64,000 nt of DNA from Pseudoalteromonas gelatinilytica (GTDB lineage Bacteria > Pseudomonadota > Gammaproteobacteria > Enterobacterales > Alteromonadaceae): contig NZ_LRRU01000022.1 in NCBI RefSeq assembly GCF_001641615.1, positions 248,001 through 312,000 on the forward strand. The letters run 5' to 3'. A program made the position numbers and the translations under genes. Below the pieces are notes generated by a model, which was not told the DNA's origin, ran no database searches, and saw only the letters and a list, made by a program, of their open reading frames with translations. Below are positions 1 to 64,000 of this stretch, piece after piece; within the stretch, counting starts at the first letter, position 1; every line of letters begins with the position of its first letter.

Positions 1-395
1 ATGCACATCGCGCTAATATCTTTTTGATACTCTCAGAGGCCTACAATAATGCCTTAGACCACGGGGTGTTAGGCCTCGACTCAGAGGTAAAAAATCAAGA
101 AGATGGCTTTTTAATTTATTATCAGCAGCGTGAAGAGGCACTCGCAAATTTAACCGATGCCTTAATTATTATTGATATTCGCTATTGCCCAGAAGAACTT
201 GCTTTATATTTTACTGTTTGCGACTCAGGAAATGGTTTTAGCAAAGAACAGGCAAATCAACAAAGCCTTGCAAGAGAGCATGGTAGAGGCTTGTGTTTGC
301 TTGGGGAAGTAGCTTCAAAAGTGACCTTCAATAGTGCAGGCAACCAAGTCGAAATTTATTATCAATTAACAGCAAGCAGTACTAGCTCACACTAA
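1..395 (+). CDS. C-terminal part of a HATPase (anti-sigma/SpoIIE-type) domain protein, truncated by window edge
   Basis: The reading frame is open to the left edge (phase from base 3), so this is the end of a longer gene and the TTG at 24 is not a real start. The visible part is a GHKL/HATPase_c_2 domain: N-box with LSEAYNNALDHG, a G1-type DSGNGF and a G2-type HGRGLCLL, which are the ATP-binding motifs. Domains like this end RsbW/SpoIIAB-type anti-sigma kinases and also end response regulators with a PP2C phosphatase. Which of these applies cannot be told from the fragment. A fused regulator is common in marine gammaproteobacteria, but that is inference. The GAF protein follows 45 bases downstream on the same strand. 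Confidence 0.75.
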   Translation, partial: AHRANIFLILSEAYNNALDHGVLGLDSEVKNQEDGFLIYYQQREEALANLTDALIIIDIRYCPEELALYFTVCDSGNGFSKEQANQQSLAREHGRGLCLLGEVASKVTFNSAGNQVEIYYQLTASSTSSH

Positions 396-440
396 AATCG
401 CATGTTATCATTCTGGCATTATAGATGTTTGGATGGCTAA

Positions 441-1100
441 ATGATTTCTAACTACTTATCGACAGCTCAGCTTGAATTACCAGAAAATTTGGTTGCTGAG
501 CAATTATCAAACCTTGAACATTATCTTGCAGAGTCAGCTTTACCAGCAGTGCGTTGGGAGTATCAAATTCCTGAGCTAGGCGAGGGTGGTGCATGTAGCT
601 TATTTGGTTACTTACAAGATGAACCATTCAAATTAAACGAGTATGTTGCTGCTGATACAACGAATACAGAAAAGTTAGCGAAGCTTCAGCAAATTATCGA
701 TTTTGTTGTTGCTCAGACTCACGTTGATTGGTTCGGCATTTATCAAGCAACAGAGACAGAGGAAGGTCGTCAGTTACTAAAATTGGTTTATCACGGTGCA
801 CCGAGTCGTCCTTTATTCCCGCTTACTGAAGCGTTTGCTAAAGGCAGTAACAATGTTCAAGTTGCGCTTTCTAAGCAAGGCCGCGTGATTAATAACGTAG
901 CCGATTACCTTGCACAAGGTGGTGAGTATTATACCTGCGATCCTAAAGTGAAAGCAGAGACGTGCTTACCACTGTTGTCAGACAAAAATGAATGCTTAGG
1001 TATTATAGATGCAGAAGCATTTAATAATGATTTCTTTGATCAGCAAACCCTTGCATTACTTGTGGCTTGTTGTATTAAAATTCCTCAACTCTTGGTCTAA
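441..1100 (+). CDS. GAF domain protein, fRMsr-like fold
   Basis: A 219-residue soluble protein. Residues about 80-215 form a GAF domain with the order WFGIYQ, then TCDPKVKAETCLPL, then LGIIDAEAF, which resembles free-methionine-(R)-sulfoxide reductase. In that family three cysteines take part in catalysis. Here Cys166 aligns with the ACD cysteine, but the GVCG cysteine has no counterpart; Cys175 and Cys185 are nearby and might substitute. Activity is therefore doubtful and a ligand-sensing role is equally possible. It sits between a regulator fragment and an aminotransferase, all on one strand, but the 73-base gap to the aminotransferase means co-transcription is only possible. Confidence 0.7.
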   Translation: MISNYLSTAQLELPENLVAEQLSNLEHYLAESALPAVRWEYQIPELGEGGACSLFGYLQDEPFKLNEYVAADTTNTEKLAKLQQIIDFVVAQTHVDWFGIYQATETEEGRQLLKLVYHGAPSRPLFPLTEAFAKGSNNVQVALSKQGRVINNVADYLAQGGEYYTCDPKVKAETCLPLLSDKNECLGIIDAEAFNNDFFDQQTLALLVACCIKIPQLLV

Positions 1101-1173
1101 TTTAACTAGTAATCAGGCTGGGTTTTTATGTTAAGCTAGTGGCAACGCTAACCCCTATAAAAAGAGATAGTCA

Positions 1174-2364
1174 ATGTTCTCAGAATTAAAACCATTACCA
1201 ACAGATCCTATTCTTGGCCTAATGGCGGCCTTTAAACAAGATACAAACCCAAAGAAAATCGATTTGGGTGTAGGTGTTTATAAGGATGAGCAAGGCAATA
1301 CGCCGGTATTAAAAGCGGTTAAAAAAGCGGAAGCGTTTCGTTTAGAAAACGAAACCAGTAAATCGTACATTGGCTTGGCAGGTAACCTAGATTACTGTCA
1401 AAAAATGGAAAACTTATTACTGGGTGAGCATCCAGCACTTTTAGCTAACCGTGTTCGCACTGCACAAGCACCAGGTGGTACAGGTGCATTACGTGTTGCA
1501 GCTGAATTCATCAAGCGTTGCAACAAAGATGCGACTGTATGGGTAACTACGCCAACGTGGGCAAACCACATTAGCTTATTTGAAGCGGCAGGCTTAACAG
1601 TAAAAGAATACCCTTACTACGATTACGAAAATAAAGACCTTTTATTTGATGACATGATTAACACCCTTAAGCAAGTACCTAAAGGTGATGTTGTGTTATT
1701 CCACGCATGTTGTCATAACCCAAGCGGTATGGATTTAAACGCTGAGCAATGGAGCACAGTTGCTGATCTTGCTGTTGAAGTTGGTTTCACGCCACTGGTT
1801 GATATTGCTTACCAAGGTTTTGGTTCAAGCCTTGAAGAAGACGCAGCGGGTCTTCGTAAATTAGCAGCAGCGGTTGATGAGTTAATCATCTGTTCTTCTT
1901 GCTCGAAAAACTTCGGTTTATACCGCGAGCGTATCGGTGCATGTTCAATCATTGCTAAAGATGCAGCAACTGCTGATATCTCTAACTCAGTATTATTAAG
2001 CGTTGTACGTAGCATCTACTCAATGCCGCCTGCACACGGTGCTGACATTGTTAGCACTATTTTAGGCAGCACTGAGCTGACGCAAATGTGGCATGACGAG
2101 CTTGATGAAATGCGTAACCGTATTAATGGTTTACGTACTTTAATCAAAGAAAGCTTAGCAGCAAAAGGCATTGACCAAGATTTCTCATTTATTGACCGTC
2201 AAAATGGTATGTTCTCATTCCTAGGTATTAATAAAGAGCAAATCGAACGCTTACAAAAAGAGTACTCAATCTACATTGTTGGTTCTAGCCGTGTAAACGT
2301 AGCGGGTATCAGTGATGCAAACATTGATTACTTTGCAAATGCAGTAGCAGACGTTTGTAAGTAA
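1174..2364 (+). CDS. aspC: Aspartate/aromatic amino acid aminotransferase (class I)
   Basis: A 396-residue PLP enzyme of aminotransferase family Ialpha that moves the amino group between aspartate (or an aromatic amino acid) and 2-oxoglutarate in the cytoplasm. The PLP lysine is Lys245 in SCSKNFGLYRERIG. HNPSGMD holds Asn182, and a C-terminal SSRVNVAG carries the substrate arginine. Length equals E. coli AspC. The C-terminal half (PPAHGA, QNGMFSFLG) is closer to AspC than to TyrB, but substrate range cannot be read from sequence, so a TyrB role is the main alternative. The ATG is preceded by a purine-rich AAAGAGA. It ends at a strong terminator shared with the convergent DUF3379 gene. Confidence 0.88.
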   Translation: MFSELKPLPTDPILGLMAAFKQDTNPKKIDLGVGVYKDEQGNTPVLKAVKKAEAFRLENETSKSYIGLAGNLDYCQKMENLLLGEHPALLANRVRTAQAPGGTGALRVAAEFIKRCNKDATVWVTTPTWANHISLFEAAGLTVKEYPYYDYENKDLLFDDMINTLKQVPKGDVVLFHACCHNPSGMDLNAEQWSTVADLAVEVGFTPLVDIAYQGFGSSLEEDAAGLRKLAAAVDELIICSSCSKNFGLYRERIGACSIIAKDAATADISNSVLLSVVRSIYSMPPAHGADIVSTILGSTELTQMWHDELDEMRNRINGLRTLIKESLAAKGIDQDFSFIDRQNGMFSFLGINKEQIERLQKEYSIYIVGSSRVNVAGISDANIDYFANAVADVCK

Positions 2365-2380
2365 CCTGCTTTATAGCGAT

Positions 2381-2409
2381 AAAAAAACCGCAGTGACTGC
2401 GGTTTTTTT
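2381..2409. terminator. Bidirectional intrinsic terminator
   Basis: Hairpin AAAAAACCGCAG / TGA loop / CTGCGGTTTTTT, with A-run and T-run on the two sides, lying between the convergent aminotransferase and DUF3379 genes. It can serve both. Confidence 0.9.
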
Positions 2410-2434
2410 ATGCCTGTATTATTACGGGTTGCTA

Positions 2435-3184
2435 TTAATGCAGCCAGCGAATGGCATCATTGATCATACTGTTGTAGCTATCAAGCGGAGCGCCAATACT
2501 CGCTATTAAGATAGTATCCGCTCGCTCACCGCGGTTGATGTGACCCGCGAAACGCTCATCATTGAAATCGTCAGAGCCGGTACCAAATGGTTGCTCGTCA
2601 GAAGGCACAATGAATACCGTCATCGGGCCAAAATCAGACTCAAACACCAAGTGCAGACCTTTTTTGCCTTGAAAGTCACAAAACATTAAATAAGTTACTT
2701 TACCTGGTAGCTCATCTAAATGTCCGCCAATGGTGGCAAACTTTTCGTTCACATAGGCAAGGTCTATTGCTTCATGTTTATCCAGCGAGCCAATCTCATG
2801 GTAAAGGTGCGCAAAAGCATGCTCACCGACACTGTATAACGTATGTTGTTTGTTAGTAACAAAGAACACACTAATTGCCACTAAAAACGACGCTGCAGCG
2901 GCTAAATACAGGCGATTAAAGGCAAAGCGCGACTTAGCCTCTATAATGGTGTCTAGCGGCTGCTCTGAAGGCGCGTCTTCAGCGTCATAAGTATTATCAA
3001 TAATTCGCTTCGCTAAATTTTCAGGCACAGGAATGTTAAGTGCCTTGCTAAGATCATCGTCAAAGGCACGTACATCATCAATAAACGCCTGTTTATCTGT
3101 GTCCTGCTCGGCAAACGCTTCAAGTTCCTTATCAATAGTGCTTGGCTCGGCGAGGATGCGGCGGCGAAACTCGAGTTCATCCAT
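2435..3184 (-). CDS. DUF3379-type membrane protein, probable anti-sigma factor
   Basis: A 249-residue protein with a charged N-terminal cytoplasmic part (about residues 1-90, opening MDELEFRRRILAEP), one transmembrane segment at about 91-110 and a periplasmic C-terminal domain. This matches DUF3379 proteins, which sit beside ECF sigma genes in Vibrio and Shewanella relatives. Its start codon overlaps the sigma factor stop codon (TAATG), so the pair is translationally coupled. A membrane anti-sigma role follows from topology and position; no ZAS-type His/Cys zinc motif is visible in the N-terminal part, so binding to sigma is inference. Confidence 0.75.
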   Translation of the reverse strand: MDELEFRRRILAEPSTIDKELEAFAEQDTDKQAFIDDVRAFDDDLSKALNIPVPENLAKRIIDNTYDAEDAPSEQPLDTIIEAKSRFAFNRLYLAAAASFLVAISVFFVTNKQHTLYSVGEHAFAHLYHEIGSLDKHEAIDLAYVNEKFATIGGHLDELPGKVTYLMFCDFQGKKGLHLVFESDFGPMTVFIVPSDEQPFGTGSDDFNDERFAGHINRGERADTILIASIGAPLDSYNSMINDAIRWLH

Positions 3185-3699
3185 TAATTTGATGCTCCTC
3201 TAAGTTGGTCATCATCACTGCTTAAAGCCTCTTTAAGCTGGTTTCTGGCACGGAAAAGTCGTGTCATGACAGTATTTTTATTTAAATCGAGGATCTGGGC
3301 GATTTCATCGCCAGAGCAACCCATTACCACTTGCAGCAGCAAGGGCTCTCGATACTCTTCAGATAACTTTCCAATTTGTCGTTGAATCACTGTTTGTTCC
3401 ATTTCAGCATCAAGAGTTGTACTTTGTTCATCTACAAGGGTGTCGTTTTCAACATCGGCGTAATCAAATTGTTTACGTTCAAAGCGGCGTGCATTTTCAC
3501 GGCGTAAAATCGTCAACAGCCAAGGTTTTACCGCTTGTTGATCTTGCAGTGAATCGAGGGCACGCCAAGCCCTCAGGAAGGTTTCCTGCACTAAGTCTTC
3601 AGCAATGTTCTGATCACGACACAACCAATATGCAAAGCGAAAAAGCTCACTGTGGTAGACATGAACCAGCGCTTCATATCGCTTTTGTTTTTCTGTCAT
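3184..3699 (-). CDS. ECF-type RNA polymerase sigma factor
   Basis: A 171-residue sigma-70 family protein. Region 2 (about residues 10-75) has ELFRFAYWLC and AEDLVQETFLRAWRAL. Region 4 (about 110-160) has LSEEYREPLLLQ and a helix-turn-helix with GDEIAQILDLNKNTVMTRLF. There is no region 1.1 or 3, as expected for the extracytoplasmic-function class. It is the first gene of a two-gene operon with the overlapping DUF3379 membrane protein, so it is probably held at the membrane and released by a signal. The signal and regulon cannot be told from the window. I saw no clear self-type promoter upstream. Confidence 0.9.
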   Translation of the reverse strand: MTEKQKRYEALVHVYHSELFRFAYWLCRDQNIAEDLVQETFLRAWRALDSLQDQQAVKPWLLTILRRENARRFERKQFDYADVENDTLVDEQSTTLDAEMEQTVIQRQIGKLSEEYREPLLLQVVMGCSGDEIAQILDLNKNTVMTRLFRARNQLKEALSSDDDQLRGASN

Positions 3700-3757
3700 A
3701 GTAACTAAGACCTGCCTATCAGAAAAAAACTTTCTGAAATTATTATTTTTTTCTTAA

Positions 3758-3788
3758 AAAAACGGCTAATTCAAGATTAGCCGTTTAT
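3758..3788 (-). terminator. Intrinsic terminator of the Bat operon
   Basis: Hairpin with 11-bp stem AAACGGCTAAT / ATTAGCCGTTT and a 5-base loop. On the minus strand it is followed by a T-run, just past the batD stop codon. Confidence 0.88.
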
Positions 3789-3810
3789 ATTCAATCTATT
3801 AGATTAGTTG

Positions 3811-5460
3811 TTAATCGTAAAGATTTTTTAATTCAGTAGCATTACTTGTCGATTTAGCGTGCTTTGTTGCTTGGCTTAGCAAGTTGACGATTAAATTTAA
3901 ATCAACGTGTTCTTCTGCTGAACTATAAAGTTTAGTGCGTAATTTAGCAATTTCATCATTAAGTTGTGTATTTTTGAGTGATGCTTGCAAACACTCGATG
4001 GCCGCAGCATTTTTACCTGTTTGCTGCTTAGCATAACGACTTAAGGCATTATAAAACGCTGAGCAATTATTTTGTTTTGCTAACTGCTTGAGCTCATTTA
4101 ATGACGCCGACGACACGCTCGTAGGTAATGCTTCCGAGGTCGATTGTTGAGGGCGCTTTTTAATGTAAAGCACTAAGGTGATTAACCAAAGTCCATAGCC
4201 GACAATTGCCACGATAATAAGCCATAAAGGCGTAGTGACTTGCGTAACGGTTTGTACATCCGCAGGACCTTTACTCACCATGCTTGAACTATTGTTTTGC
4301 GGGGCAGTGATGGCAGGGGCTGTGGGAGTAAGTGGATTTGTACTTGGCACAACGGTTAATGTACGTGCTGGAATGGTGGCATAGCTAATACGATTGATTT
4401 TAGTATTAAACCAAGGCAGCTTTATTTCAGGCAATGTGTAAGTACCCGGTGTTTGCGGTAACAAAGCATAAGAAGCTGTTTGCTGAGAAATAACACGACC
4501 ATCACGTACTAAGTGGTTATTTTCTTTCGCATCAGGGTAGCTTCTAAAGCCTTGCACCTGTGGCATATCGATATCTGGAAGTTGCTCTTTTGTCACACCT
4601 AACGCAGTCAAAGTAATGGTGCGAGTGATAGGGGTGCCAACTTCAACAGTGTCATCTTTTGGCTGCCATTGCTCATCAAGATTGACCAACTCACTCGGTA
4701 ACCAAGCGCCTGTGTAGTTATCTGGAATTGGTTTAATTTCCACATCAACATCTTCGCCCATCGCTGAGACAGCCATTTGACGGTAGTTTTGACGAATACG
4801 GCCATTGAACACAGGAGCCGTGATAGTATTCACGCCACTTTTTTGTGGCTGTACTAAGTACTCACGGGTGATCACTAGATAGCGTTTACCATCAATTAAC
4901 TCATATTCTTCAGACTGCTTGTTAATCGGTGTTAACTCAGCGTTCTCCATTTCTGGTGTAGTTAAGTTGCCATCCAGCAATTCTTTGTTGTTGTCTAAAT
5001 ACAATTTAACCGTATAAACACCGGCTTCTTGCACGTATAAGCTAGTTGGCTTGATGCTGGTTTTAATGAAGGCTTCTTTATTTTGTTCAGAGGTTTGGCT
5101 GCGTTTAGCCACCGTTAGCTCAATGGGTTTTGAACTAACACCGGCAACAGTAAAGGCAGGGATGGTATAAGTGCCTTCTTTACGGGTCATCAGCTTTACA
5201 GACCAGTTGGTTTGCTTGCTGATTTCACCATTAATAATATTGGTGCGAGAGCTGACACTGGTTGGCCCTACAACAAAGTCTTTTAATAACACCGAAGTGT
5301 CAGGTTGCTCGCTGTTAATAGAGTCGTCTGCTGAGATGGTTAAAACAAAAAACTCACCAGCAAGGACAGGGTTTTTATCAACACTTGCCTGTAACTGGGT
5401 GGCAGCCCAAAGCGGCGCTGCCGCGATTAGCAATAAACAACATAATAATCGCATTACCAT
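3811..5460 (-). CDS. batD: BatD family membrane protein
   Basis: A 549-residue protein with a cleavable signal peptide (about residues 1-20, ending AAPLWAA), a long periplasmic beta-rich region of Ig-like repeats (about 20-400), one transmembrane segment at about 415-437 (LWLIIVAIVGYGLWLITLVL) and a cytoplasmic helical tail. This is the BatD (oxygen tolerance) layout. It is the last gene of the operon and overlaps batB/C by 7 bases. A GAGGAG ribosome site lies 10 bases before the ATG used, although a second ATG two codons later is possible. BatD is thought to be part of an envelope complex with the VWA proteins; its molecular job is not known. Confidence 0.88.
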   Translation of the reverse strand: MVMRLLCCLLLIAAAPLWAATQLQASVDKNPVLAGEFFVLTISADDSINSEQPDTSVLLKDFVVGPTSVSSRTNIINGEISKQTNWSVKLMTRKEGTYTIPAFTVAGVSSKPIELTVAKRSQTSEQNKEAFIKTSIKPTSLYVQEAGVYTVKLYLDNNKELLDGNLTTPEMENAELTPINKQSEEYELIDGKRYLVITREYLVQPQKSGVNTITAPVFNGRIRQNYRQMAVSAMGEDVDVEIKPIPDNYTGAWLPSELVNLDEQWQPKDDTVEVGTPITRTITLTALGVTKEQLPDIDMPQVQGFRSYPDAKENNHLVRDGRVISQQTASYALLPQTPGTYTLPEIKLPWFNTKINRISYATIPARTLTVVPSTNPLTPTAPAITAPQNNSSSMVSKGPADVQTVTQVTTPLWLIIVAIVGYGLWLITLVLYIKKRPQQSTSEALPTSVSSASLNELKQLAKQNNCSAFYNALSRYAKQQTGKNAAAIECLQASLKNTQLNDEIAKLRTKLYSSAEEHVDLNLIVNLLSQATKHAKSTSNATELKNLYD

Positions 5461-7331
5461 GATTTTTCGGCTCCTCGTGGACGACGTTGATAGTTTCGTT
5501 TTTGTGCTTCTAATTGCATTTTATTTCTTAATAAGATCGCAGGATCATCGGGAACTTTGCGCAGCAGCTGGTTAAGTTGCTGAGCTTTCTCTTTCTCTTC
5601 ATTAGTCAGTTCAGCAGCTTGTGCCTGCATGGCTTGTTGCTCTGCTTGCTGTTTAGCTTGTTCATCACTTTGCGAAGGCTGTGGCTGGGCATCTTGTTGC
5701 TCGGGAGCTTGCTCTGGCTGTTGTTCACCTGATTGTGACGACGTGTCTTTTTCAGATTGCATTTCAGGTTTGTTTTGCTGGTCACTTTCAGACTCGCTTT
5801 GTTCACCTTTTTGATCTGATTGCTCACCTTGCTCAGACGGTTGTTGGCCATCTTGCTGCTCACTTTGCTCAGAGTTTTCGCCTTGCTGGGAGTTTTCACC
5901 CTGTTGCTTTTGCTGGTTATCTTGCTGACCATCAGAGTTTTGTTGATCATTGTTTTGCTGTTGATCTTGTTGCTGTTGTTGTTGCTCTTGCTGCTGCAAT
6001 AACTGTTCAACGAGGGCTTGGTTTTCTTTTGCCTCAGTGAAGTCATTTTTAAGCTGTTGGGCTTGCTTATACGCTTCTATGGCTTGTTCTAGCTCACCCG
6101 CCTTGGCAAGGGCATTACCGTAGTTGTAAAAGCCCGTCGCAGATTTATCTTCACTAAACGCATCCATGGCAGCTTGGTAATTACCTTGCTGGTAAAGGGC
6201 GGCGCCTTTAAGTTGCGTGTTTTCAGCTTGAGCGGCTTGTTCAAATTGATTTTGCTGGTAGGCATCAAGAGCGCGTTGGTCTTGGTTTTTAAATACCTCT
6301 GGTAATTCAGCGGCGTATACTTGTTGCTGAGGTAGGAGCATAACAAACAAAAAGCCAAGTACTAGGCTGCTACGGCGAATTAAAAATAGCGCTAACGGCA
6401 ATAAAATAATCAGGCCGTAAATACCTGCATCAACTCGCCATAATGCTTGGCTTTGTTTCTCATCTTTGAGTACTTCAGCATTAGCAGTGGGGGCAAATGT
6501 TTGAATATCTTGATTACTGGTTTGATACAGTGCAAATTTGCCACCGCTATTACGTGCAAGCGCACTTAAGCGGCTGATATTTAGCGTCGGAATCACAATC
6601 TGCCCTTGCATATCTTTTAAAAAGCCACCTTCTGGTAACTTAATCGGCGCCCCTTGCTCTGTGCCGACGCCATAGACATTTAAGCGATAATTAGACTGAG
6701 CAGTAAAGCGGCTAATATCTTCTTGATCTAAGCTATCAACCCCATCGGTGACTAAAATAATATCACCATCTAAATAGCCCGCTTGTTTTAGTAAATCGTC
6801 GGCTTTTTCTAGGCCTTCAATAACATTTGAACCTTTGCTCGGCATGATATCAGGGCTTAGACTTGGGATAAGGTTAGCCAAGGTGCTGGCGTCATTGGTT
6901 AGCGGCGAAATTGTGAATGCAGAGCCTGCATAAGCGACCAATGCCGTATCACCTTCTTTGAAAAGCTCAATCATATCAAGTGCTTTAAAGCGAGCTTGAA
7001 CTAACCGGCTTGGTGCGATGTCGGTACTGAACATGGAGTACGACATGTCCATCACAATGACCCGTGCATTCTTTGCTTGAAACACCGGGACTTGTTTCTT
7101 CTCAAAGCTTGGACCTGCTGTAAACACGATGGCTAACAGAGTAAATACAGCAACTAGCCAAAGCGGTTGGCTTTGTTTTTTATGATTGTCGCTCATTATA
7201 AACTGCGCCAAATGGGGCGCAATTAAATCAGCAGGGGCGCTTTTTTTGTTGCGTACCAACAGCACACTAAAAATAATCAGCGCGGGGATTAATAACCAAA
7301 GTAGGGCAGGGCGAATAAATTCAAAATCCAT
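5454..7331 (-). CDS. BatB/BatC fusion: VWA domain, TPR and Gln-rich tail
   Basis: A 625-residue inner-membrane protein. Transmembrane segments lie at about 8-25 and 57-73, then a von Willebrand A domain (about 88-280) with the metal site DMSYS (Asp95, Ser97, Ser99). Another membrane segment lies at about 305-335, then TPR-like repeats (about 355-430) and a very Gln/Ser/Glu-rich low-complexity stretch (about 430-575), closing in a basic end. In Bacteroides BatB (VWA) and BatC (TPR) are separate; proteobacteria often have them fused, as here. It is translated between batA (1-base gap) and batD (7-base overlap). The VWA domain is expected to bind Mg2+ and partner proteins delivered by MoxR. Confidence 0.88.
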   Translation of the reverse strand: MDFEFIRPALLWLLIPALIIFSVLLVRNKKSAPADLIAPHLAQFIMSDNHKKQSQPLWLVAVFTLLAIVFTAGPSFEKKQVPVFQAKNARVIVMDMSYSMFSTDIAPSRLVQARFKALDMIELFKEGDTALVAYAGSAFTISPLTNDASTLANLIPSLSPDIMPSKGSNVIEGLEKADDLLKQAGYLDGDIILVTDGVDSLDQEDISRFTAQSNYRLNVYGVGTEQGAPIKLPEGGFLKDMQGQIVIPTLNISRLSALARNSGGKFALYQTSNQDIQTFAPTANAEVLKDEKQSQALWRVDAGIYGLIILLPLALFLIRRSSLVLGFLFVMLLPQQQVYAAELPEVFKNQDQRALDAYQQNQFEQAAQAENTQLKGAALYQQGNYQAAMDAFSEDKSATGFYNYGNALAKAGELEQAIEAYKQAQQLKNDFTEAKENQALVEQLLQQQEQQQQQQDQQQNNDQQNSDGQQDNQQKQQGENSQQGENSEQSEQQDGQQPSEQGEQSDQKGEQSESESDQQNKPEMQSEKDTSSQSGEQQPEQAPEQQDAQPQPSQSDEQAKQQAEQQAMQAQAAELTNEEKEKAQQLNQLLRKVPDDPAILLRNKMQLEAQKRNYQRRPRGAEKSW

Positions 7332-7332
7332 A

Positions 7333-8322
7333 CTAGCTCTCCTGCTTAAATTGGCGAATAAAATTGACTAGCATTGCTAAACCGATAAATCCAAGTGCGA
7401 CAAGCAGTGGAATATAAAACAATGAAATTTGTGGGCGGAACGTTTGCTCATAACTACTGATAGGCTCAAGTTTATCGAGCTCTTGATAAATTTGCTGTAA
7501 ACCAGCGACATCTTTTGCTCTAAAGTATAAGCCGCCAGTTTGCTCGGCAATGCGTTTTAGTAAAGTTTCATCCAAGTTACCACCACTCATACCACCCACA
7601 TTAAACAGGCTAAAGCCACGTTTACTATCTGAGCCAACCCCTATGGTATACACTTTAATGCCTTCTTCGCGGGCTAACAGTAGCGCATCTTCAGGATCAA
7701 GGTTACCGGCGGTGTTTTGACCATCGGTTAATAGCACTACGATACGGTTACTTTCATCTTTATTAGCAAAACGTTTTACGGATAAACCTAACGCATCACC
7801 GATGGCTGTTGCTCTACCTACTAGGCCAATCTGCGCTTCGCTGAGCATTTGGCTCACCGTTTTAACATCACGGGTAAGGGGCGTTTGTAAAAATGCGGTA
7901 TCCCCAAATAAGATAAGACCAAGGCGATCACCTTGACGCTGCTCGATAAAATCACTGAGTACAGCTTTTACCATAGTGAGCCTATCTACATATTGATTAT
8001 TTCGATACTCCATATCTTGCTCTGTCATTGAGCCAGATAAGTCCACCGCAAGCATAATATCGCGTCCTTCATTAGGCAGCGTGATCGGTTCATCAAGCCA
8101 AGTTGGGTTTGCAATAGCGACAACCAAAGAGACCCAAACAGCCCATTCGAGAATCGAAACTTTGCGGCTATGTTGTTGTACTGCTTGATTATTTAAGCCA
8201 AGTTTAGCAAAGCCAGGAATACGTAAACGTAACTGCCCTTGTTGTTTTAAGGGCATGAAGCGGCTCAATAACCAAGGCAGTGGTAAAAGTACAAAACACC
8301 ATGGCCAACTAAACTCAAACAT
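7333..8322 (-). CDS. batA: BatA family VWA membrane protein
   Basis: A 329-residue protein starting MFEFSWPWCF. Two N-terminal hydrophobic segments (about 5-20 and 58-72), a von Willebrand A domain (about 86-285) with an intact metal site DLSGS (Asp94, Ser96, Ser98), TDGQNTAGN further on, and a C-terminal membrane helix (about 300-320). The longer frame to 8385 is rejected: the ATG at 8322 has AGGAG eight bases upstream and the next gene overlaps this start by only a few bases. It is paired with BatB/C in the same operon and presumably forms a complex with it in the inner membrane. Confidence 0.9.
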   Translation of the reverse strand: MFEFSWPWCFVLLPLPWLLSRFMPLKQQGQLRLRIPGFAKLGLNNQAVQQHSRKVSILEWAVWVSLVVAIANPTWLDEPITLPNEGRDIMLAVDLSGSMTEQDMEYRNNQYVDRLTMVKAVLSDFIEQRQGDRLGLILFGDTAFLQTPLTRDVKTVSQMLSEAQIGLVGRATAIGDALGLSVKRFANKDESNRIVVLLTDGQNTAGNLDPEDALLLAREEGIKVYTIGVGSDSKRGFSLFNVGGMSGGNLDETLLKRIAEQTGGLYFRAKDVAGLQQIYQELDKLEPISSYEQTFRPQISLFYIPLLVALGFIGLAMLVNFIRQFKQES

Positions 8323-8755
8323 TAATTGGCTCCTTGAGTTTAAAGTTGCTGATAGCACTGCGCAATTTAGCCCCAAGCTCAGCATTATTACTATGCTGTT
8401 GATAAAGCGGCATTAGTTCATCATAACTAAAGTTGTCGCCACTGAGCTTAGATAAACTTTCTGACCATTTAGCCAAAGGCTGAGAGGCAAGTTGGCTGTT
8501 GTAATAATGGCGAGTTAAGCGTTTTAAAATAATGTGCAGCTCTTGCGTATCCTCATCGCTGAGGGTTTTGCTTAATTTAATGGCTTGTTTTTTGGCTTTT
8601 TTAAACTGCTGGTTTTTATATAAAAGCACTAAGCCGATAATTAATAACGAACCAACTAAGGCGATGATCAGCCACCAAATTGGAGCAAGTGGCCACCATG
8701 CAACCTCGGTCGGTGCAATGACATCATGTAAGCCATCTAGCGGATTTTTTTGCAT
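8315..8755 (-). CDS. DUF4381 membrane protein
   Basis: A 146-residue protein opening with a proline-rich periplasmic stub (PLDGLHDVIAPTEVAWWPLAP), one transmembrane helix at about 25-47, and a cytoplasmic helical domain with HIILKRLTRHYYNSQ and LAKWSESLSKLSG. This fits DUF4381, a family found almost only between DUF58 and BatA genes. It overlaps batA by 8 bases and starts 2 bases after the DUF58 stop. The cytoplasmic domain resembles the ends of DUF4129 and BatD tails, suggesting a shared docking role in MoxR systems; that is inference. Confidence 0.82.
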   Translation of the reverse strand: MQKNPLDGLHDVIAPTEVAWWPLAPIWWLIIALVGSLLIIGLVLLYKNQQFKKAKKQAIKLSKTLSDEDTQELHIILKRLTRHYYNSQLASQPLAKWSESLSKLSGDNFSYDELMPLYQQHSNNAELGAKLRSAISNFKLKEPINV

Positions 8756-8757
8756 TG

Positions 8758-9702
8758 TTACTTTCTCACTAATTGCAGCTCAAGTGGAGTGGCTGCACTG
8801 AATGAAATTAAACTAAGCCCAGATTTTTGTAAGCGCTTTAATCTATTAGAAAACGACTCTTCGGCAGACTTAGCAAAGCGCTCGCGAAATTGCTTATCCA
8901 TTAACGGTAACGCAAGCTCTTGGCCATTCGCCGACACGGTCACAGTTTGTTTAAAAGCAGGTAGCTGGTGCTCGAACGGATCGCTAATATGGCAACCAAT
9001 CAATTCACAGTGTCTGCTGAGTATTTCAAGCTGTTTGAAGCTTGCTTCATCAAGCGCACTAAAATCGGAGACGATATAAACCAAGCTTCCTGGTTTTGCT
9101 AAATGATTAAGGCGTTTAAGGTTTTCGCTGAATAAGCTGGAGGCTGTTTGGTCGATATTAGCCAGTGCTTGACTGTGAATATCACATAAGTTGTGACAAA
9201 GCTTTAACACGGCTTTTTCTCGAGAGGTGGGTTTTAATTCGTGATGACCTTGCTGATTAAACACCAGACCACCGATGCGATCACCTCGTTGGCACGCTGA
9301 CCAAGCAACCAATGCGCTGATATGCGCTGCTTGCACCGATTTTAACAGTAACTTTGAGCCAAATAGCATCGAGTTAGAGAAGTCGGTAAAGACAAAAACA
9401 GGGCGCTCTTTTTCTTCTTGAAACAGCTTAGTGTGGGTTTCGCCAGTGCGTGCAGTAACACGCCAGTCGATAGAGCGTATGTCATCACCGGCTTGGTAAT
9501 GACGCACCTCGGCAAACTCCATACCGCGGCCTTTATGGGGCGCAAGGTATTGCCCAGCTAAGCTGTTTTTGATTTTTACTTTGGGCGCAAGTTCTAGCAA
9601 ACGAGCTTTGGCTTTGTAATACATCAACTCTTTGAGTGATAAATTGACGCCTTGACTATGACTCGCTGCTAACCACGCCGCTGGATCAAATTGGCTCGAC
9701 AT
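8758..9702 (-). CDS. DUF58 domain protein (VWA-like), MoxR partner
   Basis: A 314-residue soluble protein. The DUF58 signature is present at about residues 60-105: GRGMEFAEVRHYQAGDDIRS, then IDWRVTARTGETHTKLFQEEKERPV by position, followed by a degenerate VWA metal site DFSNSM. No membrane segment is seen, unlike the longer DUF58 protein at 21749-23068. It lies 3 bases after the MoxR gene and 2 before DUF4381. DUF58 proteins are regular partners of MoxR ATPases and probably present the client. Confidence 0.9.
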   Translation of the reverse strand: MSSQFDPAAWLAASHSQGVNLSLKELMYYKAKARLLELAPKVKIKNSLAGQYLAPHKGRGMEFAEVRHYQAGDDIRSIDWRVTARTGETHTKLFQEEKERPVFVFTDFSNSMLFGSKLLLKSVQAAHISALVAWSACQRGDRIGGLVFNQQGHHELKPTSREKAVLKLCHNLCDIHSQALANIDQTASSLFSENLKRLNHLAKPGSLVYIVSDFSALDEASFKQLEILSRHCELIGCHISDPFEHQLPAFKQTVTVSANGQELALPLMDKQFRERFAKSAEESFSNRLKRLQKSGLSLISFSAATPLELQLVRK

Positions 9703-9705
9703 AGC

Positions 9706-10662
9706 TTATGGTACTGCCACCAATTCTAAAATACGGCTGATCACATCGTCTTTACTGATACCATCGGCCTGTGCTTCGTAACTTAAGATAATACGGTGAC
9801 GCAATACATTGTGCAGCACAGCTTGAATATCATCAGGCGCAACAAAGTCACGACCTTCTAGCCAAGCATGCGCGCGGGCACACTTATCAAGGGCAATCGT
9901 TGCACGTGGGCTTGCGCCATATTCAATCCAGCGACCAAGTTGCTCATCAAGCTCTGCAGCTTCACGAGTGGCAACAATTAACTGTACTAGGTATTTCTCA
10001 AGCGGCTCAGCTAAATACAAACCTAATATCGCTTTACGGGCAGCAAATAGCTCACTTTGACTAATTTGCTGTGTCGTAGCTTGCTTGTCAGAAATAGCCT
10101 CGCCACGGGTTAGACGTAGGATATCTAATTCGTGTTCAGCACCCGGGTAATCAATGCTCAAATGCAATAAGAAACGATCAAGCTGAGCTTCTGGTAGTGG
10201 GTAAGTGCCTTCTTGTTCTAGAGGGTTTTGGGTTGCCATAACCATAAAGAGATCAGACAGTGGATAGGTGTTTTTACCCACCGTTACTTGGCGTTCAGCC
10301 ATGGCTTCAAGAAGAGCTGATTGCACTTTAGCAGGAGCACGGTTTATTTCATCTGCCAAAATTAGGTTATGAAATAACGGGCCTTTTTCAAATACGAACT
10401 CACTGGTTTGCTGGCGATAAATATCGGTACCTGTGACATCTGCAGGTAATAAGTCTGGGGTAAATTGCACACGTTGAAAGCTGCCTTCAACGCCTTTTGC
10501 TAAGGCATTCACTGCACGTGTCTTAGCAAGACCCGGAGGGCCTTCTACTAATAAATGGCCGTCTGCCAAAATCGCGATTAACAGTGCTTGAGTTAATTGT
10601 GGTTGGCCGATAATTTGCGTGTCTAGGTATGATTTTAATTGTGAAAATGCGTTAACTGCCAT
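9706..10662 (-). CDS. MoxR family AAA+ ATPase (Bat operon)
   Basis: A 318-residue AAA_3 ATPase. Walker A is GPPGLAKT (residues 41-48), Walker B is LILADE (about 100-105) followed by INRAPAKVQSALLEAM, and a sensor 1 region has ATQNPLEQEGTYPLPEAQLDRF. The lid domain fills about 190-318. MoxR proteins act as chaperones that mature or insert cofactors into partner complexes. This copy is the first gene of a six-gene minus-strand operon with two VWA proteins and BatD, so its clients are probably envelope-linked. It shares the core motifs with the second MoxR at 20769-21752 but has different neighbours. Confidence 0.92.
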   Translation of the reverse strand: MAVNAFSQLKSYLDTQIIGQPQLTQALLIAILADGHLLVEGPPGLAKTRAVNALAKGVEGSFQRVQFTPDLLPADVTGTDIYRQQTSEFVFEKGPLFHNLILADEINRAPAKVQSALLEAMAERQVTVGKNTYPLSDLFMVMATQNPLEQEGTYPLPEAQLDRFLLHLSIDYPGAEHELDILRLTRGEAISDKQATTQQISQSELFAARKAILGLYLAEPLEKYLVQLIVATREAAELDEQLGRWIEYGASPRATIALDKCARAHAWLEGRDFVAPDDIQAVLHNVLRHRIILSYEAQADGISKDDVISRILELVAVP

Positions 10663-10924
10663 AATAAAAAGACTGTCCTAAAAGCGTGAGTCAAAAATTG
10701 TTTTTGTTATGCGCCAATACGTTACATTCAGTGCCGATAAATTCTTTTCGCGGTACCGTGATGGGGCGCCATCAACAAGTTATAAGGATTCAAAAGTTAT
10801 AACACAAGTGTTAGACAGAAAATCCTCAAATAGTTCGTTATTTTTTAAGGATTTTTAGCCTACCATATAAATTCGGTGTTTTTTGTAAATAGGCCGAAAA
10901 AAGCCTATGGTTGAAAACTTACTA

Positions 10925-10954
10925 TTGGCATTCGTACACGGGTTGTTTTAGAAT
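10925..10954 (+). promoter_or_regulatory. Probable sigma-70 promoter of fadIJ
   Basis: TTGGCA (10925-10930), an 18-base spacer and TAGAAT (10949-10954). The start of transcription would fall near 10961, directly before the FadR-like site. Confidence 0.55.
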
Positions 10955-10965
10955 CAGGAAAAACA

Positions 10966-10982
10966 AACAGGTCAGACCTGTC
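10966..10982. promoter_or_regulatory. FadR-like operator of fadIJ
   Basis: AACAGGTCAGACCTGTC closely matches the FadR consensus AACTGGTCNGACCTGTT known from enterobacteria and vibrios. It lies just downstream of the predicted promoter -10, a position suited to repression that is relieved by long-chain acyl-CoA. The fatty-acid-degradation function of the genes behind it supports the call. Confidence 0.7.
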
Positions 10983-10997
10983 AGCGGGAGAGCATAA

Positions 10998-12308
10998 ATG
11001 TCTGAGCAAAATATACTTAAAACAGCAAAAGGCGATCGTATCGCTATCGTTAGCGGCCTGCGAACGCCATTCGCAAAGCAAGCCACAGCATTCCATCATG
11101 TACCAGCCCTTGATATGGGTAAGTTAGTTGTCAACGAAATGCTTGAGCGACTTAACTTCGATAAATCTGAAATTGACCAACTTGTATTTGGCCAAGTAGT
11201 GCAAATGCCAGAAGCGCCAAATATTGCCCGTGAAATTGTACTAGGTACGGGTATGCCTGTTTCTGTTGATGCTTATTCTGTTTCGCGTGCGTGTGCGACA
11301 AGTTTCCAAGCCATTGCTAACGTAGCCGAGTCAATTATGGCAGGCTCAGTGCAAGTAGGTATCGCTGGTGGTGCTGACTCATCGTCTGTGTTACCCATTG
11401 GTGTTAGCAAAAAATTAGCGGGTAGCCTTGTTGATTTAAACAAAGCACGTACGCTTGGCCAGCGTTTAAAGATTTTCTCTAAACTACGTTTAAAAGATTT
11501 ACTTCCTGTTCCGCCAGCGGTCGCTGAGTACTCTACTGGTTTATCTATGGGTCAAACAGCAGAACAAATGGCAAAAACGCATAACATTAGCCGCGAAGAT
11601 CAAGATGCTTTAGCACATCGTTCTCATACCCTTGCAAGCCAAGCGTGGGCAGATGGTAAACTGAAAGACGAAGTAATGACTGCCCATGTTGCGCCTTATA
11701 AGAGCTTTATTGAGCAAGACAATAACATTCGTCATAACTCAACAGTTGAAGGCTACGCGAAGTTAAAACCAGTATTTGACCGTCAACATGGTTCAGTGAC
11801 TGCAGCTAACGCAACGCCATTAACCGATGGTGCCGCTGCGGTATTAATGATGAGCGAGAGTAAAGCTAAAGCATTGGGTTACAACATTTTAGGTTATGTG
11901 CGTAGCTTTGCTTTCTCAGCAATTGGTGTACATGAAGATATGCTAATGGGTCCGGCACACTCAACGCCAATTGCCCTAGATAGAGCAGGTATCACACTAG
12001 CTGATTTAGATTTAATCGAAATGCACGAAGCATTTGCAGCGCAAACACTGGCTAACATGAAGATGTTTGCGTCAGATAAATTTGCACAAGAAAAGCTAGG
12101 TCGTAGCAAAGCGATCGGCGAAATTAACATGGACAAGTTCAATGTTTTAGGTGGCTCACTTGCATACGGTCACCCATTTGCGGCAACAGGTGCGCGCCTG
12201 ATCACGCAAAGCTTACATGAACTTAATCGTCGCGGTGGCGGCTTAGCGCTTACGACTGCGTGTGCAGCGGGTGGCTTAGGCGCAGCCTTTGTATTGGAGA
12301 GTGCGTAA
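10998..12308 (+). CDS. fadI: 3-ketoacyl-CoA thiolase FadI
   Basis: A 436-residue thiolase, the last step of beta-oxidation: it cleaves 3-ketoacyl-CoA with CoA to acetyl-CoA and a shortened acyl-CoA. The nucleophilic cysteine is Cys99 in [12 protein letters not shown]. The C-terminal half has the histidine in [19 protein letters not shown], and the second active cysteine in [10 protein letters not shown]. Length matches E. coli FadI (436) rather than FadA (about 390). A CGGGAG ribosome site precedes the ATG. Its stop codon overlaps the fadJ start, as in the alpha/beta operon of the FadIJ complex. Likely controlled by the FadR-like site at 10966. Confidence 0.95.
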
Positions 12309-14533
12309 TGACAGATTCAGTATTTAGTTTATCAGTGGCTGATGACGGCGTAGCCGTTGTAACCATTGATGTGCCGGGTGAGAAAATGAACACCCTGCGC
12401 AGTAGTTTTGCAGAAGATTTAAAAACCTTACTTAAAGACGCACAAGCGCAAGCGGTAAAAGGCATGGTATTTATCAGTGGTAAAAGCGATAACTTTATCG
12501 CTGGTGCTGATATTAAAATGCTTGATAGCGCTAATAGCCGTGAAGATGCATTAGCGTTAAGCGAAATGTGCCAGCAAGCATTTTTCGATATGAAAAAGCT
12601 GCCTTTCCCAACAGTGAGTGCCATTCATGGTGCGGCATTAGGGGGTGGTTTAGAGTTTGCTTTAGCTTGTGATTATCGCGTGTGTTCAGACAGCGATATC
12701 ACTAAGCTTGGTTTGCCAGAAGTACAGTTAGGCTTATTACCTGGTGGTGGCGGTACTCAGCGCTTACCTAAATTAGTTGGTCTACAAAAAGCACTTGAGT
12801 GGATGCTTACTGGTAAGCAAGTACGTGCTAAGCAAGCGAAGAAAACAGGCTTAGTAAATGATTGTGTTCCACACAGTGTATTACTTGACGTTGCTAAAGA
12901 GTTTGCCCTGAAAGGTAAGGCAAAGGTCACTAAACCAAAGCTAGACCGTTTAAGCCAATTACTTGAGTCAAACCCATTTGGTCGCAATATTATTTTCAAA
13001 AAAGCACAAGAAAACGTACTGAAGAAAACAGGCGGTCACTACCCAGCACCTTTAGCCATTATTAAAGCGGTTCGTGCAAGTGTTGAACTTGATCAGTTAA
13101 AAGCATACAAAACTGAAGCTGAAGGCTTTGCCACGCTGGTAATGAGCGATGAGTCAAAAGCATTACGCGGTATTTTCTTTGCAACCACTGAAATGAAAAA
13201 AGAGTGGCGTAATGATGATGCACCAGCAATCGCTAAAGCGGCAGTATTAGGTGGCGGCCTAATGGGCGCGGGTATTGCCCATGTTAGTGCTGTAAAAGCC
13301 GGTGTTCCTGTGCGCATTAAAGATGTGGCTGAAAAGGGCATCAGCAATGCAATGAACTACAGCTATAAAATTTTAGATAAAAAGCAAAAGCGTCGTATTT
13401 TATCTAAAGCAGAGCTACAACAAACCATGAACCGCATTACCGGTACTACCGATTACAGTGGCTTTAAACACATTGATATCGTTATCGAAGCAGTGTTTGA
13501 AGATCTTGCTTTAAAGCAAGGTATGGTGGCTGATGTTGAACGTGAATGCCAAGACAACACTATTTTTGCAAGTAATACCTCGTCATTACCGATTGCACAA
13601 ATTGCTGCGGATGCAGCACGCCCAGAAAATGTAATTGGTCTGCATTACTTCTCACCAGTTGAGAAAATGCCACTTGTTGAGATCATTCCTCATGCTGGTA
13701 CGTCTGAAGAAACCATCGCTCGCGTCGTTAACTTTGCCCGTAAGCAAGGTAAAACACCGATTGTGGTTAAAGACATGGCTGGTTTCTATGTAAACCGTAT
13801 CTTAGCGCCTTATGTCAATGAAGCGGCTAATTTACTGCTTGCAGGTGAGCCGATTGAAAAGATTGACCAAGCATTAGTAGAGTTTGGTTTCCCGGTAGGG
13901 CCTTTAGCGTTACTTGATGAAGTAGGGATTGATATCGGTTCTAAAATTGCGCCAATCCTTGAAAAAGAATTGGGCGAGCGCTTTAAAGCCCCGGATGCCT
14001 TCAATCGCTTAATCGACTCTAAGCGTTTAGGTCGTAAGACTGGCCGTGGTTTTTATCTTTACGACAAGAAAGATAAAAAAGTGGATGAGTCAGTATACGA
14101 GCTTCTTGGTGTTACGCCATCACCTCGTTTAAACAAGAGCGAAATTGCTAAACGTTGTGTTGCGCAAATGCTAAACGAAGCGGTACGCTGTTTAGATGAT
14201 GGCATTATTGCAAGCCCGCGTGATGGTGATATTGGCGCAATTTTTGGTATCGGTTTTCCACCATTCTTAGGCGGTCCATTTAGCTATATGGATAAACTGG
14301 GTGCAGCACAAGTGAGCTCAGAAATGGCGACTTTTGCTAACTACAACCCAATTTTCACACCTTGCGATACGTTAAAAGCAATGGCTGAAAAGGGTGATCG
14401 TTTTTACCAAGCAGAAAGCGAAGAGCCGGCAGTAGCTGAAATCGCGCCAGTCGATCCGGTTGAAGTAACCAAAGAAGTGGTCGAAGACGAGCAAGCGTCA
14501 GAAGTCGCGGATACAGAAACGACCAAAAGCTAA
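12308..14533 (+). CDS. fadJ: Multifunctional fatty acid oxidation enzyme FadJ
   Basis: A 741-residue protein starting [10 protein letters not shown]; a longer in-frame start at 12260 inside fadI is rejected because the ATG overlapping the fadI stop (TAATG) is the natural coupled start. The N-terminal crotonase domain (about 1-190) has [14 protein letters not shown] and [21 protein letters not shown], giving enoyl-CoA hydratase. The middle and C-terminal parts are 3-hydroxyacyl-CoA dehydrogenase: NAD site [15 protein letters not shown] (about 310) and catalytic [16 protein letters not shown]-terminal acidic tail of about 30 residues ([13 protein letters not shown]) is longer than in E. coli. 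It forms the alpha subunit with FadI. Confidence 0.95.
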
Positions 14534-14556
14534 TTCTTTAAATTGATTAGTTAATA

Positions 14557-14588
14557 TAAAAGCCCTGCTCATTGAGCGGGGCTTTTTG
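14557..14588 (+). terminator. Intrinsic terminator of fadIJ
   Basis: AAAGCCCTGCTC / ATT loop / GAGCGGGGCTTTTT, 24 bases past the fadJ stop. One G-T pair in the stem. Confidence 0.9.
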
Positions 14589-14670
14589 TTTCGATATTGG
14601 CCATAAGTGGTATTTAACTCGTGAAGTCGGTTTGTTATAACTAGGTTTATTTACAAAGCGATTAATCACC

Positions 14671-15201
14671 ATGACTCTCACCACTGCGCGATTAACATTA
14701 CGGCTATTAAATGCCGATGACTGGCCATTGTTTTATACTTTGCATAATGATGCCGAAGTTATAGCTAAATGCTTCGATAAGCCCTCAGAGGCGCAGTTAC
14801 GTGCTAAGTTTAATGAACGTTTAAAGCCTTGGCAGCCAAATACGAATTCACCACTTTGTTTAGTTATTGTTGAAACCAGTACCGGTAAAGAGGTGGGTGT
14901 AACTGGCTTTACCTCATCAACAGTGCCAGATAGTCAAGAGGTTGGTTATTTGCTACTGCCTAATTTTCATGGTCGTGGCTATGCTACAGAGTCTTTGCAA
15001 GCAGTGCTTAATTACGCCACATCAGAGCATGCGGTGCGTGAATTTAAAGCGGTTGTCACCGAGGGTAATATCGGTTCGGAAAAAGTACTTGAGAAGTGTG
15101 GTTTTCAGTTAGTCGAGAAGCAGCTAGATGCGTATGCCATTGGCGGCGTTTTGTATACCGATCATCATTTTCATTTAAGTTGCACTGATCACAGAGTGTG
15201 A
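14671..15201 (+). CDS. GNAT family N-acetyltransferase (RimJ/RimL type)
   Basis: A 176-residue acetyltransferase_3 domain protein. It opens with the typical TARLTLRLLNADDWPLFYTLH, has EVGVTGF in strand 4, the acetyl-CoA site LLPNFHGRGYATESLQAVLNYA (residues about 91-112) and the closing NIGSEKVLEKCGFQLVEKQ. Such proteins acetylate the N-terminus of ribosomal proteins, amino-sugars or small amines. The substrate cannot be inferred here. It is a single gene ending in a hairpin at 15182-15208. Confidence 0.85.
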   Translation: MTLTTARLTLRLLNADDWPLFYTLHNDAEVIAKCFDKPSEAQLRAKFNERLKPWQPNTNSPLCLVIVETSTGKEVGVTGFTSSTVPDSQEVGYLLLPNFHGRGYATESLQAVLNYATSEHAVREFKAVVTEGNIGSEKVLEKCGFQLVEKQLDAYAIGGVLYTDHHFHLSCTDHRV

Positions 15202-15214
15202 TCAGTGCGCAATT
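15182..15214. terminator. Hairpin between convergent GNAT and YjbR genes
   Basis: A perfect 11-bp stem GCACTGATCAC / GTGATCAGTGC with a 5-base loop. The GNAT stop codon is inside the right arm. A short T-run (AATTTTA) follows on the plus strand, so it is a plausible but not classic terminator. Confidence 0.6.
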
Positions 15215-15601
15215 TTACAGATGAAGCGCAATCGCTTTTCTGTCTTTTTCTGGCATATTCGCAACCACTAAATCAAACGAATTATCGATCATTCGTTCAA
15301 TCTCTCCTTGTGGTACGGTGCCATCTAAAATAACCGTATTCCATAAACGTTTGTTCATGTGATAACCCGGGATCACCGACGGGAAAATATCACGCAGTGC
15401 TTGGGCTTCATCTGGATCGCATTTCAGATTTAGCCACCATACAAGATTACCTTCATCGTCTGTTTGACCTTCTTTGCCCTCGGCAAGGGTAGCAAACATT
15501 TTATGATTCACCTTGTAAACGTCGACATCTTGGCCAAATGGTTGGGTGATCATCACCAATGGCTTTTTCATTAAATACTCGTGTACTGTGTGTTGATTCA
15601 T
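15215..15601 (-). CDS. MmcQ/YjbR family protein
   Basis: A 128-residue protein of the MmcQ/YjbR fold (CyaY-like, double-wing). Features are the opening helix VHEYLMKKP, then DVDVYKVNHKMFATL, LKCDPDEAQALRD and PGYHMNKRLWNTVILDG. The family is about 115-130 residues long, so the ATG at 15601, with AAGGA upstream, is preferred over the TTG at 15667 that would add 22 residues. Family members are often called DNA-binding but the function is not settled. Single gene on the minus strand, divergent from yeiP. Confidence 0.82.
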   Translation of the reverse strand: MNQHTVHEYLMKKPLVMITQPFGQDVDVYKVNHKMFATLAEGKEGQTDDEGNLVWWLNLKCDPDEAQALRDIFPSVIPGYHMNKRLWNTVILDGTVPQGEIERMIDNSFDLVVANMPEKDRKAIALHL

Positions 15602-15732
15602 GATCCAATCCTTGAAGTCATTTTTCGTAGTTATAAACATAGCAGCTTTTTCGTAGTTTGGAGACAACTATTGTCATAATTTGCTGAAAAATCGAATAAA
15701 TAACGGGCATGAGTGAAAACTGCAAATTTTTA

Positions 15733-15760
15733 TTGAACAAAAGCCATTACGTGGTAAATT
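15733..15760 (+). promoter_or_regulatory. Possible promoter of yeiP
   Basis: TTGAAC (15733-15738), 16-base spacer, TAAATT (15755-15760), 31 bases before the ATG. Confidence 0.4.
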
Positions 15761-15791
15761 TCTGTCATCAAAAAACGATAGGAATACACCC

Positions 15792-16364
15792 ATGCCTAAG
15801 GCAAGTGAAGTTAAAAAAGGCGCCGCTATCGAGCATAACGGCCGTGTTTTAGTAGTTAAAGATATTCAACGTTCTGTACCACAGGGTCGTGCTGGTGGTA
15901 GTTTATACCGCATGCGTTTATACGATGTAGTAACAGGCGGTAAAGTTGATGAAACTTTTAAAGACAGCGACATGCTAAAGCTAGCTGACTTAACTCGTCG
16001 TGAAGCAATGTTCTCTTACATTGATGGAGACGAATATGTTTTTATGGATAACGAAGATTACACGCCTTACAACCTAAATAAAGAAGCGATCAGTGAAGAA
16101 GTTTTATTCGTTAATGAAGAAACTCAAGGTCTTCACGTTATTGTGATTGATGGTGCTCCGGTTGGTTTAGATTTACCATCAAGTGTTGAACTTGTTGTAG
16201 AAGAAACTGACCCTTCAATCAAAGGTGCTTCTGCAAGTGCTCGTTCTAAACCTGCGCGTTTAACAACAGGTTTAACAATTCAAGTTCCTGAGCATATTTC
16301 GACAGGCGATCGTATTCGTATCAACACTGTTGAACAAAAATTTATGGGTCGTGCAGAAAAATAA
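15792..16364 (+). CDS. yeiP: Elongation factor P-like protein YeiP (EfpL)
   Basis: A 190-residue three-domain EF-P paralogue that binds the ribosome E-site and relieves stalling at proline-containing motifs. It starts [20 protein letters not shown]. The tip of the domain I loop is [15 protein letters not shown], with arginine in place of the modified lysine of true EF-P. Domain III ends [25 protein letters not shown], typical of YeiP. Because the tip residue is arginine, EpmC (encoded at 43920) is not expected to act on it. Single gene with its own terminator. Confidence 0.95.
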
Positions 16365-16377
16365 TTCTGAGGCTCTT

Positions 16378-16406
16378 AAAAACCGGCTTAATGCCGGTTT
16401 TTTTGT
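16378..16406 (+). terminator. Intrinsic terminator of yeiP
   Basis: AAACCGGC / TTAAT loop / GCCGGTTTTTTTG, right after the yeiP stop codon. Confidence 0.9.
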
Positions 16407-16508
16407 TTTATTTGTAACGTGCTCATAACAAAATTCATTGAAAAAGGAACGAAAAACGCGCATTATTATTAGCTTACGAAAACAATAATAAATACCAGTA
16501 GTAGATTA

Positions 16509-17237
16509 ATGTTAAACCACGGATTGGAAAACAGAGAATACATCAAACTCCCCGAAGGCGTTGATATCGCCATCACTCCCGCCGGCGTTGTTGCGCGAAG
16601 CTATGCTTACATTATCGATTTTCTTATCCGTAGTTTGGTTTTACTTGCTGTGGGTACTGTATTGGCATTTTTTGGCGATGCAGGGCAAGGACTTATATTA
16701 ATTGCTTACTTTTTAATTTCATGGGGCTATAACATCCTGTTTGAAATGGAAAGTGGCCAAACGCCGGGTAAAAAACGCCTTAAAATCCGTGTTGTGCAAG
16801 ACAATGGCTTACCAGCAAGCTTCTCGCAAATAGTGGTGCGTAACTTACTACGCCCAGCAGATATGCTGCCGATAGGCTACTTCTTAGGCCTTGTGGTTAT
16901 GTTGTTTAACAACCGTTTTAAACGCATTGGTGATTGGGCTGCAGGCACCATGGTCATTTACGACGATGAGTTAGCTACGCGCCCTGAATTATCTCAAGGT
17001 GAAGTGCATATTCCGACCATCAGCTTAACCACCGAAGAGCAATTAGCTGTGCTTGCTTTTGCTGAGCGTCATGATGAATTATCTGATGCAAGGCGCCGTG
17101 AGTTGGCAGCTATCTTAGCTGCACCGTTTTCTGCTGAAGAGCATGAGATTGAGGCGCAGCTCGTTAGCTATGCACGCCACTTTGCTGGACAATCTCAACA
17201 CGATAGCGATTACCCGCAGCAGGAGGGTAAGCAATGA
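16509..17237 (+). CDS. RDD family membrane protein
   Basis: A 242-residue inner-membrane protein. The RDD domain spans about residues 20-155: GVVARSYAYIIDFLIRSLVLLA opens the first membrane helix with the Arg/Asp pair, a second follows at about 60-80, then QTPGKKRLKIRVV, the conserved loop of RDD proteins, and RFKRIGDWAAGTMVIY. The last 85 residues are a soluble helical tail with EERHDEL-like charge. First gene of a six-gene operon ending in MoxR and DUF58. RDD proteins have been tied to ion transport in some bacteria, but the role beside MoxR is unknown. It overlaps the next gene by 4 bases. Confidence 0.88.
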   Translation: MLNHGLENREYIKLPEGVDIAITPAGVVARSYAYIIDFLIRSLVLLAVGTVLAFFGDAGQGLILIAYFLISWGYNILFEMESGQTPGKKRLKIRVVQDNGLPASFSQIVVRNLLRPADMLPIGYFLGLVVMLFNNRFKRIGDWAAGTMVIYDDELATRPELSQGEVHIPTISLTTEEQLAVLAFAERHDELSDARRRELAAILAAPFSAEEHEIEAQLVSYARHFAGQSQHDSDYPQQEGKQ

Positions 17238-18184
17238 AGCAAACTCAATTTGTAAAATCAAATAGTGTCAGTTGGGATGAATTTGAAGCGCTTTGTGAAC
17301 AAAATAATGCAGAGTCTTTACCTGTTAATTTCCCTAATTTGTATCGCAAAGTCTGTAATGATTTAGCTATTGCCCAAAGTCGTCAATACAGCCCAGTGTT
17401 GATTGAGCAAATAAACAGGCTGGTGCAGTTAGGACAAAAGCGCCTTTATTTATCTCGAAGTAATCAATTCTCTGAAATATGGCATGTGGCACGCACGGCA
17501 TTTCCGCGTGCACTGTATGAAAATCGTTTCATGCTTGGCATTAACTTATTGGCATTTTGGGGATTGGCCTTAATTGCTTTTATTTGGGTGACAATCGACC
17601 CTGATGCCGCGTATACATTTTTAGGGCAAAGCACCGTTCTTAATATCGAACAAATGTATAACCCAAGTGGTAGTGTTCAATCAGCAGAGCGCGGTGCATC
17701 ACAAGATCTGATGATGTTCGGGGTCTATATCTACAATAACATTGGCATTGCATTTCAGATGTTTGCAGGTGGCGTGTTGTTTTGTGTTGGCGCTGCTTTT
17801 TTCTTGTTGTTCAATAGTTTTTATTTTGGTGCCGTTGCGGCTCACATTGTGAATGTTGGATTTGAAGGGCCGTTTTTCTCGTTTGTGATCACCCATGGCT
17901 CGTTTGAGTTAACCGCTATCATTATTGCTTCAGCGGCGGGGTGTCAAATAGGCTACGGCTTGTTAAATCCAGGGCAGTATACCCGTGCATATGCGATGAA
18001 ACAGGCTGCACAAAAAGCACTTCCGCTCATTGTTGGCGCATTTTTGATGTTAGTCATTGCCGCTTTTATCGAAGCATTTTGGTCACCTCGTGATATTGCT
18101 AACGAAATTAAATATTTAGTTGGCAGCGGTTGTTGGGCCTATGTCATTTTTCGCTTATACAGGGGAATGCGCTATGGAGCTTAA
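17234..18184 (+). CDS. SpoIIM (stage II sporulation M-like) membrane protein
   Basis: A 316-residue protein. The soluble N-terminal part (about 1-95) has VSWDEFEALCEQ and LAIAQSRQYSP. It is followed by at least five membrane helices holding the SpoIIM signature: NNIGIAFQMFAGGVLFCVGA, THGSFELTAIIIASAAGCQIG and LLNPGQYTR. Related to the DUF95/SpoIIM family that organises membranes in spore formers; in non-sporulating bacteria like this one it travels with RDD and MoxR genes, and the function is not known. It overlaps both neighbours, showing coupled translation. Confidence 0.88.
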   Translation: MKQTQFVKSNSVSWDEFEALCEQNNAESLPVNFPNLYRKVCNDLAIAQSRQYSPVLIEQINRLVQLGQKRLYLSRSNQFSEIWHVARTAFPRALYENRFMLGINLLAFWGLALIAFIWVTIDPDAAYTFLGQSTVLNIEQMYNPSGSVQSAERGASQDLMMFGVYIYNNIGIAFQMFAGGVLFCVGAAFFLLFNSFYFGAVAAHIVNVGFEGPFFSFVITHGSFELTAIIIASAAGCQIGYGLLNPGQYTRAYAMKQAAQKALPLIVGAFLMLVIAAFIEAFWSPRDIANEIKYLVGSGCWAYVIFRLYRGMRYGA

Positions 18185-19634
18185 TCGTCTTAGCTTCAAT
18201 CCGCGCAAGCGCAGTGCTTACGAGACCTTTGATTTAACAGTGTTGTTAGTTAAGCAGCATGCTGTGGCGTTGGTCTCTTTGTATTTGATGATGGCCGTGC
18301 CTGTATTTCTGATTGTTAGCTTCTTAGTGAATTGGGGCATAGGTGGCTTTGTTGTTTGGTGGCTTAAACCTGTATTTGAGCGACCTTTACTCGATTACAT
18401 GTCAAAAGCGGTTTTCAATCAGCCAGTTAACATAATGAGTAGCTTAAAGTCACTCAAGCAGTTAAAAATCGCTGATATGCTAGCGCATTTAACCGTTTTT
18501 AGGCTCAGCCCAAACAGAGCGTTTTTAGCCCCTGTAGAACAACTCGAGCGACTATCAGGCGAGCGCAAAACTAAGCGTAAGCGAGTTTTATTTGCTTCAA
18601 CTAAGCCAAAACAAACATTATGGATGCTGTTTTGTGTGCATTTTGAATTCATCATTTTAATGGGGATATCGGCGCTGACGATTGCGCTTGTGCCCCATTC
18701 ATTTTCTGCACAAGAAGCGATGTATCAGCTATTCGAAGCGCCAGTTTGGGTTGAGATAGCATTTAACTTTATCTATATCATCAGTATATCGTTAGTTGCA
18801 CCGTTATTTGTAACAGGTGGTTTCCTTGCTTATTTACACCGCCGTGTCGAACTAGAAGGCTGGGATATAGAGCTGGCTTTTAAAAATATTCGCACCCGTT
18901 TGGCAAGCGTCGTCAGTGCCGTGACGCTATTTATACTGATAACGTTTACGCTGCAACCATCAACAAGCTATGCAGAGCAAATCGATAAACAAGCGGTAAA
19001 AGAGCAGGTTACAGCACTCTACAATGAGCCTAATGTCATTGAAACTGAGACCACGTGGGTGCCAAATATCGAAGCAAAAGACAGCTCATCAGAGAGTGAT
19101 TGGTCTTGGCTTATCGATGTGTTTACTGCGATTGGTGAAGTGTTTGGCATATTTGTTTGGGTACTGGTCGGCCTATTAGTTATTTGGCTAGTGTATTACC
19201 TCATGCAAAAGCGCGGGTTTTTTGCAAATTTAAGCTTACCAGAGCGTACAAAAGTAAATGAAGAGCCAGTGATCCCCACTTTATTTGCTGAAATTAAAAG
19301 TAAAGATTTACCTACTGATTTAATTGCCGCAGCAAAGCAGTGTTTTGAGCAAGGTGAGCACCGCTTGGCACTGGCATATTTGCTTCATCATGCGCTGAGT
19401 TGGGCACAGCAACAGCATGAAGTGCGCTTGCACCGCTCTATGACTGAGCGCGAATGTAAACGTGCAATTGATGCAAGGGTGCCAAACCAAGGACAAGCGA
19501 TTTTTGCCCGCTTATTTTCTGCGTGGGTCACGGTTGCTTGGGGTCATAAAACCCCTGATATCGACTTTATCGAGCTGACTGAGCAAGTTACTACTATGAC
19601 AGCAAAGACTAAGGAGCAAGCCCATGAAGCTTAA
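18174..19634 (+). CDS. DUF4129-type membrane protein
   Basis: A 486-residue protein starting MELNRLSFNPRKRSAYE; the ATG at 18174 overlaps the SpoIIM gene end by 11 bases and is preferred to the non-ATG start at 18120. Membrane helices lie at about 30-60, 150-180, 195-225 and 240-275. A periplasmic stretch with LYNEPNVIETETTWVPNIEAK follows, then another helix (about 325-350) and a C-terminal cytoplasmic domain with LAYLLHHALSWAQQQH and FARLFSAWVTVAWGHKTP. That last part matches DUF4129, known from transglutaminase-like and MoxR clusters. No catalytic residues are seen. Probably a membrane scaffold for the MoxR/DUF58 pair. Confidence 0.78.
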   Translation: MELNRLSFNPRKRSAYETFDLTVLLVKQHAVALVSLYLMMAVPVFLIVSFLVNWGIGGFVVWWLKPVFERPLLDYMSKAVFNQPVNIMSSLKSLKQLKIADMLAHLTVFRLSPNRAFLAPVEQLERLSGERKTKRKRVLFASTKPKQTLWMLFCVHFEFIILMGISALTIALVPHSFSAQEAMYQLFEAPVWVEIAFNFIYIISISLVAPLFVTGGFLAYLHRRVELEGWDIELAFKNIRTRLASVVSAVTLFILITFTLQPSTSYAEQIDKQAVKEQVTALYNEPNVIETETTWVPNIEAKDSSSESDWSWLIDVFTAIGEVFGIFVWVLVGLLVIWLVYYLMQKRGFFANLSLPERTKVNEEPVIPTLFAEIKSKDLPTDLIAAAKQCFEQGEHRLALAYLLHHALSWAQQQHEVRLHRSMTERECKRAIDARVPNQGQAIFARLFSAWVTVAWGHKTPDIDFIELTEQVTTMTAKTKEQAHEA

Positions 19635-20772
19635 AGTTGTGCTCATAGCGGCGCTAGTGGTGTTTAGCTTATTTGTTATTGCTGGTATTGCTTCTTTAGA
19701 TTGGCAGAAAAAAGAAATAGAAATTGGCTTTCATAGTGATGTGGCAAAAGATAACTTCACGATGGCTAAGCGGCTACTTAAAGCCAATGGTATCGATTGG
19801 AATAAAAACAAACGCTTGGCAGAACAAGCACAAGGTGATGAGTTAAACATTGACCCGCAAAGTATCTTAATTTTGGATGAGGCGGTGCTTGCTGACTCTT
19901 ACCAGTTAGATGTACAGCTTGCTGATTGGGTTGGTGAGGGCGGACGTTTAATTTATGTATTAAACAGGCAGCGCGATGAGCTGGCGATTGATAGCACCGT
20001 ATTTTTTAGTCAGCTTGGCATCAATGTAGAAAGCCAAGAAGATGTGTTTGAATATGATTTTGCGATGCTCAAAGAAGGGAATAAAAATAGTACGCTGTCA
20101 ATCGATGAAAACACTCAGCTTGACCTTGAGCTAAGCCGTGCCTTTTTTATTGAAAACTGCCCAGGTGTGAGTACCAATAATGATAATGGCGACACCTTGA
20201 TGTGTGACTTTGCATTTGGCCAAGGTCGGATCATCGTGATGCCTTCACTGTTACCTTTTACCAATTATCGACTTCGCCATCTTGATCATGGCAGCTTATT
20301 ACTTTGGTTAAGTAAAGGGGCTGAAAAAGTAACCTATGTACCTTATCTAACTTACCCAAATTGGTTTGCCAAATTATGGCACTGGAGCTGGCAATGTGTG
20401 GTGACGTTACTGTTATTAATTGTGCTTGCAGTGTGGCATATCAGTAGTCGCATCGGCCGCTCTTATGCACCTGACTTTGACATAAAAACCAGCTTTAATC
20501 AGCATATCCGTGCAGTGGCGAGCTTTTATTCTGAGCATGGTCACGAAGCCGTGTTATTTGCTGCACTAAAGAAAGATTTTTACGCCAAAGTTGAGTCGCG
20601 GGTACCTAATTTTAAAATGCTCAGTGTAGAAAAGCAGGCGCAGATCATCGCTAGTTTAACTCATTTTGAAAAACAACTAGTGGCTCAACTACTTGCTAGC
20701 AAGTTGCCTGAGTCAAAAGAACAACGAACAGAATATATAAAACGATTCAAACAATTAAGGAATGCCTTATGA
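19624..20772 (+). CDS. DUF4350 domain membrane protein
   Basis: A 382-residue protein with an N-terminal membrane anchor (about 5-24), a periplasmic DUF4350 domain (about 35-230) containing LLKANGIDWNKNKRL, ILILDEAVLAD and GQGRIIVMPSLLPFTNYRLRHLDHGSLLLWL, a second membrane helix at about 258-277 and a cytoplasmic helical tail. The DUF4350 fold is glutamine-amidotransferase-like but no catalytic triad is apparent. It overlaps DUF4129 by 11 bases and MoxR by 4 bases, so all are translated together. Confidence 0.82.
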   Translation: MKLKVVLIAALVVFSLFVIAGIASLDWQKKEIEIGFHSDVAKDNFTMAKRLLKANGIDWNKNKRLAEQAQGDELNIDPQSILILDEAVLADSYQLDVQLADWVGEGGRLIYVLNRQRDELAIDSTVFFSQLGINVESQEDVFEYDFAMLKEGNKNSTLSIDENTQLDLELSRAFFIENCPGVSTNNDNGDTLMCDFAFGQGRIIVMPSLLPFTNYRLRHLDHGSLLLWLSKGAEKVTYVPYLTYPNWFAKLWHWSWQCVVTLLLLIVLAVWHISSRIGRSYAPDFDIKTSFNQHIRAVASFYSEHGHEAVLFAALKKDFYAKVESRVPNFKMLSVEKQAQIIASLTHFEKQLVAQLLASKLPESKEQRTEYIKRFKQLRNAL

Positions 20773-21752
20773 GCACGGAATTGGACACTAATCGCATGAG
20801 CTTAGTTGAGGCAGCTGATGCAGTAAAACAAGTAAAGCATAACATTTCGCGTGTGTTAGTCGGTCAAGATGCCATTGTTGAAGATGTGCTTACCGTGCTA
20901 TTTGCAGGTGGCCATGTGTTACTTGAAGGGGTTCCTGGGCTTGGTAAAACGCTATTGGTTAGAGCCCTAGCAAAAAGCTTAAATGTGGACTTCTCACGCG
21001 TGCAATTTACGCCGGATTTAATGCCATCGGATGTTGTTGGCCATAGTTTGTATGACATGAAATCAGGTGAGTTTAATATTAAAAAAGGTCCCGCTTTTAC
21101 TAATATTTTGCTGGCTGATGAAATCAACCGTGCACCAGCTAAAACGCAATCAGCCCTCCTTGAGGTGATGCAAGAGCAACAAATCACCATTGATGGCGAG
21201 TCATTATCTATTGATTCACCATTTATGGTATTAGCCACTCAAAACCCATTAGATCAAGAAGGGACTTACCCACTGCCTGAGGCTGAATTAGACCGCTTTA
21301 TGATGAAAGTGGAGCTTGGTTTTCCTTCTCATGAATCGGAAGTTGAGCTTTTAAAACTGAATACACAGATTGTTTCTAATGAAACCAAAGTAGAGCAGCT
21401 GCCAGCAGTCTTGGATGCTAAGCGTATTGCAGACATTAAACAGCTTTGTGCAGATATCTTAGTGGACGAACAAATACTGAATTATGCCGTCGATATCGTG
21501 CGTAGTTCACGAACGTGGCAAGGCGTGCTGCACGGCGCAGGGTTACGTGCCTCAATTAATATCATTAAAGCCGCAAAAGTAATGGCATTAATGAATGGCC
21601 GTGACTTTGTAACCCCAGATGACGTGAAGTCAGTGTCAGTGAATATTTTAAGACACCGATTAATTTTATCAGCTGATTTGGAGCTGGAAGGGGTGTCATT
21701 TGATGAAGTGATCAGTGCCATTTTAGCCAGTGTTGAAGCGCCGCGCTCATGA
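20769..21752 (+). CDS. MoxR family AAA+ ATPase (RDD/SpoIIM operon)
   Basis: A 327-residue AAA_3 ATPase. Walker A is GVPGLGKT (residues 54-61), Walker B LLADE followed by INRAPAKTQSALLEVM, sensor 1 region ATQNPLDQEGTYPLPEAELDRF. The lid domain carries the arginine-rich GLRASINIIKAAKVMALMNGRDFV. It shares the core with the Bat-operon MoxR (9706-10662) but differs in the N-terminus and lid, so the two are old paralogues rather than a recent duplication. It is coupled by 4-base overlaps to DUF4350 and to DUF58. Confidence 0.92.
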   Translation: MSTELDTNRMSLVEAADAVKQVKHNISRVLVGQDAIVEDVLTVLFAGGHVLLEGVPGLGKTLLVRALAKSLNVDFSRVQFTPDLMPSDVVGHSLYDMKSGEFNIKKGPAFTNILLADEINRAPAKTQSALLEVMQEQQITIDGESLSIDSPFMVLATQNPLDQEGTYPLPEAELDRFMMKVELGFPSHESEVELLKLNTQIVSNETKVEQLPAVLDAKRIADIKQLCADILVDEQILNYAVDIVRSSRTWQGVLHGAGLRASINIIKAAKVMALMNGRDFVTPDDVKSVSVNILRHRLILSADLELEGVSFDEVISAILASVEAPRS

Positions 21753-23068
21753 AACGCATCAAGCATAGACCTGCAAAACGCTTAGTGCAATTAACCGCTT
21801 TGTTGCTGTTATTCTTGCTTGTCTGTGCCATTGCATCGGTTGACAGCTTAGTGCTAACGGCCTTGTTAATAGTGCCCTTATTGGTCGCATTTGTCGATTA
21901 TATGGCGGCGAAGTCAGAGCCTTTACTTGAAGTAAGTGCACAAACGAGTCTCAACATGGCTTTGTATCGACGCCAAGTATTGCAGGTCGTGATTAAAAAT
22001 AAAGCGAAGCATGCGACGATGTTAGATGTCAGCGTTCATTTGAGTAATGCAATTGAGCTGCAAAAGCCACAGCAAACGGTGTTTATAGATGCTATGCAGC
22101 AAGCAAAGCAGAGCTTTAGTTTACGTGCTCACAAACGAGGCGATGCGCAGATCAGTGCCATTGAACTTAGGGTCGGGTCGCCATTTGGCCTTTGGCAAAC
22201 AAACTGGTTAGCTGCGCAAGCGATTCAATTAAAAGTGTATCCCGATTTTAGCCGTGTTACCTCAAAGCAACATTTAAGTGGCGTAGTGAATAAGCCTATT
22301 TCAGGTTTAAAACTCACTAAGAAGCGCGGTGATGGTATTGAGTTTCAGCAGTTACGTGAATACCGCCAAGGTGATAGTGTTAGGCAGATAGATTGGCAGG
22401 CGACCAGTAAGCGTCGAAAACTCATTTCTCGTGAGTATCAAGAAGAGCAAAACCAACACGTCATTGTGATGCTCGATGCCTCCAAAAAAATGGCCATAGA
22501 AGCCAATGAGGGCAGCCACTTTGATCATGCTTTAAATGCATTATTACTGCTGTCGCACACAGTTTTAAAGCAAGGTGACTGGTTTAGCATGCAAAGCTTT
22601 AACCAAAACCTGCGCTGGTTACCCGATGTAAAAGGCGCACAGAATGTATCACGGGTAATGAATCACTTTTATGATCTATATCCAGATAAGAGCAGCAGTG
22701 ACTATTTAGTGGCTGTGAACCAATTAATCGCTAAACGCAGTAAACGGTCTTTAGTGTTATTAGTGACCACCCTTGATGAGCAAAGTATTGATGAGTTGAT
22801 GCCTGCAATTAAGCTATTACAAAAACACCACTTAGTTGCGCTTATTAATATTAACAATCGTGCCGTGAGTGAAGTGCTCGATGAGCCTATTGAAAAGTAC
22901 GAAGATGCAACCAGCTATTGTGCAGCATTAGCGCTGTTAAATTCACATAAAGCCAATATGGCAAAGCTGAAAAAACAAGGGGTGATAGCCATAGACTGTA
23001 ACCCTGAGCAGCTACTACCGCATGTGCTTAACACCTATTTAAATGTGAAGCACTCCGGGGCATTGTAA
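21749..23068 (+). CDS. DUF58 membrane protein, MoxR partner
   Basis: A 439-residue protein with two N-terminal membrane helices (about 12-30 and 33-50), a beta-rich region (about 60-180) and the DUF58/VWA-like domain: GIEFQQLREYRQGDSVRQID at about 195-214, then SREYQEEQNQHVIVMLDASKKM, where the metal site is DASKK rather than DxSxS. Longer than the Bat-type DUF58 protein (314 residues) because of the membrane anchor and the beta domain. Last gene of the operon and followed by a terminator. Confidence 0.9.
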   Translation: MKRIKHRPAKRLVQLTALLLLFLLVCAIASVDSLVLTALLIVPLLVAFVDYMAAKSEPLLEVSAQTSLNMALYRRQVLQVVIKNKAKHATMLDVSVHLSNAIELQKPQQTVFIDAMQQAKQSFSLRAHKRGDAQISAIELRVGSPFGLWQTNWLAAQAIQLKVYPDFSRVTSKQHLSGVVNKPISGLKLTKKRGDGIEFQQLREYRQGDSVRQIDWQATSKRRKLISREYQEEQNQHVIVMLDASKKMAIEANEGSHFDHALNALLLLSHTVLKQGDWFSMQSFNQNLRWLPDVKGAQNVSRVMNHFYDLYPDKSSSDYLVAVNQLIAKRSKRSLVLLVTTLDEQSIDELMPAIKLLQKHHLVALININNRAVSEVLDEPIEKYEDATSYCAALALLNSHKANMAKLKKQGVIAIDCNPEQLLPHVLNTYLNVKHSGAL

Positions 23069-23082
23069 TACTAGCTAGCAAT

Positions 23083-23113
23083 AAAAAAGGCATTGAATTC
23101 AATGCCTTTTTTA
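23083..23113. terminator. Bidirectional intrinsic terminator
   Basis: AAAAAAGGCATTGAATTC continues into AATGCCTTTTTT: a perfectly symmetric stem with A-run and T-run between the convergent DUF58 and DUF4234-like genes. Confidence 0.9.
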
Positions 23114-23138
23114 ATAAATAACGAAATCTATGAAACGA

Positions 23139-23615
23139 TTATTTCTGATTATCAATAGCTTCGTTGATTTTGTATTGGAAATAAATAACGTTAAAGAAAA
23201 ACGTTAAAATACCACCTAAATGAACTGGTTCATTGCTGCCTTCATTAATCAACTCTTTAATTGATGTACGAAGAGAGAAAACTAATACAATCCCAACAAC
23301 AAAAGAAGCCAGCGAAACAAGCGCAGATAAACCTTCTGGAATAGATGTGAATGCTAAACCAATGTTAATTGCGTAGAGGGCAACATAGCCATAAACTAGG
23401 TTTTGACTTACCTTATGTTTAGCTAGCGTATTTGCTTGATTGGTCCGGCTTACTAGCCAGTATACGGCGTAAATACCAAATGTGAAAAGGCATAAAAAGA
23501 ACACGCCCCAAGCAGAGAAGCGGTCAAAGTTTAAAATAGGTCTATTACCGCTGGTATTTTGCTGAGTAAGCTCAGCTTCTGGTGCTTCATAAATGTTAGC
23601 TGATTCTTCAGACAT
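23139..23615 (-). CDS. DUF4234-like small membrane protein
   Basis: A 158-residue protein with an N-terminal polar stretch and four predicted membrane helices. The first helix pair reads FFLCLFTFGIYAVYWLVSRT followed by NQANTLAKHK, which fits the DUF4234 pattern (TFGIYxxYW then a charged loop). The function is unknown. Single gene. AGGAATC before the ATG gives a fair ribosome site. Confidence 0.72.
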   Translation of the reverse strand: MSEESANIYEAPEAELTQQNTSGNRPILNFDRFSAWGVFFLCLFTFGIYAVYWLVSRTNQANTLAKHKVSQNLVYGYVALYAINIGLAFTSIPEGLSALVSLASFVVGIVLVFSLRTSIKELINEGSNEPVHLGGILTFFFNVIYFQYKINEAIDNQK

Positions 23616-23791
23616 AACGATTCCTCATAATTATTTTTGTATATTCCTTTGTGCAAATTGCACGTACCGATAATAGCAGTGAGCTTGGTTTTTGTACATC
23701 ATTTCAACAGCCTAGAAAGTAAGGCCAAGTAGCATCAAGGTCAGTATAAATAAGCCTTATAGAGGGTATAGCATGAGTGAAGTTTTAAAGC

Positions 23792-24031
23792 TTGCTGAAA
23801 TTATGTACACTGCCGCTGATTTTAATGAGGTGCTGTGTGTTATTTGTTATTTTGAGCTGTGTATTTATTTTGGTGATGTATCTTGAGTCTCTGTCTAAAG
23901 GGATGCCTGTAAAGCGCTGGATGCTGTTAGGTGGAGTGCTTGGGCCTGTCGCTTGGTGTTTGTTTAACGTGCATTACCGACGCGCATTTGTGCGCCATGT
24001 TGGCCGACAATCGTGTGGTTGGCGACCTTAA
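23792..24031 (+). CDS. Small membrane protein of uncertain start, possible frameshift
   Basis: A 79-residue frame with one strong membrane helix (VLFVILSCVFILVMYL), then a basic stretch KGMPVKRWMLLGG and the tail RHVGRQSCGWRP. The nominal start is TTG without a ribosome site; an ATG at 23825 would give 68 residues. A good ribosome site (AGAGGG) instead precedes the ATG at 23773, which reads MSEVLKLAEIMYTAADF in another frame and stops at 23886. A one-base indel joining the two would give a normal small membrane protein. The stop overlaps the convergent GGDEF-EAL gene by 3 bases. I do not recognise a family. Confidence 0.5.
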   Translation: MLKLCTLPLILMRCCVLFVILSCVFILVMYLESLSKGMPVKRWMLLGGVLGPVAWCLFNVHYRRAFVRHVGRQSCGWRP

Positions 24032-26265
24032 GCTTTTACAGTTTTTAGAAGACTTGGTGCAGATTTATCGAGTTGCTTTTGTAAGAATGCGGTAAATTCA
24101 GGTTGAGATAACGGTTTAGAATAATAATAACCTTGGACTGTTTGACACTTTAACTGCTCTAACATAACGACCTGATCAGCTTGCTCAACCCCTTCTGCAA
24201 CCACATGTAAATCAAGGTTATGAGCAATGGTCACAATTGAGTCGACCATATTACGACCACGTTCTGATTGCATGTCGTCAATAAAGGCTTTATCAACTTT
24301 CAAGGTATTTAGTGGGAACTGTTTTAGATAGGCTAATGAAGAGTAACCCGTACCAAAGTCATCCATTGCAAGGTGAATACCACGAGCACTGAGTGAGCGC
24401 ATGACTGCAATTGCTTCGTTCGGATCGTCCATAACCGTACCTTCAGTGATCTCAAGCTCAAGGAAGTAAGAGGGCAGTTCATTTTTTTGCAAAATTACAT
24501 CAATACGAGTGGTTAAATCAGGTAAGCTAAACTGCTTGGCCGATAAGTTTACTGCCACACGACCGCTGAATAAACCTTGATCTATCCACGCCTTTACATC
24601 GCGACACGCTTTGTTTAAAACCACTTCACCAATTTCGATTATTTGCCCAGTTTCTTCAGCGATAGGAATAAACACACCAGGGCTTATGACGCCTTTTTTC
24701 GGAGTAATAAAGCGCACAAGTGCTTCCATACCATCTAGCTTACCAGTACGAATATTCATCTTCGGTTGGTAATACACCTCAAAGTGATCTTCTTTTAGAC
24801 CGTAACGCATCAAGTTTTCGATTTGTAAGCGTTTAACCGCTTCACGGTTCATGGTGTCGTTGAAAAACAGGTAGCTATTACCTTTTTTCTTGGCGTGATA
24901 CATGGCTGTATCCGCATTTTTAAGCAATAGTTCTGGGGTGTTGCCATCTTCAGGGAACAGTACAATCCCGACACTCGAGGTGATCACCAGTTCGTGACCC
25001 GCCATATTGAAAGGCGTGGCAATTGCAGCTAAAAAGAGTTTAGCCATTCGAGTGATGGTATGAATATCGTTGGTGCCCGACATTACCAGCGCAAACTCAT
25101 CACCGCCTAGGCGATAAAACACATCTTTTTCGCGGGTTAACTTATTCAAACGCATCGCAAGCTTAGACAATAAGCTATCACCAAGTTGGTGACCCAGTGA
25201 GTCGTTAATCTTTTTAAAGTTATCTAGGTCAAACACTAACAAAGCGTGATGGTTATCTTGTTTAGCAAGCTTTTTCAGGTTAGTGAAAAACAAATTTCGG
25301 TTCGGTAAGCCCGTTGTGCGGTCGCGATTAGATAAGTTATGTAATTGTGATTCGGCTTTTTTTCGTTCTGTTTGATCTGAAAACACCACCACATAGTTAC
25401 AAATTTGGTTGTGCTCATTTTTGATTTCATCAATTGAAATTTCAATCGGTAACAACTGTCTTTTTGCATTGCGAAGTTTTACCTCTTGTTGCCAATGCTC
25501 CGTCGCTTTTACGGTGGCTTTAATTTCATCCACATAGCTTTGGTCATAACCATTTAAGGTAAAATCTTTCTTTAAATATTGTTCGCGGCTGCCACCAAAC
25601 AAAGTCAAAAAGCTCGGGTTTAAGTCAACCAGCTTGAAGTTTTTATCGTAAATGGCGATGGCGTCAGTTAACGACTCAACGCATTTTGCAAACAGGTTTA
25701 AACGTGCTTCAGTTGATTTAAGCTGAGAAATATCTCGCACTGTACCTGTCATACGTAAAGGGTTTAGGTTTGCATCTTTTTCGATGATCTTGCCGCGATC
25801 CAGTACCCAGTGCCAGCGATCAAAACTGTCTTTTATACGGTAGCTCGCTTCAAAGAATGCGGTGTGTTCAGCAAAGTGTTTTTTTAGCGCTGTTTCGACG
25901 TGTTGTAAATCGTGAGGGTGAATCAATTCGCGGTTAGGGGGAAAGCCACTGCTGCTGTTTGTATCTGAGGTGTATTTATCATTTATTCGCAGCACTTCAC
26001 CGGTTTTAATATTCCAATCCCAAAGTGTGTCACCACTGCCTTCTACGGTACTTTTTAAGCGATGTTCTGAAATTCGAAGTTGCTGACGTGAGCGTTTTAA
26101 TTTAAAAATGACAAATAATAGGTACGGCAATAACAGCATCATGATAGCGCTTGGAATAAGCAGCAATGTGCTCTGTTCCAGCTCTATAGGGCTGGCGGAT
26201 GCTGAAAAAATCCCAGCCATACTTATTGTTAAAAAAGCAGAAATCATTTTTATTATTTTTGTCAT
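24028..26265 (-). CDS. PAS-PAS-GGDEF-EAL c-di-GMP enzyme, membrane-anchored
   Basis: A 745-residue protein with an N-terminal signal-like helix and a second helix at about 30-52, then PAS/PAC (about 65-180) and PAS (about 185-300), a GGDEF domain (about 310-470) with intact RLGGDEFAL, and an EAL domain (about 485-735) with MEALVRF, NLSAKQF, LEITEG, MDDFGTGYSS, LKVDK and VVAEGVE. All residues needed for diguanylate cyclase and for phosphodiesterase activity look present, so net output cannot be called. The short periplasmic part suggests that sensing is by the cytoplasmic PAS domains. Single gene on the minus strand. Confidence 0.95.
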   Translation of the reverse strand: MTKIIKMISAFLTISMAGIFSASASPIELEQSTLLLIPSAIMMLLLPYLLFVIFKLKRSRQQLRISEHRLKSTVEGSGDTLWDWNIKTGEVLRINDKYTSDTNSSSGFPPNRELIHPHDLQHVETALKKHFAEHTAFFEASYRIKDSFDRWHWVLDRGKIIEKDANLNPLRMTGTVRDISQLKSTEARLNLFAKCVESLTDAIAIYDKNFKLVDLNPSFLTLFGGSREQYLKKDFTLNGYDQSYVDEIKATVKATEHWQQEVKLRNAKRQLLPIEISIDEIKNEHNQICNYVVVFSDQTERKKAESQLHNLSNRDRTTGLPNRNLFFTNLKKLAKQDNHHALLVFDLDNFKKINDSLGHQLGDSLLSKLAMRLNKLTREKDVFYRLGGDEFALVMSGTNDIHTITRMAKLFLAAIATPFNMAGHELVITSSVGIVLFPEDGNTPELLLKNADTAMYHAKKKGNSYLFFNDTMNREAVKRLQIENLMRYGLKEDHFEVYYQPKMNIRTGKLDGMEALVRFITPKKGVISPGVFIPIAEETGQIIEIGEVVLNKACRDVKAWIDQGLFSGRVAVNLSAKQFSLPDLTTRIDVILQKNELPSYFLELEITEGTVMDDPNEAIAVMRSLSARGIHLAMDDFGTGYSSLAYLKQFPLNTLKVDKAFIDDMQSERGRNMVDSIVTIAHNLDLHVVAEGVEQADQVVMLEQLKCQTVQGYYYSKPLSQPEFTAFLQKQLDKSAPSLLKTVKA

Positions 26266-26318
26266 TAATGCATTACCGTAATTCGCACCAATTAATCTAA
26301 TCTAAGCCCGCGTCCGAG

Positions 26319-29039
26319 TCAAAGAGAATGCGAAGAAAGGGTTGCTTTTGGCTGTTTTTTGGCCTTTGGCTCACTTAAAAGTTCTATTCTTGGTCGGTTA
26401 TCGCTAAATGTCTCGGTAATATACTGCTGCATTTGAGTAAGGCTTAACATATCAAGCGCCTCTAAAAGCTGCTGTTGCATATTAAATTCAGTATCGCGAT
26501 TACCAATTGCTAACCATAAACGTTGCGAGCGCAGGCGTAAATTTTTATCTTTTTCAGCAATGTGTGTGACAAGACCCGCTTTGGCATCGAGCCATTGTTG
26601 TTCAGTAATACTGTTTATTTGCGAGACATAATTGCTAATAAATTGCTGATGACGTTTCAGTATCTCATCTGCACTATGCTTAGGTGACTGCACATAAAAA
26701 GCGATACCTGCACGGGTATTAAATGGGGCATAGCCCGCTCCAACCAAATAGCCAAGTTGTTGTTTGGTTCTTAACTCATTAAAGTAGTCTTGATTTATTA
26801 AATGATTAAGTACCATCATTTGCACTTTTTCAGTGGTGTCATCGGTGCGTGCTTGGTAGTAAAGCACCATCGCATGATCGCTGCAATTTAACGTAAAACG
26901 CTGTTGCTCAACATCGGTAATATCATTGAGTGGTCGCGTTAAATCAATAATCGTGGTGCTGCCAGCTAAGTGTTCAGTCACTTGCTTTTGAAACTTAATA
27001 GCATCACTGCGCTGCCAGTTACCATGTAAAAAAGACTCAACATGCAAAGCTTTAAAAAACTCATTTCTAAAGCAATTAAACTGATGGAAACTGGTATCTT
27101 TTAAAGCTTGCGCTAAGGCATTCGGCTCTGGGTTCCACGGCATGATTTGCGCACCCAAAATACTAAATAACTCACTGACGGGTTTATTTTGATTGCTGTT
27201 TCGCCAGTGTCTCACAAGCTGCTTTTTATACTCAGCAAAGCGTTTTGCACAGATCTCAACATTAAAGAGCGCATCCAGTAATTCATTAACGAGCTCTAAC
27301 TGACTCGATGAAAGGCCCGCAGTGTGTAGGGTTAAGCCGCCTTGGTGCGAGGTTAAATGATAACTAAGGCCTGCCAATTCTGCCGGATAAAATTGCTCAG
27401 CTACACTGTCCATAAACAGGTCGGCAAACAAGCGGGTAAGCGCCATGTGTTTAACATCTTTAATCGCAAAGGTTGAGTCCATTGCTAAGTAAAAGTGTCC
27501 TTTAGCCACCCGAAAAGTCGCATCTTGTTTGAACCAAAAATCAAAGCCCTCTCTTTTGACTAATAATTCTGGTTCATTGGTTGGCTCATCTAATGGCAGT
27601 AGTTCAACATCTTTAGTGAGATAGGGGTTGGCACTAGGCAAGCACATCTGTGGTAATGGTGTGTTTATTTCACTGAGTGCTTCAAGCCAACTTGTTGAGA
27701 TATCTTCTACTTTATAGGGGGTATTGTACCAAGCGGTGGTGTGCTCTGGTTCAACACCTGGATGGATTAGTACCAAGCGCATGTTGTCAGGCGTGAGCCA
27801 TTGCATGGCAATTTCGTGGGCGCAGCGATTAAAGCCTTCCATTAAATAATCGCCTTGCACATAGTTGGCTTCATCGTAATGCTGCATATTAATGCTTAAG
27901 TTACTCACCCAATCAATTAAGCGCGCTTTTTCTTGGTTATCGAAGGCGATTTGTAATAGGTTCTTTTTATCTTGATAAAGACGCGGCAATTTATCGCAGT
28001 TTTGGTTGATTAAGCAGATATACTCAAACACCATTTCGACGATATCTTCATAGTATTCAATACCTTCATCAGTTAACGCCATGCTGATATTAAAATCTTT
28101 GAAGTTACTACCATTAATACCGCCACCTGCTGACAGAGCATTGATCCAACCTTGCTCTTTTAAAATAGAATATAGCGACCCTTTGCCTTCGTAGCCGAGT
28201 AAGTGGGCAATAAAACTAACGGTTTTGTGACGATAAAAGTCATCAATATTTGGCATCGCAAAGCTAATAATGAGCTTTTGCATATGTTTATGAGGTTCAA
28301 TGTGTAACACCTTACCTAAGTCTTGTTTACGGTAAAGTGGCTGCTCTATAATCTCTTTACTTTTAGGCTGCCCTTTTATTTCGCTAAAAAATTGTTTTAC
28401 CCAAGTTGTCATGGTTGCAATATCTTCATTGCTACAGATCACCAGTGTCATCCACTGAGCCTGATAATGACTATCGAAAAAAGCGCGTAGCTCATCACTG
28501 ATGCAACCTTCACGATCCGCAAGAGTTTGCTGATTACCGACCGAAAACTTTGCAAAAGGGTGAGCTGGGTTCACAGTTTCTTTGTGAGCCTGATAAATAC
28601 GTCGGCCATCATCTTTTATTTTTAGCTTAAATTCTGCATCTATAGCATTACGCTCTTTACTGGTTTCTTTAGGATTTAATAGGGGGGCAATAAAAAAGCG
28701 GCTAAATTGCGCCAGTGCTTCAGCAAACTGTTGGTTGTTAATATCAAAGAAGTAGCAAGAGTGCTCTGTGCCAGTCCACGCGTTGGTATTGCCACCAGAC
28801 TGTGATACAAAATTGGAAAATTCGCCCGATTCTGGGTACAAATCAGTGCCTAAAAAAAGCATGTGTTCCAAAAAGTGCGCGAGACCTTGTCTATCAAGGG
28901 GATCGTCGAAATGGCCTGCATTGATTGCCATAGAAGCCGCTGATTTTGTTGACTCTAAGTCTTGCACTAAAAGTACTTTTAGACCATTGTCCAGTGTTAG
29001 GGGCTGATATGTTCTGTTATCATTGCGGCTGATATTCAA
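26319..29039 (-). CDS. M16 family zinc metallopeptidase (insulinase/pitrilysin type)
   Basis: A 906-residue M16A peptidase with two homologous halves. The zinc site is the inverted motif HFLEH (His55, Glu58, His59), with the distal glutamate in AIDAEFKLK. The second half lacks the catalytic motif, as usual. Overall it resembles pitrilysin (PtrA), but no signal peptide is visible at the N-terminus (MNISRNDNRTYQPL), so a cytoplasmic enzyme closer to insulysin is likely. Substrates would be mid-sized peptides. It is a single gene. Confidence 0.92.
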   Translation of the reverse strand: MNISRNDNRTYQPLTLDNGLKVLLVQDLESTKSAASMAINAGHFDDPLDRQGLAHFLEHMLFLGTDLYPESGEFSNFVSQSGGNTNAWTGTEHSCYFFDINNQQFAEALAQFSRFFIAPLLNPKETSKERNAIDAEFKLKIKDDGRRIYQAHKETVNPAHPFAKFSVGNQQTLADREGCISDELRAFFDSHYQAQWMTLVICSNEDIATMTTWVKQFFSEIKGQPKSKEIIEQPLYRKQDLGKVLHIEPHKHMQKLIISFAMPNIDDFYRHKTVSFIAHLLGYEGKGSLYSILKEQGWINALSAGGGINGSNFKDFNISMALTDEGIEYYEDIVEMVFEYICLINQNCDKLPRLYQDKKNLLQIAFDNQEKARLIDWVSNLSINMQHYDEANYVQGDYLMEGFNRCAHEIAMQWLTPDNMRLVLIHPGVEPEHTTAWYNTPYKVEDISTSWLEALSEINTPLPQMCLPSANPYLTKDVELLPLDEPTNEPELLVKREGFDFWFKQDATFRVAKGHFYLAMDSTFAIKDVKHMALTRLFADLFMDSVAEQFYPAELAGLSYHLTSHQGGLTLHTAGLSSSQLELVNELLDALFNVEICAKRFAEYKKQLVRHWRNSNQNKPVSELFSILGAQIMPWNPEPNALAQALKDTSFHQFNCFRNEFFKALHVESFLHGNWQRSDAIKFQKQVTEHLAGSTTIIDLTRPLNDITDVEQQRFTLNCSDHAMVLYYQARTDDTTEKVQMMVLNHLINQDYFNELRTKQQLGYLVGAGYAPFNTRAGIAFYVQSPKHSADEILKRHQQFISNYVSQINSITEQQWLDAKAGLVTHIAEKDKNLRLRSQRLWLAIGNRDTEFNMQQQLLEALDMLSLTQMQQYITETFSDNRPRIELLSEPKAKKQPKATLSSHSL

Positions 29040-29234
29040 AAGATGCTCCTGAAAGAATGCGTTAATGTCTTAACAACAGATGATATTTTCAGGAAAGCTA
29101 AAAAAGACAGAGCTACGAAAATCTACCTGAATATCATAAGCGGATGTTTAATGTATCTAGTGATGATATTCTAATATAGCGAACAATCAAGCAAACTGGC
29201 TACTGTTTTATATTCTTTAATCGGTTGATTTTTT

Positions 29235-29711
29235 ATGAAAACAATCTTAATCATGCGCCATGGCGAAGCTACGCCAATGCAAGCAGATGATGCAGCAAGA
29301 CAACTGACCGAGACCGGTCACCAAGAAGCCAGTAGAATGGGGCAGTGGTTAGCAACACACCATAAACCTGACGCTTTGTTGGTAAGTCCTTACATTCGTG
29401 CACAACAGACTGCTGCCGATGCGACACAACATATTTCGTTACAATTTAATGAAACCTGTAGCGATATTACCCCTGATGGTGTTCCGCAAGTTGCTGCTGA
29501 TTATCTTGAAACGCTGATTGCTATGCATCCACAGTGCAACACCTGGTTAGTCGTTGCCCATATGCCCATTGTTAGTTACTTAGTTGATCAGTTAAGTCCT
29601 GGTCATATGCCAATTTTCAATACTGGTGCGGTTGCTGTTATCGAATATGATGAACATAAACAGCGCAGTCACTACCTCAGTATTCACTCGCCAAATAACG
29701 TCGAAATATAA
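29235..29711 (+). CDS. sixA: Phosphohistidine phosphatase SixA
   Basis: A 158-residue histidine phosphatase. The catalytic motif MRHGEAT is at residues 7-13, followed by LLVSPYIRAQQTA and the second histidine in WLVVAHMPIVSYLV. SixA removes phosphate from phosphohistidine of phosphocarrier or Hpt proteins. In E. coli sixA lies beside fadIJ; here it lies about 15 kb away, beside ridA-like and ASCH genes. Confidence 0.93.
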   Translation: MKTILIMRHGEATPMQADDAARQLTETGHQEASRMGQWLATHHKPDALLVSPYIRAQQTAADATQHISLQFNETCSDITPDGVPQVAADYLETLIAMHPQCNTWLVVAHMPIVSYLVDQLSPGHMPIFNTGAVAVIEYDEHKQRSHYLSIHSPNNVEI

Positions 29712-29761
29712 CAGTGGATTTGCTAAATTAGCGCCACTGTTAATTTTTTTAAGTTCTTACT

Positions 29762-30112
29762 ATGACAATCGAACGTTTACAAACCGGTGCGCGTATGAGC
29801 CGCATCGTTAAGCATAACGGCACTGTATACCTATGCGGCCAAGTTTGTGCTGATGCTGAAAAAGATATCACCGAACAAACTCAAACCATGTTAGACAAGG
29901 TCGAAGCGCTACTTATTGAAGCGGGTAGTAGCAAAGAGCACATGCTAAGCGCCACAATTTACCTGAAAAGCATGGAATACTTTGCACAAATGAACGCTGT
30001 TTGGGATGCATGGGTACCACAGGGTCATGCACCTGCTCGCGCTTGTGTTGAGGCCAAAATGGCGCGCGATGCGCTATTAGTTGAGATTTCTGTCGTTGCA
30101 GCCGTTAAGTAA
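29762..30112 (+). CDS. RidA family protein (YoaB-like)
   Basis: A 116-residue Rid/YjgF protein, probably a homotrimer, that may hydrolyse reactive enamines or imines. It opens [20 protein letters not shown] and has [19 protein letters not shown] near the end; the arginine equivalent to the RidA active-site Arg is in ARACVEA. Closest by pattern to E. coli YoaB (WDAWV.GHAP) rather than to canonical RidA. Its end overlaps the nominal start of the ASCH gene. Confidence 0.88.
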
Positions 30113-30131
30113 CGAGCAGCGTATAGCGCAA

Positions 30132-30572
30132 ATGATTGCTCGCTTTAATGAGCAATCAGGGCGCGAAGTGAGTGAACTGCCAAGTTGGCATTTTTGCGAC
30201 AATGAGCAAGATGCCAATGACTGCGCATTGCTGGTTTTAAATGGTGTAAAACAAGCAACAACCCCTTCACTTTATTGGTTTAAAGCCAATAATGAAGCCC
30301 TTCCTGAAGTTGGTGATTTAGCCATTTTTACCAATTGGCAGGGACAGCCACTCGGCATAATTGAAACCGTCTCTGTAACTATTACCCCATATAATCAAAT
30401 AAGCGCCGATTACGCCGCATTAGAAGGCGAGGGCGACAAAAGCCTTGAGTACTGGCAGCGTGTGCATTGGGATTATTATCAGCGAGAGCTCGCAGGTACA
30501 GGCTATCATTGTCACCCTGAGATGCCGTTGGTGTGTGAGCAGTTTAAGTTAGTTTTCAAGGAGTCAGAATGA
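30132..30572 (+). CDS. ASCH domain protein (YhfF-like)
   Basis: A protein with the ASCH fold: WHFCDNEQDANDCALLVLNGVKQATT, then GDLAIFTNWQGQPLGIIETVSV, and the end YWQRVHWDYYQREL and PLVCEQFKLV. ASCH domains bind RNA or hydrolyse modified nucleosides; the family function here is not settled. The frame continues upstream to a TTG at 30081 inside ridA, but the first ATG (30132) is chosen; neither has a convincing ribosome site, so up to 17 extra residues are possible. It overlaps the SDR gene by 4 bases. Confidence 0.78.
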   Translation: MIARFNEQSGREVSELPSWHFCDNEQDANDCALLVLNGVKQATTPSLYWFKANNEALPEVGDLAIFTNWQGQPLGIIETVSVTITPYNQISADYAALEGEGDKSLEYWQRVHWDYYQRELAGTGYHCHPEMPLVCEQFKLVFKESE

Positions 30573-31303
30573 GCACGAATCCTGTGGTTCTTATTACCGG
30601 AGGCGGCCGCGGTATAGGCGCAGCGACAGCAAAGCTGTTTGCTAAACATGGCTATGATGTGTGTATTAATTATAAGTCAGATCAAGCAAGTGCAGAGCAA
30701 GTCGCTGATAAGTTAAAAGCCTATGGCGTGAATGCGTATTCGTTGCAAGCTGATATTGCCGATGAGCAGCAAGTGCTCGCCATGTTCGCTAAATTAGATG
30801 CTAAGGTTTCGCGGTTAGATGTATTAGTTAATAACGCAGCGATGATGATGCCGCAAATGCCGTTATTAGAGATGGATGCTAAGCGTATCAACGCTATTTT
30901 AAGTTGTAATGTTACTGGCGCCTTTCTGTGTGCGCGAGAAGCAATAAAGCGTATGGACAAAGGTAGTATTGTCAATGTTTCATCGGGTGCGTCGCGAACA
31001 GGCTCGCCAAATGAATATTTAGATTATGCCGCATCCAAAGGAGCGCTTGATACTTTCACGATTGGCCTTGCCAAAGAAGTCGCGAGTAAAGGTATTCGGG
31101 TAAACGCGGTAAGGCCAGGCCTTATTTATACCGATATGCACCGTGATGGCGGTGAAGCAAACCGAGTCGATAGGTTAAAATCTAAGTTGCCACTAGGACG
31201 CGGTGGTGAGGCTGATGAGGTCGCTTCAGCAATTTATTTTTTGGCAAGTGAGCAAGCCTCATTCACAACGGGCAGTTTTATCGATGTATCTGGTGGCTTA
31301 TAA
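30569..31303 (+). CDS. SDR family oxidoreductase (YgfF-like)
   Basis: A 244-residue classical short-chain dehydrogenase. The NAD(P) site is TGGGRGIG near the N-terminus, with NNAA (about 90), the catalytic Ser in NVSSGAS, and YAASK with Tyr/Lys. The C-terminal part (RPGLIYTDMHRDGGEANRVDRLK) closely resembles E. coli YgfF. The substrate is not known. It follows the ASCH gene with a 4-base overlap; a GGAG ribosome site is upstream. Confidence 0.9.
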   Translation: MSTNPVVLITGGGRGIGAATAKLFAKHGYDVCINYKSDQASAEQVADKLKAYGVNAYSLQADIADEQQVLAMFAKLDAKVSRLDVLVNNAAMMMPQMPLLEMDAKRINAILSCNVTGAFLCAREAIKRMDKGSIVNVSSGASRTGSPNEYLDYAASKGALDTFTIGLAKEVASKGIRVNAVRPGLIYTDMHRDGGEANRVDRLKSKLPLGRGGEADEVASAIYFLASEQASFTTGSFIDVSGGL

Positions 31304-31305
31304 AA

Positions 31306-32226
31306 CTAAAGTAAAATACTTAACCAAATACTAAAGCTCACTACACTCAATACTGTTGAAAGCACGACGCTACTTGCCAGTGTTGCTTGGTGTTGCTTAA
31401 TTTGATTGGCGATTAGATAAGCGTTGACCCCTAAAGGAGAAGCGCTTAAAAGTACTAACACGTTCAGTAATGATTGCTCTAGGTGGAATACGCTGCCTGC
31501 AAAAAAGTAGACCCCGCACGGTAACACAATAAGCTTGATGATGGTTGCGATGATTGAGGCTTGTAAGTTGTCGGCCACTTTATAAAACGCAAGGTTCGCC
31601 CCTAATACAAAAAGCGCACAGGCAATGGCAGGTTTGGCAAGTAGACTCAGGCCATTTGCCAAATCATCAAAAAGTGTAAAGCCAAGTAGGTTAACAGCCA
31701 AGCCGCTACTGATACTTAACACGACTGGATTCAGCAGCATGTTTTTAGCAAATGCTTGCCAAGAGAATGTTTGCTGCGACTTCGCACTGAGCAAAAAGGT
31801 AAGGGTAAACAAAAGTGCGCTATGAAAAGTAATGATCATAAACACAATGCCAACCATCTGTTGCCCAAGTGCAGCAATAATAATAGGCAAACCTACCAGT
31901 ACCGTATTTGAGTAACTACTGCCAAGAGCAAATACAGCATGACGTGACGGCGCAGAGTGCTTGCTAATGAGATAGTGGTCAATCACATAGCCCAGGGCGT
32001 AAATGGCCAGTACTGGGATGTAAAAGCTCAAAAACCCTGCAATAGACACACTATTTTGTAAATCGGCTTGGGCCATATTTAAAAATAGAAAAGCAGGCAC
32101 ACTGATGTAAAAAGTAAACTTACTTAACCCTGCAATATGCTCTTTCGATAAAAATTTGCTTCGCGAGCTGATGTAACCACTTAACACGATAAAAATCAGT
32201 GGAAAGATAATCGAAAAAATATGCAC
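31306..32226 (-). CDS. AEC family transporter (auxin efflux carrier type)
   Basis: A 306-residue inner-membrane protein with about ten membrane helices, in two blocks of five around a central loop (about 140-170). Hallmarks are the proline in YISVPAFLFLNMA in helix 2, GSSYSNTVLVGLPI, and ASPLGVNAYLIANQ near the C-terminus. AEC proteins move small organic anions such as malate. The substrate cannot be assigned. It converges with the SDR gene after 2 bases. Confidence 0.88.
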   Translation of the reverse strand: MHIFSIIFPLIFIVLSGYISSRSKFLSKEHIAGLSKFTFYISVPAFLFLNMAQADLQNSVSIAGFLSFYIPVLAIYALGYVIDHYLISKHSAPSRHAVFALGSSYSNTVLVGLPIIIAALGQQMVGIVFMIITFHSALLFTLTFLLSAKSQQTFSWQAFAKNMLLNPVVLSISSGLAVNLLGFTLFDDLANGLSLLAKPAIACALFVLGANLAFYKVADNLQASIIATIIKLIVLPCGVYFFAGSVFHLEQSLLNVLVLLSASPLGVNAYLIANQIKQHQATLASSVVLSTVLSVVSFSIWLSILL

Positions 32227-32250
32227 TTTAGGCCTTATGACAAGAAGACG

Positions 32251-32808
32251 TTAGCGTCTGAACTCATCACTTTGTGGAAGATTAATTAAAATAAGTACCG
32301 CCCCTTTACCACCAAATTCAAGGGGTGCTTGGTGCATCGCAATCACATCAGGGTGTTGCACTAAATATTGCGGTACCTTGTGTTTAAGTATGCGCTCACC
32401 AATGCCATGCACAACACAAGCGCAATAGTAATGCTGTTTTTTACACTCATGAATTAATCCAGCTAGCTCATCTTTGGCTAATTCTTTATTTAAGCCATGT
32501 AAATCAAGGGTTAACTCAGGTGGGTAATCTCCACGGCGAAGTTGCTTTGCTAAAAAGCTATCGTGACCTGGTTTGACATAACTTACAGTGCCATGAGTGT
32601 CGATGTCTGGTACATATTCATCAGAAAAGAAAAATTCTGCCTGATGTTGCTTTTTTTGCTGGGAAAATTGCTTCGCTTGTGACACTTTAGGCTTATTGGT
32701 GAATCGAATAGTGTCTTGTTTAAATGCTTTGGCACCACTGATACTCTGACGAAATAAGTCAATATCGTCAGTGCTGATGTGGTTGTTGGCGTGGGGATCT
32801 TTTTTCAT
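32251..32808 (-). CDS. smrB: Endonuclease SmrB (ribosome rescue)
   Basis: A 185-residue protein with a basic N-terminal extension (about 1-75) and a C-terminal Smr domain (about 95-180): LTLDLHGLNKELAKDELA with the DLHG motif, and VVHGIGERILKHKVPQYL with HGxG. SmrB cuts mRNA between collided ribosomes and so frees them for rescue. The N-terminal extension is the ribosome-binding part in E. coli. It is divergent from prmB with a short intergenic region, the same arrangement as in E. coli. Confidence 0.93.
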   Translation of the reverse strand: MKKDPHANNHISTDDIDLFRQSISGAKAFKQDTIRFTNKPKVSQAKQFSQQKKQHQAEFFFSDEYVPDIDTHGTVSYVKPGHDSFLAKQLRRGDYPPELTLDLHGLNKELAKDELAGLIHECKKQHYYCACVVHGIGERILKHKVPQYLVQHPDVIAMHQAPLEFGGKGAVLILINLPQSDEFRR

Positions 32809-32909
32809 GGCGGCAGTCTAAACAAAAAAACGCTAAAAATCGAGTAAAAACCAACTGAAAAGACGGTACAATACGCGTCAGAACAGACTTTGAAAGTTAA
32901 GGAACATAC

Positions 32910-33845
32910 ATGAACCATTTCCAGATTGAAGACGCAATTTTAGACGAGGCAATTGCAGAACTTTCAACGTTGCATGATTGGTTACGTTGGACAACCAGTC
33001 AATTTGCCAGCAGTGGTATTTTCTTTGGGCACGGCACAGATAATGCGTGGGATGAAGCAGTTAGCTTATTGTTACCCGCATTAAGTTTGCCAATCGATGC
33101 GCCAAAAGAGCTAATGCATGCGCGTTTAACCAGCACCGAGAAAAACCGTTTAGCTGAACTAATTGCAGAGCGTATTAATGATTGTACGCCAGTACCGTAC
33201 CTGACCAACACCGCGTGGTTTGCAGGTATGCCGTTTTATGTTGATGAGCGCGTGTTAATTCCACGTTCGCCATTTGCTGAGCTAATAAACAATCGCTTTG
33301 CACCTTGGTTAGAAGAGCCAAGCTCAGTAACGCGCATTCTTGATTTATGCACTGGCTCTGCATGTATTGCTATTGCACTTGCACAAGCATTCGAAGATGC
33401 ACAGGTTGATGCGGTTGATATTTCATATGAAGCGCTCGAAGTTGCAGATATTAATATTAGCGATTACATGCTAAATGACCGTGTACTGCCAATTCAATCA
33501 GATGTGTTTAGTGGTGTTCCGGGTCAAAAATATGACCTGATCGTAGCTAACCCACCGTATGTTGACGCTGAAGATATGGCTGATTTACCTCGTGAATTCC
33601 ATCACGAGCCAGAGCTTGGTTTAGCATCGGGTCATGATGGTCTTGATGTTACTCGCACCATCCTAGCTGAAGCTGCAGAGCATCTAACTGATAACGGTTT
33701 GTTATTTGTCGAAGTTGGTAACTCTATGGTACATATGGAAGAGCTGTACCCAGGCGCACCATTTGAATGGATTGAATTCGAACAAGGTGGCCTTGGTGTG
33801 TTTGTGATCAGCAAACAGCAGCTTGTTAACTATTTCGAAGATTAA
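32910..33845 (+). CDS. prmB: Ribosomal protein L3 glutamine methyltransferase PrmB
   Basis: A 311-residue class I SAM-dependent methyltransferase that methylates a glutamine of ribosomal protein L3. The N-terminal helical domain is about 1-110; the SAM site is LDLCTGSACIAIALA and the catalytic motif is VANPPYVDAEDM (NPPY). AEHLTDNGLLFVEVGNSM follows. It precedes aroC by 65 bases, an arrangement conserved in gammaproteobacteria. An AAGGAAC ribosome site precedes the ATG. Confidence 0.94.
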   Translation: MNHFQIEDAILDEAIAELSTLHDWLRWTTSQFASSGIFFGHGTDNAWDEAVSLLLPALSLPIDAPKELMHARLTSTEKNRLAELIAERINDCTPVPYLTNTAWFAGMPFYVDERVLIPRSPFAELINNRFAPWLEEPSSVTRILDLCTGSACIAIALAQAFEDAQVDAVDISYEALEVADINISDYMLNDRVLPIQSDVFSGVPGQKYDLIVANPPYVDAEDMADLPREFHHEPELGLASGHDGLDVTRTILAEAAEHLTDNGLLFVEVGNSMVHMEELYPGAPFEWIEFEQGGLGVFVISKQQLVNYFED

Positions 33846-33860
33846 CAGCAGATTTTAAAA

Positions 33861-33880
33861 GCCGAGCCTGAGGGCTCGGT
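33861..33880 (+). other. Hairpin between prmB and aroC
   Basis: CCGAGCC / TGA / GGGCTCGG stem with no following T-run. It is more likely an RNA processing or stability hairpin, or a weak attenuator, than a terminator. Confidence 0.5.
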
Positions 33881-33910
33881 CTCAGTAGTCATTAGGAATG
33901 AGGAAAATTA

Positions 33911-35008
33911 ATGGCAGGTAATAGCATCGGGCAACTATTTAAAGTGTCCACCTTTGGTGAGAGCCACGGCGTTGCATTAGGCGGCGTTGTTGATGGCACA
34001 CCAGCAGGTCTTGAAATTAGCGAGGCCGATTTACAAATTGATTTAGACCGTCGTAAGCCGGGGCAAAGTCGTTATACAACACAGCGCCGCGAAAGTGACG
34101 AAGTAAAAATTCTTTCTGGTGTTTTCGAAGGTAAAACCACAGGTACTAGCATAGGTTTACTGATTGAAAACACCGATCAACGTTCAAAAGATTACGGCAA
34201 AATTGCCGATGTATTTCGCCCAGGTCATGGTGATTATACCTATTGGCATAAGTACGGTATCCGTGATTATCGAGGTGGTGGTCGCTCTTCTGCCCGTGAA
34301 ACGGCGATTCGTGTAGCGGCGGGTGCAATTGCAAAAAAATACCTAAAACAATTTCATGGTATTGAAGTACGTGCTTGTTTGAGCCAGCTTGGGCCAATTA
34401 GAGCTGAAGATTACAACTGGGATGAAGTGGAAAACAATGCATTTTTCTTCCCGGATCCGAGTAAATTAGATGCGCTTGATGAATACATGCGCGACCTAAA
34501 AAAACAAGGTGATTCGGTAGGCGCTAAAGTTAAAGTGGTTGCTAAAAATGTGCCTGTTGGTCTCGGTGAGCCAGTATTTGATCGCCTAGATGCAGAGCTT
34601 GCACACTCATTAATGAGCATTAATGCGGTAAAAGGCGTTGAGATTGGTGATGGCTTTGATGTGGTTGAGCAAAAGGGCTCTGAACACCGTGATGAGTTAA
34701 CTCCTGATGGGTTTACATCAAATCACGCGGGCGGTGTACTTGCGGGTATCTCGACAGGGCAAGACATCATTGCCTCTATCGCACTTAAGCCAACTTCAAG
34801 CATTACCATACCGGGTAACAGCATTAATACCAGCAACGAAGCGGTAGAGATGATCACCAAAGGACGTCATGATCCCTGTGTAGGTATTCGTGCTATTCCT
34901 ATTGCTGAGGCGATGATGGCGATTACTTTAATGGATCACTTATTGCGCCAACGTGGTCAAAACCCACATGTAAGCCACGAACATGGACCAATCAAAGGTT
35001 CTATTTAA
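33911..35008 (+). CDS. aroC: Chorismate synthase AroC
   Basis: A 365-residue FMN-dependent enzyme making chorismate from EPSP, the final step of the shikimate pathway. The family signatures are [14 protein letters not shown] (about 16-29), then [21 protein letters not shown] by position (about 100-125), and [17 protein letters not shown] (about 270). Length matches E. coli AroC (361). GAGGAAAAT before the ATG is the ribosome site. Confidence 0.97.
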
Positions 35009-35040
35009 GCGCAGTATTAAATAAAGTAAACGCAGTTAAT

Positions 35041-35070
35041 GAGCGCGATGATTATCATCGCGCTTTTTTA
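35041..35070. terminator. Intrinsic terminator of aroC
   Basis: GCGCGATGA / TTA / TCATCGCGC with six Ts, between aroC and the convergent LysR gene. The T-run reaches the LysR stop codon. Confidence 0.9.
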
Positions 35071-35907
35071 TGTCTTAATCATTTCGACAAGCTGCTTAAG
35101 CTGTTCATGACTGAGAGGGTTGTGGGCGTGATTACCGTATAGCAGGACGATATCAATGACAGGCAGTACCGGAAGTGAGTTATCGCTCATCTCTTCCACA
35201 CCCGATTGCATGCTTATTCGCGCCATACTGCCAATTGCCAGCCCTTGTTTAATCAAGCCATGTAACGCTCCCGCTGAGCCACAACAGGCAATAATATTAA
35301 AACGACGCTCGGCCTTTAATAGACCCTCAATACTGGCTTGGTGAAACTTACAGTCTCGTTGAAACAAGGCGATTGGAAGTGGGGTTGAATCGTTAATCTC
35401 AAAAGCAGGGCTTTTCACCCACACGCCTTGGCTTGATTGCAATAAGTAGCCTTCTTCGCTGTCTGGCGAGCGAGTGGCAATCACCAAATCGAGCATACCT
35501 TGGTCTAGTTTGGCTCTAAGCTCAGTACTAGGGGCGCAGCTTATTTGTAAATCCAGTGCATTAAACTGTTGGTGTAAAGCATCAACAAGCTCTGGTAGTA
35601 AAGAGTGGGCATAGTCATCAGGACAACCAATGCGCACACGTAAATTGCCAGTGCCTGCTTTTAATTGCTTAAAGGCTTCATCATGAAGCGCTATCAATTG
35701 CTTTGCATAGCTTGCTAGCTGGTGGCCTTGATGGGTTAGCACCAACTGACGGCCTTGCTTTTCAAATAGCGGACTTGCGAGGTCTTGTTCAAGCTTTTTC
35801 ATTTGCATACTTACCGCAGATTGGGTTCTGCAAATTTGTGCTGCAGCACGGGTGAAACTGCCTGTATCAACAAAAGCACAAAAAGTTCTGAGGGCATCAA
35901 TATCCAT
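35068..35907 (-). CDS. LysR family transcriptional regulator
   Basis: A 279-residue regulator with an N-terminal winged helix-turn-helix (about 1-60): DALRTFCAFVDTGSFTRAAA, then QICRTQSAVSMQMKKLEQDL, and a C-terminal substrate-binding domain (about 88-279). It is divergent from the GST gene, the usual arrangement of a LysR regulator and its target. The short intergenic region (35908-36008) should hold the operator. The ligand is unknown. Confidence 0.92.
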   Translation of the reverse strand: MDIDALRTFCAFVDTGSFTRAAAQICRTQSAVSMQMKKLEQDLASPLFEKQGRQLVLTHQGHQLASYAKQLIALHDEAFKQLKAGTGNLRVRIGCPDDYAHSLLPELVDALHQQFNALDLQISCAPSTELRAKLDQGMLDLVIATRSPDSEEGYLLQSSQGVWVKSPAFEINDSTPLPIALFQRDCKFHQASIEGLLKAERRFNIIACCGSAGALHGLIKQGLAIGSMARISMQSGVEEMSDNSLPVLPVIDIVLLYGNHAHNPLSHEQLKQLVEMIKT

Positions 35908-36008
35908 AATGTATCAGCTTTTCTTATAGGTAGCATAAAAACAATTGGCGAGTAATTACCCAATTGCTGTTTTATAGTGGGTCTAATCTAAACGTTAAAG
36001 GAAGCACA

Positions 36009-36659
36009 ATGCAATTATTTATTGGCAATAAAAACTACTCAACTTGGTCATTGCGGGCGTGGTATTTACTAAGTAAATTCAATATCTCTTTTACAGAGCT
36101 GCAATTAGTTTTAGATACGCCTGAGTTTTATGAAGCATTAAAAAGTAAGTTTCCCGTGCAAAAAGTGCCGGCCCTTATTGATGCTGAGTTAATCGTGTGG
36201 GATTCACTCGCTATTTGTGAATACATCAATGATGCTTATCTAAATGGTGCGGCTTGGCCTAGTGAAATAGCCCAAAGAGCAAAAGCACGCAGTTTAGCGG
36301 CTGAGATGCACTCTGGTTTTGCTGCACTTCGCAATGAAATGCCAATGAATATTCGGGCTAACAGGCATGTTGAATTATCAGAGCAAGCTAAAAAAGACAT
36401 TGCGCGTATCGATGAGATATTTTCTGCTCAGCAGCAAAGTTACCCTAATGCATGGTTATTTGGTGAGTTCTCTATTGTTGATGCGATGTTTGCACCTGTG
36501 GTGCTGCGCTTCAAAACGTATCAGGTGGAGCTTTCGCATGCTGCACAAGCTTATTGCCAGCACGTACTTAGTTGCCCGGTAATGCAAAGCTGGATCAGCG
36601 AGGCCCTTAAAGAAACCGATATTGTCGACTGTGATGAAGCAGGTGAAGAAATCAACTAA
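36009..36659 (+). CDS. Glutathione S-transferase family protein
   Basis: A 216-residue protein with thioredoxin-fold GST_N (about 1-80: MQLFIGNKNYSTWSLRAWYL, KVPALID, WDSLAICEYI) and a helical GST_C (about 85-210). The ATG at 36009, preceded by AAAGGAAG, is preferred to the upstream start at 35964. YSTWSLRAW is a pattern seen in a bacterial GST subgroup near maleylacetoacetate isomerase-like proteins. The substrate cannot be assigned. Possible target of the divergent LysR regulator. Confidence 0.88.
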   Translation: MQLFIGNKNYSTWSLRAWYLLSKFNISFTELQLVLDTPEFYEALKSKFPVQKVPALIDAELIVWDSLAICEYINDAYLNGAAWPSEIAQRAKARSLAAEMHSGFAALRNEMPMNIRANRHVELSEQAKKDIARIDEIFSAQQQSYPNAWLFGEFSIVDAMFAPVVLRFKTYQVELSHAAQAYCQHVLSCPVMQSWISEALKETDIVDCDEAGEEIN

Positions 36660-36834
36660 CTGAAATTTAGAGTATTTTCCTATTTAATTTATTGTCTACT
36701 ATACTTTTATTTGGGGTTTTTTGTCGTATTTTTATACAAAAATACTAGTTTAATTAATGAGCATACACTCTATACTAGAGTAGTTGCTCTTTAATCTAAC
36801 ACCCCTCACTTCCTTTCGTAGTAGGCATTTATTT

Positions 36835-37998
36835 ATGGGCGCTTTTGCAGCAAAATTATTAAACGAAGATATGTCGATTGAGCGTTATGCTTGCCAATTT
36901 AAATCGTTACAGGTTGAGCAAGCATTTTTGCAAAGTAAATTCGTACAAGATAAAAAAATAGCTCAATTTCTTACCTGCTTGATTGCAGTAGTCACTTTTT
37001 TGGTGACATTCTTTGATAAGATGATCATTCAAGCGAGCTTTTGGCCCGATATTGCCCTGATCGGTAGAGCCGTTACTATATCAGTTTGTTTAATAAGCGC
37101 TTTTGGTTTAGGTTTTATAAAAACTCCAGGGCAGTTAAAACCCGTAATAGTCGTGTTTATGGTGTTTTTATTTTTGAATATCCAGTTCATGGTTGTCACC
37201 TATGAGCGAAATTATATTTTGCACATGTTTTTTGATGTGATCATTTTGATCACCTTTTACTTTTCAACATTGTTATCTTTGAAGTTATCTTTGTTTTTAG
37301 GTGTTGCTTACAGTGTCTTCGCTGTGATTGTTATTTACTCCTATAAAGATATATCCACTCACTCATTTTATGTGGTGATCTTAGCGCATGTGGCTGCAAA
37401 TTTAGCGGGGTTGATCATGGCAGCTCAAGAGCACACGATGCGCCGCGCACTATTTGTAAGAAATACTCAGCTTGCCCAGCTTGCCCATGAAATGAAAACC
37501 CAAGCCCTTAAAGATGCACTTACTCAGCTGCCCAATCGCCGTGCTTTTGATAATGCCTATGAAGAATATCAGCGGTTGGCTAAGCAACAGCAAGGTGAGG
37601 CAAAACAAGTGTGTGTTATTCTGGCTGATATTGATTATTTTAAACGTGTGAATGATACCCATGGCCACGAGGTGGGGGATGTCGTGTTACAACGTTTTTC
37701 TGCTTTTTTAACTCACTCACTACGTACATCTGATGACGTTTATCGTTTTGGCGGAGAAGAGTTTGTTATTGTGCTGCCACTATGCTCTGTGCCTGATGCA
37801 ACGGTTATTATCAATAGTATGATTTCACGATTGAATAGTGAAGTGTGCGAGGTTGGTGAGTTGTCTTTACCAATTCGCGCCAGCTTTGGTTTAACTGTGA
37901 TGCAAGAAGAGCCTAAAAAATCAGTTATCTCACGGGCTGATGCTGCGCTTTATCAGGCGAAAGATGCAGGACGCAATCAATTAGTCATCAAACTATAG
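36835..37998 (+). CDS. Membrane-bound diguanylate cyclase (GGDEF)
   Basis: About 387 residues with five to six membrane helices in residues about 40-215, then a GGDEF domain (about 225-385). The active site is RFGGEEFVIVL (GGEEF, functional form), with DIDYFKRVNDTHGHEVGD as the metal and substrate part. No RxxD inhibitory site is obvious before the active site. The first ATG at 36835 is used; a later ATG at 36871 also fits and a TTG start at 36784 is less likely. First of three c-di-GMP-type genes in a row on the plus strand. Confidence 0.9.
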   Translation: MGAFAAKLLNEDMSIERYACQFKSLQVEQAFLQSKFVQDKKIAQFLTCLIAVVTFLVTFFDKMIIQASFWPDIALIGRAVTISVCLISAFGLGFIKTPGQLKPVIVVFMVFLFLNIQFMVVTYERNYILHMFFDVIILITFYFSTLLSLKLSLFLGVAYSVFAVIVIYSYKDISTHSFYVVILAHVAANLAGLIMAAQEHTMRRALFVRNTQLAQLAHEMKTQALKDALTQLPNRRAFDNAYEEYQRLAKQQQGEAKQVCVILADIDYFKRVNDTHGHEVGDVVLQRFSAFLTHSLRTSDDVYRFGGEEFVIVLPLCSVPDATVIINSMISRLNSEVCEVGELSLPIRASFGLTVMQEEPKKSVISRADAALYQAKDAGRNQLVIKL

Positions 37999-38103
37999 GG
38001 GCTGAAAAGTGCACAAATACATGTACCTTATTGTTGTTTCGATATAATCTTAAAGTATCATTTTTTAAAACAATCTGAATTATTAGCTAGCAAGGAGTCG
38101 CGA

Positions 38104-40545
38104 ATGCTATCACGCCATGATAAGGGCTATAAAATTTCAATCAGAGCCAGTGTTCTACTGGTATTCGCTCTCGCGAGTTTACTCACTGGCGTGGTGGCGA
38201 TTAGTCTGCATTATTATTTTAGTGAAAAACTGATACTACAAACTAAATCTGAGCAATTTAAGCAAACTAGCCAACAAATAGCTGATCACATCACCCGAAT
38301 CAATGAGCGAGCCGATAATACCTTGAGCGTGATGATCCACGACACGCGACTCTTTTCGAATAGCCAAGATAATAAAGGCATTTTACAGCATGTTTTGCTT
38401 GAAATTTTAACGCGCCATCCAGACTTTTATTCACTCATTCTTGGTCATGCTAATGGCGACTTATTGCAGGTTATTAATTTAAAAGGCTATGCAAAGCTTC
38501 CTCCATCGTTCCAACTTGATGAAGACGATCATTGGCTGGTTTACCAAATTACTGGGCAGGGCAGCGATCGTAAGCAAGTAACCACGTATTTAGGCGAGTC
38601 GCTCAACGTTCGTAAAAGAGACATTAAAGCGACAGATTACGACCCGCGCACCCGTGTTTGGTTTCAGGATGCAACCAGTACTTCGGTGACGAAAACCGAG
38701 CAGTACGTGTTTAACGTGTTTGATGTACCAGGTTATACCTACGCAATAAAGTCAGCGCAAACAGGCGATGTATTAGCGATTGATATTGCCAGTGCAAGCT
38801 TGAATCATTTTTTAACCGTGCAACAAACTAAAATGAAACACTTGGTTGAAAGTGAAATGTATGTATATCGGGGCAATGGCGAAATTATTGCAACCAGTAA
38901 AAATCAAAGCCATCAGCATACCTTTGATGATTTATCTCAGTTGATTAAATTGGATGAACAGCAATCAGGGCTTGCTAATAAAGCGCATCAATTTGGCAAA
39001 ATGCTGAGCGTCCATGAAAAGGGCATAGAAAAGTACATGTTTGTGCTGCCTTTGCCGCTCAGTAGCGATATGCAATCTGATGAAGTGGATTACTTCACCG
39101 TACTGGTATCTAAAGAAGATGTGTTAGCAGTAATTAAAGAAAAAATACGTATTTCAATTTTAGCGACGGGCTTATTTTTACTCTTGCTACTGCCCGTTTC
39201 TTGGTTTTTTGCCTCTTCAATCGTTAACCCAATACTGAAACTAGTGGGTGAAAATAAAAAAATTCAACAGCGCGATTACAATGAGGTTTCAACGCTTTCG
39301 AGCCATATTCTAGAAATTCATTATTTAGCTAGTTCAATGGTCGATATGAGTCGCTCCATTGAGCAACATGAAAATTCACAAAAAGCGCTGATGGAGTCTT
39401 TTGTCGAGCTCATTGCGCAAGCCATTGATGATAAATCACCGTACACGGCAGGGCATTGTGAGCGTGTGCCAGAGCTGGGTATTTGGCTTGCAGATGCGGC
39501 ATCTGGTTCAACCGATGAGGCGTTTTCTGAGTTTAGCTTTAAAACCCCGGATGAGCGACGCGAGTTTCGTTTAGCGGCGTGGTTACACGACTGCGGTAAA
39601 ATCACCACACCAGAACATATTGTTGATAAAGGCACTAAGCTTGAAACCATTTATAACCGCATTCACGAAGTACGCACCCGATTTGAAGTGCTGCTACGTG
39701 ATGCAAAAATTGCCTACTACGAGCAACTATTAGCGCACCCAGAGCAGCAATCTGTGCTTAAGCAAAAGCTTGAGCAACAAACAGAAAAGTTACACGCTGA
39801 TTTTAGCTTTATTGCCGCCTGTAATGTCGGTGGTGAGTTTATGGATGAAGCGCAGTTGTCTCGCTTACATGAGGTTGCTAGCATCAAGTGGCAGCGCTAT
39901 TTTGACGCAAGTTTAGGTTTATCGCCCCTTGAAGAAATGCGTATGGCTGATTTGAAAAATCAGCATTTACCTGTCGAAGAGTCACTCCTGAGCGATAAGC
40001 CAAGTGATTTAATTCCACACGAAAAAGCCGTTGAGTACCCAGAAAGTTTGGGCATTAATATGGCGATTCCAGAGTATAAATATAACCTTGGCGAAGTCTA
40101 TAACTTGTCGGTGGCGCGGGGCACGTTAACAGCGGAAGATCGGTTTAAGATCAATGAGCATGTGATCAGTACAATTCGTATGCTTGGGAGTGTGCCATTC
40201 CCTAAAGAGTTAGCGAGAGTTCCGCGTTATGCATCAACCCACCACGAAACCTTAAAAGGGACTGGCTATCCGCGAAAATTAACCGCTAAGCAGTTATCAA
40301 TACCTGAACGTGTGTTAGTACTTGCTGATATCTTCGAAGCATTAACCGCGGCAGATAGACCTTATAAAAAAGCAAAACCTTTGAGTGTTGCTGTTGATAT
40401 TTTAGCGAAAATGGTCGAAGACGATCACATTGACCGTGACGTATTTGAGCTCTTTTTAACTTCTGGCATTTACCTAAAATATGCAAAACAGTTTTTACAT
40501 GAGTCGCAAATCGATTCGGTCGATATTCAAAAATATCTAAGATAA
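38104..40545 (+). CDS. dCache-type receptor with HD-GYP-like phosphohydrolase domain
   Basis: An 813-residue protein with a membrane helix at about 15-37, a periplasmic sensor (about 40-340), a second helix at about 350-372, a HAMP-like linker and a cytoplasmic HD-GYP-type domain (about 430-800). The HD motif is AWLHDCGKITTPEHIVDKGT (HD at about 494). The GYP part is HHETLKGTGYP (about 713), where the usual D of HHExxDGxGYP is K. About 150 extra residues separate the HD and GYP parts. Likely a cyclic-dinucleotide phosphodiesterase, substrate open. An AAGGAG site lies before the ATG. A paralogue follows 122 bases later. Confidence 0.88.
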   Translation: MLSRHDKGYKISIRASVLLVFALASLLTGVVAISLHYYFSEKLILQTKSEQFKQTSQQIADHITRINERADNTLSVMIHDTRLFSNSQDNKGILQHVLLEILTRHPDFYSLILGHANGDLLQVINLKGYAKLPPSFQLDEDDHWLVYQITGQGSDRKQVTTYLGESLNVRKRDIKATDYDPRTRVWFQDATSTSVTKTEQYVFNVFDVPGYTYAIKSAQTGDVLAIDIASASLNHFLTVQQTKMKHLVESEMYVYRGNGEIIATSKNQSHQHTFDDLSQLIKLDEQQSGLANKAHQFGKMLSVHEKGIEKYMFVLPLPLSSDMQSDEVDYFTVLVSKEDVLAVIKEKIRISILATGLFLLLLLPVSWFFASSIVNPILKLVGENKKIQQRDYNEVSTLSSHILEIHYLASSMVDMSRSIEQHENSQKALMESFVELIAQAIDDKSPYTAGHCERVPELGIWLADAASGSTDEAFSEFSFKTPDERREFRLAAWLHDCGKITTPEHIVDKGTKLETIYNRIHEVRTRFEVLLRDAKIAYYEQLLAHPEQQSVLKQKLEQQTEKLHADFSFIAACNVGGEFMDEAQLSRLHEVASIKWQRYFDASLGLSPLEEMRMADLKNQHLPVEESLLSDKPSDLIPHEKAVEYPESLGINMAIPEYKYNLGEVYNLSVARGTLTAEDRFKINEHVISTIRMLGSVPFPKELARVPRYASTHHETLKGTGYPRKLTAKQLSIPERVLVLADIFEALTAADRPYKKAKPLSVAVDILAKMVEDDHIDRDVFELFLTSGIYLKYAKQFLHESQIDSVDIQKYLR

Positions 40546-40667
40546 TTATTTGCTTATGCTTTAGGCTAATATTGCAGTGTTTTTGTTTGTAATACAAAGT
40601 TATTGGTGTATACATATTATACAAGCTAATATTATTTACGAACAAAGCATTGCAAGGAGATGCATAA

Positions 40668-43600
40668 GTGCTGGTATCTGCTTTTCAAAAACTCAAACAA
40701 ACAATACGTTTCTCGATTCGTCTTACCGTTGTTGCGGTGTTCGTATTAGCCACCTCATTAACAGCCCTGATTGCAATTAGTCTGCAATATTATTTCAGTG
40801 AAAAAATGGCCTTAGAAGCCAGTGTTAAAAACTTTAATTTAGCCACTGGCTCTGTCGCTGATTACCTTACCGGTGTCAATGAAAAGTCGGAAAACACGCT
40901 AAGTGTAATGGTACAAAACAGTAGCCTTATCAGTGCCGACAGCGAAGATAAAAGTGAACTGAGAAATGTCATGAGTGAAATCATGCAGCTCAATCCATTG
41001 TTTTATGCCTTGTATGTTGGCTATGAAAATGGTGACTTTTATGAATTAATAAATTTAGAAAGTAGTGAAATAGTTCGTCAGCAGTTGCAAGCCATCGAAG
41101 CCGATCGCTGGGTCGTGATCCACATTACCGGCGAAGGGGCTGAGCGTGTTCAGCACACCCATTATTTTGATCAGCAATTTAATTTACGCATTTCTCAAAC
41201 TAAAGGTACCAGCTATGACCCCCGAGAGCGTTTGTGGTTTAAGCAAGCAAATTCTGCCCGAGTCAATAAAACCAAGCCGTATTTCTTTACCCACCTGCAA
41301 GCGCCCGGGCAAACCTATTCGATAAAGTCGGCAAGCGAAAACAGTGTCTTAGCGTTAGACGTTAGTTTGTCGAGCATCTCTGAATATTTAAGTAAACAGC
41401 AAAGTAAAATGAGCAGCCAGTATTTAAGTGAGCTGTACATATACAATAAAGAGGGTGAAATTGTTGCCTCTAATCAACAAAAAAATAGCTTACGTCTGCC
41501 AAGGCTTGAAAAATTGCCTCTGACTGAAGAGCAGCAAAGTGTATTGGCAAAGTATCCTTATTTAAGCGTATCAAACGAGACAAACTGGCCACCGATGGAT
41601 TTTAGTGTCGGCGGAAACCCCAAAGGCTATAGCATTGATTATATTAATGGTTTGGCTGAGTTGCTTGGAATTAAGGTGACCTTTATCAACGGTTTTACTT
41701 GGTCTGAGTTTTTAACGCAATTTGCAAAAAATGAAATAGACATTATTCAGCCTATATTTAAAACGCCTGCTAATGAGCCACTTGGTGTAATGAGTGAAAC
41801 CATGGCAAGGTTGCCGTTTAGCATAATTACTGCACAAGGCACCACACCGGTTGTCACCATGAAGCAGCTAGCGGGCAAACAGTTGGCGATAGGCGAGGGC
41901 TGGTCGGTGATTAACGTGATCAAAGAGCACTTTCCCGACATCGACATTGTTGAGCTACCAAGTACAAAAGCGGTACTTGATGCAGTTAGCCAAGGACGGG
42001 TCTTTGCAGGCTTAGATAACGAGGCGGTGTTCAAATACACCCAAAAGCAGTTTTTTATTGATGGCATTCAGTACAATCAGCTAGATACATATAGCCACGA
42101 CCTTTTACCCGATACCCTGCATTTATTATTTCACCCAGAAGATGAAGCGCTTAAAGACTTAATTGATATGGCAATAACACACCTGCCAAATTCGTACATT
42201 GCGGCACTCGAGCGTAAATGGTTAGGGAGCGATCCCAATCAGCAATCACAAGTGATTGGTACCGTGCCATATCCTGAGTTTTTAAGTTTAATCACAGATA
42301 AAACAAACTTTGCCCATTTACGTTTGATGACCCTAAATGGCATTGAAAAATATGTGTATATCACTCCGCTTTCAGAAGGGGGCAGTAATAGTGATTACTT
42401 AGCGATAGTGGTGCCGAAAGAAGGCGTTTTGAGCTCTACCCATGAAAAAATTAAGCTTTCTATTTTTATCACTGCCGCATGCTTAATTATGGTATTGCCG
42501 GTGTCATGGTTTTTTGCCTCACCCATCGTTGCACCTATTAAGACCTTAGAGGGCGAAAACTTAAAAATTAAACGTCGACAGTTTGATCAAGTATCTACAT
42601 TAAAAAGTAGTATTAAAGAAATCAATAACCTGGCTAGTTCCATGGTGCAAATGAGTCAATCTATTCAGCAGCATGAGCAAAAGCAGAAAGCCTTAATGGA
42701 GTCATTTATTGAGCTTATTGCACAGGCTATCGATGATAAATCGCCTTATACAGCAGGGCACTGCGAGCGGGTACCAGAGCTGGGCATTATGCTGGCCAAA
42801 GCGGCCTCAAACTCAAATGAACACGCTTTTAAAGAGTTTGCCTTTAAAAATAAAGACGAGCTAAGAGAATTTAGCCTAGCAGCTTGGCTACATGACTGCG
42901 GTAAAATCACCACCCCAGAGCATATCGTAGATAAAGGCACGAAGTTAGAAACCATTTATAACCGTATCCACGAAGTGCGTACACGGTTTGAAGTACTGTG
43001 GCGAGATGCAGAAATCGCTTATTTAAAAGCGTTGCAAAGCTCACCAGAAAAGCAACCTGAGCTTGAAGCTGAGCTTGGCAAACGCCAATCACAATTACGC
43101 AGTGATTTTTCGTTTATCGCAGCGTGCAATGTGGGTGGCGAGTTTATGGATGAAGCAAGTCTTGAGCGCTTAGAGGCACTCAGTAACATTACGTGGCAGC
43201 GACATTTTGACGATAAGATAGGGCTTTCGCCAGTGGAAGAGCTGCGAGTTCACAGCAACGATGAGCAACTGCCTGTGACTGAAAAGCTACTTTCTGATAA
43301 ACCTGAGCATTTGATTGCCCACGATAAACCAATACAGTATGACGAGCGCTTAGGAATTCAAGTTACTATTCCTGAGTATAAGTATAATCTTGGCGAGTTG
43401 TATAACTTACAAATTCAACGCGGTACATTAACAAACGAAGACCGCTTTAAAATCAATGAGCATATTATCAGCACTATTCGGATGCTCGATAACGTACCAT
43501 TTCCTGATGAATTAGCTCGTGTGCCTCGTTATGCCTCGACCCACCACGAAACACTCAAAGGCACAGGGTATCCACGTAAGTTGTCTGCGGATGATTTATC

Positions 43601-43844
43601 AATACCAGAGCGCGTGTTGGTGCTGGCTGATATCTTCGAAGCATTAACCGCAGCCGATAGACCATACAAAAAAGCCAAACCGCTGAGTGTTGCCATAGAT
43701 ATTTTAGCCAAGATGGTAGCCGATCAACATGTTGATGAAGATGTATTCAAATTGTTTTTAACTTCAGGTATTTACCTTGAATATGCAAAACGCTATTTAA
43801 ACCCAGCACAAATCGATGATGTTGATATCGCAAAATACCTGTAA
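40668..43844 (+). CDS. HD-GYP-like receptor with inserted periplasmic solute-binding domain
   Basis: A 1058-residue paralogue of the preceding protein: same N-terminal helix, same sensor, same C-terminal HD-GYP-type domain (HDCGK at about 741, HHETLKGTGYP at about 958). It differs by a solute-binding (SBP_bac_3) domain at residues about 285-520, starting LAKYPYLSVSNETNWPPMDF and ending ALERKWLGS, inserted in the periplasmic part. Such domains bind amino acids or other small molecules in BvgS/EvgS-type sensors. The GTG start has AAGGAG eight bases upstream. It probably controls c-di-GMP (or a related dinucleotide) by a ligand sensed outside the inner membrane. Confidence 0.88.
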   Translation: MLVSAFQKLKQTIRFSIRLTVVAVFVLATSLTALIAISLQYYFSEKMALEASVKNFNLATGSVADYLTGVNEKSENTLSVMVQNSSLISADSEDKSELRNVMSEIMQLNPLFYALYVGYENGDFYELINLESSEIVRQQLQAIEADRWVVIHITGEGAERVQHTHYFDQQFNLRISQTKGTSYDPRERLWFKQANSARVNKTKPYFFTHLQAPGQTYSIKSASENSVLALDVSLSSISEYLSKQQSKMSSQYLSELYIYNKEGEIVASNQQKNSLRLPRLEKLPLTEEQQSVLAKYPYLSVSNETNWPPMDFSVGGNPKGYSIDYINGLAELLGIKVTFINGFTWSEFLTQFAKNEIDIIQPIFKTPANEPLGVMSETMARLPFSIITAQGTTPVVTMKQLAGKQLAIGEGWSVINVIKEHFPDIDIVELPSTKAVLDAVSQGRVFAGLDNEAVFKYTQKQFFIDGIQYNQLDTYSHDLLPDTLHLLFHPEDEALKDLIDMAITHLPNSYIAALERKWLGSDPNQQSQVIGTVPYPEFLSLITDKTNFAHLRLMTLNGIEKYVYITPLSEGGSNSDYLAIVVPKEGVLSSTHEKIKLSIFITAACLIMVLPVSWFFASPIVAPIKTLEGENLKIKRRQFDQVSTLKSSIKEINNLASSMVQMSQSIQQHEQKQKALMESFIELIAQAIDDKSPYTAGHCERVPELGIMLAKAASNSNEHAFKEFAFKNKDELREFSLAAWLHDCGKITTPEHIVDKGTKLETIYNRIHEVRTRFEVLWRDAEIAYLKALQSSPEKQPELEAELGKRQSQLRSDFSFIAACNVGGEFMDEASLERLEALSNITWQRHFDDKIGLSPVEELRVHSNDEQLPVTEKLLSDKPEHLIAHDKPIQYDERLGIQVTIPEYKYNLGELYNLQIQRGTLTNEDRFKINEHIISTIRMLDNVPFPDELARVPRYASTHHETLKGTGYPRKLSADDLSIPERVLVLADIFEALTAADRPYKKAKPLSVAIDILAKMVADQHVDEDVFKLFLTSGIYLEYAKRYLNPAQIDDVDIAKYL

Positions 43845-43919
43845 CTGAGGGTAGTTGCTTTTACTTTACAGTGAAAAGTCCGTACAATTCGCCTCGTTTT
43901 TAGTGACGCTTTTAACGAG

Positions 43920-44504
43920 ATGAATTCAAGCCGTATGCATCAGATTGCTGACTTAATCGCTATTTTTGAAAACACTTTTTATCAAAGCCATAACACGCGT
44001 TTGATAAAGGGTGATGATGAACCTATTTACCTACCTGCTGATGAGCAAACGCCTTATCACCAAATTGTGTTTGCCCATGGTTTTTATGCCAGCGCCTTAC
44101 ACGAAATTGCCCATTGGCTAGTGGCTGGAGAGGCGCGTCGGTTAAAAGAAGATTATGGCTATTGGTATTGCCCTGATGGCCGTGATAAGCACCAGCAAGC
44201 TGAATTTGAAGCGGTTGAAGTAAAGCCCCAAGCTATCGAATGGGCGCTCAGTACCGCAGCGGGTTTCGATTTTAATGTATCGGTAGATAATCTTAATGGC
44301 GAGCAAACCTGCCGATTTGATTTTCAAGCGCGGGTTCACCAGCAGGTGTTGAGCTTTTTAGCATCTGGCTTTAATCAGCGCACAACAGCACTGCTTAACG
44401 CATTGAGCGATTTTTATAATACCCCATGGCCATTAACGGCTGCACAGTTTACATGGCAGCGTGATTATCAGGACAACCCAGGAGCTTTATCTAATGCAGT
44501 TTAA
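43920..44504 (+). CDS. epmC: Elongation factor P hydroxylase EpmC
   Basis: A 194-residue protein (E. coli YfcM is 182) of the EF-P hydroxylase family, which hydroxylates the beta-lysyl-lysine residue of EF-P. The metal-binding helix ALHEIAHWLVAGEARR carries HEIAHW; upstream is QIVFAHGFYASALHE and downstream YWYCPDGRDKHQQAEFEAVE. EF-P itself and EpmA/EpmB are not in the window. EfpL at 15792 is not an expected substrate. It overlaps the NAD-kinase-like gene by 11 bases. Confidence 0.93.
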   Translation: MNSSRMHQIADLIAIFENTFYQSHNTRLIKGDDEPIYLPADEQTPYHQIVFAHGFYASALHEIAHWLVAGEARRLKEDYGYWYCPDGRDKHQQAEFEAVEVKPQAIEWALSTAAGFDFNVSVDNLNGEQTCRFDFQARVHQQVLSFLASGFNQRTTALLNALSDFYNTPWPLTAAQFTWQRDYQDNPGALSNAV

Positions 44505-45636
44505 ATTAGGTTTAATTGTAAACCCGGTTGCCGGCTTAGGTGGCAGTGTCGCATTAAAGGGCAGTGATGGCGCAGAGACAGCTGCAAAAGCAATGCAACT
44601 TGGCGCTGAGCCAAAAGCAAACTTACGCACCAGAGCAGCGCTTGAAGTACTGCTTGCCCATCAAGATGACTTAACTATTTACACTGTAAACGGTGAAATG
44701 GGTGAGCAAACTGCAAGCCAACTTGGTTTTAATACTCATGTTATTTACCAAACAAATGATATCACTACACCTGAAGACACAGAGCAGGCTGCTAAGTTAT
44801 TAGTTGAGCAAGGTGTCGACCTTATTTTATTTGCGGGTGGTGATGGCACTGCTCGCAATATTTGCCACGCGGTTGGTGATAGTACCCCTGTGCTGGGTAT
44901 TCCTGCTGGTTGTAAAATCCATTCTGGTGTTTATGCAATAACCCCCAAAGCAGCTGGACGTGTTGTTGAGATGCTAGTTAAAGGTGAACTTGTAAGCCTT
45001 GGTGATGCCGATGTGATGGATATCGACGAAGAGGCATTTCGCGAAGGTACAGTAAAGGCTAAGCGCTACGGCGAAATGCAAGTGCCAAGTGAAGTGCGCT
45101 ACGTACAAGCGGTTAAAAATGGCGGTAAAGAAACCGATGAATTAGTGCTTGCCGATATAGCTGCCTATGTTGTTAGTGAAATGGATGAAGACTGCTTGTA
45201 TGTGATGGGCAGTGGGTCTACAGTCGCGGCAATTATGGAAGAAATGGGTCTTGAAAATACCTTGCTAGGCGTAGACTTAGTGGCAGACCAAGAGCTTGTT
45301 GCGCAGGACTTAACTGCCCAGCAATTACTTGAGCTCACAGAAGGTAAAGAAACCAAGTTGGTGATCACTTTAATTGGTGGCCAAGGCCATATTTTCGGTC
45401 GAGGTAATCAGCAATTAAGCCCGGCACTTATTCGTGCCATTGGTCGCGACAATATTATTGTGGTAGCGACGAAAACTAAATTACAGGCCTTGAATGGCCG
45501 ACCACTGATTGCCGATACGGGTGATAGTGAACTAGACGATGAATTAAGTGGTTATATTCGAGTAACCACAGGTTTTAATGACCATATTATGTATGCAGTG
45601 GGTCATCAAGATGGGCTGCACCCAGAGGAGAAGTAA
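44494..45636 (+). CDS. ATP-NAD kinase family protein
   Basis: A 380-residue protein starting MQFKLGLIVNPVAGLGGSVA; the ATG at 44494 has AGGAG upstream, so the earlier start at 44461 is rejected. The NAD kinase-like motif is LFAGGDGTARNICHA (about 122-135), with VLGIPAGCKIHSGVYAITPK. It is much longer than cytosolic NadK (about 290) and belongs to a distinct family of NAD kinase-like proteins of unknown substrate. Placed between epmC and yfcL with overlaps, so co-transcribed. Confidence 0.86.
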   Translation: MQFKLGLIVNPVAGLGGSVALKGSDGAETAAKAMQLGAEPKANLRTRAALEVLLAHQDDLTIYTVNGEMGEQTASQLGFNTHVIYQTNDITTPEDTEQAAKLLVEQGVDLILFAGGDGTARNICHAVGDSTPVLGIPAGCKIHSGVYAITPKAAGRVVEMLVKGELVSLGDADVMDIDEEAFREGTVKAKRYGEMQVPSEVRYVQAVKNGGKETDELVLADIAAYVVSEMDEDCLYVMGSGSTVAAIMEEMGLENTLLGVDLVADQELVAQDLTAQQLLELTEGKETKLVITLIGGQGHIFGRGNQQLSPALIRAIGRDNIIVVATKTKLQALNGRPLIADTGDSELDDELSGYIRVTTGFNDHIMYAVGHQDGLHPEEK

Positions 45637-45638
45637 CA

Positions 45639-45917
45639 ATGAGTTTAGTAAGTTATATTGATGCAGCGCAGCAATATTTTGATGATTTAGTCGATAAAGC
45701 AACAGACGACGAGTTATTTGCTGGTGGCTATTTGCGTGGTCACTTTGACTTAGCTGTAGGCTATGCACAAGTAGAAGAATTAAACTTATCGATTGATGAG
45801 CTAAACAATCAAGTTGAATCTAGCCTCGTTAAAGCTTATCGCAACGGCGAGCTTAACGAAGAAGATAAAGAGCTTGTTGTGCGTCTGTGGGATGAAGTAA
45901 AAGCACTTGCAGCTTAA
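45639..45917 (+). CDS. yfcL: YfcL family protein
   Basis: A 92-residue protein very like E. coli YfcL: ATDDELFAGGYLRGHFDLAVG and the end NGELNEEDKELVVRLWDEVKAL. The function is unknown. It lies 2 bases after the kinase-like gene and is followed by a terminator. The epmC-yfcL adjacency is conserved in enterobacteria, here with the kinase-like gene inserted. Confidence 0.9.
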   Translation: MSLVSYIDAAQQYFDDLVDKATDDELFAGGYLRGHFDLAVGYAQVEELNLSIDELNNQVESSLVKAYRNGELNEEDKELVVRLWDEVKALAA

Positions 45918-45938
45918 TTGACTTAAATAGAATCTAAA

Positions 45939-45963
45939 GAAGCGGCCTTTTGTCGCTTTTTTT
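45939..45963 (+). terminator. Intrinsic terminator of the epmC-yfcL operon
   Basis: AAGCGGC / CTTTT / GTCGCTT with one G-T pair, then a T-run to 45963. Confidence 0.75.
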
Positions 45964-46066
45964 ACATATTCACATTACCTTTATTGGGTAATTCCATTAA
46001 CTTAAAATTTACCTCATTGCACAGATGCGTTAAGGTAAAAAAGATATTTTTCCAGGGAATTTGAAA

Positions 46067-47626
46067 ATGAATAACAATAATGATGTGCAGGCACCAAGTG
46101 GTGCAATCGCACGTTTTCTAAATACGATTGAAAGGGTGGGTAACAAACTACCTGATCCGGCGATTATATTTTTAGTCGCAATGCTGCTTATTTGGTTTTT
46201 ATCTTGGCTCTTTTCGGGCACCACATTTGATGCAATCGACCCGCGCACCGGTGAAGCGATTGTAGTGCATAACTTATTAGCAGGGGATTCCCTTGCCACC
46301 TTTTTGTCTTCAATGGTGAAGACCTTTACTGGCTTTGCGCCGCTTGGTGTGGTGCTGGTTGCTATGTTAGGTGTTGGTGTTGCTGAGCATTCTGGCTTTA
46401 TCAATACTGGCCTTAAATTAATGTTAAAGGTTACGCCTAAGCAGCTTTTAACACCGTCTATTATTTTAGTGGCGATTGTCAGCCATACCGCTACGGATGC
46501 GGGTTATGTATTAGTGATCCCACTTGCTGGGGTAATCTTCTATGCGATGGGGCGTCATCCGCTTGCTGGTATTGCTGCAGCATTTGCGGGGGTAAGTGGT
46601 GGCTTTAGCGCAAACTTTATTCCGTCTGGGATTGACCCGTTACTGCAAAGCTTTACCCAAAGTGCCGCACAAATTATTAACCCAGATATGGCGATTAACC
46701 CGCTCAATAACTGGTTTTTCACCTCAGCTTCGAGCTTATTTATTATCTTATTAGGCTGGTATATCACAGATAAAATCATCGAGCCGCGTTTACAAAACAC
46801 GCCACTTGATGGAGATACTGAAGACTTACCTGCATTTGATGAAGCGCGCAGTGATGAAAAACGTGCGTTTTATATTGCAAGTACAGTGATGATTGCTGGC
46901 CTTGCTTTACTTTGGTTTGTTTCGGCCCCAGCAGACTCTGCGATGCGAAGCAGCGATGGCTCATTAACTAATTTCCGTTCACCGTTAATGCAATCAATTG
47001 TACCGCTTATCTTCTTACTGTTTTGGATCCCAGGTGCCGTTTACGGTTTTGCCGTGGGTACCTTCAAAAGCTCTAAAGATATGATAGATGCAATGAGCAA
47101 AGCGATGAGCGGTATGGCTTATTATATTGTTATGGCGTTCTTCTGTGCGTTATTTATTGCTGCATTTAGTAAATCAAACCTAGGTGCATTACTTGCAATT
47201 GAAGGAGCAGAGCTGTTAAAAGCAATGGCACTACCAAGCTCAGTAACGGTGATCGGTATTATCTTTTTAACGGCGTTTGTGAACCTGTTTGTTGGCTCAA
47301 GCTCCGCAAAATGGGCGTTACTAGGACCAATATTTGTACCCATGCTGATGCAACTGGGTATTTCACCTGATTTAACGCAAGCTGCCTACCGTGTAGGTGA
47401 CTCAAGCTCGAATATCATCACGCCACTAATGCCATACTTCCCATTGGTTGTTGTGTACTGTCAAAAGTATGTAAAAGGCACCGGTATCGGCACCTTAATC
47501 GCGATGATGTTACCGTACTCAATCGCCTTCTTAATCGGTTGGAGTATCTTCTTACTCGCGTATTGGGGCTTAGGCATCCCACTTGGCTTACAATCAAGCT
47601 ACGCATACCCAGCCATCGGCTCATAA
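46067..47626 (+). CDS. AbgT family transporter
   Basis: About 519 residues, an inner-membrane transporter with about eleven to thirteen helices. Family pattern: RVGNKLPDPAIIFLVAMLL at the start, SHTATDAGYVLVIPLAG, VSGGFSANFIPSGIDPLLQS, and VGSSSAKWALLGPIFVPML and YRVGDSSSNIITPLMPYFPL near the end. The AbgT family imports p-aminobenzoyl-glutamate in E. coli, and some members export sulfonamides. The real substrate here is not known. ATG 46067 is used; AGGG lies about ten bases upstream. Confidence 0.92.
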   Translation: MNNNNDVQAPSGAIARFLNTIERVGNKLPDPAIIFLVAMLLIWFLSWLFSGTTFDAIDPRTGEAIVVHNLLAGDSLATFLSSMVKTFTGFAPLGVVLVAMLGVGVAEHSGFINTGLKLMLKVTPKQLLTPSIILVAIVSHTATDAGYVLVIPLAGVIFYAMGRHPLAGIAAAFAGVSGGFSANFIPSGIDPLLQSFTQSAAQIINPDMAINPLNNWFFTSASSLFIILLGWYITDKIIEPRLQNTPLDGDTEDLPAFDEARSDEKRAFYIASTVMIAGLALLWFVSAPADSAMRSSDGSLTNFRSPLMQSIVPLIFLLFWIPGAVYGFAVGTFKSSKDMIDAMSKAMSGMAYYIVMAFFCALFIAAFSKSNLGALLAIEGAELLKAMALPSSVTVIGIIFLTAFVNLFVGSSSAKWALLGPIFVPMLMQLGISPDLTQAAYRVGDSSSNIITPLMPYFPLVVVYCQKYVKGTGIGTLIAMMLPYSIAFLIGWSIFLLAYWGLGIPLGLQSSYAYPAIGS

Positions 47627-47636
47627 GGATTAAAGT

Positions 47637-47670
47637 AACAAAGCCTCAGTCATCCAGCGTGAGGCTTTAA
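47637..47670 (+). terminator. Hairpin downstream of the AbgT gene
   Basis: AAAGCCTCA / 11-base loop / TGAGGCTTT, 9-bp stem at the end of the AbgT gene. There is no T-run on the plus strand beyond TTT, so termination is likely helped by the stronger hairpin at 47718. Confidence 0.5.
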
Positions 47671-47681
47671 AAATACTGAAG

Positions 47682-47705
47682 GCTGATAGCTGACGGCTGA
47701 CAGCT
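47682..47705. repeat. Short tandem repeat of a 7-base GCTGAYR unit
   Basis: GCTGATA GCTGACG GCTGACA then GCT: about 3.4 copies of a 7-base unit with two variable positions, between two hairpins in a gene-free strip. Confidence 0.7.
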
Positions 47706-47717
47706 TTACTTTAGACA

Positions 47718-47754
47718 CAAAAAAACCTTGTCACTCTCATGACAAGGTTTTTTT
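47718..47754. terminator. Bidirectional terminator between AbgT and deaD
   Basis: AAAAAAACCTTGTCA / CTCTCA / TGACAAGGTTTTTTT: a 15-bp stem with flanking A/T runs, serving the convergent AbgT and deaD genes. Confidence 0.93.
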
Positions 47755-47771
47755 ATTGCTTAAAGCTTCAA

Positions 47772-49595
47772 TTAGTTCGCAGTGAAGCTCACTGGACGAC
47801 GCTCTTTACGAGGGCCACCACGTTTTTCACCACGATCTTTGAAGTTACGCTTTTTATCACCACGATCACCGCTTGGGCGCTCAGAGCGAGGTGCAGCAGT
47901 TGGCGCTGGACCTTGATCTTGTGTTAAAGACATATTCATTGGGCGCTTACAGATAAACACCTTTTGGAAATGGTCTAACACGTCTTTTGGCATGTTTTGC
48001 GGTAACTGAACCGTACTGTGCGTGTCATGAAGACGGATATCACCGATGAACTTGCTCGAGATATCAGCTTCGTTAGCAATCGCACCAACGATATTTTTAA
48101 CTTGTACACCGTGCTCACGACCTACTTCGATACGGTAAGTATCCATAGGACCCATGTTACGGCTGTTGCGCTCACGTGGCTCACGAGGTTTACGCTCGCG
48201 TCCTTGACGGTCGCCACGCTCAGCACGATCACCACGTTCGTTACGACGACGGTCGTTACGCTCGCCACGCGGTTGAGCTTTAACTTCTTCAACCTTGATT
48301 GGTGATTGTTGCTGCGCTAAACAAAGTAATGCACCTGCTAAGTCTTCAGCACTTAACTCAAGTTTTTCTGCCATATCAGCAGCAACTTGATTGAAGAAAG
48401 TGATGTCTTTGTTTTCAAGAGCAATTGTTAATTTGTCTTGAAGTGCTTTGATACGCTTTTCTTCAACTACTTTAGCAGTCGGTAATTCAACTTGTGCGAT
48501 ATCTGATTTCGTATGACGAATGATATTTTTAAGTAAATAACGTTCGTTATGTTTTACGAAAAGAATCGCTTTACCTGTACGACCCGCACGACCAGTACGA
48601 CCAATACGGTGAACGTAGGCTTCTGAGTCTTGTGGAATATCGTAGTTGATTACTAGGCTTAAACGGTCAACATCAAGACCACGTGCAGCAACGTCTGTTG
48701 CAATAACGATATCAACTAGGCCGTTTTTCAAACGGTCTACTGTGCGTTCACGTGCTTGTTGGTTCATGTCACCATTAAGTGGTGCAGCAGAGAAACCTTC
48801 ATGCTCAAGTAATTCAGCTAATTGTACAGTGTCGTTACGTGTACGTACGAAAACAATCGCGCCATCGTATTGTTCAGCTTCTAAGAAGCGAACGATAGCT
48901 TTGTTTTTGTGTACGTGTGCATTCCAAAATACTTGTTCAACAGTTGATACAGTTGAGTTACGAGCAGAAATATGAACTTGCTCAGGCTCATTCATGTACT
49001 TGCTGCTGATATTTTGAATTTGCTTTGGCATAGTCGCAGAGAAAAGACATGTTTGCTTTTCACGCGGCGTTTGCTCCATGATACTTTCAACATCATCAAT
49101 GAAGCCCATGCGTAACATTTCGTCTGCTTCATCAAGAACAAGGGCTTGTAAGCTCTCAAACTTGATTGTGCCACGGTTAATGTGGTCGATTAAGCGGCCT
49201 GGCGTTGCAACAATGATTTGCGCGCCACGACGAAGTGCACTTAATTGGATGCTATAGCTTTGGCCACCATAAAGGGCTAAAACTTCAACACCACGAGTAT
49301 GCTTAGCATATTGTTCGAATGCCTCAGCTACTTGGATCGCAAGTTCACGCGTAGGCGTTAAAACAAGGATCTGTGGCTGTTTCACAGACGGGTCAATATT
49401 ATTTAGTAACGGCAGAGCAAATGCTGCTGTTTTACCTGTACCCGTTTGCGCTAGTCCCAGTACGTCCTTTCTTTCTAGCAATAACGGTATACATTGAGCT
49501 TGGATTTCAGATGGAGTCTTGTAACCCAACTCTTCAACTGCTTTAAGGATTGCAGGAGAAAGATTTAGAGATTCAAACGTGACTGGTTCTGACAT
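47772..49595 (-). CDS. deaD: DEAD-box RNA helicase DeaD/CsdA
   Basis: A 607-residue cytoplasmic ATP-dependent RNA helicase. All core motifs are present: Q motif YKTPSEIQAQCIP, Walker A AQTGTGKTAA, PTRELAIQ, TPGR, LVLDEADEML, SAT, FVRTR, ATDVAARGLDV and HRIGRTGRAGR. The C-terminal DbpA-type RNA-binding region (YRIEVGREHGVQVKNIVGAI) and an RGG/basic tail (QPRGERNDRRRNE) follow; total length and the tail fit DeaD rather than SrmB, RhlB or RhlE. It assists ribosome assembly and mRNA turnover in the cold. A 147-base leader lies upstream, including the inverted repeat at 49681. Confidence 0.93.
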   Translation of the reverse strand: MSEPVTFESLNLSPAILKAVEELGYKTPSEIQAQCIPLLLERKDVLGLAQTGTGKTAAFALPLLNNIDPSVKQPQILVLTPTRELAIQVAEAFEQYAKHTRGVEVLALYGGQSYSIQLSALRRGAQIIVATPGRLIDHINRGTIKFESLQALVLDEADEMLRMGFIDDVESIMEQTPREKQTCLFSATMPKQIQNISSKYMNEPEQVHISARNSTVSTVEQVFWNAHVHKNKAIVRFLEAEQYDGAIVFVRTRNDTVQLAELLEHEGFSAAPLNGDMNQQARERTVDRLKNGLVDIVIATDVAARGLDVDRLSLVINYDIPQDSEAYVHRIGRTGRAGRTGKAILFVKHNERYLLKNIIRHTKSDIAQVELPTAKVVEEKRIKALQDKLTIALENKDITFFNQVAADMAEKLELSAEDLAGALLCLAQQQSPIKVEEVKAQPRGERNDRRRNERGDRAERGDRQGRERKPREPRERNSRNMGPMDTYRIEVGREHGVQVKNIVGAIANEADISSKFIGDIRLHDTHSTVQLPQNMPKDVLDHFQKVFICKRPMNMSLTQDQGPAPTAAPRSERPSGDRGDKKRNFKDRGEKRGGPRKERRPVSFTAN

Positions 49596-49680
49596 TAATA
49601 CGCCTCAACGAATTTAAAGAGGCGCGCATTGTATAGGAAATACAAGGCAATTGCTTGTATAAATTACAACTAATTTGTAT

Positions 49681-49733
49681 GTGGTTGATGTTGGTCATAA
49701 TTTAATCAGTTTAAATTTGCCAAAATCAACCAC
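49681..49733. repeat. Long inverted repeat upstream of deaD
   Basis: GTGGTTGAT (49681-49689) pairs with ATCAACCAC (49725-49733) and TTGG (49691-49694) with CCAA (49720-49723); the single G90/A24 position is unpaired, with a loop of about 25 A/T-rich bases. Between deaD and grxA. There is no T-run, so it is not a standard terminator. Confidence 0.75.
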
Positions 49734-49742
49734 GTTTACAAT

Positions 49743-50006
49743 TTATTGATATAACCCTAAATTTTCTTTAGCGTACGCTTCGAATTCAGTGAAGCCACCA
49801 ATGTGGGCTTGGTCAATAAAAATCTGTGGTACAGTTGGGCAAGGTTTGCCAGCAGACTGTTCTAAATCTGCTTTGCTGATACCTTCTTTAATGATATCGA
49901 TGTAACGGTATTTAAAATCGTCACGCTCGTTAGCTAGTTTTTCAGCAACGTCTTTTGCACGAACACAGTATGGGCAGCCTTCACGGCCAAAAATTACAGT
50001 TAACAT
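49743..50006 (-). CDS. grxA: Glutaredoxin 1 (GrxA type)
   Basis: An 87-residue glutaredoxin. It opens MLTVIFGREGCPYCVRAKDV with the CPYC disulfide site at Cys11/Cys14 and has TVPQIFIDQAHIGGFTEFEAYAKENL; E. coli GrxA (85 residues) differs little. It reduces disulfides in proteins such as ribonucleotide reductase using glutathione. The ribosome site is GAGGAG before the ATG. Single gene. Confidence 0.94.
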   Translation of the reverse strand: MLTVIFGREGCPYCVRAKDVAEKLANERDDFKYRYIDIIKEGISKADLEQSAGKPCPTVPQIFIDQAHIGGFTEFEAYAKENLGLYQ

Positions 50007-50124
50007 ATCGCTCTCCTCGATGTGAATGTGTTTATCTGGTTATCATCTTAACGAATTAAATGAATAAAAACAGTGCATAAAATCGATTGCTCTGTTCTGT
50101 TTTTTCTCATTATTAGCGATTGAG

Positions 50125-50643
50125 CTAATCAAGCGTTCGCATTCTAAGACCCAGTTCTGTTGAGTAACCCATAGAATGTGCAGTAATGGCCAATTGCTCA
50201 TCAATAACATAATAAGTTGGGTAAGCACTGATTTTGTAATCTTGACCTGTACTTTTACTGCCAAGCAATACAGGCATAGTCAAATCGAGCGAATCCGTAA
50301 ACTGTTTAACTTCGGCAATGCTTTGGTAATCGAGAGCAATCGCTATCGCATTAAGCTTACCTTGCTGATAGGCGGTCTCTAAATTCGGCATACTGTAACG
50401 ACAAATTGAGCACCATGGCGCAAAGAAATACACCACTGTTTGCTTGCCTTGTAATTGTGCAATGGTCATCCGCTCTGTCTGATCTTTTAACGTGGCTAAA
50501 TTAAAATAAGGGGCAGGGGTTTTATCAGTTGAGAGTAAATTTCGTTGTTGAAATAAGGTTACGGCATACACAATGACCGCCATTAAGACGACATTTTTTA
50601 GCACACTGATAAATTTTTTTAAAAAAGTTGGATTTTTTTTCAT
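50125..50643 (-). CDS. TlpA/ScsD-like membrane-anchored thioredoxin-fold protein
   Basis: A 172-residue protein with a membrane anchor at about 13-30 and a periplasmic thioredoxin fold. The active site is APWCSICRYSMP (Cys78, Cys81; CSIC), a variant of the usual CxxC. It carries PVLLGSKSTGQDYKISAYPTYYVID with the cis-proline. Such proteins act in disulfide handling or cytochrome assembly; the neighbours (grxA) do not decide. The start ATG has a weak ribosome site. Confidence 0.83.
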   Translation of the reverse strand: MKKNPTFLKKFISVLKNVVLMAVIVYAVTLFQQRNLLSTDKTPAPYFNLATLKDQTERMTIAQLQGKQTVVYFFAPWCSICRYSMPNLETAYQQGKLNAIAIALDYQSIAEVKQFTDSLDLTMPVLLGSKSTGQDYKISAYPTYYVIDEQLAITAHSMGYSTELGLRMRTLD

Positions 50644-50751
50644 TGTTATTTTGTACGTGTTTAGCCCTTTAAAATCAACTTATTCAGACCCGTTTGAGGG
50701 TGTTTAAATTTCATTTAATTTAAAAAAATTGCAATTTTTTTTGCTAAAAAT

Positions 50752-50778
50752 CTTGAAAAGATTTTGCCCGCCCATAAA
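50752..50778 (+). promoter_or_regulatory. Sigma-32 type heat-shock promoter of ibpA
   Basis: CTTGAAA (50752-50758), 11-base spacer and GCCCATAA (50770-50777), a close match to the heat-shock consensus CTTGAAA-N11-16-CCCCATNT. The leader to the ATG is then about 130 bases. Confidence 0.7.
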
Positions 50779-50885
50779 TAGTTTAGTGAGGACGCCTGAT
50801 GGGTCCCAATCAAACTAAAGTAATTGAAATATATAGTATTAATTTAACTTTGTTAGCGCTGGTTCAAAAGAAGAGTACTAACAAA

Positions 50886-50908
50886 ATATCGCTTAAATAT
50901 GAGGATAT
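50886..50908 (+). promoter_or_regulatory. Possible temperature-sensing hairpin at the ibpA ribosome site
   Basis: ATATC (50886-50890) can pair with GATAT (50904-50908), partly covering the GAGGAT ribosome site that precedes the ATG at 50913. The stem is short and A/U-rich, which would open with heat. ibpA leaders often carry a ROSE-type thermometer, but this pairing is only suggestive. Confidence 0.35.
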
Positions 50909-50912
50909 AATT

Positions 50913-51359
50913 ATGCGTACAGTAGACTTATCACCACTTTATCGTTCATTCATCGGTTTCGATCATTTAGCATCATTAATGGATGCGGCAGCACGCACAG
51001 ACAAGCAGCCAAGTTTTCCTCCGTATAACATCGAAGCACTCGATAAAGACAAATATCGTATCACTATGGCCGTAGCAGGTTTTAGTGACAGTGAGTTGAC
51101 CATTGAGTCAGAAAACAACACCTTAAAAGTTAGCGGTACTAAAGCTGATAAACAAGATAATGCGGAACGTAAGTTTATTCATCAAGGCATTGCAGAGCGT
51201 AACTTTGAACGTAAGTTCCAGTTGGGCGACCACGTTAAAGTACTTGGCGCTGACCTTGAAAATGGCTTACTAAGTATCGATTTACAACGTGAAATTCCAG
51301 AAGCACTAAAACCACGTAAAATCGAAATCGGTAACGGTAAATTACTCGAAAATAAGTAA
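50913..51359 (+). CDS. ibpA: Small heat shock protein IbpA (Hsp20)
   Basis: A 148-residue alpha-crystallin domain protein. It starts MRTVDLSPLYRSFIGFDHLA as in E. coli IbpA (the ATG at 50913 has GAGGAT upstream; the frame extends to 50799 but that part is the leader). The alpha-crystallin region is about 35-130, with NIEALDKDKYRITMAVAGFS and ENGLLSIDLQREIPEALKPRKIEI. It holds unfolded proteins in aggregates for later refolding by DnaK/ClpB. Only one copy is seen; IbpB is not in the window. Confidence 0.95.
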   Translation: MRTVDLSPLYRSFIGFDHLASLMDAAARTDKQPSFPPYNIEALDKDKYRITMAVAGFSDSELTIESENNTLKVSGTKADKQDNAERKFIHQGIAERNFERKFQLGDHVKVLGADLENGLLSIDLQREIPEALKPRKIEIGNGKLLENK

Positions 51360-51392
51360 TTTCCAACAGCATTGTTTCCCCTAGTTAGTTTT

Positions 51393-51418
51393 GCCGCCTC
51401 ATCTGAGGCGGCTTTTTT
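51393..51418 (+). terminator. Intrinsic terminator of ibpA
   Basis: GCCGCCTC / ATCT / GAGGCGGC then six Ts. The convergent gene ends inside this hairpin: its stop codon TGA is at 51401-51399. Confidence 0.92.
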
Positions 51419-51923
51419 CGTTATGCTTTGCAATTAATTCTGCTTGCATCGTCTTTAAAGCCGAAATTTTATCGACGGCTTCATTAAGCTTATCTTCTGA
51501 CAATCCCGCTTGCTTACCACGTTCTAAAAGGGATTCGAGAGTAGCAATTTTACTTTCTGCGGCATCAATAAAGCGAAGCTCTAGTTCAGTTTGCTGCGCT
51601 TGATGATATTTCTGATATGCTTTGTGATCATTAAGATCACCTGTAAACCGCTTTGCTTGCTGGGGCTGCTTTGCAATAGGGGCTATATAATCAGGTGTGG
51701 TGATTATCGCTTTGATGCTGGCATTGTCGATTTGCTCAATGGCTGGGTGGGCTTGCTTTTCGAGCGTGCTGGTCAGTGCTTGCTGATCATGAACATCTTT
51801 CTTTTCAACCTCAACGGACATCGGTGCTTTTTTAGCTGGCGCTAAACTAATAGGGTGAGTTTGCAGATGAATAACAACGGCAGCGCTGAACAGTACCATG
51901 AGTGCTAAAGCTAACCATTTCAT
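51399..51923 (-). CDS. Signal-anchored helical protein of unknown function
   Basis: A 174-residue protein with an N-terminal membrane anchor or signal (MKWLALALMVLFSAAVVIHL), a proline/lysine-rich linker and a C-terminal helical region with KAYQKYHQAQQTELELRFIDA and DKISALKTMQAELIAKH. I recognise no family. It overlaps the parvulin-like gene by 4 bases and is third in an operon with a phospholipase-like enzyme. The anchor-plus-helical layout recalls steric chaperones such as lipase foldases, but no family motif supports that. Its last codons lie in the ibpA terminator hairpin. Confidence 0.65.
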   Translation of the reverse strand: MKWLALALMVLFSAAVVIHLQTHPISLAPAKKAPMSVEVEKKDVHDQQALTSTLEKQAHPAIEQIDNASIKAIITTPDYIAPIAKQPQQAKRFTGDLNDHKAYQKYHQAQQTELELRFIDAAESKIATLESLLERGKQAGLSEDKLNEAVDKISALKTMQAELIAKHNEKSRLR

Positions 51924-53104
51924 AGCTTAACGCCATGGTGTGTTTGCCACGCCAACCATTGTTGTTGATAGCTGCTTTTGGCTTTTTCAATTGCGATGGC
52001 TTTTTTAGCTTGATAGCGCACGGTTTCGTCATTTGCGTTAAAGTAGCCAAAAGTATGATCATAGCTCATTACTACCACCCATAAACCATTCGGTGAGCGT
52101 ATTACCTCACTCAACTGTTGAGGTTTTTGTGTGAAAGCTAATTGTACTGCCCAATTTCGTTTATGCTCTCGGGTTAAGAGGTTTTTATATTGAGTGTAAA
52201 TATCGGGCTGATTTAATTGCTTTAGTGCGTGTTGTATTGAACTTGTTTCTGCTTGCTTTCTAAATGCTAACGCTGCTTCTCTTTCGGTAAATTCGCCGCC
52301 ATGGGCCTTAACCGATTTTAGATAATGAAATTTTTCTTTGTGTTGTTGGTAATATTGCTGGATTTCAGTGCCAGTTACGGTGCTTTCTAAGCGAGTTAGT
52401 ACTGGGCTATCAACATGCATAATACCTTTTATGCCTAGCCAGCTTTGAATTGAAGGTCTTAAAATATCGCCCATGGCGATAGAATAAAGATGGGGTAGCG
52501 AAAGTTGCCGTGTTTGTAAGACTACGTCAGCTTGCTTTAAATGCAAAATAAATTGTCGATGTTTTAAAATTTCGGTTTTGAACAAGTCGCTATCCCCTTG
52601 ATGCAAACGAAAGCGAGTCTGCATAGAAAGAGGCGCAATAAATTCGTACAGCGTCATTGAGTTTTCAAACAAATTGAGTTTAATAGCATTGAACTGTTTG
52701 ATTTGGTTATCACTGTACTGACCATTTAGCGGGTATTGCCCTAAGTTGGTTTTCAGCCAGTGTTTATCAAATGGTTCAAGCCCTGTTGTAGCTGGTTTAT
52801 CGGTGAGATTTAGCTGATGAATAAACAGATTATCTAAGTAGCGCATAACATGGTAATGAGTCGAAAAGCCAACGCTTGCTTGGCGCTCTACAAGCTCTGG
52901 CATGTTTTTCTGTGCGTACTCAAGTAAAAATTGATTTTCGTAAAGGCGTTCACGTGTTTGCTGTTTGCTAATCTCAGGGCGTTGTTCTTTGTAGACCTGC
53001 CACATGAGATCAATTTCAGATTCCGTGTATTGATTAAACGCAGCAACTGCTAGGTTGCTAAAAAGCAAACCTAGCAGTGCTGTCAAAATGTAAAGCCCAC
53101 GCAT
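51920..53104 (-). CDS. Parvulin-like (SurA/PpiC-type) exported protein
   Basis: A 394-residue protein with a signal peptide (about 1-21, ALLGLLFSNLAVA). Helices follow, with SEIDLMWQVYKEQRPEISKQQ and YENQFLLEYAQ, similar to the N-terminal chaperone part of SurA-like proteins. TGTEIQQYYQQHKEKFHYLKSVKAHGGEF and then EAALAFRKQA at about 255-300 resemble the start of a parvulin domain. The isomerase core is degraded and the typical active-site motif is not clear, so a chaperone role is more likely than catalysis. It overlaps both neighbours. Confidence 0.6.
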   Translation of the reverse strand: MRGLYILTALLGLLFSNLAVAAFNQYTESEIDLMWQVYKEQRPEISKQQTRERLYENQFLLEYAQKNMPELVERQASVGFSTHYHVMRYLDNLFIHQLNLTDKPATTGLEPFDKHWLKTNLGQYPLNGQYSDNQIKQFNAIKLNLFENSMTLYEFIAPLSMQTRFRLHQGDSDLFKTEILKHRQFILHLKQADVVLQTRQLSLPHLYSIAMGDILRPSIQSWLGIKGIMHVDSPVLTRLESTVTGTEIQQYYQQHKEKFHYLKSVKAHGGEFTEREAALAFRKQAETSSIQHALKQLNQPDIYTQYKNLLTREHKRNWAVQLAFTQKPQQLSEVIRSPNGLWVVVMSYDHTFGYFNANDETVRYQAKKAIAIEKAKSSYQQQWLAWQTHHGVKL

Positions 53105-54117
53105 TATCGAGCAACCATGGCATGATTAAGTAGGTGAACCACCATTGCAATCGCATGAGGAACCACTTGTTTTGCAGTATCGAGTCGGTCGTAATGATCT
53201 TCTGAATTTAACACGATCCCACCTTGTGCATACGAAAATGCCCCACCTTGGGTTAATAAGGGACGTACATCAGTTGATTGTGTATCTAATGCTGCAAAGG
53301 TCGCCATTGCTTGTGTAACAAGTGCTGGATCATTGAGGTTTTCTTGGTCGTAATAATCATTCACCCAACTTTCCCAGCTTGAGTGATTTAAATCAGAGGT
53401 TGTCCAAGTATGATGAGGCTGGAGTAAATCGGTGGTGTGAAATACAAAACCTAAAATCTGTGGATTTCCGCTTTGTAAGTAACTTTGATACCAGTATTGC
53501 CCTAAGTTATCGATAGGTTGGAATGGCATTTCCTCAAAATCATCATACATGCTGTAACTTGATTGGCTATCTATACGGTAATGGGCTTCAGTAACGCCAT
53601 AGCTATTATATTTTGAAGAGTCAGCATTGAACCAGCCTGTTTCGCCACCTTTACCATCATCTAGGTAATCGCCTTTGAGCCATGTCGCTGCAAGATTATC
53701 AACCGTCCCCCACACCGTCAGCTTTTGATAGTTGTAGCCACCAAAGTCGTTGCCGTGTTGATCAGCACCTTGCGTGTGATTTTGAAAGTGCCAATAACTG
53801 GTGTATTTCACGATACTTTCTGCAGCACCCCAAACTGGTGCTTGTACACAAGAACCTGTAATAGCACCACAAAAAAACGTGTCCTCAAAATCATCGACGT
53901 CATAGGCTGCTTGACCAAGTAGCTCGCCAAGTTGAGTGATAGTCATATTATTTTGCTGTGCATAGCTGGCTAACGCAGCGTATTGTGTTGTGCTTGGGTG
54001 TTGTTGCATGTAATTAACAGCATCAATCACTATACGTTTGTGGGTTTCTTGACTAAACGCATGTACGTTACTGCTGCATGCAACTAAAAACGCTGCGCTA
54101 ATAAGTGTTTTTTTCAT
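53104..54117 (-). CDS. Zinc-dependent phospholipase C-like exported enzyme
   Basis: A 337-residue protein with a signal peptide (about 1-20, ends NVHAFS). It has the His/Asp layout of the zinc phospholipase C / S1-P1 nuclease fold: FSQETHKRIVIDAV at the mature N-terminus, YDVDDFEDTFFCGAI, KYTSYWHFQNHTQG, LGFVFHTTDLLQPHHTW and VPHAIAMVVHLLNHAM near the C-terminus. Metal ligands are plausible but not confirmed by alignment. First gene of the operon and coupled to the parvulin-like gene (1-base overlap). Substrate unknown: phospholipid or nucleic acid. Confidence 0.65.
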   Translation of the reverse strand: MKKTLISAAFLVACSSNVHAFSQETHKRIVIDAVNYMQQHPSTTQYAALASYAQQNNMTITQLGELLGQAAYDVDDFEDTFFCGAITGSCVQAPVWGAAESIVKYTSYWHFQNHTQGADQHGNDFGGYNYQKLTVWGTVDNLAATWLKGDYLDDGKGGETGWFNADSSKYNSYGVTEAHYRIDSQSSYSMYDDFEEMPFQPIDNLGQYWYQSYLQSGNPQILGFVFHTTDLLQPHHTWTTSDLNHSSWESWVNDYYDQENLNDPALVTQAMATFAALDTQSTDVRPLLTQGGAFSYAQGGIVLNSEDHYDRLDTAKQVVPHAIAMVVHLLNHAMVAR

Positions 54118-54234
54118 TGTGTCCTCATAGTGTTATTTAATATGCAGCGCTATTAAAAAAGAGCGTGATTACACTAGAGTGACAGAAAAATTAAACATTT
54201 AATTAACAACTTTACCTATTTTGGTTCTTTGTCA

Positions 54235-55785
54235 TTACAGCTTTTCTAGATTATCTAAGCACCAGCTAGCGCGCTTGAGTGTTGCTTGCTGAACAGATTC
54301 ATCTTGTTTATACCAATTGTTATAGATCATACCGATGCGTGGGTTTTGTGATAGTTGCTGTTCGTGCTCTAACATAAAATGCCAATATAAACTGTTGAAT
54401 GGGCATGCATCATCAGTGGCTTTTTCTTTGATGTTGTAGCTACAGTGTTTGCAATAATCACTCATTTTGTTGATGTAATTACCACTGGCCGCATAGGGTT
54501 TAGTTGCAATTAATCCACCGTCAGCAAATTGACTCATTCCTCGTGTGTTGGGCATTTCTACCCATTCTATTGCATCGATATAAATACCCAGATACCAAGC
54601 ATCCACTTCACTCGGTTCTATAGCGGTTAACAAGCAAAAGTTACCCGTGATCATCAAACGTTGAATGTGATGCGCATAAGCCGTTTGCAAGCTTTGTGTA
54701 ATGGCATGGTGCATACAATTCATGTTTGTTTTGCCATGCCAAAAATAGTCAGGTAGGGCGCGCTTGGCATTTAAGGCATTTTTGCTGGCGTAATCAGGCA
54801 TATTTTGCCAATAAATACCGCGTACATATTCACGCCAACCAAGGATCTGACGGATAAAGCCTTCTACTTGTGCAATATCAATCTGCTGTTTTTCAAAGCT
54901 GGTTAATACCCGCTTGATGACTTGCATCGGGTGCAGCATTTTGGTGTTTAAAGCAAACGATAATCGGCTGTGATACAAAGACCATTGATGCGCTGATTGG
55001 CACGTCATAGCATCCTGAAATTGACCAAAATGCACCAGTAAATGGTCGCAGAAGAAATCGAGCAATTGTTTTGCTTCAGCGCGGGTTGTTGGCCAGATAA
55101 GTGTTTCACTACACTCACCAAAGGTGTTTACTTGGTGCTTTTCAATCCGTTTTAGAATGTGGCTTACATTATGGGCGAAGCATAAGGGGGCGGGAATTTC
55201 TTTAAGATCGCTTGGTTTTAACTTGTTTCTATTTTGCTGATCAAAATTCCACTTGCCACCACGAGGTTGGTTATCATCGTCCATTAAAATAGTAAAACGT
55301 TTGCGCATAGCACGATAAAAAAACTCCATTTTTACCGGCTTATTTGGCTTAAAGTGCTGGTCAATGTCATTAAAAGGTAGTAGAAAGTGTTCCGAATCAA
55401 CCGCATTGACATTAAATTCGCTCTGCTTTGCAAAATCAGCGAGTTGTTGTTTCAGGCGGTATTCGTCAGGGTATTGGTACTCTATATTGTGGCACTGATA
55501 ATGCTTAGCTAACCGGGTGAGTAGTTCAGGTAATGAAGCATCGTTTTGTGTGTCATCAAGTGTAAGGTGCAGACAGTTTAAGTTTGCTTTTGTAAGTGCT
55601 TTGGCAAAGTTTTCCATTGCTGCGAAGAAGGCGACCACTTTTTGCATATGATGCTTTACGTAGTCTGTTTCTTGTTTTAACTCAGCAATGACATACAGCG
55701 TATCTGGTTGTGATTTTTCTTTAAACCAGCTGTGGCTTGCATTAAGTTGATCGCCAAAAATAAATCGCAGGGTAGAGTATTGCAC
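54235..55785 (-). CDS. Cryptochrome/photolyase family protein (FeS-BCP type)
   Basis: A 516-residue photolyase homologue starting with GTG at 55785 (VQYSTLRFIFGDQLN), with AAAGG nine bases upstream; a TTG 21 bases earlier is less likely. The N-terminal Rossmann part has FGDQL. The C-terminal FAD part has LGWREYVRGIYW and HAHxx-type histidines. Four cysteines expected for a [4Fe-4S] cluster are visible: NCMHHA and SDYCKHCSYN plus ACPFNSLYWHF. This is the bacterial (6-4)/FeS-BCP photolyase family. DNA repair with light is the likely job. Confidence 0.88.
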   Translation of the reverse strand: MQYSTLRFIFGDQLNASHSWFKEKSQPDTLYVIAELKQETDYVKHHMQKVVAFFAAMENFAKALTKANLNCLHLTLDDTQNDASLPELLTRLAKHYQCHNIEYQYPDEYRLKQQLADFAKQSEFNVNAVDSEHFLLPFNDIDQHFKPNKPVKMEFFYRAMRKRFTILMDDDNQPRGGKWNFDQQNRNKLKPSDLKEIPAPLCFAHNVSHILKRIEKHQVNTFGECSETLIWPTTRAEAKQLLDFFCDHLLVHFGQFQDAMTCQSAHQWSLYHSRLSFALNTKMLHPMQVIKRVLTSFEKQQIDIAQVEGFIRQILGWREYVRGIYWQNMPDYASKNALNAKRALPDYFWHGKTNMNCMHHAITQSLQTAYAHHIQRLMITGNFCLLTAIEPSEVDAWYLGIYIDAIEWVEMPNTRGMSQFADGGLIATKPYAASGNYINKMSDYCKHCSYNIKEKATDDACPFNSLYWHFMLEHEQQLSQNPRIGMIYNNWYKQDESVQQATLKRASWCLDNLEKL

Positions 55786-55873
55786 TTCTAAAAACCTTTG
55801 CAGCAAGTAATCTAGGTAGTTACGAAATAAACACCAAGATAGATCGATAATTTTAGTCTATATATAAGGTACT

Positions 55874-55890
55874 ATTATGAAGTTCATAAT
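55874..55890. promoter_or_regulatory. Palindrome in the photolyase / 55917 divergent intergenic region
   Basis: ATTATGAA-G-TTCATAAT: 8+1+8 perfect inverted repeat, 27 bases before the ATG at 55917 and 84 bases before the photolyase start. A candidate operator for one or both genes. Confidence 0.5.
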
Positions 55891-55916
55891 GAGTCATTTA
55901 CTAGGGAAGGCATGAC

Positions 55917-56699
55917 ATGACACTTATTCCATTAAAGCTAAACTTATTATTTATAAGTCTCTTAGTTTGCCAAACAGCGCACAGCACTGTGTATCACTGT
56001 GAGAAAAATGGTATTGCTGAATTTAGTCAACAGCCATGCGGCAAAGATGCAAAGCTAATAACTATAAAAGAGCAAAACCCACACCTTTCGAGCTCGTCAG
56101 AAAATACTGCACAACCATCAGCAGATAAAGATACTGCAGAGGTTGATCGTTACATTCGTTTAAAGCAAATTGATGCACAAATAGCAGAACATAACAATAA
56201 AATTGACACATTCAAGCTCAAAATGGACAGGGAAATAGTGGCTTTATCTGAGCAATCAGATGCTCAGCTACGTAACTTGGTAGGGGCTAAAAAACAAGCG
56301 GCTATTGCCAAGCAAATGACCGCGGTATCTGAGCGTTACGGCGTGCTTATAGACAGTGAGCAGCGCAGTATAGATAGACTCACGGCTGAAAAATACACGT
56401 TAACTTCATCTGCAAATACGGTTGCTAATAATGAGGTTGCTAGTTTTATTCGCTCAAAACAAATTATGCGTAAAATTTCAGAGCATGAAAATAAAATAGA
56501 TACTTATCAAAGTGAGTTAAACGTACAAATCTCAGAGCTTGAGCAACAATTAAATAGCCGCCCTCGAAATTTAGCTGATGCAAATAGCGATAGTGCCTTA
56601 GCAGACAAAATGACTGCGCTAACTAGCCGCTTTAATACGCTTATCGCCATTGAGCAAAAACAAATCGACAGACTCAACAGCGAATTAACTAGGTTATGA
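55917..56699 (+). CDS. DUF4124-like exported protein with an internal duplication
   Basis: A 260-residue protein with a signal peptide (about 1-23, ends QTAHS). It has a short DUF4124-like part (VYHCEKNGIAEFSQQPC, two cysteines) and then two helical copies: residues about 76-163 and 173-260. Both copies carry IRxKQI, KIDT, QLRNL/RPRNL, and IDRL near the end. The helices look coiled-coil. The ribosome site is GGGAAGG. Function unknown. The stop overlaps the convergent globin-like gene by 6 bases. Confidence 0.75.
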   Translation: MTLIPLKLNLLFISLLVCQTAHSTVYHCEKNGIAEFSQQPCGKDAKLITIKEQNPHLSSSSENTAQPSADKDTAEVDRYIRLKQIDAQIAEHNNKIDTFKLKMDREIVALSEQSDAQLRNLVGAKKQAAIAKQMTAVSERYGVLIDSEQRSIDRLTAEKYTLTSSANTVANNEVASFIRSKQIMRKISEHENKIDTYQSELNVQISELEQQLNSRPRNLADANSDSALADKMTALTSRFNTLIAIEQKQIDRLNSELTRL

Positions 56700-57155
56700 G
56701 CTTAAACGTGCCGGACAATACGCGCTAAACGACACCACATTTGAGTAAGCAAACAAGTAACTTTTGACAATATTGGCAAATATACGCATAGCTTGCAGCC
56801 AAGCATGTTTTAATTGCGTGTTGATGTGATGCATATACGATTTGCGGGTTTCGATAAATGCGTCGCAAAGGATATCGATGTCCTCAAACGACACATTTAA
56901 AAAGCTGAGATTATTTGCTAGATAATGAATAAATGGCGTCACTTGCAATAGATCATCAAGGTGGCTCACTACTTTGTTAAGCGCGCAGTACAAGATATAA
57001 CTGCGTTTAGTTATACTTTCGTGTTCAGGCACTGACATGGTTAATTTACGTGAACAAAGACTACGATGATATGCGCTTGTAAACTGATGAAAATCGGGTT
57101 TTAGCAATTCAATATCTTGTTGTAGCAGTCTTTTTTGAAACGAAGAGAGACTCAT
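56694..57155 (-). CDS. Small all-helical protein, possible globin-fold protein without proximal His
   Basis: A 153-residue protein starting MSLSSFQKRLLQQDIELLK; a TTG at 57176 would add 7 residues. No signal. The helix pattern and spacing resemble single-domain globins (residues LLKPDFHQFTSAYHRSL, then LYCALNKVVSHLDDLLQVTPFIHYLA, then ALYLEAFIETRKSY-like), but the stretch where the proximal heme histidine would be reads YLANNLSFLN. So heme binding is doubtful, and a non-heme sensor globin or an unrelated helical fold are both possible. It lies convergent to the 55917 gene. Confidence 0.5.
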   Translation of the reverse strand: MSLSSFQKRLLQQDIELLKPDFHQFTSAYHRSLCSRKLTMSVPEHESITKRSYILYCALNKVVSHLDDLLQVTPFIHYLANNLSFLNVSFEDIDILCDAFIETRKSYMHHINTQLKHAWLQAMRIFANIVKSYLFAYSNVVSFSAYCPARLSS

Positions 57156-57301
57156 AGTAAATCGCTTAATAGCCAAGGCTATAGGTTGTTCTTATTATAT
57201 GACTAAATATAGACGAGATTTTTCGGTAATGGGAAATTTTATGACAAGGTTGTCATAAAATTTTTAGGTAAAAAATAGTCTAACTAATTCATGCCGGAAG
57301 G

Positions 57302-57330
57302 TTGCTAATTGAGCGTTACATGCTTATAAT
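57302..57330 (+). promoter_or_regulatory. Promoter of the tRNA-fMet/rimP-nusA operon
   Basis: TTGCTA (57302-57307), 17-base spacer, perfect TATAAT (57325-57330), followed by a GC-rich discriminator AGCCGCC typical of stringently controlled tRNA operons. Confidence 0.75.
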
Positions 57331-57398
57331 AGCCGCCATTGAATTGAGGTGTTTATCGCTCAATCAGACGATATTAAGATACTTTTAATATCAATTGG

Positions 57399-57475
<77 letters not shown>

Positions 57476-57540
57476 AATACATGCTAAGGCATTGTTGAGT
57501 GTACTTAGTATACACAGTAAGTTTTTACTGTATGAAGTCG

Positions 57541-57566
57541 CGCATTCTGGTAATGCGCGTTTTGCG
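57541..57566 (+). other. Hairpin after the initiator tRNA
   Basis: GCGCATT / CTGGT / AATGCGC followed by GTTTTGCGTTT. It is probably the 3' processing or partial termination signal after the tRNA. Confidence 0.5.
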
Positions 57567-57650
57567 TTTAGGCTATCTAGTTTAATTTAGTCAGGTGACT
57601 GACTCGCAACCAAGCTTGGCCCTAGGCCACACAGTTTTATGCTTTAGGTG

Positions 57651-57675
57651 TGACGCCCCGCTTGGTTCGGGGCGT
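57651..57675 (+). other. Hairpin in the rimP leader
   Basis: CGCCCCG / CTTGGTT / CGGGGCG followed by TTGTTG: a strong stem without a clear T-run, in the leader between tRNA-fMet and rimP. Confidence 0.6.
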
Positions 57676-57726
57676 TGTTGTATCTGCTTGGCGGTGATTT
57701 TAAATCATTATTAAACTCAGTATTTC

Positions 57727-57747
57727 AGGGCTATATGCCCTTTTTTT
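57727..57747 (+). terminator. Intrinsic terminator/attenuator directly upstream of rimP
   Basis: AGGGC / TATAT / GCCCT then TTTTTT: a 5-bp stem and T-run ending 8 bases before the GGAGG ribosome site of rimP (GTG at 57767). It could stop part of the transcripts leaving the tRNA. Confidence 0.6.
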
Positions 57748-57766
57748 GTTTGTATGGAGGATTTTC

Positions 57767-58222
57767 GTGACAAAACTTGAGCAAGATTTAGTAGCCATGC
57801 TCTCACCGGCCGTTGAAATGTTAGGCTTTGAGTTACATGGTCTTGAGTTTGTGCAAGCTGGTCGCCACTCTACATTACGTGTTTATATCGATCACGATGC
57901 AGGGATTACGGTGGACAATTGTGCCGACGTTAGTCGTCAAGTTAGCGCAATTTTAGACGTCGAAGACCCAATTACAAATGAATATGATTTGGAAGTTTCG
58001 TCTCCTGGTGTTGATCGTCCATTATTCAAACAAGATCACTACGAGAAGGCGCAAGGAGAAGAAGTACGCGTGCGTACAAAGCTTCCACAAGATGGTCGTC
58101 GTAATTTTAAAGGCGATTTAGTATCAGTTAGCAGTGATATGATCACACTTTCAGCAGATGGCACTGAGCATATGATTATGATCAGTAACATTGAACGTGC
58201 GAACATCATCGCAAAATTTTAA
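57767..58222 (+). CDS. rimP: Ribosome maturation factor RimP
   Basis: A 151-residue protein needed for 30S ribosomal subunit maturation. It starts VTKLEQDLVAML with GTG at 57767, which has GGAGG upstream; the frame extends to 57746 but homologues begin here. It has GFELHGLEFVQAGRHSTLRVYID and YDLEVSSPGVDRPLFKQDHY, the family signature. First protein gene of the operon; nusA follows 38 bases later. Confidence 0.95.
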   Translation: MTKLEQDLVAMLSPAVEMLGFELHGLEFVQAGRHSTLRVYIDHDAGITVDNCADVSRQVSAILDVEDPITNEYDLEVSSPGVDRPLFKQDHYEKAQGEEVRVRTKLPQDGRRNFKGDLVSVSSDMITLSADGTEHMIMISNIERANIIAKF

Positions 58223-58260
58223 TTCGAGTGCGAAGGAATAGGGCAAGCGAGGCATAACCC

Positions 58261-59760
58261 ATGGCAAAAGAAATATTATTGGTTGCTGAAGCCGTCTCCA
58301 ATGAGAAAGCGGTTCCAAAAGAAAAGATTTTTGAAGCGTTAGAGTTCGCATTAGCGACTGCTACAAAGAAAAAACACGATGGCGAAATTGATGTTCGCGT
58401 ATCAATCGATCGTAAAACAGGTAATTACGACACGTTCCGTCGTTGGAAAATTGCTAACGTTCTTGAAGATGGTTCACTAGAACATCCTTACAGCGAAATC
58501 ACGCTAGAAGCAGCACAAGTTGAAGACCCGTCTTTACAACTTGGTGATTACGTTGAAGAGCAAATCGAATCAATTAAATTTGACCGTATTACAACACAAA
58601 TGGCTAAGCAAGTTATCGTACAAAAAGTACGTGAAGCTGAGCGTGCATTAGTTGTTGAAGAATACAAAGACCAACAAGGCGAATTAGTAACAGGTGTTGT
58701 TAAAAAAGCAACCCGTGACGCTATCGTACTTGACCTTGGTAACAATGCTGAAGCGGTTATCTACCGTGACGATATGTTACCGCGTGAAAACTTCCGTCCA
58801 GGCGACCGTATCCGTGGTCTTCTATACGAAGTTAAGCCAGAAGCACGTGGCGCGCAGTTATTTGTAACGCGTTCTAAGCCTGAAATGCTAATGGAACTTT
58901 TCCGCATTGAGGTGCCAGAGATTGGCGAAGAGATGATTGAATTACGTGCCGCAGCACGTGATCCGGGTTCTCGTGCGAAAATCGCTGTTAAATCTAACGA
59001 CAAACGTATCGACCCAGTTGGTGCGTGTGTTGGTATGCGTGGTGCACGTGTACAAGCTGTATCAAGTGAGCTTGGTGGTGAGCGTGTTGATATTGTTCTT
59101 TACGATGACAACCCAGCGCAATTCGTTATCAACGCAATGGCGCCAGCTGAAGTTGCGTCAATCGTAATGGACGAAGATACGCATTCAATGGATATCGCTG
59201 TTGAAGCAGACAACCTTGCACAAGCAATCGGTCGTAACGGTCAAAACGTACGTCTTGCTAGTCAGTTAACTGGCTGGGAATTAAACGTAATGACAGTAGA
59301 TGACATGCGTGCGAAGAACGAAGCTGAATCAGACAAGCTAATCAACTTATTCACTGAATACCTAGACATCGACGATGAGTTTGCAACATTACTTATCAAC
59401 GAAGGTTTCTCAACGCTTGAAGAAGTAGCTTACGTACCAGCTTCTGAGTTCTTAGAAATCGACGGTTTAGACGAAGAAACAGTTGATATCTTACGTTCAC
59501 GTGCAAAAGACGCGTTAACCACGAAAGCACTTAAAACAGAAGAAAGCCTAGAAGGTGCAGAGCCTGCAGAAGACCTACTAGCACTTGAAGGTTTAGAGCG
59601 TCACCTTGCTTTCGTAATGGCAAGCAAAGGTGTTGTTACACTTGAAGACTTAGCTGAGCAAGGCATTGATGAGTTAGTGGATATCACTGACCTTTCAGAA
59701 GAAGAAGCTGGCAAGCTAATTATGGCTGCGCGTAACATTTGTTGGTTCGCAGACGAGTAA
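58261..59760 (+). CDS. nusA: Transcription termination/antitermination factor NusA
   Basis: A 499-residue RNA polymerase-associated factor. N-terminal domain (about 1-130), S1 domain (about 135-200, [20 protein letters not shown]), KH1 and KH2 (about 230-345, with [20 protein letters not shown] and [17 protein letters not shown]), and two acidic C-terminal repeats (about 365-425 and 440-499), which in E. coli bind the polymerase alpha subunit and regulate RNA binding. It controls pausing and termination and may control its own operon. It is followed by infB after 25 bases. Confidence 0.97.
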
Positions 59761-59785
59761 TTTATTAACGGAGGTATTACACACT

Positions 59786-62449
59786 ATGGCAGAAGTAAAT
59801 GTTGAAAAACTAGCCGGAGATATTGGTACAACTGTTGATAAGCTACTACAGCAGCTTGAGCAAGCCGGTATTCCTAAAAAAGCAGGTGATATGGTAACTG
59901 AGTCTGAAAAGTCGACGTTATTAGATCATTTGAGCAAGCAGCATGGCGGCACGGGCTCTGAAGGTCCAGCTCGCATGACTTTGCAACGTAAGAGCAAAAG
60001 CACGCTGAGCGTGACTGGTTCAACAGGTAAAGCAAAGTCTGTACAAGTTGAAGTACGTAAAACACGTACTTACGTTAAGAAAAGCGCCATTGAGCAACAG
60101 CAAGAAGAAGAGCGTTTAGCTGCTGAGGAAGCTGCACGTAAAGCAGCAGAGCTTAAAGCCCAGCAAGAAGCTGAAGAGCTTAAAGCGAAACAAGAGGCAG
60201 AGCGCAAAGCGAAAGAAGAAGCTGAGCGTCAAGCCAAAGAAGAGGCTAAACGCAAAGCTGAGGCTGAGCGTAAAGCGAAACAGAAGCAGATGACCCCAGA
60301 GCAAAGTGCTAAGTCTGAAAAAGATCGCGCCGAAGCTGAGCGTCTGCAAAAAGAAGCAGAAGAGGCCGCATTGAGAAAAGCTGAAGAAGAAGCGAAACGT
60401 CAAGCAGAAGAGGCAAGAAAGCTAGCTGAAGAAAATGAAGCTCGCTGGAAGAAGGAAGAAGAAGAGCGTATAGAGCGTGAAAAGAACGCTGATCACCACC
60501 TTACGACTTCTTCATACGCACGTGCAGCAGAAGATGAGTCTGATGCTCGCGAAGAGCAAAGTGCTCGTCGTGCGAAGAAAAAGAAAAAAGGACCTCAAAA
60601 AGAGAAGCCATTAACTTCTGGTCCTAAAGGTAAAAAAGGTAAGTTAAAAGCACCTACCTCATTACAACACGGTTTCCAAAAACCAACAGCAGACGTGAAA
60701 AACGAAGTACGTATCAGTGAAACAATCACTGTTGCAGAGCTTGCATCACGTATGGCGGTTAAAGGTGCTGAAGTTGTTAAAACAATGATGAAGATGGGTG
60801 ACATGGTTACCATCAACCAAGTGATCGACCAAGAAACAGCACAACTTGTTGCTGAAGAAATGGGCCACAAGGTTATCATCGTTAAAGAAAACGAATTAGA
60901 AGAGAAAGTACTAAACGACCGTAGCGAAGAAGGTAAAGCGCTTCCTCGTGCACCGGTTGTAACAGTAATGGGTCACGTTGACCACGGTAAAACGTCAACA
61001 CTTGATTACATTCGTTCAGCAAAAGTTGCCTCTGGTGAGGCTGGTGGTATTACACAGCACATCGGTGCATACCACGTTGAAACAAATGGTCACATGATCA
61101 CGTTCTTAGATACTCCGGGTCACGCCGCGTTTACATCAATGCGTGCTCGTGGTGCGAAAGCAACGGATATCGTAATCCTAGTTGTTGCTGCGGATGATGG
61201 TGTAATGCCACAAACTAAAGAAGCGGTTCAGCACGCCCGTGCTGCTGGCGTTCCTTTAATCATCGCAGTTAACAAGATGGATAAAGAAGGCATCGACCCA
61301 GATCGCGTTAAGAACGAATTAGCACAGCTAGACGTTATCCCAGAAGAGTGGGGTGGTGACACGCAATTCGTACATATCTCTGCAAAAACAGGTTTAGGTA
61401 TTGATGACCTACTTGAAGCAGTATTAATGCAAGCTGAGATCCTAGAATTAACTGCACCAACTGAAGGTATGGCGGCAGGTGTTGTCATTGAATCGCGTCT
61501 TGATAAAGGCCGTGGTCCAGTTGCGTCAATTCTTGTTCAGTCTGGTACGCTTAACCAAGGTGATATCGTACTGTGTGGTCTTGAATATGGCCGTGTTCGT
61601 GCGATGAAAGATGAAAACGGTAAAGACATCAAGTCTGCGGGTCCATCTATCCCAGTTGAGATTTTAGGTCTATCTGGTATCCCTGCGGCTGGTGACGAAG
61701 CAACGGTAGTTAAAGATGAGCGTAAAGCTCGTGAAGTAGCGCTTTACCGTCAAGGTAAATTCCGTGAAGTTAAACTTGCTCGTCAGCAAAAAGCGAAGCT
61801 TGAAAACATGTTCTCTAACATGACTGAAGGCGATGTATCTGAAGTTAACGTAGTACTTAAAGCAGACGTTCAAGGTTCAATTGAAGCAATTGCTGATTCA
61901 TTAACTAAACTATCTACTGATGAAGTTAAAGTGAAGATTGTTGGTTCAGGTGTAGGTGGTATCACTGAAACTGATGCAACACTTGCAGCGGCGTCAAACG
62001 CAATCGTTGTTGGCTTTAACGTTCGTGCTGATGCATCAGCTCGTAAAGTTATTGAGTCAGAAAACCTAGACTTACGTTACTACAGCGTTATCTACAGCCT
62101 GATTGAAGAAGTTAAACAAGCGATGTCAGGTATGCTTGCACCAGAATTTAAGCAAGAGATCATTGGTCTTGCTGAAGTTCGTGACGTGTTCAAGTCACCT
62201 AAGATTGGTGCAATCGCAGGTTGTATGGTTACTGAAGGTATCGTTAAGCGTAGCGCGCCTATCCGTGTACTTCGTGATAACGTGGTTATCTATGAAGGTG
62301 AACTTGAGTCACTACGTCGCTTTAAAGATGACGTACAAGAAGTTCGTAACGGTATGGAATGTGGTATCGGCGTTAAGAACTACAACGATGTTAAAGTTGG
62401 CGACCAAATCGAGGTATTCGAGACGGTTGAAGTACAACGTTCACTTTAA
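59786..62449 (+). CDS. infB: Translation initiation factor IF-2
   Basis: An 887-residue GTPase that brings initiator fMet-tRNA to the 30S subunit. Part 1 is an IF2 N-terminal module (about 1-50), then a long charged helix rich in Glu/Lys/Arg/Ala (about 105-245), a second IF2_N module, and the G domain (about 390-555): G1 [10 protein letters not shown]3 DTPGHAAF, G4 NKMD, G5 SAKTG. The C-terminal domains end [11 protein letters not shown]. The mature-size form is close to E. coli IF2-alpha (890). Shorter isoforms from internal starts are known in E. coli; I did not identify one here. Confidence 0.97.
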
Positions 62450-62470
62450 TTTCGTTTAAGTCACTATTTT

Positions 62471-62493
62471 AAATGGGGGCCTAGCCCCCATTT
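62471..62493 (+). other. Hairpin between infB and rbfA
   Basis: AAATGGGGGC / CTA / GCCCCCATTT: a perfect 10-bp stem with no T-run. It may be an RNA processing or stability site. Confidence 0.6.
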
Positions 62494-62559
62494 GTGTATT
62501 CGTAATTAAATTAACTTATTCTTTAACATCAATAAGTTATTATTTTAGAGTGAAATGAA

Positions 62560-62964
62560 ATGAGAGAATTTTCTCGCACTGATCGTGTTGCACAGCAAAT
62601 TCAAAAAGAGATTGCTGTTATTCTTCAACGCGAAATCAAAGATCCACGCTTAGGCATGGTGACAGTGTCTGCGGTTGAGGTATCTCGCGACTTATCTTAC
62701 GCAAAAGTATTTATCACAGTGTTTAACACTGACGATGAAGATAAAGCCAAGCAAAGCGCTAAAATCTTAAATGAAGCAACGGGTTATATTCGTTCTTTAT
62801 TAGGTAAACGCATTCGTGCGCGCATCATGCCTGAGCTACGTTTTGTTATTGATAACTCGCTTATGGAAGGTATGCGTATTTCAAACTTGGTTGACTCAGT
62901 TATCCGTGAAGACAATGCTAAGCATGTAGACGAAGACGGCAGCGAAGAAGGCACTAAAGACTAA
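62560..62964 (+). CDS. rbfA: Ribosome-binding factor A RbfA
   Basis: A 134-residue KH-like protein that binds 16S rRNA in 30S maturation and cold adaptation. It starts [45 protein letters not shown] and [24 protein letters not shown] are typical. It shares its stop/start region with truB by a 1-base overlap. Confidence 0.95.
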
Positions 62965-63908
62965 TGGCTAGACGCAGTAAAGGTCGTGCTATTGACGGCA
63001 TCTTATTACTTAATAAGCCGCAAGGTATTTCATCGAACAAAGCATTGCAGCAAGCAAAGGGAATTTACTTTGCTCAAAAAGCAGGCCACACCGGTGCGCT
63101 TGATCCGCTCGCGACGGGTATGCTGCCTATTTGTTTTGGTGAAGCGACTAAGTTTACCCAGTTCTTGCTTGATACTGATAAAACCTATGTTGTGCGCGCC
63201 AAACTTGGTGAGCGAACCACTACCTCTGATTCAGATGGTGAAGTGGTTGAAACGCGCGAAGTATCGGTCACGCGTGAACAATTAGCTGAGCAAATTGCCA
63301 GCTTCTTAGGTGAGTCGGATCAATATCCTTCGATGTACTCAGCGCTTAAATACCAAGGTCAGCCTTTGTATAAATATGCCCGTGAAGGCATTGAAGTACC
63401 CCGTAAGTGTCGAAAAATTAATGTATTTAGTTTAACGCTTGATGAGTTTGATGAAGCGAACAACGAAGTACAAATGACGGCACATGTGTCGAAAGGTACT
63501 TATATTCGTACTATTGTTGATGATTTAGGTGAAAAGCTCGGCTGTGGTGCGCATGTTATTATGCTGCATCGTAGTGCGGTAGGGCATTATCCAAGTGAGA
63601 AAATGGTTACCCTTGAGCAACTTGAAGAAAAGCTACAACAAGCGAAAGCTGATGATGTTGCGCCTTCAAGCTACCTCGATGAGTTATTACTGCCAATGGA
63701 TACTGCTTTGGTTGATTTACCTGTGATTGAAATTACCCAAGAGCAGGGCGTGGCATTTAGCCATGGTCAAACCGTGGTTATTGGTAAGCCTGTCCCCGAT
63801 GGTGTGGTTAAAGTCATGGCTGATGGCGTGTTCATTGGCACTGGTGAGCGTCATAAAGACGGCCACTTAAAATCAAAACGCGGTTTATCAAATCAACTAC
63901 CTGAGTAA
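62964..63908 (+). CDS. truB: tRNA pseudouridine synthase TruB
   Basis: A 314-residue enzyme making pseudouridine 55 in the T-arm of tRNAs. The catalytic aspartate is in [23 protein letters not shown] (at about residue 48). The N-terminus [22 protein letters not shown] and [22 protein letters not shown] are family signatures. The C-terminal PUA domain ends about residue 314. It is followed by an rpsO promoter region. Confidence 0.96.
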
Positions 63909-63916
63909 AGATTACC

Positions 63917-63945
63917 TTGTAGTTATGAGCAAAGCTGGGTAGAAT
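63917..63945 (+). promoter_or_regulatory. Probable rpsO promoter
   Basis: TTGTAG (63917-63922), 17-base spacer, TAGAAT (63940-63945), directly downstream of truB; rpsO is expected beyond the window edge by conserved order. Confidence 0.55.
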
Positions 63946-64000
63946 ACGCCCCGCTCAATCGTTTTGGCTGAATTAGTGATCGGCTAAAACACAATTTAAA

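Follow-up and report, generated by a model that had tools for sequence, protein, structure and literature searches.

Tandem HD-GYP receptors of Pseudoalteromonas with and without a Venus flytrap domain nested in an amino-acid-type double Cache sensor

Results

We analyzed a window of 64,000 nucleotides (the whole stretch of DNA under study) from Pseudoalteromonas gelatinilytica and found two adjacent receptor genes that differ by a complete sensory domain. They probably represent a tandem pair of HD-GYP receptors in which an amino-acid-type Cache with a nested Venus flytrap (VFT) cosensor stands beside a paralog without the VFT, and a phosphodiesterase of the cyclic di-GMP (c-di-GMP) type is the predicted output. 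The observations below support the domain content, the conservation of the motifs, the direction of change, and the constraint on the flytrap.

Both genes lie on the forward strand, and both reading frames were found where an earlier note on this DNA had placed them. The first (38104..40545) encodes a short receptor of 813 aa, P0001, with the order TM1, double Cache, TM2, helical linker, and HD-GYP. The second (40668..43844) encodes a long receptor of 1,058 aa, P0002, with the same order except that a VFT is nested in the Cache. As previously noted, the two proteins are alike through the N-terminal helix, the sensor, and the cytoplasmic domain. Their identity is far above chance: pairwise alignment matches 118/282 residues in the N-terminal part (TM1 and sensor) and 354/506 in the C-terminal part (TM2 and HD-GYP). 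Judged by their sequences, they are tandem paralogs. A GGDEF diguanylate cyclase gene (36784..37998, forward strand; Pfam GGDEF E 5.5e-39) lies immediately upstream. Synteny places such a gene next to the short receptor in all 10 genomes that have one (one is a partial match) and at the locus in none of the six genomes in which the long receptor occurs there alone. We make no claim of an operon, since promoter-like sites (13 versus a mean of 19.1) and terminator-like sites (8 versus 7.8) are no more common than in shuffled sequences.

The periplasmic sensor of the short receptor (residues about 41-336; 38224..39111, forward strand) is a double Cache. The predicted structure of residues 39-342 matches 6mni with a Z score of 18.9 (232 aligned residues, rmsd 3.3), and the domain lies between two transmembrane helices, as expected of the dCache_1 fold. 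The long receptor has the same strand order, which was read from P0002 directly; the fold search of the Cache was made with P0001, and that of P0002 covered the VFT. Pfam dCache_1 scores fall below the curated 45 bits in both proteins (21.5 bits for P0001 and 12.1 bits for P0002). The dCache_1AA motif Y-x4-R-x-W-[YF] ... Y ... D is complete in P0001 (Y179, R184, W186, F187, Y201, and D227) and in the first Cache part of P0002 (Y183, R188, W190, F191, Y205, and D231), and it aligns column by column with PctA. Counted with Phe also allowed at the first Tyr, the motif [YF]-R-W-[YF]-Y-D is complete in 41/49 long forms and 10/12 short forms. The ligands of the Cache are thus predicted to be of the amino acid type in both window receptors. 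The earlier note had proposed one output with different inputs. The same kind of output and the extra VFT of P0002 agree with that proposal, but the complete motif in both proteins means that one input is probably of the same kind in the two.

The VFT of P0002 (residues about 283-523; 41514..42236, forward strand) divides its Cache in two. The first part (residues about 45-268; 40800..41471, forward strand) comprises the distal lobe and strands 1 and 2 of the proximal lobe, and the second (residues about 551-583; 42318..42416, forward strand) comprises proximal-lobe strands 3 to 5, which are followed by TM2. The predicted structure accordingly puts the VFT between strands 2 and 3 of the membrane-proximal lobe, although the pTM of the predicted models (0.53 and 0.49) leaves the relative placing of domains provisional. 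Residues 300-520 match Pfam SBP_bac_3 (E 1.7e-15; 57.4 bits against a cutoff of 26.4), and the predicted VFT structure superposes on the periplasmic domain of RmcA, 7ejg (Z score of 27.4, 236 residues, rmsd 2.2, 22% identity). A profile score above the curated cutoff and a two-lobed fold together place the domain in the SBP_bac_3/PBP clan, in agreement with the earlier assignment of about 240 extra residues (about 285-520), in the second receptor only, to SBP_bac_3. A similar domain hidden in the sensor of P0001 had been named as the finding that would overturn that assignment; Pfam lists no SBP domain there at E values up to 1, and the periplasmic part is a plain double Cache. The segment had also been described as cleanly placed in the periplasm. 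It is periplasmic, but it sits within the second lobe of the Cache, and its edge is not exactly at NGIEKYVY because residues about 524-556 (VPYPEF..., forming a loop and a short helix) also have no clear counterpart in P0001. The site is identical in 35/35 long forms, with 212 to 215 residues between the same two alignment columns.

We considered whether the Cache-VFT sensor is attached to other outputs and rejected the idea. HD-GYP follows the sensor in 30/30 fetched loci (L095-L099, L121-L143, L145, and L146) and in 11/11 further long forms, one of them (L152) at only 33% identity. Full-length matches sit in frames of 1,028 to 1,082 aa, or 1,440 aa in G264; those beyond the fetched loci and further long forms were judged by frame length, and one (L149, in G669) runs off the end of its contig. 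Sixteen loci were matched by the VFT alone, with no HD-GYP match within their stretch.

In amino-acid-binding SBP_bac_3 domains, an Arg contacts the alpha-carboxylate and an Asp contacts the alpha-amino group. At the equivalent positions, located by alignment with RmcA, P0002 has N369 and N451 instead of the canonical pair. Across 49 long forms, the RmcA/BvgS Arg position is occupied by Asn in 37, Arg in 8, Gly in 2, Lys in 1, and Phe in 1, and the RmcA Asp position is Asp in only 1; the 14 more distant long-form rows that were added later have Asn in 6 and Arg in 5 at position 369. Some BvgS-like VFTs have been argued to be ligand-free structural relics or dimer scaffolds, and the VFT of P0002 could be the same, with the Cache alone sensing. 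The replaced residues fit this alternative, as do the closeness of the domain to the BvgS and EvgS VFTs and its loss, at least once and probably twice, from receptors that survived. However, the VFT is under strong purifying selection (dN/dS of 0.051 among 7 genomes; for the short receptor, three of four parts gave no computable value owing to dS saturation in at least one pair), and the Asn too is widely conserved, which points to a site that was altered rather than emptied. The W-x-P-x-D-[FY] stretch is also conserved (W307 in 32/35, P309 in 35/35, and D311 in 32/35), and Arg persists in the eight long forms above. We therefore regard a ligand-free relic as possible but doubtful and favor a cosensor.

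The first 35 long forms hinted that the VFT Arg and a complete Cache motif strictly exclude each other, since none of the three Arg-bearing forms has the Cache Asp; four loci with both Arg and the Cache Asp (L082, L085, L154, and L159) ruled this out. The amino acid assay on the isolated SBP domain proposed in the earlier note would be aimed at a module whose canonical residues are replaced in P0002. The Cache thus becomes the module to try first with amino acids, and the flytrap calls for a ligand library without preset candidates.

The outputs occupy residues about 420-812 of P0001 (39361..40539, forward strand) and residues 666-1058 of P0002 (42663..43841, forward strand). The HD pair, HDxGK, the third His, HHE, GxGYP, and the late Asp are kept in 58/58 rows, both window proteins included, and Pfam HD_5 matches the two proteins with E values of 5.6e-42 and 1.8e-42. 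These motifs and profile matches identify true HD-GYP domains in what had previously been called tandem HD-GYP-like receptors. The best solved HD-GYP by sequence for both proteins is V-cGAP3 (5z7c), a 3'3'-cGAMP enzyme, which makes c-di-GMP less settled as the predicted substrate. We nevertheless consider 3'3'-cGAMP an unlikely substrate, as V-cGAP3 (Z score of 14.1, 194 aligned) is outscored by fold by c-di-GMP-bound DvhD (19.2, 205 aligned) and PA4781 (19.0, 208 aligned), and the GGDEF gene immediately upstream also speaks for c-di-GMP. Because DvhD, itself a dCache plus HD-GYP protein, gives the best credible fold match for the output and is described in the available text of PMC13090378 as a c-di-GMP-dependent switch, the HD-GYP part could instead bind c-di-GMP and signal outward to the periplasm. 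This seems improbable for the window proteins: the DvhD alignment is gapped at the HH pair of P0001, and HH and the other residues are kept in 58/58 rows. We retain an externally controlled enzyme as the preferred reading.

The earlier note had the SBP domain inserted into the second receptor, and here our analysis reverses the direction. Its suggestion to look for the same fusion in relatives proved productive: full Cache-VFT receptors with the VFT at the same site occur in 40/295 genomes of the order and also in other families of the class. We built an HD-GYP tree of 58 rows, comprising 35 long forms, 10 short forms, and 13 outgroup relatives without an SBP_bac_3 match (two of these, of 585 and 450 aa, lack a Cache); rows below 200 bits to the HD-GYP query were dropped. 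The rooted tree shows the long forms as paraphyletic and puts the short forms at two positions; the short form of the window branches among the long forms, as it also does in a larger quick tree. A single clade of all long forms is rejected (p-AU of 1.9e-5), the value for a single clade of all short forms is 0.013, and the short forms are likewise split in a tree built from the sensor and TM2 columns without an outgroup (p-AU of 0.0098). Sampling varied among the analyses: A2 took in 30/35 long forms, A5 28/35, and A6 25/45, while A3 had 42 rows and A4 had 31. Since the VFT-bearing forms are paraphyletic with the short receptor nested among them, the trees indicate that the VFT predates the duplication and that P0001 is a deletion derivative that lost it. 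The pair does differ by a single clean block, 245 residues net, but insertion after the tandem duplication is very improbable given the same-site receptors elsewhere, the nested position of the window short form, and the rejected long-form clade.

A second short lineage (L048) probably lost the VFT independently. A pair of independent losses is less secure than a single loss, because the L048 lineage is placed in the HD-GYP tree by a branch (93/91) that is not starred, its sensor branch is long, and the larger tree, read from a quick search, has starred branches that force two changes for long forms but one for short forms. That tree was built without L152 (207 bits, limit 250) and without 15 rows that were fragments or nearly duplicated others.

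We also looked for a deletion scar. By eye, KLDEQQSGLANK in P0001 resembles the leader that precedes the VFT, and its mean score was reached by 4/1,000 shuffles; its best score was reached by 64/1,000, and the best scores of two sister short forms were reached by 355/1,000 and 271/1,000. With the best score within shuffle range and the sister forms worse, the scar was dropped as evidence. In L048, the score of the VFT trailer was reached by 0/1,000 shuffles; three relatives without an SBP domain also match the trailer (7, 8, and 13 of 300 shuffles), and it may be plain Cache sequence.

Discussion

We propose that both proteins are inner-membrane HD-GYP phosphodiesterase receptors that would respond to the periplasm by way of a double Cache with an amino-acid-binding motif in its distal lobe. 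In P0002, the VFT is nested in the proximal lobe, which leads into TM2. The two sensors would most likely act in series: a ligand in the distal pocket and movement of the flytrap between open and closed states would each alter the proximal lobe. That change is predicted to move TM2 and thereby set the activity of the HD-GYP domain, whose cyclic dinucleotide substrate is most likely c-di-GMP; the coupling, the activity, and the substrate are inferred from architecture and homology. We take the nested flytrap to be the older state of the group, and P0001 to be a duplicate that underwent an in-frame deletion of the flytrap and whose sensor afterward evolved faster than the sensor of P0002.

Taken more broadly, the data may describe a conserved gammaproteobacterial class in which a VFT nested in an amino-acid-type Cache lets two ligand-binding folds gate one HD-GYP. 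Most VFTs would have given up canonical amino acid binding while the Cache kept it, and natural deletion of the VFT, probably twice, would have left receptors with a single input, either next to the two-input form or replacing it. We hold this generalization no more firmly than its opposite.

It is difficult to learn how a receptor combines two sensor domains when removing one of them usually ruins the protein. In this group the nested flytrap has been deleted naturally, probably twice, and the remaining outputs keep every listed catalytic motif. One flytrap-less receptor adjoins an intact version in the same genome, a natural experiment in the gain and loss of inputs, and the pair allows a direct test of whether the flytrap tunes the Cache from inside the proximal lobe.

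No description of a Cache-nested VFT with an HD-GYP output was found in the literature searched, most subscription journals being outside its reach, and each known system shares only part of the design. RmcA of Pseudomonas aeruginosa (7ejg), which senses L-arginine according to the available text of PMC8846402, likewise carries a periplasmic VFT on a c-di-GMP phosphodiesterase and is the best structural match to the P0002 VFT. Unlike P0002, 7ejg is annotated as an EAL protein, and its PBP has Arg and Asp where the Cache-VFT family mostly has Asn and Ser/Asn. The BvgS and EvgS histidine kinases have the same type of VFT and give the top profile matches (4q0c, 1.7e-41; 9ilw, 2.1e-33), but each has two matched VFT stretches and, by name, a kinase output, whereas P0002 has one VFT inside a Cache and an HD-GYP. 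DvhD of Desulfovibrio vulgaris combines a periplasmic dCache with an HD-GYP; it differs in its role as a switch and in an alignment without the HH pair, and the words "SBP" and "Venus" are absent from the available text of PMC13090378. VC1295 of Vibrio cholerae, compared by description only, is a HAMP-containing HD-GYP phosphodiesterase with demonstrated c-di-GMP hydrolysis, and the available text of PMC4212101 mentions no SBP domain in it.

On the sensor side, PctA, Tlp3, and Mlp24 of the dCache_1AA family share the Cache fold (Tlp3 6w3s, Z score of 16.6, 237 aligned, rmsd 3.8) and the Y-x4-R-x-W-[YF]...Y...D motif. They are annotated as chemoreceptors, and their solved sensor chains of about 237 to 290 residues leave no room for a nested VFT. 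A precedent for a dCache_1 split by an inserted domain is the alpha2delta calcium channel subunit, in which the available text of PMC9901441 describes an inserted VWA domain. There, the insert splits the amino acid motif, whereas in P0002 the whole motif precedes the inserted domain, which has a ligand-binding fold of its own.

A flytrap domain distinguishes two adjacent HD-GYP receptors

The short receptor P0001 (38104-40545; 813 amino acids) and the long receptor P0002 (40668-43844; 1,058 amino acids) are flanked by a GGDEF gene (36784-37998), and the next gene past P0002, presumably epmC-like, lies at 43920. The earlier note had described the receptors as alike at both ends, with an SBP_bac_3 domain in the second only, and this description holds up. 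The two are paralogs: their N-terminal parts share 118 of 282 aligned residues, and the alignment that runs from the close of the periplasmic part through the C terminus shares 354 of 506. P0002 is longer by a net 245 residues, and Pfam places SBP_bac_3 at its residues 300-520 (E = 1.7e-15, over the cut-off). The possibility that P0001 hides a similar domain finds no support, as Pfam reports no SBP_bac_3 in it at E up to 1.

AlphaFold2 models were built for P0002 (42-row alignment; mean pLDDT 81.2, pTM 0.53) and P0001 (31-row alignment; mean pLDDT 77.8, pTM 0.49). The extra residues of P0002 are modeled as a Venus-flytrap (VFT) domain, in line with the SBP_bac_3 domain proposed in the earlier note, and the closest solved structures are the PBP domain of RmcA (Z 27.4 over 236 aligned residues, rmsd 2.2) and VFT2 of BvgS (Z 25.8 over 234, rmsd 2.6). 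The periplasmic part of P0001 is modeled as one double Cache, with distal-lobe strands from 108 to 229 and proximal-lobe strands at 250-255, 261-264, 300-305, 308-317, and 329-336, followed by TM2; the Cache of PscC is a structural match for this sensor model (Z 18.9 over 232 aligned residues, rmsd 3.3). In the P0002 model, proximal-lobe strands 255-259 and 264-268 lead into the entire VFT, after which strands 551-556, 559-567, and 577-583 run to TM2. The strand order in the two models thus puts the predicted position of the VFT in the loop joining proximal-lobe strands 2 and 3. Because VFT matches crowd the structure-match list of P0002, its putative Cache assignment relies on the model of P0001 together with the strand order common to both.

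Distribution and genomic neighborhood

The same fusion, for which the earlier note had suggested a wider search, recurs elsewhere: full-length Cache-VFT matches occur in 40 of 295 genomes sampled from the order, 5 of 350 from the class, and 9 of 349 from the phylum (all nine inside the same class), in samples that overlap and each include the window's own genome. The VFT stretch of P0002 is 92-95% identical to those of four named loci, all Pseudoalteromonas. Of 108 genomes of the genus, 34 have the long form, scored by open-frame length with VFT presence checked for some, 10 have the short form, and 8 have both.

The GGDEF gene is present at the window's locus in all 10 genomes with the short form (in G055 the match covers 61% of the gene; G058 is taken from the named contig L040) and absent from the fetched stretch of all six genomes with the long form only. 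Two genomes (G006 and G507) carry the GGDEF gene and the short form without the long form. The GGDEF gene, found upstream wherever the short receptor occurs among these 10 loci, diverges fast (66-95% identity), which suggests that the two form a cyclase-phosphodiesterase unit gained or lost together.

Other arrangements were also seen. A tandem pair from another family within the order carries the flytrap in both members (L052:4880-8110 and L052:8254-11445; G091). One 1,418-residue member (L084:373-4629) has about 365 extra N-terminal residues, with no clear Pfam domain, ahead of Cache-VFT-HD-GYP, and L076:1441-10294 (G118) holds a run of three HD-GYP receptors in tandem, all of the SBP-less kind.

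Probable gain and loss of the VFT

Length, assessed ahead of tree building, divided the relatives that score >200 bits against the HD-GYP query into 35 long forms, 10 short forms, and 13 others. None of the 13 others has SBP_bac_3 at E up to 0.1; nine match a Cache-type model weakly, either dCache_1 or MCP-like_PDC_1, and six have a GAF match. In the HD-GYP-part tree rooted on these 13, the long forms are paraphyletic and the short forms fall in two places: nine Pseudoalteromonas sequences beside the window's long form (join 99/95) and one sequence from another family (support 93/91). Constraining the long forms to one clade was rejected (p-AU 1.9e-5), as was, less strongly, constraining the short forms (p-AU 0.013). 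A sensor-plus-TM2 tree without the VFT columns again places the short forms apart (p-AU 0.0098). Lacking an outgroup, this tree was hand-rooted on three long forms and cannot alone separate gain from loss. A quick 59-row tree, with 16 rows added including two short forms of the second lineage, gives the same picture, its starred branches forcing two long-form changes but only one short-form change. The VFT lies at one site in all 35 long forms, where 212-215 residues separate the same two columns. One gain followed by two losses is the simplest account; its better-supported part is the loss in the lineage of the window.

Across seven Pseudoalteromonas genomes, dN/dS is 0.051 for the VFT versus 0.034-0.046 for the remaining parts of P0002; being near the rest of the protein, the VFT is under constraint. 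The fastest-changing part is the short receptor's sensor: mean dN for the Cache is 0.103 there versus 0.016 in the corresponding part of the long receptor in the same genomes, a wider gap than between the HD-GYP parts (0.037 versus 0.021).

Input sites

An amino-acid receptor Cache motif, comprising Y121, R126, W128, Y129, Y144, and D173 in PctA, is named in PMC11245519 and PMC10104139, and PMC9901441 describes the motif as well. It is complete in P0002 (Y183, R188, W190, F191, Y205, D231) and P0001 (Y179, R184, W186, F187, Y201, D227) and lines up with PctA in every column. With Y or F accepted at the first and fourth places, 41 of the 49 long forms and 10 of the 12 short forms carry the whole motif.

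Within the VFT, 37 of 49 long forms have Asn at the position aligned with the Arg of RmcA and BvgS, 8 have Arg, and 4 another residue. Members of the genus dominate this count; the 14 more distant rows added later contribute 6 Asn and 5 Arg. The position aligned with the RmcA Asp retains Asp in 1 of 49. We take these Arg and Asp positions to be the binding sites for the carboxylate and the amino group of an amino-acid ligand. Since several early-branching long forms retain Arg, its replacement probably arose inside the family.

Output domain

The P0002 residues H698, H742, D743, K746, H932, H959, H960, E961, G965, G967, Y968, P969, and D988 are conserved in 58 of 58 rows. Structural matches for the modeled P0001 output are DvhD with bound c-di-GMP (Z 19.2 over 205 aligned residues, rmsd 3.8) and PA4781 (Z 19.0 over 208, rmsd 2.8). 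A DvhD-like switch is a rival reading of this output. DvhD lacks the HH pair in its alignment to P0001, whereas the receptor family keeps it in 58 of 58. By sequence, the closest solved relative is V-cGAP3, which we take to be VCA0931. PMC4212101 reports active c-di-GMP phosphodiesterases among those HD-GYP proteins of V. cholerae that conserve the motifs, and no c-di-GMP hydrolysis by VCA0931. For the receptors here, c-di-GMP hydrolysis appears likelier than other substrates or modes.

About 187 residues separate the HDxGK lysine from the third His in P0001 (~499-686; window 39598-40161), and the same holds in P0002; this stretch is far shorter in solved HD-GYP domains. It contains two long predicted helices (509-544 and 546-575), and no Pfam model matches P0001 residues about 539-627.

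Coupling and comparison with known architectures

The Cache and its nested VFT would each influence the proximal lobe and TM2, which would in turn set HD-GYP activity; coupling by this route is the most likely arrangement. Our literature searches turned up no account of an HD-GYP enzyme whose Cache holds a nested VFT. The nesting of a domain in a dCache is itself already known: in alpha2delta, according to PMC9901441, the dCache is split by a nested VWA domain.
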